IMG/VR virus record: IMGVR_UViG_3300013285_000069
Coordinates: 1 to 25,652 of that record
Length of the DNA stretch: 25,652 nucleotides
Reading direction: 5' to 3' (one strand)
Source of the DNA: a virus
Positions 1 to 25,652 of the stretch are shown piece by piece. The notes under the pieces were generated by a model, which saw only the letters and a program-made list of their open reading frames with translations, had not been told where the DNA came from and did no database searches. A program made the position numbers and the translations under genes. Numbering within the stretch: the first letter of the stretch is position 1; every line of letters starts with the position of its first letter.

Positions 1-155
1 ATGCTGGGGCTATGCACTTCCCAGTTGTCATAGAATTCAATGACTTCGATCTTGTTCATAAACTGGAGCTTGATCGCCTGTTGCCAATCGATGACCGACA
101 GCGGTAACCAACTAAGGGGCTGCCAGTTAGCATTGAGTATTAGAGTTGCTGACAT
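1..155 (-). CDS. HNH endonuclease-like protein, N-terminal part only
   Basis: Reading the minus strand from ATG at 155 gives 51 codons open to the window edge, starting MSATLILNANWQPLSWLPLS and continuing with an AIKLxF segment, an IEVIEFYD segment and VHSPS. This N-terminal pattern (LxLNAxxQPLSxLPLSVxxWQxA, later a V-HSPS turn) is the one I associate with the McrA-like HNH endonucleases common in marine T4-like phages and alphaproteobacteria. The catalytic HNH segment lies outside the window, so activity cannot be judged. A late-promoter-like TGTAAATA (162-169, minus) ends 6 nt before the ATG and there is no Shine-Dalgarno, so a nearly leaderless message is predicted. It is divergent from the next gene. 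Family call is by recalled similarity, not by catalytic residues. Confidence 0.6.
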   Translation of the reverse strand, partial: MSATLILNANWQPLSWLPLSVIDWQQAIKLQFMNKIEVIEFYDNWEVHSPS

Positions 156-161
156 CGCTGT

Positions 162-169
162 TATTTACA
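162..169 (-). promoter_or_regulatory. T4-like late promoter (TGTAAATA)
   Basis: TGTAAATA on the minus strand matches the TAAATA core of the T4 late consensus TATAAATA. Assuming T4 spacing (the element spans about -13 to -6), transcription would start at about 156, one base before the HNH ATG at 155. It forms a divergent pair with the plus-strand element at 220. Confidence 0.5.
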
Positions 170-219
170 CTTTAAGTTATCACTATATAGCATAATAATA
201 TTGATTGGCATAGTTGTCA

Positions 220-227
220 ACTAAATA
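220..227 (+). promoter_or_regulatory. T4-like late promoter (ACTAAATA)
   Basis: ACTAAATA keeps the TAAATA core. With T4 late spacing the start point falls at about 233, which is the A of the ATG of the next gene. No Shine-Dalgarno is present between the element and the ATG, so the message would be leaderless. Confidence 0.6.
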
Positions 228-232
228 TTTTT

Positions 233-1162
233 ATGTCGAACACGTTCACTGTGAAATTTACTTTTGAGAACATTGATTATTGGATTACTATACAATGCTT
301 AGATAATCCAACAATTAATCGTTGGTATCAAAGTGCTAAAGAAGTATATCAATTGCCGCCAATTATCAGTCTGCATAATCATCCCAATCATCAGTCTGCG
401 TTTAACAAAAAAAATAATCAAGAGTTTATAAACAAAAAATATAATGAACTATTAGCAGCTATCGATAACTTTAAGAAAATTGGAGTTTTATGGCCTGATG
501 AGGAACCTGTAGAATTTAATTATGATCAACAATGGTGTAATAAGATTCATCGTTATTTTACTACACTAATGCAGTATAGAAAGTTTAATATTAATTCCGT
601 TGAAATTATTACACAAAATGATACTAATCTACCAATATTTCATAATTTAGGACATGTAGTAAACGACTGTATACATCAAATTGAAAGTTATTGTGTGAAT
701 CAAATACGTCAAAAGTATATGTTAGCCAGTAAAGCTATATTTGTTAATGTTCCAGGTTATAATTCTGACCCAAATAAAACACACAAATGGTATAATTTTA
801 ATCCAGAAGATTATCAATATCATACTTGGGCAGGCGAGTATGATGTAATTTTTGATGCTGAAATTTTAGGTAAAACTACATTTTGTAGTTTTGGTGATGA
901 AGATAACCCCGACTATTTTGATACATCTGGACATCATGGCTGGTTTGGAAGTTTTTTAATATTAGCAGATGATGCCAGAAGTAAAATATATAACTCCAAT
1001 GATTTTAATAATTGGCTAAAGTCACATAATGTTAGTAAGGATTCTCCAAATATAAGAGGAGATTTCCCAATTGGGAAAGTAATAGCAGCCAGTGATCTCA
1101 ACTTTAGAACAATAGAACGTATGAAAAATGCAACAAATTGTTCGGTTATTTTTCATAACTAA
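233..1162 (+). CDS. Hypothetical phage protein with HR...N..H..E signature
   Basis: 309 aa, soluble, rich in Asn, Tyr, His and Trp; no signal peptide or membrane segment. I do not recognise a function. A segment around residues 103-153 contains CNKIHRYFTTLM followed by an N-D-C-I-H-Q-I-E stretch, which resembles the corresponding segment of the protein at 10981-11733 (NTLHRNW...INKVLHELE). The two are probably paralogues; proteins with such LHR/N..H.LE segments recur in marine T4-like phages as far as I recall. A C-terminal G-H-H-G-W-F-G-S-F segment is also notable. The start is fixed by the late promoter just upstream, which leaves no leader. The stop codon is embedded in the late promoter of the terminase gene that follows. 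Function unknown; a late virion or packaging role is only suggested by promoter class and by the terminase next door. Confidence 0.8.
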   Translation: MSNTFTVKFTFENIDYWITIQCLDNPTINRWYQSAKEVYQLPPIISLHNHPNHQSAFNKKNNQEFINKKYNELLAAIDNFKKIGVLWPDEEPVEFNYDQQWCNKIHRYFTTLMQYRKFNINSVEIITQNDTNLPIFHNLGHVVNDCIHQIESYCVNQIRQKYMLASKAIFVNVPGYNSDPNKTHKWYNFNPEDYQYHTWAGEYDVIFDAEILGKTTFCSFGDEDNPDYFDTSGHHGWFGSFLILADDARSKIYNSNDFNNWLKSHNVSKDSPNIRGDFPIGKVIAASDLNFRTIERMKNATNCSVIFHN

Positions 1163-1165
1163 ATA
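1158..1165 (+). promoter_or_regulatory. T4-like late promoter overlapping a stop codon
   Basis: ACTAAATA, in which the TAA stop of the upstream gene (1160-1162) is part of the TAAATA core. The predicted start point at about 1171 leaves three bases before the terminase ATG at 1174, again without a Shine-Dalgarno. Confidence 0.6.
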
Positions 1166-1173
1166 TTATTCAA

Positions 1174-2739
1174 ATGAACACAGAAGATCTAGTTAAAAAA
1201 CCATATCTGAAAATGCCTTATACTTTAGAAGAAGTATTGGAGCTTGAACAAGCTGCTGATCCAGATACAGGCCCTATGTATTTCTTAGAGCACTTTTTCT
1301 ATATACAGCATCCTATTAGAGGTCGTTTATTATTTCAACCATTTGATTATCAAATTGAACTTGTAGCGAATTATCACAATAATCGTTTCAGTATTAATAT
1401 GCTGGGTCGTCAGATGGGTAAAACTACTTGTGCTGCTGGATACTTGCTTTGGTATGCTATGTTTGTTCCTGACTGCACTATTCTAATTGCTGCTCACAAA
1501 TATACAGGCGCACAGGAAATTATGCAACGTATTCGTTATGCGTATGAAAGCTGTCCTAATCATATACGTTGTGGTGTTACTAGTTATAACAAAGGCAGTA
1601 TTGAATTTGATAATGGTTCACGTATTGTCAGTGCTACAACAACTGAAACTACTGGTCGTGGTATGAGTATTTCACTACTATACTGCGACGAATTTGCCTT
1701 CGTCAGACCTACTATTGCTCGTGAATTTTGGACATCAATTAGTCCTACGCTATCAACTGGTGGTAAAGCAATTGTTACTTCAACACCCAACAGTGACGAA
1801 GATCAATTTGCTACAATTTGGAAACTGGCTAATAACAAGTTTGATGAATTTGGTAATGAAATGCCATTGGGTAAAAATGGATTTGCCCCAATCATGTTTC
1901 CATGGGATAAACATCCTGAAAGAACAACCGGCTGGGCAGATCAAGAACGTGCAAGTATTGGCAATGACAGATTTAAACGTGAGCATGAATGTAAGTTTAT
2001 TATCTATGATGAAACACTTATTGCTCCAAGTAAATTAGTTCTAATGGAAGGAGTTAACCCCGTTGAAAAGCAAGGCCAGGTACGATGGTATGAAAAACCA
2101 ATTCCAGATCATATATATGGTGTGGCCCTTGATCCTAGTTTGGGTACTGGCGGCGACCCAGCTGCTATACAAGTATGGGATCTAACTACAATGAAACAAG
2201 TTGCTGAATGGCAACATAATCTAACAATTATCCAACGTCAAGTTGCAATTATGAGTGAGATCTGCAAGTATATTGCTGAAGAAATACAAGACCCAACTAA
2301 CTTATATTATACAATTGAAAACAACACAATTGGAGAAGCAGCACTTAATGCTATATTTGATATAGGTGAAGAACATATCAATGGATCATTTTTAAGTGAG
2401 CCAATGAGTGCAAGTGTAAGCGCAGGAAATCGACGTTATCGTAAAGGATTTTCTACAAATCATCGTGCTAAGATATCAGCTTGCTCTAAGATGAAGTTAT
2501 GGGTTGAGACTGATCGTATGACTGTAAAAAGTAAAAGCTTAATCAGTGAACTTAAGAACTTTGTTGCATCAGGCAACACATATAAAGCTAAGATAGGTGA
2601 AACAGATGATCTTGTAATGTCTACTCTGTTGATAATTAGAATGGCATTACAGTTAAGAAATTATGATTCAGACCTGAGTGATAATCTCAGAGATGAACTT
2701 GATGATATGATAGAGCCAATGCCATTTATGATAATTTAA
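1174..2739 (+). CDS. 17: Terminase large subunit (gp17-like)
   Basis: 521 aa DNA-packaging motor: ATP-driven translocation of concatemeric DNA into the prohead plus headful cutting. ATPase half: adenine-binding Q in LFQPFDYQ (about 53-60), Walker A GRQMGKTT (78-85), Walker B LLYCDEFAF with catalytic Glu (168-176), coupling motif TSTPN (202-206). Nuclease half, RNase H-like: first acidic strand YGVALDPSLGTGGD (about 313-328), second acidic strand YYTIENN, and GETDDLVMST near residue 480 with the third acidic pair. This is the T4 gp17 organisation in a slightly shorter protein (T4 gp17 is about 610 aa). The start follows the late promoter at 1158. The stop overlaps by 4 bp the stop of the convergent minus-strand gene. 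gp16, gp18, gp19 and portal genes are not adjacent in the window, unlike in T4. Confidence 0.96.
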   Translation: MNTEDLVKKPYLKMPYTLEEVLELEQAADPDTGPMYFLEHFFYIQHPIRGRLLFQPFDYQIELVANYHNNRFSINMLGRQMGKTTCAAGYLLWYAMFVPDCTILIAAHKYTGAQEIMQRIRYAYESCPNHIRCGVTSYNKGSIEFDNGSRIVSATTTETTGRGMSISLLYCDEFAFVRPTIAREFWTSISPTLSTGGKAIVTSTPNSDEDQFATIWKLANNKFDEFGNEMPLGKNGFAPIMFPWDKHPERTTGWADQERASIGNDRFKREHECKFIIYDETLIAPSKLVLMEGVNPVEKQGQVRWYEKPIPDHIYGVALDPSLGTGGDPAAIQVWDLTTMKQVAEWQHNLTIIQRQVAIMSEICKYIAEEIQDPTNLYYTIENNTIGEAALNAIFDIGEEHINGSFLSEPMSASVSAGNRRYRKGFSTNHRAKISACSKMKLWVETDRMTVKSKSLISELKNFVASGNTYKAKIGETDDLVMSTLLIIRMALQLRNYDSDLSDNLRDELDDMIEPMPFMII

Positions 2740-3620
2740 CTACTATGATTCATCTTGGGGAAAGGTGGTTCCCCATGTTCTTTATAGTGCTTGTATAAAA
2801 CACGATTGCTTAGTATCTCAACCCATAGATCATGTTCGGGTTTATTTAACTCCCAGAAATTAAATGTCATATGACTTTGTACAGGACGAATAAAGAATGT
2901 TTTTTCTTCTGGAATAATCATAATTTGGCTTGTTGTTCGCATTTGCTTTTTGTCATGTGCTGTGCGTAATACATTAAGCTGTGGATTATCAACATATGTT
3001 CCTGCCATGCCATCAATAATATCTTCTGGAGTCTCTGCTTTATTAACGATAGACTGTGCAATTTTACGTCTGCTATCACTGCTAATGCGACTGGCAGTTT
3101 GATTATCATCCACACCACGTTGATATCCTGCCCAGTCTAACCAAACACCATGATTGGTTCTTGTAATTGTTCTATCTCTTGGCACTTCATGAATGACATA
3201 TTCATAATCTTCATCGGCGTATCCGCCAATCTTCCACGCACCTTCTAATAGATAACACGTATCACGATCAAATATAAGTGTGTTTCCAGTTAGCTTTTGT
3301 TTAATTAGGCTCATAGCAGCAGCTTTAACATTAGGATATCTTAATGCTCTCTTAATCTTAAGTCCATCTTTGCTAGGAGTTTTTGATCTCTTTGTAATTT
3401 CTTTTTCATCATCCATTACCATCAAGCTGGCACTTAATATAGCAACACCGCCACTATTAAAACCTTCGCTGTATTGGGTAATGTCGTCCCAGAAAAGCAT
3501 TGTTTCAACACCTTTTCCTTGTATTCTTTTAAAACTAATCTCAGGAATGTAGTTACGATCACGGTTTTTAACCCCAACCCATCCCTTACCTTCAAAATAT
3601 TTGGCAGCTACAACACACAT
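2736..3620 (-). CDS. Ntn-hydrolase-like protein with N-terminal Cys
   Basis: Two ATGs lie near the 5' end (3626 and 3620). I choose 3620 because it gives Met-Cys at the N-terminus and because the late promoter CATAAATA (3626-3633) overlaps the first ATG and predicts a start point at 3620. The product is 294 aa. MCVVAAKYFEGKGWVGVKNR followed by D-R places a potential Cys2 nucleophile ahead of an N-R-D motif, the arrangement of N-terminal-nucleophile amidases (choloylglycine hydrolase/acyltransferase and TANGO2/NRDE-type). Later strands (SGGVAILSASLMV, NTLIFDRDTCYLLEGAW) also fit that alpha-beta-beta-alpha fold. Similar proteins occur in marine T4-like phages from memory; substrate unknown. If correct, it acts as an amidase or acyltransferase after Met removal. 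It is convergent with terminase and divergent from the virion-protein block. Confidence 0.6.
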   Translation of the reverse strand: MCVVAAKYFEGKGWVGVKNRDRNYIPEISFKRIQGKGVETMLFWDDITQYSEGFNSGGVAILSASLMVMDDEKEITKRSKTPSKDGLKIKRALRYPNVKAAAMSLIKQKLTGNTLIFDRDTCYLLEGAWKIGGYADEDYEYVIHEVPRDRTITRTNHGVWLDWAGYQRGVDDNQTASRISSDSRRKIAQSIVNKAETPEDIIDGMAGTYVDNPQLNVLRTAHDKKQMRTTSQIMIIPEEKTFFIRPVQSHMTFNFWELNKPEHDLWVEILSNRVLYKHYKEHGEPPFPKMNHSS

Positions 3621-3625
3621 AAACA

Positions 3626-3633
3626 TATTTATG
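3626..3633 (-). promoter_or_regulatory. T4-like late promoter (CATAAATA)
   Basis: CATAAATA on the minus strand differs from the T4 late consensus only at the first base. The predicted start point is at about 3620, coincident with the chosen ATG of the Ntn-hydrolase-like gene. It forms a back-to-back pair with the plus-strand element at 3659. Confidence 0.6.
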
Positions 3634-3658
3634 GATTATTACAACTTTGCTCAAACAA

Positions 3659-3666
3659 GCTAAATA
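3659..3666 (+). promoter_or_regulatory. T4-like late promoter (GCTAAATA)
   Basis: GCTAAATA is followed by TTATT and ATG at 3672. T4 spacing puts +1 on the A of that ATG. There is no Shine-Dalgarno, so this is another predicted leaderless late mRNA. The element decides the start of the following gene against a longer in-frame reading from 3474. Confidence 0.6.
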
Positions 3667-3671
3667 TTATT

Positions 3672-5477
3672 ATGTCAGGCATAGAAACAGCAGCAAATGA
3701 TTTATTTTTCAAATTGCGTAATCGCTTTCCTCATATCACTATGGGTGATGAAGATAGCACCACTACTAGTAATCCAACGGATGCTAAATTTTTTAGTTTT
3801 GATTACGAAGAAAATGATGTTAAGTTTGGAAATATTACTGCCAGTTTAATTGATGGCCAAAATCTAAAACTATACTTCAGTCAAGACGTTACCAAATACA
3901 TGGACCGTGAAGAAAAGCAAAGTTGGTATAGATTTCTACAGGAAATTAGAAAGTTTGCAAAGAGCCATATGTTAGGTTTAGATGTTCGCGATATCAGTAA
4001 AGATGTCTTAAACGATAAGGATTTAAAGTTTGTGTCAAATCAAAATAAAGAAAAAAGCCAAATTGGCGAAAGTCGTGTGCTATGGGCACGTCGCGGTACA
4101 GTCAGTGAAGGCGATGTAGGCAATGTGCGTGTGCATGTTGTTCATAGCGAGCGTATGGATGAGAATCCAAACAATAGACTACTTAGAGTTGACCGTATTT
4201 TTCTTGTTAACGAATCAGGTGAGCGTTTCCTGTTGCCATTTAAAAGTGTAATGGCAGCTAAGGCCATGGCTAATCACGTTGGCAGAGGTGGCAATCCATA
4301 TGATGGTACAGGTAAGCTGATCAGCACTGCTGTCAATGAGATGAGCAATCTACGTCGCTTTGCCAGTGCTACACGTCGTAAGACTTTTGAGAGTGAAGAT
4401 GCAAATCAAGTAATTACTGCTGCACAGGCAATTAAAGAAAGTATCAAGCGTAGTTTACATCGTTTAGCCAACAATACTAGATTTGATGAGAATTTAGAAG
4501 ATCTAGGCAAGCTACTTGCTGAACAGGAAGATGTAGAAGATATTAAGCCATACTTCACACAAACTGCATACAATGAGAATTTAGACAATTGGATTGGTAG
4601 TGCTGCAAAGGCATTTAAACAGTATAAGGGAAATATTATGGAAAATCTCAGAGAATCAGCTGGCTCTGTAGCACAGAAATTATCAGATCCAAATTGGCTT
4701 ATGGTATTAAAAGATGAACCAAGTGAAGACAGACTTATTACTACCAGCAAGTATGCAGATGGTCGTGCATTACTACGTCGCATCCTAGGAACTATTGCTG
4801 ATCGTGCCAGTATGGATGACAGTGATGTTGCAAATTGGGCAAGTCAAATTGGCCAGGATATGGAACTTGGTAATGCCAGTCAGCAGGATATGCAGATTGC
4901 ATTACAGTTGGCCAAGCGTTATCAAACTGATCTTGCACAGATGGCACAGAGCCCAGAGTATGCCAAGCAGATTCGTGTTGCTGCATTCGGTCAGAAGAAA
5001 GACCTGTATGGTAAGACAAAAGACGAGTCGATGGAATTTGAAGACTATGTAAACGGTGTAGGTGAAGATGGTCCAGTAATTCAACAAAGTGGTAGTAACC
5101 CATTGCCCCCAATGTCAGCAATGGATCGTATTCATCAAAAGCTAGGAACTGGTCCATTTGCTCCTCAGACAGTTCAGCCAACTAATACTGAACCACTGCC
5201 AGGAAGTCCAGGCGCCGGACCAGAAGATAGAGCAGCATTAACTCGCATGATTGATAATGAAAGCGAAGAAATGGACGAAGCTTGTGGTGATACTGCAATG
5301 GACAGAATCAGTGCAAGGGTAGCTCCCAGAGACGGCGAAACAACTCCAATGGAGCGTGTAAGTGAGCGTGTAGCTACTAGAACTTCAGCTGACACTGTTA
5401 ATGAAAAAGCAGTAACTAACGAAGCTCTTGATACTATGTTGTGGTTATCGGGCGTAAAAAAAAAAAGTCTGATGTAA
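3672..5477 (+). CDS. Large probable virion protein, frameshift donor (ORF A)
   Basis: 601 aa with no family I can name. The first 250 or so residues look globular (GNITASLIDGQNLKLYFSQD, SQIGESRVLWARRGT, VHVVHSERM, RLLRVDRIFLVNESGERFLLPF); the middle is helical and charged; residues beyond about 470 are Pro/Gly/Ser-rich and contain three M-(D/E)-R-(I/V) helices starting at M484, M543 and M560. The C-terminus carries LWLSGV (590-595), a variant of the LAG motif shared with the next three proteins. The last codons cross an A11 run (5456-5466), where the zero frame reads GTA AAA AAA AAA AGT and stops 9 nt later. A -1 slip there joins the following frame. Promoter class and neighbours suggest a structural or internal head protein; this is inference. 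Confidence 0.75.
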   Translation: MSGIETAANDLFFKLRNRFPHITMGDEDSTTTSNPTDAKFFSFDYEENDVKFGNITASLIDGQNLKLYFSQDVTKYMDREEKQSWYRFLQEIRKFAKSHMLGLDVRDISKDVLNDKDLKFVSNQNKEKSQIGESRVLWARRGTVSEGDVGNVRVHVVHSERMDENPNNRLLRVDRIFLVNESGERFLLPFKSVMAAKAMANHVGRGGNPYDGTGKLISTAVNEMSNLRRFASATRRKTFESEDANQVITAAQAIKESIKRSLHRLANNTRFDENLEDLGKLLAEQEDVEDIKPYFTQTAYNENLDNWIGSAAKAFKQYKGNIMENLRESAGSVAQKLSDPNWLMVLKDEPSEDRLITTSKYADGRALLRRILGTIADRASMDDSDVANWASQIGQDMELGNASQQDMQIALQLAKRYQTDLAQMAQSPEYAKQIRVAAFGQKKDLYGKTKDESMEFEDYVNGVGEDGPVIQQSGSNPLPPMSAMDRIHQKLGTGPFAPQTVQPTNTEPLPGSPGAGPEDRAALTRMIDNESEEMDEACGDTAMDRISARVAPRDGETTPMERVSERVATRTSADTVNEKAVTNEALDTMLWLSGVKKKSLM

Positions 5478-5992
5478 GCGAAGATGTTCCTGACGTTGAA
5501 TTAACAAAACCTAAATTTTCATTTAGTCCAAATGATAACAAATTTACTCAACTGCCAGACAAGGGGTTTTCGCCTGCCCCTAACATCGAACCTCCATCAA
5601 CGGCGCCGCCTACAAGTTCAGGGCCATTTAATTTAGGACCACCGGATCCAGTAGGACCAAATCCCAAAGCACCTTTTGAACCTAAAATATCTCCAGATGA
5701 AATTAGAGAACCTAATAAATTTAGTATAGGTGATACATTAAAAAGTATAGCAACAAAAGCATTGCCTAGAGTAGCAGGTGGTGCATTAGGTACTATACTA
5801 GATCCAACTCCAGCAGGTCAAGGCGACACAGGCCCACTTGATAAAGCTGCTAGTGCTATGTTTAATCCAACTCCTATATCAAAACAAAATGCTATGATGC
5901 CAGGAAAAACTGCCGACGCTATGCCTGCAGGAACTTTAACAAATCCAAATTTAGTTCGTATGAGAGATCTAGCTGGAATAGGAAGAAAGTAA
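5441..5992 (+). CDS. Pro-rich -1 frame ORF, probably fused to ORF A by frameshift (ORF B)
   Basis: The open frame runs from a GTG at 5441 (183 codons), but it has no Shine-Dalgarno and no ATG start, and it overlaps the end of ORF A. It is in the -1 frame relative to ORF A, and both share the A11 run at 5456-5466, which contains the classic slippery pattern A-AAA-AAA in the ORF A frame. The likely product is therefore a fusion of about 770 aa, ORF A continuing as KKKSDVSEDVPDVE. The extension is Pro/Gly-rich (SGPFNLGPPDPVGPNPKAP), has a Gly/Ala-hydrophobic stretch (ALPRVAGGALGTI) and ends with RMRDLAGIGRK, a LAG motif (L177-I180). Alternatives: transcriptional slippage on the A run, a homopolymer sequencing error (12 A would fuse the frames), or weak independent GTG initiation. 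Confidence 0.7.
   Translation: MVIGRKKKKSDVSEDVPDVELTKPKFSFSPNDNKFTQLPDKGFSPAPNIEPPSTAPPTSSGPFNLGPPDPVGPNPKAPFEPKISPDEIREPNKFSIGDTLKSIATKALPRVAGGALGTILDPTPAGQGDTGPLDKAASAMFNPTPISKQNAMMPGKTADAMPAGTLTNPNLVRMRDLAGIGRK
5456..5466 (+). promoter_or_regulatory. A11 slippery run, candidate -1 frameshift site
   Basis: Eleven A residues follow GGCGT and precede GTCTGATGTAA. In the ORF A frame the codons are GTA AAA AAA AAA AGT CTG ATG TAA; slipping back one base gives AAG TCT GAT GTA and opens the 552-nt downstream frame. I see no strong downstream stem-loop and no clear upstream Shine-Dalgarno stimulator. RNA polymerase slippage is as plausible as ribosomal slippage. Confidence 0.6.
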
Positions 5993-5993
5993 T

Positions 5994-8069
5994 ATGGATA
6001 AGAAATTAAATGAAGATTTAAACCGTATTAGAAAGCTATCTGGCTTAGTCGAAGACGATAGAACTTGGACAGAAAGATTGCCAGATGGTACGGTAAGAAC
6101 ACATCGATATGGATATAGTGATGAAAAGCCTGGCTATAATGGATACAATGATATAGGTGATGAAGGTAATGGACCAAGTAAAGGTTATGGTCTAGGAAGT
6201 GGACAATATGGAACAGGGACAGGTTCTGGATCTGCTGGCATTGGCTATGGGTCGGGCAATAGCGGCACTGGATTTGGTCAAGGCAACAGTCAAGGATCAA
6301 GCAGACAAGGAACTGGAAGTGGTAGCGGCTACGGACAAACGCAGGGGTTACCTGGTGGAGGCGCCGGTTCTTCCCCATCAGTGGGTGTCGGAAGTGGCAC
6401 AACAATTCAAAGATTACCCAGTGGCGGAACTATAACATCAACAATCACTGGCGGGTATCCTGGAGAATATTCTGATTCAGATTACGATGAGCCAGTAGCA
6501 AAACCTAGTAAAAATAGTAAAAGCAAACAACAACGTCCTGATCCGGAAGATGATCCTAGTTATGATGCTTATCCTGAAGTACCAAAAAATCAATATAAAG
6601 ATATGTCTAAGGAACCATCTCCATATGTAAATCCATCATGGCAGAAAGAACAAGATAGAATAAAACAACAACAGCAACAGCCATTACCTAGTGCTACTAC
6701 TTCGTTAGGCAAGGTTCCTCCTAAAGAACCTGTTAAAGTTGAGCCTTCTAAAGAAGTTCCAACATTACCCAGTTCTACTACTTCTCTAGGTAAAGCTCCG
6801 CCTACTAGTATTGCAAAAGACTTATTATTAAAGGAGCCTCCTAAAGAAGTTCCAGCATTACCTAATGCTACTAGCTCTTTAGGTAAACTTCCAACACCTG
6901 CTCCTAAAATTGAGCCACCCAAGCAGGAACCTGCTAAAAATGAGCTACCTAAAGAAGTTCCAACATTACCTAGTGCTACTACTTCGTTAGGTAAACTTCC
7001 ACCTAAACCAATGCCTAAAACACCTGAGACAACAGTTGTTAAGCATAATGAGAAACCATCGGATGATACTATTACTCCTTCACATCCAGGAATAACTGTT
7101 AATGCACCTACTGACAGCAAGCCGGTAGATACTTCAACTGTTGGTTCTGGTATAACCACTCCAGCAGCTATTCCTGCTCCTCCAGTAACTAGCCCTAAAA
7201 TAGATCTTCCAGTTGTTGACTTAACACCTACACACCCTGATAGACCTACAAAACCAGATTCAATGACACCTGATGCAGTTGACCTTCACATGCTTCAAGA
7301 ACCTCCAAGTAAAGAACCGGGAGTTGCACAACAGATATTATTACCTAAAAATGAACCTACACCACCAACTAATCCAACTAAACCAGCTGATCAACCTGCT
7401 AATATAGAACTTATGCCTATGAGCAAGGATGATGCAGATAAAGTGTTTGGTAAAATGCCTGGTTCATCAAATCCTTCTCCAAAACCTTCAGCAGCTGGCG
7501 CTGGTAGTGGTTCACCTGGTGATAGTGCAAATGGAACAAGCGGTGCAAGCGGAGAAAAAGGTGGAGGGGAAAAGGGTGGAAAATATATTCCAATTACTCC
7601 TAAGACAATGGGTTCTCCTGTAAGTGATCAACCAAGTTGGGCTGCACAACAACGTGCTTCTCAAGGTAAACCACTGGCTGGCGATCCTGAGATTAAAAAA
7701 CCCGAAGATATATCTGGAGCTAAAGGGTCTATACAGGCACCAAATGATGCAAATGCAGATATTATATCAAAAGGTAATAAAGCAACTATAAACATGTCTC
7801 CAGCTGATGCAGCTAAAGCACAGACTAATGTGTTTAAACCAGAAAGTCCTGGGACAGAAACTCCAGTGGATACTACACTGCCAGATGACGGAGCTCGTAT
7901 AATAGATATTAAAGGACCTGGCAATAAAAGCGAAAGCATGGAGCGTATGCTTCAGTTGGCTGGAATTAAAGAAAGCACCAGAGTAGAGCGTCAATTTTTA
8001 ACAGAATCTAGTTTACCTAAAACAAATAGTATAGCTGATACATTTAAGCGACTAGCTGGTCTGAAATAA
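5994..8069 (+). CDS. Low-complexity Gly/Pro-rich probable virion protein with terminal LAG motifs (ORF C)
   Basis: 691 aa, almost wholly low complexity. The N-terminus has RIRKLSGLVED (11-21): a LAG-type motif followed by L-V-E, which fits the T4 prohead-protease pattern (L/I)xE. Residues about 56-125 are Gly/Ser/Gln-rich. Four copies of LP(S/N)(A/S)T(T/S)SLGK(V/A/L)P occur at about 231-242, 258-269, 289-300 and 325-336, separated by EPPKEVP-type linkers. The rest is a Pro/Lys/Thr-rich linker. The C-terminus holds LQLAGIKES (653-661), then FLTESS (668-673, another LxE) and finally FKRLAGLK (684-691), nearly identical to the end of ORF D. The start is one base after the ORF B stop, with GGAAGAAAG as Shine-Dalgarno. 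No enzymatic domain is visible. Probably a disordered or fibrous virion or scaffold-core protein. Confidence 0.75.
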   Translation: MDKKLNEDLNRIRKLSGLVEDDRTWTERLPDGTVRTHRYGYSDEKPGYNGYNDIGDEGNGPSKGYGLGSGQYGTGTGSGSAGIGYGSGNSGTGFGQGNSQGSSRQGTGSGSGYGQTQGLPGGGAGSSPSVGVGSGTTIQRLPSGGTITSTITGGYPGEYSDSDYDEPVAKPSKNSKSKQQRPDPEDDPSYDAYPEVPKNQYKDMSKEPSPYVNPSWQKEQDRIKQQQQQPLPSATTSLGKVPPKEPVKVEPSKEVPTLPSSTTSLGKAPPTSIAKDLLLKEPPKEVPALPNATSSLGKLPTPAPKIEPPKQEPAKNELPKEVPTLPSATTSLGKLPPKPMPKTPETTVVKHNEKPSDDTITPSHPGITVNAPTDSKPVDTSTVGSGITTPAAIPAPPVTSPKIDLPVVDLTPTHPDRPTKPDSMTPDAVDLHMLQEPPSKEPGVAQQILLPKNEPTPPTNPTKPADQPANIELMPMSKDDADKVFGKMPGSSNPSPKPSAAGAGSGSPGDSANGTSGASGEKGGGEKGGKYIPITPKTMGSPVSDQPSWAAQQRASQGKPLAGDPEIKKPEDISGAKGSIQAPNDANADIISKGNKATINMSPADAAKAQTNVFKPESPGTETPVDTTLPDDGARIIDIKGPGNKSESMERMLQLAGIKESTRVERQFLTESSLPKTNSIADTFKRLAGLK
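6684..7001 (+). repeat. Four imperfect coding repeats (SLGK-P units)
   Basis: Within ORF C, four units encode LP-(S/N)-(A/S)-T-(T/S)-SLGK followed by V/A/L-P, spaced by 27, 31 and 36 residues. Nucleotide identity between copies is high (for example the shared ATTACC-AGT-CTACTACTTC stretches), which suggests repeat expansion by recombination. Confidence 0.7.
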
Positions 8070-8072
8070 ATA
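8065..8072 (+). promoter_or_regulatory. T4-like late promoter overlapping ORF C stop
   Basis: AATAAATA includes the TAA stop of ORF C (8067-8069). The predicted start at about 8078 leaves a short leader containing the Shine-Dalgarno CGGAG (8081-8085) before the ATG at 8092. Unlike the leaderless group, this gene uses a normal ribosome binding site. Confidence 0.6.
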
Positions 8073-8091
8073 GTATATCACGGAGATTAAA

Positions 8092-9795
8092 ATGGCCAAC
8101 GGCAAAAGAGAATTAATTGAAGATATTAGCGACATTCGTCGACTAGCTGGGCTGTCAGAAGCTCCTAAAAAACCAGCATCAAATCCTCAAGACATTGAAG
8201 GTAAGGGAGATTTAGGTGGTATATTTGGCAATCCTAAAGGCAGTGATTATCAGTCAAAAGGCGGACAAGTTGTTAGTCCTCAAGGCAAGGTAAATTGGGG
8301 CGATCCAGATAGTGCATCTGATTTCTTCCGTGCTGATAAGATGCAACAAGCTCAGCAAGCACAAGCTGAACCTGCACCAAAAGCAGCAGCACCAAAAGCA
8401 CCAGCACAATCAGTTGATGATATTAAAGCTTTCCAACGTGCAAATGGTCTTTCCCCAGATGGCATTGTTGGTCCCAAAACTAGAGAAGCTCAAGCTAGAG
8501 CTAATTCGACTCCTAAAGATCAAAGAAATACAATTGGCGGCGTAGCTCCTGAATTATCAACAGCACGTTATGATATGCCAGATAAGCCAACTGATACTGA
8601 AAAAGCTTTACAGTATCCACAAGGCGGTCCACCGCAGGCACAGACAAAACCGCAAGGTTCAGTTTATGCTCCACCGGCAGTACCAGGTACAGACACTGTT
8701 CCGCAGTCAATGTATAGAATTCCAGGTAGCGATATTGCTAATCCAGGTGTTCAAAAGCCAACACAAAGTATTACTAATCAACCACCTGCGGCAACTACAC
8801 CTAGACAACCTGAGATGATTAGCGATCCAGATAAATCTAGAAATACTTCCCCAAAAGAAGCGCCACCTCCATTACCTAGTCCCAAACCATTTGTTGAACC
8901 AAAAACATTTACTCCACCAGATAAAAAACCAGCAGCATCAAACGCTCCATATTCGCCCGGCGGCGGCGCAGTTGATGATAAGCGCACTTTCTTACAAAGA
9001 AATCTTCCAAATGCACTTGGCGGTTTAGATGCACCTCCTCAAATCAATCCATCAGCACCTAAACTAGAAATACCAAAAAATATAGCACCTGCTCCTATGC
9101 CAGTGATTAGAACTCCTACACCAAATGTTGACAATATGCCTGTTCAACAATTTAAAGGTCCTAACGTAGATCCAGGCATGGATGCAACTAACAAGCTACC
9201 AAAAATTGAACCTTTTAAAGGCGACATGGGAGATTCATTCACCGGCAGTGCTGGGCCCACACCTAAGGCTACAGCCCCTAAGCCGCAAGCAAACCTAAAT
9301 CGTTCTAGAGATGATATTAATTTTGATACTGCTGACAAAGATCCCGATACAATGAAAGACATTGTTAAGGAACTACGACAAATGGCTGGTATTCCAGAAG
9401 ACGGCATACCAGGACAGGGTATGGCACAGGAAGCAATGAATCGTTACGAGTCAGAAGAAAAAATGGATGAAGAAGATGAAATGGAAGAAGGTAACGAATT
9501 CTCCGGCGCATTAGCAAAAGCAAAGGCAACACATCAAGATAAATTTGAAGTTGGCGGAAAAACATATGATGTAAAAGAAGCTCAGGAGCGCACAATGAGT
9601 CGTGCAGCCAAGGGTTATGAAAAGTATGGCAAAGAAGGCATGAAAGCTCTGGCTAAAGCAGGCAAAGAAGGCAAAGATCTAGACAAAGTCAGAGACAAGT
9701 ACAACAAGTATGATGATAAAGTAGAAGAAGGCATCGAAGTAAATCCAATTAACGATAGCTTGGCTTTGATCAAGAGATTAGCAGGTCTAAAATAA
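8092..9795 (+). CDS. Probable virion protein with peptidoglycan-binding domain and LAG motifs (ORF D)
   Basis: 567 aa. The N-terminal tag DIRRLAGLSEAPKK (14-27) combines a LAG motif with L-S-E followed by A, a close match to the T4 gp21 protease consensus (L/I)xE|A. Residues about 107-138 (SVDDIKAFQRANGLSPDGIV, then GPKTREA) form a PG_binding_1-type repeat, which binds peptidoglycan. A Pro/Gln-rich linker follows, then LRQMAGIPEDG (428-438), another LAG motif with I-P-E. The C-terminal third has an acidic patch and a segment starting ALAKAKATHQDKFEVGGKTY and containing KGYEKYGKEGMKALAKAGKE, a module I recall in many marine T4-like phage proteins. The last residues are ALIKRLAGLK. Shine-Dalgarno CGGAG, 6 nt from the ATG. 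Likely packaged or structural; a role in crossing the cell wall is inferred from the peptidoglycan domain. Confidence 0.75.
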   Translation: MANGKRELIEDISDIRRLAGLSEAPKKPASNPQDIEGKGDLGGIFGNPKGSDYQSKGGQVVSPQGKVNWGDPDSASDFFRADKMQQAQQAQAEPAPKAAAPKAPAQSVDDIKAFQRANGLSPDGIVGPKTREAQARANSTPKDQRNTIGGVAPELSTARYDMPDKPTDTEKALQYPQGGPPQAQTKPQGSVYAPPAVPGTDTVPQSMYRIPGSDIANPGVQKPTQSITNQPPAATTPRQPEMISDPDKSRNTSPKEAPPPLPSPKPFVEPKTFTPPDKKPAASNAPYSPGGGAVDDKRTFLQRNLPNALGGLDAPPQINPSAPKLEIPKNIAPAPMPVIRTPTPNVDNMPVQQFKGPNVDPGMDATNKLPKIEPFKGDMGDSFTGSAGPTPKATAPKPQANLNRSRDDINFDTADKDPDTMKDIVKELRQMAGIPEDGIPGQGMAQEAMNRYESEEKMDEEDEMEEGNEFSGALAKAKATHQDKFEVGGKTYDVKEAQERTMSRAAKGYEKYGKEGMKALAKAGKEGKDLDKVRDKYNKYDDKVEEGIEVNPINDSLALIKRLAGLK

Positions 9796-9826
9796 TATAG
9801 ACTTACTCAAAATAATACATTAAATT

Positions 9827-9858
9827 AGCAACATGCCTGAACAACATGTTGCTTTTTT
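9827..9858 (+). terminator. Rho-independent terminator after ORF D
   Basis: Stem AGCAACATG (9827-9835) pairs perfectly with CATGTTGCT (9845-9853) around a 9-nt loop, followed by a run of six T. It closes the virion-protein block before the gp32 promoter. Confidence 0.85.
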
Positions 9859-9859
9859 A

Positions 9860-9890
9860 TTGACTATAGATGAGCAATCAAGTATAAATA
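9860..9890 (+). promoter_or_regulatory. Hybrid early/late promoter of gp32
   Basis: TTGACT (9860-9865) is followed by 17 bp and TATAAA (9883-9888), a good sigma70 promoter. The same -10 is the first six bases of a perfect T4 late consensus TATAAATA (9883-9890). One site could thus serve host polymerase early and the phage sliding-clamp/late-sigma system later. Predicted start near 9896, leaving a leader of about 52 nt before the gp32 ATG. Confidence 0.65.
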
Positions 9891-9947
9891 ACTATGACGT
9901 TGATAGTAGTTGCTTTCAACGATCGGGCAAAACAAAGGAAAAGTAAA

Positions 9948-10940
9948 ATGGCTTCATTGGCAGAAATTAGAGCAAAACTAGCAGAGATGGAAAACCGCGG
10001 TAGCGGTAACAACTCAAACAGCAACAGAGATAACTCTGTTTTCCCTCACTGGAATATCCCAGAGGGATCAACCGCAAGAATCCGCTTCCTCCCAGATGGT
10101 GATAATTCAAACATGTTCTTTTGGGTAGAACGTGCAATGATTCGTCTCCCATTTGCAGGTATCAAGGGGCAGATGAATTCAAAACCTGTTATCGTTCAGG
10201 TTCCATGTATGGAAATGTATAACGAAACTTGTCCAGTCCTTACAGAAGTTCGTGGTTGGTTTAAGGACAAGAGCCTAGAGGACATGGGTCGTAAGTATTG
10301 GAAGAAGCGTTCATATCTCTTCCAGGGCTTTGTGCGTGAATCAACTTCAATCGAAGATTCAATCCCTGAGAATCCAATTCGTAGGTTTGTTGTTTCCCCA
10401 AGCATCTTCCCTGTTATTACAGCAGTGCTAAAGGATACTGAAGTTGAAGAGATGCCAACTGATTATGATCGTGGCTTGGACTTCTCTATCACTAAGACTA
10501 CTAAGGGACAGTATGCTGATTATTCAACCAGCAAGTGGGCTCGTAAGGAGTCTGCACTCAATGCCAGCGAACGTGCTGCAATTGATAGCTTTGGCTTGTT
10601 TAATCTAAAAGACTTTCTTCCTAAGAAGCCTGGTGAGACTGAAGTTCGTATCATTAAGGAAATGTTCGAAGCATCTGTAGATGGTAAAACATACGACATG
10701 GATCGTTGGGGACAGTATTACAAGCCTCCTGGTGCAGGTAATAGCAACCCAGATGCTGATGATGTCCCAGCTTCTGCACCACGTGCTGCTCCAGTTGCTG
10801 CTCCAGTTGCTGCTAAGGCAGAGACTGCTCCTTGGGAAGACAATGAGCCAGTTGCCAGTGCACCAGTTGTAACTGATGCTCCTAAGGCAAATCCTCGTGC
10901 AGAAGAAATTCTTGCAATGATTCGTAGTCGCAAGAGCTAA
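9948..10940 (+). CDS. 32: gp32-like single-stranded DNA-binding protein
   Basis: 330 aa from the ATG at 9948, chosen over an in-frame ATG at 9894 because AAAGGAAAAG lies just upstream and the alternative would sit on the promoter's start region. The N-terminal basic region precedes the OB-fold core starting with FPHWNIPEGSTARIRFLPDG (32-51), then the conserved VPCMEMYNETCP (85-96) and YLFQGFV. Only two Cys (87 and 95) are in that segment, so the four-ligand zinc site of T4 gp32 does not appear in full, as in marine relatives I recall. The Ala/Pro linker and the C-terminal APWEDNEP plus EEILAMIRSRK segment correspond to the acidic protein-interaction tail. Coats ssDNA in replication, recombination and repair with UvsX/UvsY. 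Followed by its own terminator. Confidence 0.95.
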   Translation: MASLAEIRAKLAEMENRGSGNNSNSNRDNSVFPHWNIPEGSTARIRFLPDGDNSNMFFWVERAMIRLPFAGIKGQMNSKPVIVQVPCMEMYNETCPVLTEVRGWFKDKSLEDMGRKYWKKRSYLFQGFVRESTSIEDSIPENPIRRFVVSPSIFPVITAVLKDTEVEEMPTDYDRGLDFSITKTTKGQYADYSTSKWARKESALNASERAAIDSFGLFNLKDFLPKKPGETEVRIIKEMFEASVDGKTYDMDRWGQYYKPPGAGNSNPDADDVPASAPRAAPVAAPVAAKAETAPWEDNEPVASAPVVTDAPKANPRAEEILAMIRSRKS

Positions 10941-10950
10941 TATAGGATAC

Positions 10951-10978
10951 GGGAGGGCATTCGTGCTCTCCCATTTTC
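10951..10978 (+). terminator. Probable terminator after gp32
   Basis: GGGAGGGC (10951-10958) pairs with GCTCTCCC (10965-10972) with one G-T wobble and a 6-nt loop, followed by a short ATTTTC tract. The T tract is weak, so partial read-through into the next gene is likely. Confidence 0.65.
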
Positions 10979-10980
10979 AT

Positions 10981-11733
10981 ATGAAATTAGTATGGCAGAA
11001 AACTGGTGACTATATTAACTGCGATCCTGTTGATCATAGTTTTGTAGAATATTGGCTAGATCAACAAGATCATTTTATTTGGAATACAACAAGTATACTA
11101 CCTCAACAGTTGTTACTTGATGAATTATTGCACCTTGTTGGCAGAGTTCAACTTAAATTAAGTAAGCTTAAAATTCAATTGGTTGACCATGCTGATTATA
11201 TGTCTCAATCTACACTTAATACCCTACATAGAAACTGGGTACAGCTACATTTAGATCATCCAAATATTACGAATGTGTTTGGGGATGAGTTTAAGGTGGA
11301 CTTGGCACGTATCAATAAAGTACTACATGAGTTGGAAGAATCCTGGACACTCAGACTACATAGTGAAAATAATTCTTTACCAACTACAAAACTTCCGGAT
11401 CATTTTGGGCAATCAAATATTAAGTTACCATATGAAAATTTAGGCAGAAGCAGTTATAATAAATGGTTGAATTTTGACGAAAGTCTAGATACAGCTGATA
11501 CTAATAACTTCAATGAGATACACAACAAGATATCTGTTAACCTAAATCGTAGTTTTATAGCTGCCCCGCCTATTGATTATGTATATTGGGCAATAAGCGA
11601 GGGAGTTAGCCCTGCTCCAAATAAACTATTGTTGGCTAATTTTTCAAATTTAGAAACTAAACAAGACACATATAGAGCATTGTTCATGAAGAATTTTGTT
11701 CTAGAACGCAATGATGTTATATTTACAACATAA
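10981..11733 (+). CDS. Hypothetical protein between gp32 and UvsX, paralogue of the 233-1162 protein
   Basis: 250 aa from the ATG at 10981; an in-frame GTG at 10963 is rejected because it lies inside the right arm of the gp32 terminator. No Shine-Dalgarno is obvious. The segment around residues 71-113 (STLNTLHRNWVQL, then INKVLHELEESW) matches the spacing and key residues of the unknown protein at 233-1162, so I infer a shared family. The C-terminal part (SSYNKWLNFDES, PPIDYVYWAISEGV) gives no recognisable domain. No signal or membrane segment. Its position between two recombination genes could mean a replication role, but the same family also sits beside the terminase, which argues for a more general or structural function. 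Function unknown. Confidence 0.8.
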   Translation: MKLVWQKTGDYINCDPVDHSFVEYWLDQQDHFIWNTTSILPQQLLLDELLHLVGRVQLKLSKLKIQLVDHADYMSQSTLNTLHRNWVQLHLDHPNITNVFGDEFKVDLARINKVLHELEESWTLRLHSENNSLPTTKLPDHFGQSNIKLPYENLGRSSYNKWLNFDESLDTADTNNFNEIHNKISVNLNRSFIAAPPIDYVYWAISEGVSPAPNKLLLANFSNLETKQDTYRALFMKNFVLERNDVIFTT

Positions 11734-11742
11734 GGAAATGAC

Positions 11743-12807
11743 ATGGCTAAACCATTTGATATATCGAAATTTCGTAAAGATCTAACTAAGTCAATTGAAG
11801 GTCTTAGTTTTGGATTCAATGATCCAACAGATTGGATCTCAACAGGCAACTATACACTTAACTATCTAATCAGTGGCGACTTCCATAGAGGCGTTCCGCT
11901 GGGTAAGGTTACTGTGTTTGCTGGTGAATCTGGTGCAGGCAAAAGCTATATTTGCTCAGGTAACATCATTAAGAATGCTCAGAAAGATGATATCTTTTGT
12001 ATTCTAATTGACAGTGAAAATGCATTGGATGAAGCTTGGCTACATGCCTTGGGTGTTGATACAAGTGAAGACAAACTTCTCAAGTTGAATATGGCAATGA
12101 TTGATGACGTTGCTCGTACTATTAGCGAGTTTATGAAGTCATATAAGATAATCCCAGATGGTGAGAACAAGCCTAAGGTATTGTTTGTTATTGACAGTTT
12201 AGGCATGTTGCTTACTCCAACTGACGTTAATCAATTTGAAGCGGGCGAAATGAAGGGCGACATGGGTCGTAAGCCCAAGGCACTAACAAGTCTTGTTCGT
12301 AACTGTGTTAATATGTTTGGTAGTAATAATGTAGGAATGGTCTGTACCAATCATACATATGCATCGCAAGACATGTTTGATCCAGATGATAAGATCAGTG
12401 GTGGACAAGGCTTTATCTACGCAAGTTCTATTGTTGTAGCAATGCGTAAGCTTAAGCTAAAGACTGATGCTGATGGTAACAAGACCAGTCAAGTTCATGG
12501 CATTCGCAGTGCTTGTAAGGTTATGAAGACACGTTACAGCAAGCCATTTGAATCAGTCCAAGTTGAAATTCCATATGAGACTGGAATGAGTCCAACTAGT
12601 GGTCTTGTAGATATGTTTGAAGCTAAAGGTATTCTTAAGAAAGAAGGCAATAAGCTAACATATACCAGTTCAACTACAGGTGAGATTATCAAGGAATTCC
12701 GTAAGGGATGGACAGATGATAAATTAATGATCATCATCGACGAATGGAATGAGACTTCTGTTAAGTCAACTGTTGATATAGAAGTAGAGGAAACTGTAGA
12801 TGAGTGA
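11743..12807 (+). CDS. uvsX: UvsX RecA-like recombinase
   Basis: 354 aa. Forms filaments on ssDNA and promotes strand exchange for recombination-dependent replication and repair. Walker A GESGAGKS at 61-68, the acidic DSEN segment after strand 2 (90-93), Walker B VLFVIDSLGML (about 145-155), loop L1 region with FEAGEMKGDMGRKPKAL, and loop L2 region (TNHTYASQDMFDP followed by GGQGFIYASS). These are UvsX-specific rather than bacterial RecA features. Shine-Dalgarno AAGGAA lies just before the ATG. The end overlaps the next gene by 8 bp (ATGAGTGA), implying translational coupling with the 72-aa protein and then UvsY. Confidence 0.95.
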   Translation: MAKPFDISKFRKDLTKSIEGLSFGFNDPTDWISTGNYTLNYLISGDFHRGVPLGKVTVFAGESGAGKSYICSGNIIKNAQKDDIFCILIDSENALDEAWLHALGVDTSEDKLLKLNMAMIDDVARTISEFMKSYKIIPDGENKPKVLFVIDSLGMLLTPTDVNQFEAGEMKGDMGRKPKALTSLVRNCVNMFGSNNVGMVCTNHTYASQDMFDPDDKISGGQGFIYASSIVVAMRKLKLKTDADGNKTSQVHGIRSACKVMKTRYSKPFESVQVEIPYETGMSPTSGLVDMFEAKGILKKEGNKLTYTSSTTGEIIKEFRKGWTDDKLMIIIDEWNETSVKSTVDIEVEETVDE

Positions 12808-13018
12808 TTCTGAATATTTGGTAGCAATGTGGCAGACTGTTAAGGAATATGTTCCAGCTAAGGATCGTCAATCAGCAGCCGATCATATTATTAATGAGTT
12901 GGTTGAATTGGGAATGGACGATCAAGAACTGGAAGATCTTGCCGTAGATAAGCAGATGCTCAATGCAATTAAAGAACATATCGACGTAAAAGATAAAGAT
13001 GAAGAAGACGACGAATAA
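12800..13018 (+). CDS. Small acidic protein between UvsX and UvsY
   Basis: 72 aa, strongly acidic at the C-terminus (EHIDVKDKDEEDDE). Predicted all-helical; residues 10-45 (MWQTVKEYVPAKDRQSAADH then INELVELGMDDQELEDL) look like a small helical bundle. It is translationally coupled to uvsX (8-bp overlap) and its TAATG stop-start overlaps the next gene by one base. I do not recognise a characterised family. Location between recombinase and mediator suggests an accessory factor; the acidic tail could mimic DNA or contact gp32/UvsX basic surfaces, which is speculation. Confidence 0.85.
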   Translation: MSDSEYLVAMWQTVKEYVPAKDRQSAADHIINELVELGMDDQELEDLAVDKQMLNAIKEHIDVKDKDEEDDE

Positions 13019-13470
13019 TGTGGTATTCTAAGATAATATCAGATCTTGGTAATATGCCAGGGTTCATTGAATATTACGAAGAAGAACTAAAACAAGCTAA
13101 GTTTGATATTCAGGTAAAGGGCAATATTGAGAAAAGTATTGCTGCTTTACCTGGCATTACTGAGCAACGGTTTAATCAGCTTCAGGAAATTGAAGCTGTA
13201 TTAAACTTTCTAAATATACAAGTGCGTGTAATACGTCGCAAACATTTTCAAAAATACTTAGAACATTATGCCCGTGCTCTTAGCAGCAGAGATGCTGAAA
13301 AGTATGTTGATGGTGAACAAGAAGTTGTTGATTATGAAACCATCATCAATGAAGTAGCACTGCTACGAAACAAATGGCTAGGTGTAATGAAGGGAATTGA
13401 CAGTAAACAATGGCAGTTAAGCAACCTCGTTAAGCTTAAGGTTGCTGGAATGGAAGACTTTAGTATCTAA
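13018..13470 (+). CDS. uvsY: UvsY-like recombination mediator (probable)
   Basis: 150 aa, mostly helical and charged. The C-terminal two thirds contain VIRRKHFQKYLEHYARALSS, RDAEKY, then a VALLRNKWLGVMKGIDSKQW segment and LSNLVKLKVAGMED. Size (T4 UvsY is 137 aa), the central basic helix followed by Y-x-x-x-Y, the late-half 'KGID-KQWQLSNL' segment and the placement directly after uvsX fit UvsY of marine T4-like phages. UvsY loads UvsX on gp32-coated ssDNA. T4 similarity is too distant for me to align by eye, so the assignment leans on context. The stop overlaps by 11 bp the convergent epimerase gene. Confidence 0.7.
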   Translation: MWYSKIISDLGNMPGFIEYYEEELKQAKFDIQVKGNIEKSIAALPGITEQRFNQLQEIEAVLNFLNIQVRVIRRKHFQKYLEHYARALSSRDAEKYVDGEQEVVDYETIINEVALLRNKWLGVMKGIDSKQWQLSNLVKLKVAGMEDFSI

Positions 13471-14278
13471 GAAAGCCCAGCTGTAATCCCATTTTTGAAG
13501 TATTATAGCTGGCAAACTTACGATAATCCCCTGTATAATTATTAGGGCTTACTTCATCTACTATAATCTTTGCTTCACTAAATGTGATAAAATTAAAAGA
13601 TTTAGCAAGATCACTTAACAACATTTTATCCTGATAAACAAGATTAATATCTTTATGTGTTGCTTTACCGTTAGCAACAATGTCAATCATTGGGGGTATG
13701 TCCTCGAGGTTAATAAAATCAAAATACCTATCCTGATAGATGTGATAATCCTTCTTGGGATTACTGTGAATCTTCTTAAAAAATCTCTTGGGACTTTCGC
13801 TGTAATGGAATACGCCAAACAGTCTGAGATTATAGAATTCTTCATACTGGATTAGGTCTTTGGCAATTTGATTTTTAACAAAACCATATGAGTGCTTTGG
13901 CTCTTTATCAAAAATCTCAAGCTCATCTGCATAATCAATATTTGTATCCGTGTCAAACTCATTACCTGTAGCAAGATTAATTAGACGTTTAAACCTATGA
14001 CGATTACGAACAAGATTGTCCCACATACGAAGATTATCTCTAATAATAGGATCGTTCATTGAGTTTTTAAGCTCATACAAGTTTTCGCGACCTATTAAAG
14101 CAGTATGTATAACAAGATCAAAGTATATGCTGCCATTAAAGAATGTATTAACAGCATTTGCATCTAATAGATCTAACTTATCTCTGCTACATGCAAATAT
14201 TTGATGTCCTGCTTCTCTAAAGTATGCTGCAAGATATGAACCAATAAAGCCATTGGCGCCGGTAATCATAATACGCAT
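13460..14278 (-). CDS. NAD(P)-dependent SDR epimerase/reductase
   Basis: 272 aa extended short-chain dehydrogenase. Rossmann motif GANGFIGS at 7-14, DLLD acidic turn, VIHTA strand after it, NLATGNEF (T104 in the Ser/Thr position) and catalytic Y131-G-F-V-K135. Start taken at ATG 14278 (MRIMITG), because the upstream alternative is a TTG inside the preceding gene; the reading overlaps the end of that gene by 13 bp. Overall resembles GDP-fucose synthase, dTDP-4-keto-rhamnose reductase and UDP-sugar epimerase relatives; the substrate cannot be told from sequence. Co-directional with the glycosyltransferase-like gene and divergent from UDP-galactopyranose mutase, so nucleotide-sugar remodelling is the likely role. 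Confidence 0.88.
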   Translation of the reverse strand: MRIMITGANGFIGSYLAAYFREAGHQIFACSRDKLDLLDANAVNTFFNGSIYFDLVIHTALIGRENLYELKNSMNDPIIRDNLRMWDNLVRNRHRFKRLINLATGNEFDTDTNIDYADELEIFDKEPKHSYGFVKNQIAKDLIQYEEFYNLRLFGVFHYSESPKRFFKKIHSNPKKDYHIYQDRYFDFINLEDIPPMIDIVANGKATHKDINLVYQDKMLLSDLAKSFNFITFSEAKIIVDEVSPNNYTGDYRKFASYNTSKMGLQLGFLRY

Positions 14279-15090
14279 GTCATTGCCCAATCTTTGCCCC
14301 AGTCAGTTTTACCTTCAGGCACTGGTGGCCTCAATGCCAAGTAATCATATAGAAAATCTCTACTTCTTGCATCAATTGCACAGTCTTTAGCAGCAAGTAT
14401 CTTTCTCTGATCAGGCCCTAGTCTAGCATCATAAAGTTCTCTAAATGGTCTGATCTTCAAACGATCTTCATGCATTAGCAAGAATGAACTTATTAATCTT
14501 TCACAAATGAAACCTCTATAATCTAGTTTTTGATTGTCGCCATATCCAGCTGAACTGTTAAGAAGATCCAAATATTCATCAGGAAGTCTGCCACATACAT
14601 CAACAAATTGATGTAACATACCCATCATTCCAGCCCAAAACTTACCATTACCGACAAAATAGTTTGCACATAGATAATGTCTGGTCCCCATTGGTGCTTG
14701 TAGTCTTTTAGGATCAATATCCATATCAGCAAAGATACGCTCTGCTAGTTTTAATATTTCAGGATGACACCATTGTCCTTGCTCCCATACATTCCAATGA
14801 GTAACTGTTTCATGTGGGAAAGGATGAAATGTATAAACATCATAACCTGGATTAATATTAATATGATCCATAATGAAAGCAGCAGGAACACCTGGCATTT
14901 TGCGTTTCCATTGCCAACTAAAATGACCCCATAAATCCTCGTTAGTTTTCAACGCTTCTTGAAATATCTTAGTATAGATATAATACTCGTGCAAATTTAC
15001 CACCGGATTAGCAGTGTTATCATAAGGAGTAAATTCTGGATCTAAATGAGCTTGTTGCTCTTCTTTGTAATAGGCTTGAAATATTTTCAT
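14266..15090 (-). CDS. Glycosyltransferase-like surface-sugar protein
   Basis: 274 aa. Begins MKIFQAYYKEEQQAHLDPEF; later DLWGHFSWQWKRKMPGVPAA, NPGYDVYTFHPFP, NYFVGNGKFWAGMM and YRGFICERLISSFL. The 'aspects seen' pattern (D-x-W-G-x-x-S-W, NPGYDVY-FxPFP, later F-ER-L-S) resembles uncharacterised glycosyltransferases in capsule/LPS clusters, with the final E-R-L region like DUF4422-type enzymes, but I see no certain DXD motif. Confidence rests partly on the neighbours: an SDR enzyme 3', and UDP-galactopyranose mutase divergent upstream. No Shine-Dalgarno precedes the ATG at 15090. It would transfer or modify a sugar in the cytoplasm or at the inner membrane. Confidence 0.5.
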   Translation of the reverse strand: MKIFQAYYKEEQQAHLDPEFTPYDNTANPVVNLHEYYIYTKIFQEALKTNEDLWGHFSWQWKRKMPGVPAAFIMDHININPGYDVYTFHPFPHETVTHWNVWEQGQWCHPEILKLAERIFADMDIDPKRLQAPMGTRHYLCANYFVGNGKFWAGMMGMLHQFVDVCGRLPDEYLDLLNSSAGYGDNQKLDYRGFICERLISSFLLMHEDRLKIRPFRELYDARLGPDQRKILAAKDCAIDARSRDFLYDYLALRPPVPEGKTDWGKDWAMTCVL

Positions 15091-15106
15091 CGTTGATACT
15101 TAGTTG

Positions 15107-15115
15107 TGTTATAAT
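15107..15115 (+). promoter_or_regulatory. Extended -10 promoter for UDP-galactopyranose mutase
   Basis: TGTTATAAT is a perfect extended -10 element. TTGATA at 15093 is only 11 bp away and is too close to be the -35. The opposite strand reads TATAAC at nearly the same bases, so this may be a shared divergent promoter for the gene ending at 15090. AGAGG at 15123-15127 is the ribosome binding site for the ATG at 15134. Confidence 0.5.
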
Positions 15116-15133
15116 TAACAATAGAGGTTTTAG

Positions 15134-16267
15134 ATGCAGGAATCAATTAATAATTGCGACATAGTAGTAGTTGGTGCAGGCTTGTTTGGTACTGTCATTG
15201 CTGAACAAGCCAGCTGGGATGGACTTAAAGTATTAGTAATAGAAACGAGAAATCACATAGGCGGTAACTGTTATACAGAAGATGATGCTGAAACAGGCAT
15301 CAACATTCATAGATATGGTCCGCATATTTTTCATACCAGTAACGAACGGGTATGGCGATATATTAATCGATTTACGGAATTCAATAGCTACAGACATCAG
15401 TGTATGAGTCGTGTGGGTAAGAAGACTTATTCTATGCCTATAAACTTAGCAACAATAAATCAGCATTTCAAAAAGAATTGGTCACCTACACAAGCACGAC
15501 TGTTTTTTCAAGGTTATAAAGATGCTTATAACGATCCTCAAAACTTTGAAGAACAAGCTATGTCATTAATGGGCAATGACCTATATCGTATGCTGTTTCG
15601 TGAATATACAATTAAGCAGTGGGATAAGGATCCTCGTGACTTGCCTGCCAGTTTAGCACGCCGACTGCCTGTTAGATACAATTACAATACACGTTATTAT
15701 AATGACGTATATGAAGGCATTCCAGTCGATGGCTACACTCCAATATTTGAAAAGATGTTAGGTAGCCCTAAGATTGAACTGCGCCTTGGTACAGATTACT
15801 TTGCTATCAGAGATCAAATTCCCAAGGACAAGCTAGTTGTTTATACTGGCCCAATTGATAAATTTTTTGATTATCGTTATGGCATACTCAACTGGCGCAC
15901 TTGTGACTTTGTATTCAAAAAGTTTGATGTTGAGGATTGGCAAGGCGTTACGCAGATCAATTATCCCAGCTTGGATATTCCTTATACCAGAACCATTGAA
16001 TTCAAACATTTCCATCCTGAGAAGAATTATACTAAAGAAGCTACTGTTGTTAGCTTTGAATACAGTAGATCAGCCGGAGAGAAGGATACTCCATACTATC
16101 CTGTAAATACTACTAAAGACAAAGAAATTAATGCTCTATATCAATTAGACGCTAAGAATTTAACAAATACAATCATTGGTGGCAGACTGGGCGAATATAT
16201 GTATTATGATATGCATCAAGTAATTGGTGCTGCATTATCAACATATGAAAAACGTATTAAAAAATGA
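15134..16267 (+). CDS. glf: UDP-galactopyranose mutase
   Basis: 377 aa, the usual Glf length. FAD/NAD-binding start DIVVVGAGLFGTVIAEQ (9-25) with GxGxxG, then EtRNHIGGNCY, the RYGPHIFHTSN motif, KTYSMPINLATINQHF, FREYTIKQWDKDP, ARRLPVRYNYNTRYYND and the C-terminal GGRLGEYMYYDMHQVIGAAL. All are conserved Glf segments contacting FAD and UDP-sugar. It isomerises UDP-galactopyranose to UDP-galactofuranose in the cytoplasm, the donor for galactofuranose in O-antigen or capsule. The stop overlaps the methyltransferase start (ATGA). Phage copies are unusual enough to suggest host-surface or phage-glycan modification. Confidence 0.95.
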   Translation: MQESINNCDIVVVGAGLFGTVIAEQASWDGLKVLVIETRNHIGGNCYTEDDAETGINIHRYGPHIFHTSNERVWRYINRFTEFNSYRHQCMSRVGKKTYSMPINLATINQHFKKNWSPTQARLFFQGYKDAYNDPQNFEEQAMSLMGNDLYRMLFREYTIKQWDKDPRDLPASLARRLPVRYNYNTRYYNDVYEGIPVDGYTPIFEKMLGSPKIELRLGTDYFAIRDQIPKDKLVVYTGPIDKFFDYRYGILNWRTCDFVFKKFDVEDWQGVTQINYPSLDIPYTRTIEFKHFHPEKNYTKEATVVSFEYSRSAGEKDTPYYPVNTTKDKEINALYQLDAKNLTNTIIGGRLGEYMYYDMHQVIGAALSTYEKRIKK

Positions 16268-16983
16268 AAATTAATGCAACACTACAAATTTTGAATCAAT
16301 ATCAAGACTTCATTGATAATATCCATGTTGTTGCAGACATGGGCTGCGGCCATGGCGATGATGCATGGTGTTGGGCCAATTTAACTAAAGATGATGGAAC
16401 GCCTCGAACTATTCAAGTCAATGCCGTTGATAACAATTTACAATGGCATTCGCTGCCTAGGCACGATAATATCGATTATATTGAGAAAGATTTCTCATCA
16501 TCGGGATTAGCTCCCAATAGCCAAGATTTCTTATGGTCACATAATAGCTTACAGTATAGTATTAATCCAATTCAAACACTGTTGCATTGGTGGGAGATTA
16601 TGAAACCCGAAGCAATGTTATTAGTTACTTTGCCTTACAATTATACAGTTGACAATCACAGAGACTTTTTGAAAGTAAATTCAACTTATCATAATGGTTG
16701 TTTTTTTAATTATACGTTGGGTAATTTGATTATGATGCTTGCTGCCACTGGATTTGACTGTAGAAATAGCCATTTTCGTTTTAATAGAGCAGAAAAGTCT
16801 ATTCAAGCAGCAGTATACAAGCTACCAACCAAACCTAATCCAACCTTAAATTGGTATGAAATGTGTGAAAGAAAGATGCTGCCACTGTGTTTAGAGCAAC
16901 CAATTCTAAACAATGGCACATTTAATGATACTGATTTGGTTGTTGAGTGGATTGATCGCACTCAATATATGCTATCTCTATAA
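16264..16983 (+). CDS. SAM-dependent class I methyltransferase
   Basis: 239 aa. Motif I VADMGCGHGDD (23-33) binds SAM; VNAVDNNLQ supplies the acidic strand-2 residue; NIDYIEKDF and FLWSHNSLQYSINP (strand 4 with a W-S-H-N instead of a D-PP motif, so not a typical DNA amino-methylase); then LLHWWEIMKPEAMLLVTLP, the standard post-motif helix and strand 5. Translationally coupled to glf by a 4-bp overlap. The DNA-methylase signature is missing and the partner is a sugar enzyme, so O-methylation of a sugar or other small molecule is more likely than DNA methylation. Target unknown. Confidence 0.8.
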   Translation: MKINATLQILNQYQDFIDNIHVVADMGCGHGDDAWCWANLTKDDGTPRTIQVNAVDNNLQWHSLPRHDNIDYIEKDFSSSGLAPNSQDFLWSHNSLQYSINPIQTLLHWWEIMKPEAMLLVTLPYNYTVDNHRDFLKVNSTYHNGCFFNYTLGNLIMMLAATGFDCRNSHFRFNRAEKSIQAAVYKLPTKPNPTLNWYEMCERKMLPLCLEQPILNNGTFNDTDLVVEWIDRTQYMLSL

Positions 16984-16992
16984 TTTTATGTG

Positions 16993-17021
16993 TTGACTTT
17001 TTCAATGCGATGCAGTAAACT
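16993..17021 (+). promoter_or_regulatory. Sigma70-like promoter of the outer-membrane protein gene
   Basis: TTGACT (16993-16998), 17-bp spacer, TAAACT (17016-17021). Predicted start near 17028. Confidence 0.6.
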
Positions 17022-17022
17022 A

Positions 17023-17030
17023 GATAAATA
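17023..17030 (+). promoter_or_regulatory. T4-like late element (GATAAATA)
   Basis: GATAAATA lies 1 bp downstream of the sigma70 -10, so the gene that follows can be transcribed both early and late. Predicted late start near 17036. Confidence 0.5.
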
Positions 17031-17036
17031 ATAGAC

Positions 17037-17124
17037 GGTTGTTGAGGTGAATTGATTAAATGATTTACTTTAGGAAGTGTCTGTTACTAACAACCCAGCT
17101 GTTTGACAATTTAAAAGTCAACAG
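17037..17124 (+). promoter_or_regulatory. Structured 5' leader of the outer-membrane protein mRNA
   Basis: In the 110-nt leader, GGTTGTT (17037-17043) can pair with AACAACC (17089-17095), and CTGTTTGAC (17099-17107) with GTCAACAG (17117-17124) with one bulge. Both end before the AAAGGAAAAAG ribosome binding site, leaving it single-stranded. No known riboswitch is recognised; mRNA stabilisation is a simple explanation. Confidence 0.4.
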
Positions 17125-17145
17125 TGCAGAAAAAAGGAAAAAGAA

Positions 17146-17724
17146 ATGAAGAAACTTATTACAGCATTGTTTGCCCTCGCGGCAGGCGCATCAGTGGCAG
17201 CCGCTGCTGATCTTCCATCCAAGAGTGCAGCCGCTGCTCCAGCAGTTTCAACAAGTGCTTTTGGACTAAGCGGATGGTATGCCGGCGGTTTTGTCGGTGG
17301 AAACTTCGACGATACTAACAAGTTCAAGTACGACAATACTCCAAAGGTATTTGGTGCTATTGCTGGATACGAGTGGAACAAGTACATCCGCACTGAAGCA
17401 ACGTTCGATTATACCGCTAAGCTAGTCCCAATCACTCCTCCCAAGACTGGACAGACTGCATTTGGTAATGCAGTTGTAAGCTACCCAGTTGGGTTTGGCG
17501 TAACTCCATACCTCTTGGCAGGTGTTGGTTACGGTTGGGGTGCATGGGATAAGGTCGTCGGAAAGAATGATGATCGTACCCTTTACAACATTGGAGCTGG
17601 TCTTCGTTATGACCTTACTAAGAGCTTCGAAGTTGACGGTCGTTACCGTTATGTTAACGGTTTGACTGCGCAGAAGTTCGATAACAACCATGTTGTTACG
17701 CTTGGTGTAAACTACAAGTTCTAA
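17146..17724 (+). CDS. Outer-membrane beta-barrel protein (Omp25/RopB-like)
   Basis: 192 aa. Signal peptide MKKLITALFALAAGASVAAA, cleavage before or within AADLPSK, then an Ala/Ser linker. Mature domain of about 150 aa has eight alternating strands rich in Gly and aromatic residues (GWYAGGFVGGNF, FGAIAGYEW, IRTEATFDYTA, VSYPVGFGVTPYLLAGVGYG, YNIGAGLRYDL, FEVDGRYRYVNG, HVVTLGVNYKF) and ends in Phe, the BAM insertion signal. The AADLP start of the mature part is typical of alphaproteobacterial Omp25/31-type porins. Monocistronic: dual promoter, leader, strong AAGGAAAAAG site and strong terminator, implying high expression. Likely acquired from the host. Possible roles: altering receptor access (superinfection exclusion) or envelope repair; not decided by sequence. 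Confidence 0.9.
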   Translation: MKKLITALFALAAGASVAAAADLPSKSAAAAPAVSTSAFGLSGWYAGGFVGGNFDDTNKFKYDNTPKVFGAIAGYEWNKYIRTEATFDYTAKLVPITPPKTGQTAFGNAVVSYPVGFGVTPYLLAGVGYGWGAWDKVVGKNDDRTLYNIGAGLRYDLTKSFEVDGRYRYVNGLTAQKFDNNHVVTLGVNYKF

Positions 17725-17737
17725 TCTGAACTGGGTG

Positions 17738-17769
17738 AAAAGGTGCTGCTTAGCTGTAGCACCTTTTTT
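17738..17769 (+). terminator. Rho-independent terminator after outer-membrane protein
   Basis: AAAAGGTGCT (17738-17747) pairs with AGCACCTTTT (17758-17767), extended inward by a G-T and a C-G pair around a TTAGCT loop, with the T run included. A strong terminator. Confidence 0.9.
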
Positions 17770-17781
17770 CACGACTTTTAT

Positions 17782-17809
17782 TTGACATTGTTTTTAAACC
17801 TGCTATATT
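17782..17809 (+). promoter_or_regulatory. Sigma70-like early promoter
   Basis: TTGACA (17782-17787), 16 bp, TATATT (17804-17809). Start near 17816, followed by the Shine-Dalgarno GAGGAG (17819-17824). Confidence 0.75.
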
Positions 17810-17832
17810 AATATTGTTGAGGAGATAGCACA

Positions 17833-18084
17833 GTGAGAACTAGCAGTGAAATTGTCGAAGATCTTATTGATTCTTTAGAGAAGATGATCGACGCACAGGA
17901 TGATATGTGGCAGGAAGAGAAGCATTGTAATTATAAACTACAGAATAAGATTCGAGAAGAAAGACTAATTCCTGCTAAGTTAGAGTTCAAGACTATGCTT
18001 GACGAGTATATTGATCGTCGAATTGAAACATATTGTATCAAGCACTTGATTACCAGGACTACCTTTGTAGGAGAACCTGGATGA
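17833..18084 (+). CDS. Small coiled-coil hypothetical protein
   Basis: 83 aa from a GTG at 17833, decided by GAGGAG 8 nt upstream. Highly charged helix: TSSEIVEDLIDSLEKMIDAQ with heptad-like hydrophobics, then EEKHCNYKLQNKIREERL. No membrane segment. Not recognised. It is the first gene of a two-gene early operon and is coupled to the next gene by an ATGA overlap, so the two products may act together. Confidence 0.75.
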   Translation: MRTSSEIVEDLIDSLEKMIDAQDDMWQEEKHCNYKLQNKIREERLIPAKLEFKTMLDEYIDRRIETYCIKHLITRTTFVGEPG

Positions 18085-18386
18085 AATTTGTCACCGTAAT
18101 GGATATGTGGCTGCTGATCTGTAATATCGGCTTGCTGTGTTGTCTAATTTATGTTGTGCGTCAAATGATAGCGTTAATGAAAGAGTTCCAAGCATGGAAA
18201 CATGCTGAAGTTATTGATAAAGAAATGAAGTATGTAGTACAGTTAATTAAAGAAGAAAGAGATAATCTCATAAGCAGCATGACAAATGCTGAAATTGATA
18301 TTAAAACTGAATTCTGCGATGATATCATTGCTCAAATTGAACGTCGCCGTACTAGGAATATTATTGCAGCGGCTCAGTCAAAGTGA
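18081..18386 (+). CDS. Small membrane protein with coiled-coil tail
   Basis: 101 aa. One membrane helix at about 8-32 (MWLLICNIGLLCCLIYVVRQ), then a long charged helix (residues 33-85) with repeated E/K and hydrophobics. ATG 18081 chosen because it overlaps the previous stop (ATGA) and has AGGAGA 6 nt upstream. The layout resembles single-pass inner-membrane regulators or inner-membrane spanins, but the early promoter, absence of an adjacent lysis gene and lack of a lipoprotein partner argue against a spanin. Function unknown; a host-membrane takeover factor is possible. Confidence 0.75.
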   Translation: MKFVTVMDMWLLICNIGLLCCLIYVVRQMIALMKEFQAWKHAEVIDKEMKYVVQLIKEERDNLISSMTNAEIDIKTEFCDDIIAQIERRRTRNIIAAAQSK

Positions 18387-18406
18387 TATATAGTATGCAA
18401 GAGTTA

Positions 18407-18480
18407 GGGGGATTAGCTCATTTGGGTAGAGCGGTAGCTTTGCAAGCTTCAGGCGAACGGTTCGAATCCGTTATCTTCCA
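18407..18480 (+). tRNA. tRNA-Ala (anticodon UGC)
   Basis: Acceptor GGGGGAT (18407-18413) pairs with ATCTTCC (18473-18479), including G3-U70, the alanine identity wobble, and G4-U69. D stem GCTC/GAGC with a GGG-containing loop, anticodon loop TTTGCAA (18439-18445) giving TGC, T stem AACGG/CCGTT with loop TTCGAAT, discriminator A. One T-T mismatch sits in the anticodon stem (18435/18449). The 3' CCA is not encoded. It follows the small early operon and precedes the endonuclease control hairpin. Confidence 0.88.
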
Positions 18481-18489
18481 CATAAGCGG

Positions 18490-18536
18490 CTCCGTTGTAT
18501 AAATAGTAATGTCAATAAAACTATTATACAACGGAG
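18490..18536 (+). promoter_or_regulatory. RBS-sequestering hairpin with embedded late promoter
   Basis: Left arm 18490-18507 (CTCCGTTGTATAAATAGT) pairs with right arm 18520-18536 (ACTATTATACAACGGAG) over 17 bp with one bulged A. The right arm ends in ACGGAG, the Shine-Dalgarno for the TTG start at 18546 (9-nt spacing). The left arm contains a perfect TATAAATA (18498-18505), whose start point at about 18511 falls in the loop. Read-through (early) RNA would fold and hide the site; late RNA lacks the left arm and is translatable. This is the arrangement known for T4 e, soc and I-TevI. Confidence 0.85.
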
Positions 18537-18545
18537 TGCAGCGTT

Positions 18546-19187
18546 TTGTTTTACACTATCTATAAAATAACAAATTTAATAAACAACAAATTTTATATAG
18601 GAAAACATCAAACTAATAATGTTGATGATGGGTATATGGGTTCTGGTAAGTTAATTATAGAAGCTATTAAAAAATATGGGGTAGATAATTTCAAGAAAGA
18701 TATACTTTATATATTTGATAACGAAAAAGACATGAATAACGCAGAGAAAGATTTAGTTATTTTATCTGAAAATAGTTACAATCTATGTCCCGGTGGTCGA
18801 GGTGGTTTTGGATACATTAATAAAAATATCGATTTACAACAAAGAAATAGAGATATAAACTCTCGTAAAAATTATAATGATCCAGTATTACGACAACGAC
18901 TTTCTGAAGGACAAAAAAGAGCACTTCCTTTTAGAAAACCCCCAGTGATATCGGATGAATCGAGATCTAAAAAACTTGCACCGTTAAAAAGAGGCAATAC
19001 CCCTGAAGCAATTATAAAGAAAAAAGAAACTTGGAAGAAAAATAATAGAGGCATTGGTAAAAATAATTCTCAATTTGGTACTTGTTGGGTTACGAATGAA
19101 ATAGAAAATAAGAAAATTAAAAAAGAAGAAATTGATTTCTATTTAAATAACGGGTATAATAAAGGTAGAAAGATTAAACATCAATGA
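18546..19187 (+). CDS. GIY-YIG homing endonuclease (Seg/I-TevI-like)
   Basis: 213 aa from a TTG start, fixed by ACGGAG in the hairpin arm. N-terminal nuclease domain (1-85): YTIY (3-6) and FYIG (16-19) are the GIY and YIG elements, GSGKLIIEAIKKYG with KYGVDNFKKDIL is the usual third block, and the Glu in NNAEKDL (about 67) is the metal ligand. The linker and C-terminal DNA-binding part (NSQFGTCWVTNEIENKKIKK and the final YNKGRK) match the repeats seen in phage Seg-like free-standing endonucleases. Codon use is more AT-rich than in neighbours (many AAA/ATA/AAT), consistent with a mobile gene. It cuts an allele lacking it and spreads by recombination. Overlaps the next gene by ATGA. Confidence 0.9.
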   Translation: MFYTIYKITNLINNKFYIGKHQTNNVDDGYMGSGKLIIEAIKKYGVDNFKKDILYIFDNEKDMNNAEKDLVILSENSYNLCPGGRGGFGYINKNIDLQQRNRDINSRKNYNDPVLRQRLSEGQKRALPFRKPPVISDESRSKKLAPLKRGNTPEAIIKKKETWKKNNRGIGKNNSQFGTCWVTNEIENKKIKKEEIDFYLNNGYNKGRKIKHQ

Positions 19188-19879
19188 AAAAGATTAAAGT
19201 ATTCTGGAATATTAACGAACTTGCAAACTGGGATAAAGTATACAATCAACAGTTTGAATGTATAGTAAAAAGTGGACTCATGGATGAAGCATCAGATGTA
19301 ATCCTTATGGGTAACGGAAGACAGAGAACATTTAAGCCATTAATTGATGCACATCCAGAATATCCACAAATGGCATATGCCAGTGTATGCGACAGTGCTG
19401 CTCTTTGGGAATATCCTGGATTAATGTTTATGCAGCAGCAGGCTAAAGAAGCAGAAGAGCCATTCCATATCTGTTATATTCACCTTAAGGGACTTACACG
19501 TTGGGGCAATCCTAATGTTGAAGATTGGAAGGCTTGGTTAAACTGGTGCGTTATTGAACGCTGGCGTGATAACGTGGCAGCTCTACAAACACATGATACT
19601 TCAGGTCCAAACTGGGAATCTGAGCCATGGCCGCATCACTCCAGCAACTTCTGGTGGGCTAATAGCGATTATGTTGCTAAGTTAGAACCACTGGTACATC
19701 CACATAAACTAGTAACTCACAATGCCACACAGTTTAAAGGACATGGGCATTGGCGATTTGACCATGAAGCATGGTTAGGCAGTGGAAACCCAAATGTTTT
19801 TGAAATTGCTCGTAGTTTTTCAGAAGGCGGAATGCATTATACACAGACATGGCCAAGAGAACTTTATAGAAATGACTGA
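19184..19879 (+). CDS. Glycosyltransferase-like protein (HLKG family)
   Basis: 231 aa. MKKIKVFWNINELANWDKVY start; CYIHLKGLTRWG (about 104-115), a WLNWCVIERWRDNVAALQ helix, then GPNWESEPWPHHSSNFWWAN and SDYVAKLEPL, and C-terminal FDHEAWLGSGNPNVFEI. The pattern H-x-KG, then P-H-(S/F)S-(G/N)-NFWWA-(R/S/N)-SDY occurs in a family of putative glycosyltransferases common in marine bacteria and phages. No enzyme assay is known to me. It follows a mobile endonuclease by ATGA overlap and precedes an oxygenase by an 8-bp overlap; it may glycosylate an LPS sugar or a virion protein. Family recall, not proven. Confidence 0.6.
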   Translation: MKKIKVFWNINELANWDKVYNQQFECIVKSGLMDEASDVILMGNGRQRTFKPLIDAHPEYPQMAYASVCDSAALWEYPGLMFMQQQAKEAEEPFHICYIHLKGLTRWGNPNVEDWKAWLNWCVIERWRDNVAALQTHDTSGPNWESEPWPHHSSNFWWANSDYVAKLEPLVHPHKLVTHNATQFKGHGHWRFDHEAWLGSGNPNVFEIARSFSEGGMHYTQTWPRELYRND

Positions 19880-20462
19880 CATACCCGTTAGAAAGTTTCT
19901 ATTAGAATCTTTTTATACAATTGGTCCACTTCTAAATCACAGCGAAATAAAACAACAAGTATTAAATTCGTTAGATCACGCACAAATTGACACATTGGTT
20001 ATGCGTGATTCTTACTACGATGACAGTGTTAGTAAGCTTGATTGGAGTCAAGCACAAGATTTTACAAGACCTTGGGTAAAACTTCTTAAGCCACATATCG
20101 AAGATTATCTAAATAAACTTGCAGTTGCATTGGGATACCAAAGTTCAATAATAGATGAATTTTGGTTTCAGCAATATGTGAATGGTAATTCACATGGATG
20201 GCATACACATGGCAGTAACTTTACCGGTGTATATTATCTAGAATTAGATAACAATAGTCCTAAAACAGAAATTATTGAACCCAGTAAACAAAATAAGAAA
20301 ATTACGTTAGACGTTAAAGAAGGAGACATTGTAATGTTTCCTAGCTATACAATACATCGTGCTCCTGTTATCAAAAATGATATTAGGAAAACTATTGTTA
20401 GTTTTAACTTTATATTAAATTTAATTGATCCACTAACTCTAAATGGTATTAATCAATTATGA
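19872..20462 (+). CDS. 2OG-Fe(II) oxygenase
   Basis: 196 aa from ATG 19872 (overlap ATGACTGA with the upstream gene). Double-stranded beta-helix core: EFWFQQYVNGNSHGWHTHGS, then FTGVYYLELD, and GDIVMFPSYTIHRAPVI...RKTIVSFNF. Predicted iron ligands H111, H113 and H162, and 2OG-binding R172; the second ligand position is His rather than Asp/Glu (HxH), as I recall in phage relatives of the putative 2OG-Fe(II) oxygenase family (PF13759-like). It would hydroxylate an unknown substrate. The stop overlaps the convergent tail-fibre chaperone gene by 6 bp. Confidence 0.8.
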   Translation: MTDIPVRKFLLESFYTIGPLLNHSEIKQQVLNSLDHAQIDTLVMRDSYYDDSVSKLDWSQAQDFTRPWVKLLKPHIEDYLNKLAVALGYQSSIIDEFWFQQYVNGNSHGWHTHGSNFTGVYYLELDNNSPKTEIIEPSKQNKKITLDVKEGDIVMFPSYTIHRAPVIKNDIRKTIVSFNFILNLIDPLTLNGINQL

Positions 20463-20933
20463 TTCAGCTGTCAACCCAGGCCATGTTTCATCCGGCCATG
20501 CTACATTAAATGGATCAGTTAAATCCATTGATTTAGTTGCATTGATCCAGTTCTGTATAATGACAAGTTCTTCTGGTGGTTCGGCAGGATCTTTCAACTG
20601 AATTGCATATACATCCAACAGATGATTTTGATAATCTGTAATTTCTTTTAATTTATCATCAAATATTTTCTTTCTATCAGCAGCTGAAACTTCGGTAATT
20701 TTCCAGTTCTGCTGCCAAGTGCCATCTTCATTCTCAGTTTCAAATTCTGTTGCAATTTGATATGGAGTTAGTGTTGGTTTCTCACCTGCAATAACAACTG
20801 CATATCCTAAACTTTCAAAAAATTTAGGTGTAGGATTGGAATCAAAATCAACTTGAGTTAAAACATGTCTAAGATTTTGCTCAGTGATCAAATATCCTAT
20901 AGTTTTACCGTCCTCAAATTTTTTAAAAAACAT
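20457..20933 (-). CDS. Tail-fibre assembly chaperone-like protein
   Basis: 158 aa from ATG 20933 (MFFKKFED); the minus-strand GGGG just upstream serves as ribosome binding site, and the ATG is 3 bases past the adhesin stop. The middle and end carry WKITEVSAADRKKIFDDKLK, then a helical NHLLDVYAIQL and a terminal W-P-D-E-T-W-P. The pattern 'V-T-x-x-(D/E)-K..I...L..I...R..LL..' followed by a Pro/Trp tail is typical of phage tail-fibre assembly chaperones (DUF4376 or gp38/Tfa-like). Directly downstream of an adhesin, which fits. Folding or attachment of the glycine-rich fibre is the inferred role. Confidence 0.6.
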   Translation of the reverse strand: MFFKKFEDGKTIGYLITEQNLRHVLTQVDFDSNPTPKFFESLGYAVVIAGEKPTLTPYQIATEFETENEDGTWQQNWKITEVSAADRKKIFDDKLKEITDYQNHLLDVYAIQLKDPAEPPEELVIIQNWINATKSMDLTDPFNVAWPDETWPGLTAES

Positions 20934-20935
20934 TT

Positions 20936-21709
20936 TTAACCCCAAGAAATATTAACTCGTCCAGCACCGCCATTGCCACCAGCAGCGGCAACATGGATAT
21001 CTACACCTGTTCCTTTAGCTAGATTAGATGGATTATAAGTTGAACCAGAAAATCCACCGCCCCCGGCACCGCCACCACCACTATACCCAGGATCTTTAGA
21101 TCCATCATATCCAAAGAATCCACTACCGCCCCCGCCAGGTGGGTTACCGGGATACGTTGCGAAATTGCCGCCGCCATTGGTAGCACCGGCTCCGCCTCCA
21201 TATGCCATGCCGCCTGCATTTCCACCTGGGCCTTTGGCGCCACCCCCGCCTGCGCCATTCTCACCAATCTGTCCACCACTAAAACCGCCGCCGGGACCTG
21301 CAGGACCAACATAACGACGTGCGCCGCCGCCGCCGTAGCGCCCGCCATTTGCTACTAAAGTTGTTAGCTCTGGTAGAAAAACAGTAGAAGTGTCGCCAGT
21401 ACCACTGATATTACTTCCACCGCCACCACCCCATGCATAAAAAGTTATAGAATTTCTATAAAGTGGAACAGTGAAAGCATAATCACCTGGAGTATAGGAA
21501 GTAGATCCGGCACCCGCCGGATCTGTTACTCTTTTATTATAAAATTGGCTAAATGAGATATTAGTAGAAGGAAATGTACTGGTAGTTAATACATCGTCGA
21601 GATACCAAGTAGTACCTCGAAGACTACCAATATTTTTGCCAGTGGCACCTGTGAATTCATTAACAATATCTGAATTTAAACTAAGTGATCCGCTACCTTT
21701 AATAGTCAT
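20936..21709 (-). CDS. Glycine-rich tail-fibre/adhesin protein
   Basis: 257 aa. The N-terminal 60 residues (GSGSLSLNSDIVNEFTGATG, then SFSQFYNKRV) match the common 'I-F-GG...ISFSQFYG' start of phage tail-fibre tip proteins. Then a YAFTVPLYRNSITFYAWGGGGGS strand region, then a body of about 150 residues dominated by poly-Gly segments (GGGFSGG, GAGGGGAKGPGG, NPPGGGGSGFFG, GGGGAGGGGFSG). Such motifs form the polyglycine-II sandwich in T-even gp38 receptor adhesins; serine/alanine loops between them are the variable receptor-binding parts. Ends AAAGGNGGAGRVNISWG. Late promoter at 21728-21735. Likely determines host range. Confidence 0.75.
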   Translation of the reverse strand: MTIKGSGSLSLNSDIVNEFTGATGKNIGSLRGTTWYLDDVLTTSTFPSTNISFSQFYNKRVTDPAGAGSTSYTPGDYAFTVPLYRNSITFYAWGGGGGSNISGTGDTSTVFLPELTTLVANGGRYGGGGARRYVGPAGPGGGFSGGQIGENGAGGGGAKGPGGNAGGMAYGGGAGATNGGGNFATYPGNPPGGGGSGFFGYDGSKDPGYSGGGGAGGGGFSGSTYNPSNLAKGTGVDIHVAAAGGNGGAGRVNISWG

Positions 21710-21727
21710 GTGTATTCCAGTTTAGTA

Positions 21728-21735
21728 TATTTATA
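21728..21735 (-). promoter_or_regulatory. T4-like late promoter (perfect TATAAATA)
   Basis: TATAAATA on the minus strand; predicted start near 21722, leader of about 12 nt before the adhesin ATG at 21709 with GGA in it. Confidence 0.75.
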
Positions 21736-21739
21736 TCAA

Positions 21740-22078
21740 TTACGGTAGTGGATTATCTGCTCTGAAATCTGCATATCTCAGATAAGTTTTAATGACATTA
21801 CCGGACTCATCTAATAATTCATATAATCGTTCCCACCTAAAATTGTTCCCGTCATAATATGCATTTTTTGAATCTAATAATTTTCTCGGGGTATTAGGCC
21901 ACAATTCATTACCTACATAAATTTCTGTCAATGCTAGACCGTCGCTGCTAATTTCAACTGAACTATCTAACCAAGCTGGTAACCCTTCTTCTTCTCTAGT
22001 AGTAAAACCAGCAGGTTTTACCCACCATTCAATACTAGTGTCGGATCTATAATAAGTTGTAGTCACTCTCAATGGCAT
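21740..22078 (-). CDS. Small probable virion protein
   Basis: 112 aa from ATG 22078, set by AGAGGA 8 nt upstream; a GTG at 22096 has no site. Starts MPLRVTTTYYRSDTSIEWWV and ends YLRYADFRADNPLP. The 'TTT-x-x-R-x-DTSIEW' start resembles small virion or tail-associated proteins found beside fibre genes in marine T4-like phages, from memory. No catalytic motif is visible. Late promoter upstream and adhesin gene downstream fit a tail role. Otherwise unknown. Confidence 0.65.
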   Translation of the reverse strand: MPLRVTTTYYRSDTSIEWWVKPAGFTTREEEGLPAWLDSSVEISSDGLALTEIYVGNELWPNTPRKLLDSKNAYYDGNNFRWERLYELLDESGNVIKTYLRYADFRADNPLP

Positions 22079-22098
22079 GATAACTATCCTCTTCACAC

Positions 22099-22106
22099 TA
22101 TTTATT
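22099..22106 (-). promoter_or_regulatory. T4-like late promoter (AATAAATA)
   Basis: AATAAATA on the minus strand, predicted start near 22093, just ahead of AGAGGA and the ATG at 22078. It lies four bases from the plus-strand TTGACA at 22110, so early rightward and late leftward transcription abut. Confidence 0.65.
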
Positions 22107-22109
22107 CAG

Positions 22110-22137
22110 TTGACAGCAATGTGCTTTATGCTAATAT
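22110..22137 (+). promoter_or_regulatory. Sigma70-like early promoter
   Basis: TTGACA (22110-22115), 16 bp, TAATAT (22132-22137). Start near 22144; the leader contains AAAGGGAG ahead of the ATG at 22169. Confidence 0.75.
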
Positions 22138-22168
22138 GCAAAGTAGTCCAAAAAAGGGAGCTTGCAGC

Positions 22169-22459
22169 ATGTTTAATGTAACATCTTTTGCAATTAAGTA
22201 CCCTAAGCATAGCCCTAAATATGAGGGTAAGTCTCTATATAGCAAAATAAAAGCTACAGAAAAATGGATTGAGTATAGCTTAGACATTACAGAGATGACT
22301 AAAATGCTTACAAATGCAACCCGTGAGGAAAAGTATGTGTTGCTCGCAGCAATGCAAATAGCAGAGCGTAAGCGTGACTATATGTATAAGCACCCAAACT
22401 TTAAGCTGCAAGATGCTACGTTTGAGTTCAAACGTGCTAAACGCTTGTTAAAAATTTAA
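22169..22459 (+). CDS. Hypothetical basic protein
   Basis: 96 aa, start at ATG 22169 decided by AAGGGAG 9 nt upstream and by the promoter (a GTG at 22121 lies inside the promoter). Basic and helical: YSKIKATEKWIEYSLDITEM, NATREEKYVLLAAMQIAERK, then FEFKRAKRLLKI. No domain recognised. Monocistronic between an early promoter and a strong terminator. An early host-interaction role is plausible for such an isolated small gene but not shown. Confidence 0.75.
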   Translation: MFNVTSFAIKYPKHSPKYEGKSLYSKIKATEKWIEYSLDITEMTKMLTNATREEKYVLLAAMQIAERKRDYMYKHPNFKLQDATFEFKRAKRLLKI

Positions 22460-22464
22460 CAATT

Positions 22465-22498
22465 TCAAAGGGTTAGTAGCAATGCTAACCCTTTGTTT
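22465..22498 (+). terminator. Rho-independent terminator
   Basis: CAAAGGGTTAG (22465-22475) pairs with CTAACCCTTTG (22484-22494), 11 bp with an 8-nt loop, followed by TTTTC. Confidence 0.85.
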
Positions 22499-22518
22499 TC
22501 ATTATAGAATCTTTTTGG

Positions 22519-22546
22519 TTGACGTATTCCCAAAAGAGCTTATATT
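22519..22546 (+). promoter_or_regulatory. Sigma70-like promoter, leaderless start predicted
   Basis: TTGACG (22519-22524), 16 bp, TATATT (22541-22546). The expected start, about 7 bases after the -10, falls on or next to the ATG at 22553, and no Shine-Dalgarno is present. Confidence 0.7.
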
Positions 22547-22552
22547 AGTAAT

Positions 22553-22888
22553 ATGAGCATTGAAACAAAGTTCCGCAAAAAGCGCAGTGACCGCAACCAT
22601 GCTGTATACCAGCTGACCGTTGGGAAGAAGATTTACATTGGCGTTACTGTTGTAACAGGCAGTGTTACAAAATCCCTTTGGAGCCGCTTGAGTAAGCATT
22701 GGTACCGTCGTAATGACCCTGCTCGTGCCCACTGGGAGCTATATAAAGCCCTCAGTAAGCTCGCTGACCGCGAGCAAGCGGGTATGATAGCCCTGCATGT
22801 AGTCCGGGGAAAAGCAGCGGCACACGGGCTGGAACGGGAGCTTATTCGCAAGCTTAAGCCCAAGCTGAATACTGATATCAGAATGTAA
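22553..22888 (+). CDS. Small standalone GIY-YIG nuclease-domain protein
   Basis: 111 aa. Begins MSIETKFRKKRSDRNHAVYQ; AVYQL is the GIY strand and KKIYIGVT the YIG strand (30-41), followed by a WSRLSKHWYRRND helix supplying the Arg and an AHGLERELIRKLKPKLN helix with the catalytic Glu. So it is a nearly bare GIY-YIG fold without a DNA-binding tail. The KFRKKRSDRN head recurs in small GIY-YIG proteins of T4-like phages as far as I recall, distinct from homing Seg enzymes. Its own promoter makes a leaderless mRNA. Possibly degrades host DNA or acts in repair; not decided by sequence. Confidence 0.78.
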   Translation: MSIETKFRKKRSDRNHAVYQLTVGKKIYIGVTVVTGSVTKSLWSRLSKHWYRRNDPARAHWELYKALSKLADREQAGMIALHVVRGKAAAHGLERELIRKLKPKLNTDIRM

Positions 22889-22912
22889 CTGAAATAATTA
22901 CAAAAATATCAG

Positions 22913-22941
22913 TTGACAGACACTAGTTTGAGCTTATTATA
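22913..22941 (+). promoter_or_regulatory. Sigma70-like early promoter
   Basis: TTGACA (22913-22918), 16-17 bp, TATTAT/ATTATA (22935-22941). Start near 22948, then AGGAG (22957-22961) for the ATG at 22968. Confidence 0.75.
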
Positions 22942-22967
22942 TGTATATAGGGAATGAGGAGCTAAAG

Positions 22968-23165
22968 ATGACCAATGTTATCCAAGTTGACTTCCGCAAA
23001 GGCAAAATGAGCGAGCGTGAACAGTATCTTAATTACCTTGCTGTAGAACTAGACGAGTTAGATTTCCAAGACTTCGTTGATGGTCTTAATCATCCTAATG
23101 CTTTTGCTGAGTTGGATGAAGACATGAAGGACTTGGTCCGTGCTTTCTTTCAAAAAGCACGTTGA
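22968..23165 (+). CDS. Small acidic hypothetical protein
   Basis: 65 aa, start fixed by AGGAG 6 nt upstream of ATG 22968. Acidic: ELDELDFQDFVDGLNHPNAF and ELDEDMKDLVRAFF. Helical, no known domain. Sits between two early promoters; the promoter of the AAA+ gene overlaps its stop. Small acidic early phage proteins are often inhibitors of host enzymes, but that is only a general analogy. Confidence 0.75.
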   Translation: MTNVIQVDFRKGKMSEREQYLNYLAVELDELDFQDFVDGLNHPNAFAELDEDMKDLVRAFFQKAR

Positions 23166-23191
23166 CACAATAGCGCATGGTGCTATTATAT
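23162..23191 (+). promoter_or_regulatory. Sigma70-like promoter of the AAA+ gene
   Basis: TTGACA (23162-23167) followed by TATTAT (23184-23189, spacing 16) or TTATAT (23186-23191, spacing 18). A GAGGT ribosome binding site (23211-23215) precedes the ATG at 23221. Confidence 0.7.
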
Positions 23192-23220
23192 AATTGTAAC
23201 ACAAAATAACGAGGTACAAA

Positions 23221-24216
23221 ATGGCTAATGTGCTTATTAAGTCGGGAACGTATCGCAATGCTCCCATCGTTAACATGTCCTTCCCACTGGTTAAGGACTA
23301 TCAAGAAGGTGCTAAGGGAGGTTACGTGACAGTAGATGGTACTTCAATGGGTCGTGACAGGATCCGTATTACAGTGGACCCTACAGAATATGAGATTGAC
23401 GGCGAAGTTAATACGCCAATCGTTGCTGCTAAGAAAGAAGAGTCCGACGAGGCAGTTATGGAGCGTATTGGCGAACGCTTTGACATTATGGATTCGATGA
23501 CGCAGGCAGTTGTTGACGGTGTTGTGCGTAGTATGATCGTTGTTGGTCCTCCGGGTGTTGGCAAGAGCTTTAATGTTGTTAAGAAGCTTGAGGAAGCTAA
23601 CCTCTTTAATGCTATTGCCGGCGATATCCGTTACGAAGTTGTTAAGGGTGCTACTACTGCGCTGGGTCTGTATGCCAAACTTTACGAATACAGCCGCGAG
23701 GGTGACGTGCTTGTATTCGACGACTGCGATAGCATTTTGATGGATGAGCTTAGTCTTAACATTCTTAAGGCAGCACTGGACACTAACAAGAAGCGCACTA
23801 TTCACTGGAACAGCGACAGCAAGCTGCTTCAGCGTGAGGGTATTCCCAACAAGTTTGACTTTAAGGGCTCTTGCATCTTTATTACGAACATTAATTTTGA
23901 TAATATTCGCAGTGCCAAGTTGCGTGACCATTTGAGTGCGTTGGAGTCTCGTAGCCATTACATTGACCTTAGCATGAACACTATGCGCGACAAACTGCTG
24001 CGTATCAAGCAGATTGCTCGCACTGGCGAACTGTTTAAGGAATATAAGTTTGAGAATGGCGAAGAGCAAGAGATTTTGTCCTATATGGAAGAATGCCAGA
24101 CTCGCTTGCGTGAGATGAGCTTACGTTGTGCTGTTAAGCTTGCAGATCTTCGTAAGACTATGCCTATGAACTGGAAGCGTACCGCTGAGGTTACGCTGAT
24201 GAAGAACGCTTTTTGA
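23221..24216 (+). CDS. AAA+ family ATPase
   Basis: 331 aa. Walker A GPPGVGKS (109-116), Walker B VLVFDDCD (163-170), sensor-1 strand CIFITNINFD (about 219-228) with Asn, then LRDHLSALESRSHYIDL, the arginine-finger-type region, and a helical lid with REMSLRCAVKLADLR carrying a sensor-2-like Arg. The N-terminal 100 residues are phage-specific. Such ATPases are widespread in marine T4-like phages; I know no assigned function. It could remodel protein-DNA complexes in early replication or a host protein. Starts a run of small co-directional genes; the next gene begins 12 bp downstream. Confidence 0.9.
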   Translation: MANVLIKSGTYRNAPIVNMSFPLVKDYQEGAKGGYVTVDGTSMGRDRIRITVDPTEYEIDGEVNTPIVAAKKEESDEAVMERIGERFDIMDSMTQAVVDGVVRSMIVVGPPGVGKSFNVVKKLEEANLFNAIAGDIRYEVVKGATTALGLYAKLYEYSREGDVLVFDDCDSILMDELSLNILKAALDTNKKRTIHWNSDSKLLQREGIPNKFDFKGSCIFITNINFDNIRSAKLRDHLSALESRSHYIDLSMNTMRDKLLRIKQIARTGELFKEYKFENGEEQEILSYMEECQTRLREMSLRCAVKLADLRKTMPMNWKRTAEVTLMKNAF

Positions 24217-24228
24217 GGGAGACTAAAA

Positions 24229-24357
24229 ATGGTGCGTCGGTATAATACTGAACTTCGTGTATGGGAAGTAGGCTACTGGGTCAACGATACTCGTTTCAAG
24301 ATTGTTGATCTTGTGCAGGACTATGATGAGCTTGAGATCTACAGGGAGCCAGCGTGA
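24229..24357 (+). CDS. Very small hypothetical protein
   Basis: 42 aa reading MVRRYNTELRVWEVGYWVND and ending EIYREPA. Strong support: AGGGAG (24216-24221) 7 nt before the ATG, and a GTGA overlap with the next gene's start. Aromatic-rich beta-like sequence (three strands), perhaps a small SH3-like fold. Not recognised. Confidence 0.7.
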   Translation: MVRRYNTELRVWEVGYWVNDTRFKIVDLVQDYDELEIYREPA

Positions 24358-24587
24358 AAGAGTTTGAACTTTGTGACCGTGTAGGTAAATGGTATCGTCC
24401 ATGTAATTGGACTACCTGTTATGACTACAAGGGTCCCAGCAAGGCTCTTAAGCGGCAGGTTGAAATGACGTGGGAGTTGCCATTGGCGTTTGCAGAACTA
24501 CTAGTGGAGAATGAGACTTACGTTGGCGCACTCTGTCAGACATGTGGTAAGTTTATCAAAAAGGATGAAACAGTTGGAACAGAATAA
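24354..24587 (+). CDS. Small Cys-rich protein, possible zinc binder
   Basis: 77 aa from GTG 24354, set by GGGAG (24344-24348) 5 nt upstream and overlap with the previous stop. Four Cys arranged as C-x4-C (CNWTTC, near 17-22) and C-x2-C (CQTCGK, near 62-65) separated by a helical segment, which would fit a treble-clef or zinc-ribbon-like site. Acts as middle member of a three-gene overlapping set. Family not recognised. Confidence 0.75.
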   Translation: MKEFELCDRVGKWYRPCNWTTCYDYKGPSKALKRQVEMTWELPLAFAELLVENETYVGALCQTCGKFIKKDETVGTE

Positions 24588-24780
24588 CGAACAGCCTTGG
24601 AACTATAGTTTTAACATTCAGCAGAGTTGGCCTAAGAACAATTGGTCTGCGGAATGGTTTACTCCAAGTGAGCTCACTGAGCTACATATTATGGCACAGG
24701 ATTTGCTTGAACATGAAGTTGAGCAAAGTGACAATGCTGATGCTGTTGCTATGTTGTCCAATATTGGAATCAGCTGCTAA
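24565..24780 (+). CDS. Small hypothetical protein
   Basis: 71 aa from ATG 24565 (MKQLEQNNEQPWNYSFNIQQ), overlapping the end of the Cys-rich gene. AAGGA is directly adjacent to this ATG, so initiation at TTG 24574 (8 nt after AAGGA) is an alternative; the frame is the same. Contains WFTPSELTELHIMAQDLLEH. Acidic and helical. Not recognised. Confidence 0.6.
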   Translation: MKQLEQNNEQPWNYSFNIQQSWPKNNWSAEWFTPSELTELHIMAQDLLEHEVEQSDNADAVAMLSNIGISC

Positions 24781-24799
24781 GTAAATTTGGAGATTGTAT

Positions 24800-25105
24800 A
24801 TGGATTGGGTTAACAGTTGGGTTTTTTTAACAGCAATATTTGTGCTGTTCTGTTTGAATACAGTGTTCCAATATCGATTGGGATTTAAACAAGGAACAAC
24901 AGGTGGGTATAGTGTAGGCATGCTTCATGCAATTAAATATCTAATGAAAAATGAAGCTTTAGAAGTAGAAAATAAAACAACAGGGCTTCAAGCTACTCCA
25001 GCTGAGGTTGTTGTTTATATCATGGACAAGGCTGCTTATCTTGGCATGACAGAAGATGAAGCTAAGTTTATTGCAGCAGCTAAGGTTGAAAAAGAAAAGA
25101 GCTAA
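24800..25105 (+). CDS. Small membrane protein
   Basis: 101 aa from ATG 24800; GGAG (24789-24792) lies 7 nt upstream. One membrane helix near residues 5-25 (NSWVFLTAIFVLFCLNTVFQ), followed by a cytoplasmic or periplasmic helical tail with a YIMDKAAYLGMTEDEAKFIA hairpin. The second single-pass small protein in the window (compare 18081-18386). Function unknown. Followed by a strong terminator, so it ends the early run. Confidence 0.75.
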   Translation: MDWVNSWVFLTAIFVLFCLNTVFQYRLGFKQGTTGGYSVGMLHAIKYLMKNEALEVENKTTGLQATPAEVVVYIMDKAAYLGMTEDEAKFIAAAKVEKEKS

Positions 25106-25151
25106 TTGCCGACTCACATAATAAACAAAAACGAGACAAACTGGTAATTAG

Positions 25152-25183
25152 AAACAGCAGGCGGCAACGTCTGCTGTTTTTTC
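25152..25183 (+). terminator. Rho-independent terminator
   Basis: AAACAGCAGGCG (25152-25163) pairs with CGTCTGCTGTTT (25168-25179) with one G-T pair around a GCAA tetraloop, followed by T residues. Very stable. Confidence 0.9.
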
Positions 25184-25221
25184 ATATTGATATTATATTA
25201 TATAGGTGTTATGTTTATTAA

Positions 25222-25652
25222 ATGGCAAGTTGCAAAATTATAATTAAAGATGAAGTCAATTGCAAGATTGAAGGCTTAGAGCTAGATCATCGTAAAAGAC
25301 TCGTAGCTAAGTTTAAATACGATGTTCCTTATGCCAGGTATCTTCCTGCTGTTAGGTTAGGTAGATGGGATGGCAAGGTAGCTTATTTTCAGCTTGGTGG
25401 AAGCACTTATGTTAATCTGCTGCCTGAAGTAATCGAATGGCTCACTGAGCGCAATGTTCATATTGAGCTAGTAGATGAACGACAAGCTCAACCTACATTA
25501 AATTTCACAGCAATTACTGAAGATACATTCAGTCATATGACTTGGCCTGAAGGGCATGACATTGCTGGACAACCTATTAAGCTGCGTGACTATCAAGTTG
25601 AGATTGTAAACAATTTCCTATCAAATCCACAGTGCCTGCAAGAGATCGCAAC
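25222..25652 (+). CDS. uvsW: UvsW-like helicase, N-terminal part only
   Basis: 143 codons from ATG 25222, open to the window end. The N-terminal domain reads CKIIIKDEVNCKIEGLELDH, then a KFKYDVPYARYLPAVRLGRW segment with DGKVAYFQLGG, all conserved in T4-type UvsW. The helicase Q-motif LRDYQVEIVNNFLSNP is near residues 119-134, followed by EIA just before the expected Walker A, which is outside the window. UvsW is an SF2 helicase that unwinds R-loops and D-loops and moves branches, replacing origin-dependent with recombination-dependent replication. No Shine-Dalgarno is strong. The gene is separated from upstream genes by a terminator. Confidence 0.88.
   Translation, partial: MASCKIIIKDEVNCKIEGLELDHRKRLVAKFKYDVPYARYLPAVRLGRWDGKVAYFQLGGSTYVNLLPEVIEWLTERNVHIELVDERQAQPTLNFTAITEDTFSHMTWPEGHDIAGQPIKLRDYQVEIVNNFLSNPQCLQEIA

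Follow-up and report, generated by a model that had tools for sequence, protein, structure and literature searches.

The window, by which we mean the whole analysed stretch of 25,652 nucleotides (IMG/VR virus record IMGVR_UViG_3300013285_000069), carries several TAAATA hexamers placed directly before start codons (Table 1). The gap between box and ATG is exactly 5 nt at the window ATGs 233, 3620 and 3672, 6 nt at ATG 155 and 8 nt at ATG 1174, and none of these starts has a Shine-Dalgarno (SD) site. A preliminary description of this DNA had located these five boxes correctly and had noted that none has an SD, but it treated them as a cluster spanning positions 155-3672. The five sites stand, while their confinement to that segment does not, because a sixth site, TAAGTA-N6-ATG 15090(-), with its box at 15102-15097(-), extends the short-gap sites beyond it. 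The description had also recognized a second mode of late genes with normal leaders, and this is borne out by the boxes at 8067 and 22104(-), which are located 19 and 20 nt before their ATGs with SD-like sequence in between.

Table 1 Features of the window discussed in the text, in window positions.
Feature	Position	Strand	Remark
HNH-like ORF, N-terminal part, cut by left end of window	3..155	-	no PHROGs/Pfam match
TAAATA box (putative late promoter)	162..167	-	6 nt before HNH-like ATG 155, reading left
TAAATA box	222..227	+	5 nt before ATG 233
309-aa ORF without family match	233..1162	+	predicted leaderless
TAAATA box	1160..1165	+	8 nt before terL ATG 1174
Terminase large subunit (terL)	1174..2739	+	phrog_36964, E 1.1e-118
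294-aa ORF without family match	2736..3620	-	start at 3620
TAAATA box	3626..3631	-	5 nt before ATG 3620
TAAATA box	3661..3666	+	5 nt before ATG 3672; divergent from box 3626-3631
Virion structural gene after terL	3672..5477	+	weak match phrog_13484, E 3.3e-10; predicted leaderless
Contrast: ordinary late box	8067..8072	+	19 nt and SD-like sequence before ATG 8092
Contrast: TATAAATA upstream of gp32	9883..9890	+	3 nt before ATG 9894
274-aa ORF without family match	14266..15090	-	predicted leader 0-1 nt
TAAGTA box	15097..15102	-	6 nt before ATG 15090; absent from preliminary description
Contrast: ordinary late box	22099..22104	-	20 nt and SD-like sequence before ATG 22078
Candidate sigma70-type promoter TTGACG-N16-TATATT	22519..22546	+	6 nt before ATG 22553

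The gene that follows terL is called portal-like here by its position only; its weak match is to a virion structural protein family. The HNH name of the ORF at the left end is taken over from the preliminary description and has no family match behind it. The orthologue of the 309-aa ORF in a related locus, L007 (63%), bears TAAATA-N5-ATG, and those of the 294-aa ORF in L007 and L009 carry TAAATA-N4-ATG. In the window, an alternative ATG at 3626(-) overlaps the box of the 294-aa ORF. The terL mRNA is predicted to have a 5' leader of 2-3 nt; the TAA of its box doubles as the stop codon of the upstream ORF. The gp32 ATG at 9894 was considered as a seventh site and rejected, since its homologues begin 17 codons further into the gene, behind an SD (window ATG 9949). 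Judging from this comparison, the true start of gp32 is probably ATG 9949, after AAAGGA, and its transcript would thus have a leader. The element at 22519..22546 can be called a sigma70-type promoter only with low confidence: it is a single site of a class that is statistically supported only in relatives.

Within the window, TAA[AG]TA is found at 4-8 nt from 6/27 curated starts and from 1/1002 other ATGs. When the starts were shifted circularly, a mean of 0.081 sites was obtained, with a maximum of 2 in 20,000 shifts. Elements matching TATAAATA with at most one mismatch number 57, against 61.7 expected, and it is the placement of the box, not its abundance, that is unusual. As a point against the interpretation given below, an automatic count of short gaps against the valley gave no significant excess when G010 (p 0.13), G009 (p 0.083) and the window itself (p 0.076) were taken singly.

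In nine related contigs the distance between box and ATG is bimodal: boxes concentrate at 4-8 nt (mode 5), are scarce at 9-16 nt, and form a second group at 17-35 nt that mostly has SD sites. For these contigs and the window together, the short spacing is found at 133/2705 start ATGs versus 9/7572 internal ATGs (p 2.5e-66), and the ratio of short to long boxes is 133:230, versus 16:269 in six control phages (p 7e-23). A 354-kb contig alone gives 31/599 versus 5/1687 (p 4.8e-14), the 31 sites belonging to distinct genes. No short-spacing peak was found in the six control phages, which include T4. None of the 378 start ATGs of T4 has a box at 4-8 nt, whereas more than a third of the short and long boxes of the window group (133/363) lie there. 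When 2660 candidate starts were scanned without bias for pairs of hexamer and spacing, TAAATA at 5 nt ranked first among the pairs that do not resemble an SD (52 occurrences against 7.4 expected). The counts across contigs are not fully independent because of shared ancestry. The relatives G003 (a near copy of G002), G007, G011 and G013 were left out of the spacing counts, G004 and G005 were used without their last 1,732 and 49 bases, and Phosso was covered for 400 of its 469 kb. Phage Atu_ph07, for which the pattern was counted only over the whole, gave 16 matches versus 19 in a reversed control, and no site at 4-8 nt was found in the first 50 kb of Delftia phage PhiW-14, the only part searched.

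The sequence around the short-spaced boxes has further regularities. SD-like 4-mers occur at 5/133 short-spacing sites versus 138/230 long-spacing ones; absence of an SD, used as a membership test, is thus met, though it is partly forced, as the box sits where the SD would be. At 5-nt sites the base preceding the ATG is T in 79% and C in 15% (n 61), as expected if transcription starts at the A, although the RNA start has not been mapped. In the 8-nt class (n 13), position 6 after the box is A in 69% and G in 15%, and the base pattern alone agrees with a start at that position. Sites of the 4-nt class (n 21) count against this scheme, as they would need a start one base nearer to the box than in T4. 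In the relatives TATAAT also peaks, at 5-6 nt, several copies having TTGACA-like -35 boxes, and no such peak is seen in the controls. This peak appears only in the longer contigs and not in the 56-locus set described below (2/14/27 at 4-8/9-16/17-35 nt).

The sampling was widened to loci collected by TerL, in which TAA[AG]TA was counted at 4-8, 9-16 and 17-35 nt after removal of near-duplicate loci. The set of the window gave 184/16/120 in 56 loci (from 80) and that of PA5oct 93/7/69 in 28 further loci (from 63). The counts were 61/13/75 in 29 loci (from 79) for the Phosso set, 27/26/76 in 47 loci (from 80) for Cr30, 11/3/21 in 7 loci (from 12) for 121Q and 1/15/129 in 50 loci (from 80) for a cyanophage. 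In a TerL tree of 55 rows, the window and 50 environmental loci, 51 rows in all, group together, apart from PA5oct (100/99). The window and the rows removed as near-duplicates from the comparison of upstream regions are unlabelled in this tree, and its label count is therefore not used.

Orthologous late genes retain the box despite upstream regions that share less than 80% identity. The portal-like gene after terL has the short spacing in 45/53 distinct upstream regions, the other 8 having the box at 17-35 nt, and HNH orthologues have it at 4-8 nt in 14/26. For terL, TAA[AG]TA is kept at 4-8 nt in just 26/55 distinct regions, which counts against the interpretation given below. The non-late control uvsX has no short spacing in 44 regions, 42 of which have an SD, and uvsY has none in 31 distinct upstream regions. 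The membership test of a TATAAATA-like box near late genes is met by terL, the portal-like gene and others, while uvsX and uvsY lack it at the short gap.

A gp55-like late sigma factor (phrog_12791/phrog_234) is encoded by 6 of the 12 related contigs searched and by all 6 isolates searched, so the membership test of a phage-encoded sigma factor of this type is met in the relatives; no gp55 gene was found within the 25.7-kb window. The sliding clamp family phrog_223 was detected in none of the 12 related contigs and matched only T4 and Vibrio 2.275, and the activation machinery may therefore differ. The annotations of HTVC008M and Melnitz do include clamp genes. The initiation factor domain IF3_C is present in 4 of 5 jumbo isolates (not in PA5oct) and in none of the 12 related contigs. 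It was likewise not found in HTVC008M, Melnitz and two cyanophages, so that its presence or absence alone does not predict the mode. The host of the window was not identified: a terL scan of genome contigs returned no relative, and a search with a phage bS21 gave 32 scattered weak loci with at most 56% identity over short segments.

These comparisons establish, at the level of predicted genes, that a box is kept 4-8 nt (mode 5) from the start of a subset of late genes in a large group of T4-related phages, and that another subset of boxes stands 17-35 nt ahead of the start, in most cases with an intervening SD. A late promoter abutting the start codon is not expected for this kind of bacterial virus. 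The boxes would be T4-type late promoters for the gp55-like sigma factor. From the T4 spacing and the base pattern we infer that transcription begins on the A of the ATG or at most about 3 nt before it, and mRNAs begun there would be leaderless. Leaderless mRNAs are read by 70S ribosomes that bind the 5'-terminal AUG, and by analogy 70S ribosomes would read the leaderless set alongside SD-dependent translation of the remaining mRNAs. In the relatives, some host sigma70-type promoters are placed likewise. The preliminary description had proposed late promoters that give leaderless mRNAs beside a normal mode, and its proposal is supported by the 5-nt peak, the retained boxes, the gp55 homologues, the T or C at 94% of the 5-nt sites and the second, SD-bearing group at 17-35 nt. 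We consider it highly likely that transcription from gp55-type late promoters, and from some of the sigma70 type, begins on the AUG or no more than about 3 nt away and yields leaderless mRNAs beside SD-led ones. There are no RNA data; the start-site spacing of gp55 is carried over from T4, and for none of these phages is a mapped transcript 5' end available here. The selective reason, by inference only, is probably the combination of compact genomes with a host in which leaderless mRNA is translated well; a gap of a dozen bases is then enough for a complete promoter.

Other readings of the same pattern have to be weighed. In AT-rich DNA, TAAATA might be common near ATGs by chance, and TATAAATA-like elements are indeed no more frequent in the window than expected. 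However, the internal and non-start control ATGs hardly ever have the box at this distance (9/7572 and 1/1002), and the AT-rich phages T4, PA5oct and 121Q have no peak; chance, to which we give practically no credence, is already refuted by these controls. The box could also be a translation signal other than the SD and not a promoter, acting as an A-rich context of the Kozak kind or through a stop codon that overlaps the start region and couples translation. It does stand in for the SD, and in 20/133 sites the upstream gene ends on its TAA. Yet both these contigs and the T4-type controls have the same hexamer at 17-35 nt along with a separate SD, it is never short-spaced at uvsX and uvsY, and sigma70-type promoters share the placement. 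Moreover, a divergent gene start lies within 150 nt at 36/133 sites, where there is probably no upstream gene to couple to. We regard such a signal as improbable.

It is very improbable, in our judgement, that the promoters are real and the assumed ATGs wrong, the true starts lying downstream with an SD and ordinary leaders. Downstream starts of this kind, which the preliminary description had named as refuting its proposal, fit only gp32 at 9894. The orthologous terL, portal-like and HNH proteins begin at the ATGs considered here, with alignable N-termini and either a box or an SD upstream; L044, with an SD, and L051, with TAAGTA-N5, share the N-terminus ATGGCTAAATCACT, for instance. Misplaced starts would not yield a peak at a single spacing either. 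Transcripts may indeed start at the ATG and the leaderless form still be a minor product, most protein being made from read-through mRNAs begun upstream. A same-strand upstream gene ends at the box or within 30 nt before it in 48/133 sites, but mRNAs from upstream would equally be without an SD at these genes, and terminator-like hairpins with T runs, noted without a count, immediately precede several of the 5-nt sites. We think this unlikely, without setting it aside.

The late transcripts of phiKZ begin near the AUG. The leaderless mRNAs of bacteria and of lambda cI belong to hosts or to individual phage genes, whereas the present group has a class of placement that reaches up to 31 genes per contig and is tied to a phage sigma factor. 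T4 late promoters (TATAAATA, gp55/gp33/gp45) use the same box, and the related contigs encode a gp55-like sigma. The T4 spacing rule puts TATAAATA at -13 to -6, according to the accessible parts of PMC1524935 and PMC2988020. Aeromonas phage Aeh1 (CTAAATA) and jumbo phage CBB (ATAAATA) have the same core with a variable first base, as far as the portions consulted go (PMC1524935, PMC5259590), and the word 'leaderless' has no occurrence in the Aeh1 and CBB texts (PMC1524935, PMC5259590). Leaderless mRNAs have their AUG at or near the 5' end and are initiated by 70S ribosomes, which high IF3 disfavours (PMC9031893, in part). Phage transcripts are often leaderless according to the excerpted paper on jumbo phage AR9, which gives 26-491 nt for AR9's own 5' UTRs; unlike the present group, AR9 encodes its own RNA polymerases (PMC5312081). 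In the titles and abstract openings retrieved by searches of the open-licence literature we found no description of T4-type late promoters on start codons; subscription papers were outside the scope.

These findings suggest that the late promoters known from decades of work on T4 have, in many uncultured relatives, a second placement that is conserved and makes a sharp molecular prediction at each start codon. The placement affects gene-start calling, which often relies on the SD, and it may help to explain why late-promoter prediction failed in a survey of pelagimyophages, as its available sections report (PMC7029224). We raise only tentatively, as a possibility that may well not hold, that many of the uncultured T4-related phages, a large share of them, together with one or more cultured pelagiphages, translate by SD-led and leaderless programmes simultaneously, the leaderless set including late structural genes and arising because the start point of the late promoter is set on the AUG, and that this set could be favoured late as the ribosome pool changes, a phage-driven translational switch that tracks the leaderless ability of the host.

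The claim is testable in a known phage-host pair, since HTVC008M, a cultured Pelagibacter phage, was isolated on HTCC1062 according to its record. Its genome has the short spacing at 16/309 starts versus 0/771 (p 1.5e-9), and 13 annotated starts, many of them of structural genes, have it. The Methylophilales phage Melnitz has 3 such sites with near-perfect boxes, which are not significant alone (p 0.16), and the arrangement is not described in the available part of the Melnitz paper. The records of HTVC008M and Melnitz are both listed under Kyanoviridae.

The five TAAATA elements that a preliminary description had placed just before start codons, without a Shine-Dalgarno (SD) sequence, are all present at the distances claimed, and the lack of an SD was confirmed on the sequence. 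A sixth box was found on the minus strand. The window, 25,652 bases of a virus record with 38.8% G+C, encodes a T4-type terminase large subunit (TerL), an ssDNA-binding protein, UvsX, UvsY and a helicase fragment. Its TerL is closest among named phages to that of PA5oct-type jumbo phages (53.8%), and reaches up to 85% identity with other IMG/VR contigs. The two ORFs of about 300 aa on either side of terL match no PHROGs or Pfam family, and for each, just two of the searched loci yielded a copy that included the N-terminus.

Coordinates of features (window positions unless a record or locus is named)
Feature	Position	Strand	Remark
TAAATA, last base at -7 of ATG (HNH gene)	155	-	
TAAATA, last base at -6 of ATG	233		
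TAAATA, last base at -9 of ATG (terL)	1174		
TAAATA, last base at -6 of ATG	3620	-	
TAAATA, last base at -6 of ATG (gene after terL)	3672		
TAAGTA-N6-ATG	15090	-	window sequence
ORFs flanking terL	233-1162; 2736-3620		
Divergent pairs, both late promoters in one short gap	155-233; 3620-3672; NC_020484 18916-18943		
gp32 start, rejected	9894 (9883-9949)		probably wrong; homology and SD favour ATG 9949
Sigma70-type candidate	before ATG 22553		the only one in the window
Hairpin	18489-18537		-24.7 kcal/mol, z -4.9
Homing endonuclease-like ORF	18546		
ClpX-like gene immediately 5' of bS21 gene	L282 291-1704; L281 1453-2866		related contigs

Counted against expectation, as the preliminary description had proposed, TAA[AG]TA stands 4-8 nt before ATG (short class) in 6 of 27 curated window starts, chosen by us from the ORF list and homology, and in 1 of 1002 other ATGs. 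Automatic gene calling, as applied to the other genomes, gave only 4/45 window start ATGs, because the cut ORF at 155 is uncallable and the caller falls short of ATG 3672, which lies 66 codons inside a longer open frame. Nine related contigs (66-354 kb) were fetched. Their non-overlapping ORFs of 90 aa or longer were taken, and TAA[AG]TA was scored before each candidate ATG among the first 50 codons. Together with the window (2705 start ATGs) they show a bimodal spacing, with 133 boxes at 4-8 nt, 35 at 9-16 nt (the valley) and 230 at 17-35 nt (the long class); per base, boxes of the short class are six times as frequent as those of the valley. Within the same genes, internal ATGs (n = 7572) gave 9, 19 and 45, respectively. 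In six control phages (T4, cyanophage ACG-2014d, PA5oct, Vibrio 2.275, 121Q and 400 kb of Phosso; 3587 start ATGs) the counts were 16, 45 and 269, and the long class alone stands out. Start against internal ATGs gave Fisher p values of 4.8e-14 to 1.3e-3 per contig and 7.1e-3 for the window; short class against valley was not significant alone for contigs G010 (p 0.13) and G009 (0.083) or the window (0.076). The short class of 121Q nominally exceeds internal ATGs (5/923 vs 1/1646, p 0.025), yet lies under its own valley.

The boxes are best explained as gp55-type promoters that would start transcription on the AUG and operate alongside SD-led genes, the leaders being predicted from spacing. At 5-nt spacing (n = 61) ATG is preceded by T in 79% and by C in 15%, and a pyrimidine-purine step is usual at bacterial transcription start points. 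Of the 8-nt class (n = 13), 84% have a purine at position 6 past the box; in the 7-nt class (n = 17) position 5 is A in 71%, and 3-nt leaders are predicted. For the 4-nt class (n = 21) transcription would have to begin one base nearer than it does in T4. 'Leaderless' is thus used here for predicted leaders of 0-3 nt.

Chance placement of the boxes is disfavoured; 20,000 circular shifts of the window starts gave a mean of 0.081 and a maximum of 2 short-class sites. Orthologous genes were compared over distinct upstream regions, those with less than 80% identity across 60 nt. The gene that follows terL has the box at 4-8 nt in 45 of 53 regions (77 matches before thinning) and at 17-35 nt in the remaining 8, with none in between. 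The short box precedes the HNH gene in 14/26 regions (42 matches) and terL in 26/55 (83); it precedes uvsX in 0/44 (50), where 42 have an SD-like site, and uvsY in 0/31 (40). These sets take in a few isolate loci (for terL: PA5oct, Phosso, 121Q and Vibrio 2.275), none of which has the short box. TerL starts that closely resemble each other are preceded by TAAGTA-N5 in locus L051 and by an SD in L044, so the start codon is constant and the upstream signal varies. That the start codons are misplaced, or that the box is a translation signal, is likewise disfavoured. The main open rival to promoters set on the AUG concerns amounts: only a minor part of the protein may come from the leaderless transcript.

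According to the accessible parts of the sources, the late box of T4 spans -13 to -6 and that of Aeh1 reads CTAAATA (PMC1524935), CBB has ATAAATA at 35 places (PMC5259590), leaderless mRNAs have been reviewed (PMC9031893), and the AR9 paper calls phage transcripts often leaderless (PMC5312081), so leaderless phage mRNA is not new per se. No published description of late promoters set on start codons in this way was found in the openly licensed literature.

The short class also appears in loci fetched with different TerL queries, with counts at 4-8/9-16/17-35 nt of 93/7/69 (PA5oct), 61/13/75 (Phosso), 27/26/76 (Cr30) and 11/3/21 (121Q); a cyanophage query, by contrast, gave 1/15/129. Loci nearest Phosso hold 0-2 short sites each, and L395 of the same set holds 0. 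In Pelagibacter phage HTVC008M, whose host is Candidatus Pelagibacter ubique HTCC1062, the 309 start ATGs yielded 16 genes of the short class, against none for the 771 internal ATGs; the long class comprises 11 genes. TAAATA stands 5 or 8 nt before ATG in 13 of 24 annotated starts examined, a set picked to contain every short-class start with either of these spacings, together with comparison genes. The 13 include tape measure, tail tube cap, baseplate and neck genes, as well as the divergent DNA end protector and head closure genes; major head, tail sheath and tail tube have an SD-like sequence and no box near the start. In the HTVC008M divergent pair at NC_020484 18916-18943, 26 bases separate the two start codons, so each box is near or overlaps the other gene's start. 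Methylophilales phage Melnitz has 3 short-class sites (p 0.16). As far as the accessible text goes, late-promoter prediction was unsuccessful in a pelagimyophage survey (PMC7029224), and 15 late promoters were counted in Melnitz by a TATAAAT search (PMC9004378).

In the nine contigs TATAAT likewise shows a peak, 5-6 nt ahead of start codons. With the window it occurs at 4-8 nt in 40/2705 starts vs 10/7572 internal ATGs (controls 11/3587), and several sites in relatives have TTGACA-like -35 boxes. Across 56 shorter terL loci the peak is not seen, with just 2 occurrences at 4-8 nt.

A gp55-like late sigma was found in 6/12 related contigs and 6/6 isolates searched; contigs without a match are mostly shorter fragments, with the exception of G004 (202 kb). 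A search of the 12 related contigs gave no match to the T4 clamp family, and bS21 was found in 4 of them. IF3 was not found in any of the 12, nor in HTVC008M, Melnitz or two cyanophages; an IF3-like protein is encoded by 4/5 jumbo isolates searched (records W03, W04, W05 and W06). For the ClpX/bS21 pair, family matches were obtained for the L282 ClpX and the L281 bS21.

The ORF behind the strong hairpin matches phrog_314, with a GIY-YIG Pfam match slightly below cut-off. The 5' arm contains TATAAATA and the 3' arm the GGAG preceding the ORF; a late transcript would start in the loop (~18511) and thereby avoid the hairpin. The arrangement resembles that given for T4 gene e and I-TevI in the accessible part of PMC3014915.

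Follow-up and report, generated by a model that had tools for sequence, protein, structure and literature searches.

Our results indicate that neighbouring low-complexity, virion-type genes in a viral DNA fragment share a LAG(L/I) peptide with the conserved C-terminal tail of the gp22-type scaffold of related jumbo phages. This peptide is likely to serve for targeting to the prohead, as a copy of the scaffold tail or an element common to both, and to be accompanied by a release site. The window, i.e. the whole stretch of 25,652 nucleotides analysed here, is a 25.6 kb fragment of a T4-like jumbo phage related to PA5oct, Phosso, Atu_ph07 and 121Q/RaK2. Its TerL has the best identity to that of PA5oct/Paride (54%), followed by Phosso (51%) and Atu_ph07 (48%). 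Because the window is only a fragment, genome-wide tests were made on relatives. ORFs were called mechanically, and the features of ORFs A to D are listed in Table 1.

Table 1. Tagged ORFs of the window, with their tags and candidate cleavage sites (the arrow marks the putative cut)
Feature	Position	Strand	Remarks
ORF A, virion structural protein (phrog_13484 family, E=3e-10)	3672..5477	+	in the TerL-to-gp32-type-SSB interval; weak tag at 3' end
Weak tag LDTMLWLSGV (ORF A)	5427..5456	+	below the 8.5-bit profile cut-off; internal in fused A+B of relatives
A11 run splitting A from B	5456..5466	+	A9 in G001 and G012, where A+B is one ORF
ORF B, probable low-complexity C-terminal part of A (frame -1)	5441..5992	+	by comparison with fused relatives
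C-terminal tag LVRMRDLAGI-GRK (ORF B)	5951..5980	+	12.6 bits
ORF C, low-complexity protein tagged at the N-terminus, near the C-terminus and at the C-terminus	5994..8069	+	
N-terminal tag LNRIRKLSGL-VED (ORF C)	6018..6047	+	11.6 bits; then LVE↓D, 6045-6053
Internal tag MERMLQLAGI-KES (ORF C)	7938..7967	+	motif match, below the 8.5-bit cut-off; then IKE↓S, 7965-7973
Putative release site LTE↓S (ORF C)	7998..8006	+	lies before the C-terminal tag, like the site in the scaffold alignment
C-terminal tag ADTFKRLAGL-K (ORF C)	8034..8063	+	15.4 bits
ORF D, low-complexity protein with PG_binding_1 (aa 108-133) and three tags	8092..9795	+	Pfam PF01471, E=1.5e-9
N-terminal tag ISDIRRLAGL-SEA (ORF D)	8125..8154	+	25.1 bits, within scaffold-tail range; then LSE↓A, 8152-8160
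Internal tag VKELRQMAGI-PED (ORF D)	9364..9393	+	13.2 bits; then IPE↓D, 9391-9399
C-terminal tag LALIKRLAGL-K (ORF D)	9760..9789	+	20.3 bits

The gp22-type scaffold (phrog_10922) is encoded between the genes of the gp21-type protease and gp23, and its gene carries the annotation 'scaffolding protein' in MIJ3, 121Q, Munch and others. A genome scan found the same tail on this gene in Phosso, Atu_ph07 and PA5oct. Eighty scaffold loci were retrieved from IMG/VR with scan patterns that lay outside the tail, matches being ranked on the whole protein, and all 78 complete scaffolds have hxx(L/I)xxLAG(L/I)K, or a sequence close to it, at their C-terminus, with the gp23 gene directly downstream. The scaffolds of 10 named jumbo phages also end in the tag, some in a diverged form, (L/I/N/R)(A/S)GI, as found in CBB, RaK2, 121Q, Vibrio 2.275.O, SCTP-2, XacN1 and XaC1. 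No such scaffold tail was found in T4, S-RIM14, phiM9 and SS9, a set that includes a cyanophage and an ackermannvirus. Alignment and predicted structure show that the scaffold runs from a long helical rod through a flexible linker, (L/I)xE and TG(D/N)(K/R) to a terminal helix with the sequence hxx(L/I)(K/R)xLAG(L/I)K. In the AlphaFold2 model, the rod leads into a disordered linker (residues 319-347) and then the terminal helix (348-369), with a pLDDT of about 62 at the tag. Almost every row of the alignment has (L/I)xE and TG(D/N)(K/R) ahead of the tail. LxE stands just before the tail in 71 of the 78 scaffolds against a background of 79%, an enrichment that is not significant by itself; since this background reflects an E-rich rod, only positional conservation in the alignment was used.

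The window tails IKRLAGLK and FKRLAGLK match scaffold tails, and hxx(L/I)(K/R)xLAG(L/I) lies at most 8 residues from the C-terminus in B, C, D and homologues of ORF A. ORFs A to D are not themselves scaffold homologues: they have no phrog_10922 match, and their genes lie near TerL rather than between gp21 and gp23. The presence of a scaffold-tail peptide on unrelated virion-type genes suggests that their products use the handle of the scaffold for loading into the head. The window record is without a scaffold gene of its own, and among genomes in which TerL and a scaffold occur together, the nearest have TerLs 62-64% identical to that of the window. The contigs of 12 close IMG/VR relatives are fragments, which is why a search of them with the PF03420 and PF07068 profiles returned no head genes.

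A sequence-only reading of this DNA had proposed that four consecutive virion-like proteins share a terminal LAG(L/I) motif, while leaving room for the motif being as frequent elsewhere by chance. All the peptides it quoted from A to D are present, and the sharing is real: [LM][AS]G[LIV] words occur nine times in these ORFs vs 0.36 in shuffles. A profile of 10 columns, built from 52 distinct scaffold tails only, finds six sites of at least 11.5 bits in A to D (0.013 in shuffles) and no match in the other 31 window ORFs; above 8.5 bits, these six sites in B, C and D are the only matches, the A tag and the internal tag of C lying below. The tetrapeptide is part of a longer element of about 10-14 residues with an L/I ladder, which the profile needs, and the tag as a mere LAG tetrapeptide was rejected for this reason. 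A literature search for the motif string gave nothing relevant among the papers listed.

When the profile was run on 4937 ORFs from 13 genomes or contigs, 35 (scaffolds included) reached at least 14 bits, vs 2.0 in shuffled and 1 in reversed sequences. Placement is also biased: proteins of at least 100 aa other than the scaffolds hold 29 non-redundant tags, of which 10 lie at the C-terminus (0.7 expected) and seven at the N-terminus (2.5 expected). The eight genomes with a LAG scaffold tail hold 45 matches vs 11.3 expected, and genomes without it (T4, S-RIM14 and part of SS9) hold 3 vs 2.0 expected, near chance; at 11-13 bits, chance alone should yield a few tagged ORFs. These counts bear on whether the peptide could be a generic amphipathic helix or a tail/neck assembly peptide, with A to D as neck or tail components and a coincidental likeness to the scaffold. 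Several tagged genes do lie near TerL and head-completion genes, and the peptidoglycan-binding domain of ORF D would suit a tail or ejected protein, but the specificity of the profile and the near-chance counts in T4-like genomes lacking the LAG scaffold tail make this explanation improbable.

ORF A directly follows TerL, with one opposite-strand ORF between them, and precedes a gp32-type SSB (phrog_1192) and a RecA-like ORF, a gene order that is the same in Paride, PA5oct, Phosso and CBB. Both homology and this position between TerL and gp32/UvsX place it in phrog_13484. In the relatives G001 and G012, A and B form a single fused ORF of 825 and 860 aa, respectively, with a run of 9 A's instead of the 11 of the window. 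As this difference in poly-A length is what splits A from B, the comparison indicates that they are probably one gene and that the tagged genes number three rather than the four first proposed. The difference in the run may be a sequencing error, a real mutation or slippage. The terminal position claimed for the motif holds for B, C and D, and the motif of A is weak and internal in the fused homologues.

Twelve IMG/VR relatives of ORF A were fetched for comparison. Their ORF A homologues, and those of Phosso, G014, G016 and G017, carry a terminal tag; most of the 12 end exactly in …NDSLALM(R/K)KLAGL(R/K) or …LAGIG(K/R)(Q/K), and in several the next ORF is small and begins MSDTLNLMRKLAGL. The stretch before the tail varies in length and sequence among relatives, and the tail shows 127 synonymous vs 37 non-synonymous pairwise codon differences, counted over related pairs that are not independent. 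The PA5oct homologue has only a weak internal KRLSGV. Structure prediction gives ORF A a folded N-terminal part and a disordered tail (mean pLDDT 61); the model had no match in the PDB at E<=0.001, and its viral structural matches are mostly uncharacterised phage proteins.

ORFs C and D are alike in their low-complexity style and three-tag arrangement. The internal tag of C scores 11.2 bits in the G012 homologue, and G001 and G012 both conserve the LSE/LAE-A site after the N-terminal tag of D. The tag might have spread without function, through recently duplicated or recombined gene ends, as the resemblance of C and D could suggest. However, the tag codons within the window differ at most positions, so the tags are not fresh DNA copies and duplication at the DNA level was rejected; moreover, the tags are kept at the protein level across relatives, with mostly synonymous change. 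Such an origin is scarcely credible.

T4 gp21 cuts after L/I-x-E and needs only that motif (PMC9026906). (L/I/V)xE occurs at most 10 residues after 18 of 30 non-redundant non-C-terminal tags, against a background of 17% (p about 1.5e-7, an optimistic value because the set, thinned at 0.7 similarity, retains some relatedness); V was added after looking at PA5oct, and the strict (L/I)xE follows 13 of the 30 (12% background). In the window, the sites LSE↓A, LVE↓D, IKE↓S and IPE↓D adjoin tags. No (L/I)xE follows the C-terminal copies; therefore, tag and cleavage site are separable. Some tagged proteins are small (66-73 aa, MDxxELxxLAGIN...), are without (L/I)xE and may have another role.

An LxE site is conserved among the major capsid proteins (MCPs) of the clade; cutting there would give a product of 36.5-37.6 kDa, in agreement with the 37 kDa estimated by SDS-PAGE for the mature MCP of 121Q (PMC5646251). 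The MCP is nevertheless not found by tag searches. This observation, the C-terminal copies with no site behind them and the minimal requirement of T4 gp21 all argue against the tag being a docking site of the prohead protease that marks gp21-type substrates without any targeting role. The frequency of (L/I/V)xE after non-C-terminal tags, well above background, would fit such a docking site, which we nonetheless regard as highly improbable.

Several tagged proteins or their homologues are found in virions. PA5oct gp278, the syntenic homologue of ORF A, was detected in virions by ESI-MS/MS. The tagged non-scaffold proteins of PA5oct with at least 15 bits, gp281, gp249 and gp149, are all ESI-MS/MS positive, vs 93 of 445 CDS (p=0.009), with 3-6 proteins underlying this enrichment (p 0.009 and 0.002). 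One of them, gp149, is a predicted ATPase and may be a chance match. In CBB, gp213 and gp214 are annotated as virion structural proteins and contain tag-like words. The PA5oct scaffold gp330 was not detected among the ESI-MS/MS virion proteins, and coverage of the phAPEC6 scaffold was only 4.9% (PMC7247149). The earlier suggestion of a distributed targeting/processing tag is thus well supported by terminal placement, conservation at the protein level, the association with (L/I/V)xE and the occurrence of tagged proteins or homologues in virions.

The capsid-targeting sequence (CTS) of T4 IPI, IPII, IPIII and Alt is also a short peptide on unrelated internal head proteins, beside an (L/I)xE cut by a gp21-type protease (PMC9026906). 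The likeness to this CTS drawn in the sequence-only reading stands as far as (L/I)xE adjoins the non-C-terminal tags, but sequence and position differ. The T4 CTS is N-terminal only (10-19 aa) and has no LAG motif, whereas the window tag is also C-terminal and internal and equals the scaffold C-terminal tail; N-terminal copies, the placement of the T4 propeptides, occur only in C, D and some relatives. T4 gp22 ends DIVSVYAKVASRF, which is unrelated to the LAG tail, and the T4 proteome gave only chance profile matches. In function, the tag would count as a signal for capsid targeting, but it does not belong to the T4-type CTSs, because in this clade the same conserved peptide forms the C-terminal tail of the gp22-type scaffold.

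In P22, the C-terminal helices of the scaffold bind coat protein, and loss of 11 terminal residues abolishes binding (PMC9965877). A scaffold C-terminal helix that holds the shell from behind a flexible part, as in P22 gp8, would resemble the layout predicted here, although the P22 scaffold is not proteolysed, a sequence relation is not shown and sharing of its tail with cargo is not described there. The tag could instead be a core-docking peptide as in T4, binding the scaffold core rather than the MCP, with scaffold tails bundling with one another as well as with cargo tags. In T4, gp22 and the internal proteins are purified together, and it is the CTS that confers core affinity (PMC9026906), and the tails could self-associate as amphipathic helices; however, the tag is the scaffold's own tail behind a disordered linker, the position of coat binding in P22, and we consider core docking rather unlikely.

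Other systems offer partial parallels. A short peptide of P1 DarB is sufficient to bring a reporter into heads (PMC9024508), but this signal is N-terminal, has no consensus among Dar proteins and has no known scaffold counterpart. In SPN3US and phiKZ, many head proteins are processed by a gp21-related protease (PMC10052503), but the cuts are at AxE, the propeptides are mostly long and N-terminal, and no shared LAG tag is described. In the clade studied here, the tag stands on cargo candidates and scaffold alike. In encapsulins, through cargo-loading peptides, and in herpesviruses, through the scaffold C-terminal domain, a C-terminal peptide on cargo or protease binds inside an HK97-fold shell; sequences and systems are different, and the parallel is only an analogy.

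For the preferred reading, a prohead-targeting tag, we infer the following course. By analogy with P22 scaffold tails, the scaffold terminal helix most likely docks on the MCP inside the assembling shell. A/B, C and D, carrying the same helix, would be co-assembled into the prohead core. The gp21-type protease would then cut after (L/I/V)xE next to the N-terminal and internal tags, and in the linker ahead of the C-terminal tags, freeing scaffold and cargo together and leaving the cargo inside the head. There is perhaps an even chance that this amounts to a modular cargo-loading code, by which the RaK2/PA5oct/Atu_ph07-like clade loads diverse, fast-evolving proteins via the shell-binding helix of the scaffold, placed at either end of them or inside, with the protease releasing both. 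If true, it would be a packaging system by scaffold mimicry across this clade, with bearing on how jumbo phages choose which head proteins to load. A searchable peptide shared with the scaffold would allow internal head proteins to be predicted from sequence, would indicate where scaffold and shell meet in T4-like jumbo heads and would offer a means of loading chosen proteins into very large capsids. A protein inner body is present in 121Q and phAPEC6 (PMC5646251, PMC7247149).

The LAG(L/I) peptide that marks the virion-type ORFs A to D also occurs in small ORFs of the relatives. Those downstream of ORF A begin with M(S/N)DTLNLMRKLAGL, followed in most by SE, TE or ET, and are missing from the window. 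The family near the terminase gene (TerL) begins with M(D/N)xxELxxLAGI(N/K) and has no LxE behind its LAGI motif, which may here be put to a different use. ORF D contains a PG_binding_1 domain and may be a virion protein that is ejected or acts on the cell wall.

ORFs A and B are divided by a run of 11 A's (window 5456-5466), but in two relatives the run is only 9 A's long and the two form a single fused ORF; sequencing error, mutation and slippage are candidate causes of this difference. The gp22-type scaffold genes of three named jumbo phages are labelled hypothetical protein or 'DNA double-strand break repair Rad50 ATPase', and these labels are probably mis-annotations.

Features in the window and in related phages
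Feature	Location	Remark
PG_binding_1 (PF01471)	window 8413-8490	ORF D aa 108-133, within tagged low-complexity protein
Apparent sugar/glycan cluster	window 13460-16983	within replication region; by eye only
ORF like a small outer-membrane beta-barrel protein	window 17146-17724	alphaproteobacterial likeness (MKKLITALFALAAGASVAAAADLPS...)
GIY-YIG-like homing endonuclease ORF	window 18546-19187	by eye
71-91 aa ORF downstream of ORF A	L003 12011-12223; L005 4424-4648; L007 12023-12259; others	
66-73 aa family near TerL	L002 5042-5239; L003 5390-5608; L013 6333-6551; L250 8859-9074	
gp22-type scaffold genes	PA5oct NC_071039.1 gp330; Phosso 245307-246716; Atu_ph07 171445-172716	
216-304 aa protein upstream of TerL	L002 3157-3804	homologues: G002, G005, G006, G008, G010, G011

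An internal TLSGSDAVLAEILKLAG(Q/M)IGAKT is conserved in the 216-304 aa protein and its homologues. The beta-barrel-like ORF has a homologue in a relative's locus (L007, 16985-17554), and members of the sugar cluster were assigned by eye as epimerase-like, UDP-galactopyranose-mutase-like and methyltransferase-like.

Follow-up and report, generated by a model that had tools for sequence, protein, structure and literature searches.

Outer-membrane proteins encoded by phages recur in viral sequence, yet functional data on them are, to our knowledge, scarce outside the temperate coliphages. One of them, the OmpX/Ail-like Lom protein of the temperate phage lambda, is a small outer-membrane barrel known from lysogens. 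Another is the PF24653 family of T4-like cyanophages, found in P-SSM2 (two copies), S-RSM4 and S-ShM2, a barrel of about 120 aa with a signal peptide and a final Phe. Barrels are also annotated in rhizobial jumbo phages, and a protein of the jumbo phage AP-J-162 that is related to Atu_ph07 bears the annotation outer membrane protein (PMC11242549). In BFVD, 32 viral models matched at E<=1e-3, and several of these carry the name outer membrane protein. Because of PF24653, the BFVD models and the AP-J-162 annotation, phage-encoded barrels have to be regarded as a known kind, and the first-pass annotation of the DNA analysed here was mistaken in calling them rare phage cargo; what is new is the subfamily found in this DNA, together with its cassette.

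The window (the whole stretch of DNA analysed, a 25.7-kb viral record) belongs to a T4-like myophage with RecA/UvsX- and UvsY-like genes on board. Its terminase shares 54% identity with its counterpart in PA5oct-type Pseudomonas jumbo phages, 51% with that of Sinorhizobium phage Phosso and 48% with that of Agrobacterium phage Atu_ph07. Two different queries of 50,697 phage records with the barrel matched only OC, Phosso and Atu_ph07. Because these named phages all come from Rhizobiales hosts (Agrobacterium, Sinorhizobium and Ochrobactrum), the window phage probably has an alphaproteobacterial host. The alphaproteobacterial setting first proposed for the gene was upheld by these matches and by the similar ADLP starts of two alphaproteobacterial homologues (L044 and L067).

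The gene at 17146-17724 (plus strand) encodes an OmpA-like outer-membrane protein of 192 aa with an eight-strand barrel, as indicated by its open reading frame, Pfam, AlphaFold2, structure comparison and the tree described below. Residues 1-21 (17146-17208, plus strand) have the sequence pattern of a signal peptide with predicted cleavage before ADLP or DLP; the N-terminus reads MKKLITALFALAAGASVAAA up to the mature start ADLP, which is followed by a 20-residue linker and a barrel that runs to the final NYKF (C-terminus GVNYKF). The protein scored 59.6 bits against PF13505 (OMP_b-brl; curated cut-off 28.7), which its relatives also exceeded, and 33.1 bits against PF01389 (cut-off 21). An AlphaFold2 model built from a ten-sequence alignment contained exactly eight strands, from 43-54 to 182-191, at medium confidence (pLDDT 69.9, pTM 0.66; signal and linker low), and superimposed on the OmpA barrel 1qjp (VIA) with a Z of 18.4 and an rmsd of 2.0 A over 127 residues. 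The signal peptide, barrel, ADLP-type start and terminal Phe remarked upon in the first-pass annotation are therefore all present. The reading frame stops at the last barrel strand and the C-terminal peptidoglycan-binding domain of OmpA is absent (NCBIfam full-length OmpA, 19.6 bits vs 277), so that the protein would have no peptidoglycan anchor. Across 21 phage barrels, the strands were conserved (0.58-0.81) and the predicted outside loops variable (0.34-0.45), a distribution of conserved strands and variable short loops that fits a surface protein. An outer-membrane location is very probable.

The homologues of Phosso (XYS97228), Atu_ph07 (AUZ95410) and OC (QIG65986) share with the window protein the PF13505 barrel, the signal peptide, a terminal aromatic residue and a virus-only branch of the tree, and those of OC and Phosso carry existing annotations as outer membrane or membrane protein; all three are about 30-35% identical to it, lie in another neighbourhood and bear no sign of the leader of the window clade. 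The AP-J-162 protein gp282 probably belongs with these barrels of rhizobial jumbo/T4-like phages. The cyanophage barrel resembles that of the window in being a small signal-peptide barrel ending in Phe from T4-like myophages, but it is the shorter of the two and gave no significant match to the window barrel (not listed at E<=0.1; hhalign probability 14.5%); PF24653 had no match in contig G002 of the clade and gave 17-18 bits with the Phosso homologue (cut-off 27). Lom, likewise a small phage-encoded outer-membrane barrel, showed no significant sequence match (HMM 4.1 bits, hhalign probability 2.1%), and the model shares the general fold of Ail and OmpX (Z about 11-13). No PHROG family matched the protein. 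The transmembrane domain of bacterial OmpA and the alphaproteobacterial PF13505 proteins have the same fold and family; in contrast to them, the window barrel has no periplasmic domain and falls on a branch separate from the sampled bacterial proteins.

The barrel gene was found at the same place in 10/10 close IMG/VR contigs, with promoters, leader and terminator kept and proteins 77-91% identical. Between close relatives dN/dS was 0.055-0.28, and the gene is under purifying selection. Two small genes on the plus strand outside the cassette (17833-18084 and 18081-18386) follow the barrel in 10/10 close relatives, and a scan placed a promoter for them at 17782-17809 (plus strand; TTGACA, 16 nt, TATATT, 11/12), with similar sites in most relatives. 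Every close contig with the second small gene also has the barrel. A search with this neighbour gene yielded 27 distant loci; nine of them (two with the same sequence here) carried a divergent barrel just upstream (E<1e-41), each with similar signals, and the other 18 had no barrel in the stretch inspected, although one of these contigs, G758, has a barrel elsewhere. The function of the barrel would therefore be dispensable in the wider group. The product of 18081-18386 is small, begins MKFVTVMDMWLL, has an N-terminal hydrophobic segment and is kept in 37 viral contigs; it had no match in named phage records, Pfam or PHROG families.

The first-pass annotation had also placed the barrel beside glycan-modifying genes, and this is partly real in the window, where an epimerase/RmlD-like gene, a UDP-galactopyranose mutase and a methyltransferase lie near it. 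L001 and L006/L007 have the mutase, whereas L002, L003, L004 and L008 lack it between the epimerase and methyltransferase genes. The sugar genes being only partly conserved among close loci, a fixed link between barrel and glycan genes was discarded as a generalisation; the barrel persists where they vary.

Two kinds of putative promoter precede the gene. A sigma70-like site on the plus strand (16993-17021; TTGACT, 17-nt spacer, TAAACT) matches the consensus at 9/12 positions, and a T4-late-like promoter, GATAAATA (17023-17030, plus strand), overlaps its start region and was recognised by conservation and placement. In the window alone this dual pattern is weak, because a 9/12 match is not beyond chance and the scan found fewer promoter-like sites than in shuffles. 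Most close relatives have an aligned sigma70-like site with 17-nt spacing and a stronger -10 (TATATT/TATTAT); in three, the top-scoring site differs from the aligned one, which is still visible. The late box reads ATAAATA in 8/9 and TAAATA in 9/9 close genes compared. Upstream of 17 non-redundant phage barrel genes, which share ancestry and hence are not independent, ATAAATA was found in 15/17 (chance 7.9% each) and TAAATA in 17/17, while 15/17 had a sigma70-like site scoring 10/12 or better (chance 8.7% in shuffles); the sequence pattern of the early/late promoter pair proposed at the outset recurs across the family. The two boxes overlap in the close clade; in the majority of distant relatives they are separate, with the late box about 110 nt and the sigma70 box about 65 nt upstream of the ATG.

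A T4-type late promoter consists of a TATAAATA-like box immediately upstream of the transcription start and is read with gp55; here the box is conserved and well placed, and the start site is predicted. The window has seven copies of ATAAATA (3626, 8066, 9884, 17024, 18499, 21728 and 22099), all in sense and 18-122 nt before a gene, a placement for which 12.5% of strand-positions would qualify. The orientation and position of all seven support a T4-late role, and in this phage group the box is probably a marker of late genes. The late sigma (gp55 family) is present in Phosso, Atu_ph07 and OC, and it was not found in the fragments of the window's own clade. The Phosso match (222719-223072, L216) contains one in-frame TAA, possibly reflecting an intron, a frameshift or a split gene. 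The use of C-ending NNY codons in the barrel gene (0.55) was the highest of the 25 genes measured (gp32 0.41, most about 0.2), which fits high expression and also a foreign origin. The barrel is apparently made in large amounts during infection.

The mRNA leader has a conserved architecture. In helix A (17029-17086, plus strand), detected by folding and comparison, TAATAGAC (17029-17036) pairs with GTCTGTTA (17079-17086) and closes a hairpin of variable sequence, and 6-8 of the 8 pairs are retained in every close relative. Complementary to each other and crossing helix A are GGTTGT (17037-17042) and ACAACC (17090-17095; both plus strand); because both are near-invariant, their pairing is unproved by covariation, and RNAalifold favoured this GGUUGU/ACAACC helix free of covariation. 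Such an arrangement suggests a pseudoknot, a switch or an alternative fold. In hairpin C (17099-17124, plus strand; CTGTTTGAC...GTCAACAG), two pairs have changed on both sides. Common to all nine close genes compared are TAATAGAC with a TCTAT-type partner, the variable hairpin, CAACCCAGCTG and the second hairpin. None of 200 shuffles folded as well as the window leader (z -3.9 over 117 nt and -5.2 over 120 nt); the leaders of other members gave z of -0.9 to -3.6, not each significant alone, and apical hairpins taken in isolation had no clear advantage over shuffles. The case for a leader structure is thus drawn from the architecture shared across relatives. Because a leader-pattern scan of viral contigs matched solely contigs with the barrel locus, the leader is no general phage element. 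In Rfam, the only match was a tRNA and there was no family for the leader; a tRNA-Ala (TGC) gene lies shortly downstream of the barrel region (18407-18481).

A Shine-Dalgarno sequence conserved in relatives, AAGGA (17134-17138, plus strand), stands 7 nt before the ATG. The gene ends in an intrinsic terminator read by eye (AAAAGGTGCT / AGCACCTTTT; 17738-17769, plus strand), with a 10-bp stem and a 10-nt loop at 17738-17767 followed by a T-run; the automatic scan missed it because it allowed loops of 3-8 nt only. Close and distant relatives alike have an equivalent terminator after the stop codon. The structured leader, ribosome binding site and terminator were therefore correctly recognised at first pass, as were the limits of the cassette (16993-17769), which run from the first base of the -35 TTGACT to the end of the T-run.

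A rather doubtful possibility is that the leader folds differently in early and late transcripts and so governs the synthesis of an old virus-specific barrel family kept by T4-like/jumbo phages of alphaproteobacteria. With a late start, the 5' strand of helix A would be missing from the transcript and GGUUGU would be available for pairing with ACAACC. If true, this would be a viral self-regulated system for host-surface remodelling.

The function favoured here, with a probability of roughly 0.45, is that the barrel shields the surface of the infected cell, blocking superinfection or readsorption to debris. Host RNA polymerase would transcribe the gene early from the sigma70-like promoter and the phage-modified polymerase again late from the ATAAATA promoter, and the folded leader would probably stabilise or tune the mRNA. 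After Sec-dependent passage of the protein across the inner membrane, the BAM machinery of the host would fold it into the outer membrane of the cell, where it would form a closed OmpA-type barrel that exposes four short variable loops on the outside. In bulk, it may change or shield the surface so that neither other phages nor the phage's own progeny adsorb. The superinfection block or receptor change proposed earlier is plausible, and surface modification against competitors is a recognised strategy of jumbo phages (PMC7824862). Counting against shielding, the loops are short and show no striking hypervariability, and the wider group would be able to do without the barrel. Because an eight-strand barrel of the OmpA type does not form a wide channel, nutrient uptake is unlikely. 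Searches for papers on phage-encoded porins and on PA-2/NmpC yielded nothing usable. Because the gene is well conserved and has homologues in the culturable phages Atu_ph07, Phosso and OC, as well as clear expression signals, remodelling of the host surface by virulent phages' own barrels is directly testable.

The main rival, itself unlikely, is that the barrel replaces a host OmpA-type protein lost when host synthesis stops and stabilises the outer membrane during a long infection, up to timed lysis. Late genes of T4-like phages are made while host synthesis is off, and this, the early and late promoters and the closed, OmpA-type rather than porin-like barrel would all suit such envelope support; the protein, however, lacks the periplasmic peptidoglycan-binding domain by which OmpA ties the membrane to the wall.

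The origin of the gene bears on a further, improbable explanation, in which it is a passenger recently taken from an alphaproteobacterial host (Omp25/RopB type) and has no phage-specific role. The ADLP starts of L044 and L067 would agree with this, as would a GC content of 0.47 against 0.39 for the window. In a maximum-likelihood tree, however, all 20 phage proteins fell on one side of a well-supported branch (98/93) from 37 bacterial proteins; the bacterial set was sampled from about 780 genomes with a phage-weighted profile and has neither a named Omp25 nor a named RopB, and several long-branch rows occur. No close bacterial relative emerged from two pattern-based scans of 84,980 species (the first gave none, the second two partial ones), the best bacterial matches in the genome scan were just 34-37% identical over part of the length, and a plasmid scan gave no barrel relative. 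The gene has moreover been long kept, under purifying selection and with phage-type promoters. No Omp25/RopB-type donor was found in this sample, contrary to the first expectation. A virus-only clade, which had been named beforehand as evidence against the outer-membrane reading, was obtained as far as sampled; it argues against a recent donor and not against that location. The best reading of these data is an old, virus-specific OmpA-like family; since the branch that contains the protein and its relatives is exclusively viral, a role in coating or remodelling the infected-cell surface is probable.

Least probable of all is that the protein is carried on or in the particle, as might be indicated by the late-type promoter and by the listing of gp282 (171 aa), an 'outer membrane protein' like that of Atu_ph07, in the AP-J-162 table of structural/surface proteins (PMC11242549), since the signal peptide and C-terminal Phe direct it to the outer membrane and most of the 131 virion proteins of Atu_ph07 come from clusters CDS 31-76, 170-215 and 284-329 (PMC6102473), with the barrel gene outside these three, about 20 genes before CDS 671.

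Elsewhere in the window, a GIY-YIG homing endonuclease gene (18546-19187) lies between two conserved genes and matched no counterpart in the close relatives examined. Proline-/glutamine-rich proteins are encoded side by side at 5441-9795, and a short RxLAG(I/L)-like motif is repeated near their ends (RIRKLSGLVE, IRRLAGLSE, MLQLAGIKE, IKRLAGLK), which could be a targeting or docking peptide.

Follow-up and report, generated by a model that had tools for sequence, protein, structure and literature searches.

The window, by which we mean the whole stretch of DNA that was analysed, is a viral sequence record 25,652 bases long, from an uncultured phage related to T4. Within it a hairpin lies between a tRNA-Ala gene and a gene encoding a GIY-YIG homing endonuclease. 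The features of the locus are as follows.

18407-18481, + strand: tRNA-Ala (tgc), directly 5' of the hairpin, located with ARAGORN.
18490-18536, + strand: hairpin of 17 bp with one bulged A (18503) and a loop of 12 nt (18508-18519); fold z -4.5, with covariation in relatives.
18498-18505, + strand: TATAAATA of the left arm, predicted to be a late promoter of the gp55 type; its TAAATAG is invariant in 15/15 diverged leaders, and the motif is enriched upstream of relatives' genes and precedes late genes in contig G002.
18511, + strand: predicted late transcription start, in the loop, placed by T4 spacing (PMC2988020).
18530-18536, + strand: ribosome binding site AACGGAG at the end of the right arm, predicted to be fully paired in a long transcript and largely open in a short one.
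18546-19187, + strand: GIY-YIG homing endonuclease gene, 213 aa, TTG start, SegB-like (PHROG 314; match to RB59 segB; dN/dS against locus L002).

The hairpin begins 8 nt past the end of the tRNA. Its left arm, CTCCGTTGTATAAATAGT, extends from 18490 to 18507 and its right arm from 18520 to 18536, with segments of 13 and four base pairs making up the 17. The bulged A at 18503 is itself one base of the left-arm TATAAATA. The paired arms and the bulge, the ribosome site that ends the right arm, the TATAAATA in the left arm, and the TTG at 18546, 9 nt past the GGAG, are all as an earlier sequence-only reading of this DNA had described them. That reading had also proposed RNA folding as a check, and the hairpin is calculated to fold with -24.9 kcal/mol (z = -4.5), a stability that was equalled by 0/200 shuffled sequences. 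No other inverted repeat of at least 12 nt with 100% complementarity and arms no more than 60 nt apart occurs in the window. In T4, the 8-bp TATA box of a late promoter begins at -13 (PMC2988020). By that spacing TATAAATA would span -13 to -6, and the predicted +1 is G18511, which lies in the loop, where a late start had been claimed.

The endonuclease matches PHROG 314, "homing endonuclease," with an E-value of 6.8e-38, and it aligns with the SegB protein of the T4-type phage RB59 over 99% coverage at 40% identity (E 8e-31). Its Pfam SegE_GIY-YIG score of 24.9 bits falls just below the 25-bit cut-off. The protein is thus a full-length, SegB-related member of the GIY-YIG group, and it is encoded in a tRNA region: tRNA-Ala lies 64 nt upstream, and many relatives sit in tRNA arrays. 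Both traits are those of a SegB-type free-standing GIY-YIG endonuclease, and the gene is assigned as such, with DNA cutting and self-inheritance as putative activities. The closely similar protein from locus L002 is 90% identical, with a dN of 0.047 and a dS of 0.315. Despite that dS, the 60 bases preceding the gene are identical at 60/60 positions in the two sequences. The low dN and the unchanged leader suggest that selection acts on the protein and, still more tightly, on the leader. Downstream, at 19782-20462, lies a 2OG-Fe(II) oxygenase-like open reading frame (PHROG 81).

Scans of viral and genome contigs yielded ∼220 loci, of which 186 places were analysed once near-copies had been removed. 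The relatives keep the same layout, namely a tRNA, ∼60 nt, the hairpin, and the endonuclease. In the clade to which the window belongs (A1), 60 members have a tRNA no more than 120 nt upstream, and the hairpin is present in 46 of these, 44 found by the automatic rule and two by eye (L197 and L228). Among A1 members with no detected tRNA the corresponding count is 5/31 (Fisher p 3e-8). The more distant clade, A2, shows the hairpin in 48/66 members. Some tRNA-adjacent relatives are without it, and many members of the window's clade that lack the hairpin still carry the motif ahead of the gene, among them L019, L063, and L224. Of the 48 hairpins of the TATAAATA type, 33 have their predicted start in the loop, eight have it in the left arm, and seven have it in the right arm. 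The same hairpin type occurs in the isolates RB59, one Salmonella phage, and two Acinetobacter phages; the leader is different in two of the six isolates examined, one a Vibrio phage and the other a Klebsiella phage.

The proximity of the hairpin to the tRNA raises the question of whether it serves that RNA instead, as a 3' processing signal, a stabiliser, or a terminator of its transcript. The distance of only 8 nt and the tight clustering of the tRNA-to-gene spacing among the relatives would fit such a role. Among 121 other open reading frames that immediately follow a tRNA at these loci, however, strong leader structure is found in only 14. Several of these, as read from their sequences, resemble HNH proteins and have a leader that contains a late-type motif. 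The hairpin therefore goes with the gene and not with the tRNA. Service to the tRNA also fails to predict a conserved promoter core and a paired ribosome site or AUG, and we regard it as very unlikely. A terminator specifically was rejected, as no U-run follows the stem. The HNH-like reading frames behind tRNAs that have hairpin leaders with late-promoter-like motifs are those at L006, L013, L017, L261, and L331. At L222 the reading frame after tRNA-Val is, judging from its sequence, a probable tail-collar gene, and its hairpin leader contains AATAAATA. The distribution suggests a design used repeatedly for genes that lie behind a tRNA and are to be silent early.

For the analysis of covariation, 15 diverged leaders were aligned with sequence as the only guide. 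In this alignment 88% of the cells pair, and changes on both sides are observed in 11 of the 18 pairs. The covariation score is 0.463, as compared to 0.146 in shuffles (0/500 as high), and it is no greater than 0.144 when the arms are slid against one another. A second subgroup, in which the AUG itself is located in the right arm, scores 0.356 versus 0.173, and RNAalifold recovers essentially the same stem. In alignment A3 the rows for L217 and L236 are off by one base; they were kept, and they count against the structure. With covariation in two independent alignments, a hairpin arisen by chance is rejected, its probability being close to nil. Covariation between the arms had been named beforehand as a test of the switch, and it is found in both arms while the promoter core stays fixed.

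Within 89 stems, the rows of which are not fully independent, G·U mismatches outnumber A·C mismatches by 42 to 7 under a scoring that favoured neither. Such a bias is expected from selection on the sense-strand RNA. It bears on a reading of the inverted repeat as a DNA palindrome, that is, an operator at which the endonuclease or another protein would repress transcription. There is a precedent in I-TevI, which autorepresses at an operator overlapping its own late promoter (PMC2988022), but the stems here change freely in sequence, with compensating changes, and a preference for G·U over A·C is not expected of a DNA palindrome. That asymmetry disfavours a palindrome as the sole explanation, which we consider highly improbable; operator function could be an additional layer on the switch.

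The TAAATAG core is invariant in 15/15 of the diverged leaders, the unpaired A included, and is thus held by something other than pairing. Might the hairpin control translation, with TATAAATA being an AT-rich sequence that arose by chance and is no promoter? The number of copies in the window is indeed not above chance, with three seen and 3.1 expected, and what is unusual about the motif at this locus is its placement, not its frequency. A chance motif, on the other hand, would not be retained in every one of 15 diverged hairpins, nor would phages with another upstream code be expected to carry that code at the same position, as they do. We therefore judge this explanation to be even less probable than the operator. 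Another TATAAATA in the window, at 9883-9890, lies 3 nt before the ATG of a gp32-like gene, too close to give a leadered late mRNA from that ATG.

Further evidence on the motif comes from larger genomes. Contig G002, the 141-kb contig of locus L003, encodes gp55 (E 1e-57). In it ATAAATA lies upstream of 24 open reading frames versus 2.0 expected, including those for the tail sheath, tail tube, major capsid, scaffold, gp14-like, and baseplate proteins. In 80 pooled contigs with a UvsX related to that of the window, ATAAATA is the top upstream 7-mer, with 87 occurrences as compared to 4.1 expected. By terminase comparison, the closest isolate is Pseudomonas phage PA5oct, at 54% identity. It encodes a relative of gp55, the T4-type late sigma factor (E 5.6e-83), and ATAAATA sites precede its sheath and tube genes. 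The description of the source as a phage very different from T4 is accordingly softened, in that its late transcription need not be that unlike T4's. The gp55 gene is not within the 25.7-kb window; it is present in PA5oct, G002, and five further contigs of more than 130 kb with the same hairpin type. Among contigs of that size, which may be incomplete, a clear gp55 match is found in 6/6 of those having TATAAATA hairpins.

In the distant clade, ATATTTAT(A) takes the place of TATAAATA in many hairpins. ATATTTAT is the sense-strand upstream motif of genome G016, with 46 occurrences versus 2.7 expected. It is likewise enriched in G011 (25 vs. 2.2) and G013 (31 vs. 2.2), and it was found again in G037, G012, G014, G036, and G042; G012 shows both motifs, and a near form, CTATTTATA, occurs at L277 in G036. 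The enrichment in G011 comes partly from other homing endonucleases, and thus the argument rests on G016 and the later genomes. In the contigs of more than 130 kb with the other code, a clear gp55 match was obtained in 0/7, one having a weak match (E 1.8e-4), and these contigs may be incomplete. In two cases the code departs from the best-hit grouping of the enzyme. The endonuclease of G042 has its best hit in the window's clade, yet the other code is used in its hairpin and in its genome alike. The reverse holds for L261, where the endonuclease has its best hit in the distant clade, yet the hairpin contains TATAAATA, and the genome has gp55 and ATAAATA sites. The type of motif in the hairpin follows the upstream code of its own genome and the presence of gp55. 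ATATTTAT precedes one head protease gene and one tail sheath gene. It also precedes nucleotide-metabolism genes, including in G016, and for this reason the promoter candidate is not called strictly late.

The motif ATATTTATA is a strong sense-strand upstream motif in large phages without clear gp55, namely G011, G013, G016, and other large contigs (loci L152-L168, L179-L186, and L383-L392), and it often lies just 4-6 nt before the annotated ATG. We consider it a candidate for an undescribed phage promoter class, no description having been found in the literature searched. In G011 (L152-L159), GTATCTTTGTA is a second enriched upstream motif alongside ATATTTATA.

These observations are best explained by an expression switch of the kind known for T4 segB, a reading to which we assign a probability of roughly 0.86. 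Transcripts reading through from the tRNA gene would contain both arms, the ribosome site would be paired, and the endonuclease would not be translated. At late times, RNA polymerase of the gp55 type would initiate at TATAAATA within the left arm. The resulting mRNA, beginning in the loop at ∼18511 and lacking the left arm, would leave the ribosome site open. A stable stem covers the ribosome site, and the promoter, as predicted from its sequence, is so placed that late mRNA would lose the left arm. For naked RNA at 37 C, opening 18530-18548 is predicted to cost 20-22 kcal/mol in a transcript from the tRNA or from just after it, and 6.3 kcal/mol in one from 18511. The enzyme is thus probably made only from late transcripts. 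The T4-type late switch put forward in the sequence-only reading is in this way supported by the covariation, by the motif upstream of relatives' genes, and by the modelled opening upon loss of the left arm.

Similar arrangements have been described. In a 2010 review, segB, I-TevI, I-TevII, I-TevIII, and Aeh1 mobE are listed as controlled by hairpins with a predicted late promoter (PMC2988022). T4 segB, located between tRNA-Ile and tRNA-Arg, shares the hairpin and carries CATAAATA in its left arm. It resembles the window's gene in encoding a related GIY-YIG enzyme, in its location in a tRNA cluster, in the left-arm motif, and in the predicted late promoter (PMC2988022). It differs in that the segB AUG is at the stem, whereas in the window it is the ribosome site that the stem contains, with the TTG lying outside; the phage lineage is another one, and the stem sequences are unrelated. 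In I-TevI, I-TevII, I-TevIII, and Aeh1 mobE, the ribosome site is likewise hidden by a hairpin and freed by a nearby late promoter (PMC2988022), but the intron-borne I-Tev genes and mobE, an HNH gene, are not beside tRNAs. T4 gene e and gene 49 also have an inhibitory leader structure, and for gene e late promoters lie within the stretch that encodes the left strand (PMC3014915); neither is a GIY-YIG-family homing endonuclease gene. The precedents first offered for the window were e, soc, and I-TevI; the closest is instead segB, the related GIY-YIG gene of the T4 tRNA cluster. Where reuse of the arrangement had been left as either independent or inherited, this relative with the same hairpin makes inheritance most likely for the GIY-YIG genes, the window's included, with separate reuse in the HNH-like ones.

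Because the segB design is already in the review (PMC2988022), the kind of switch in the window is not new. New here are its breadth, the family-wide covariation, and the two putative promoter codes, the latter two being undescribed as far as the literature searched extends. We think it reasonably likely that a re-codable switch operates across the whole class of tRNA-array phage homing endonucleases. Its geometry would be kept while the embedded promoter is rewritten to the code of the host phage, TATAAATA with gp55 and ATATTTATA in large phages without clear gp55, and unrelated HNH-like genes behind tRNAs would have converged on the same design.

Two codes within one hairpin design provide a natural control for the embedded motif being a promoter, and they also point to an undescribed promoter class. 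What was one T4 curiosity may become a testable rule, by which RNA structure would silence the DNA-cutting genes of tRNA arrays up to the arrival of the late polymerase. Enzymes of the SegB type help tRNA regions to be inherited and, in T6, anti-defence genes to be amplified (PMC13096335), and thus the timing of their expression would bear on the spread of tRNA arrays and on escape from host defences.
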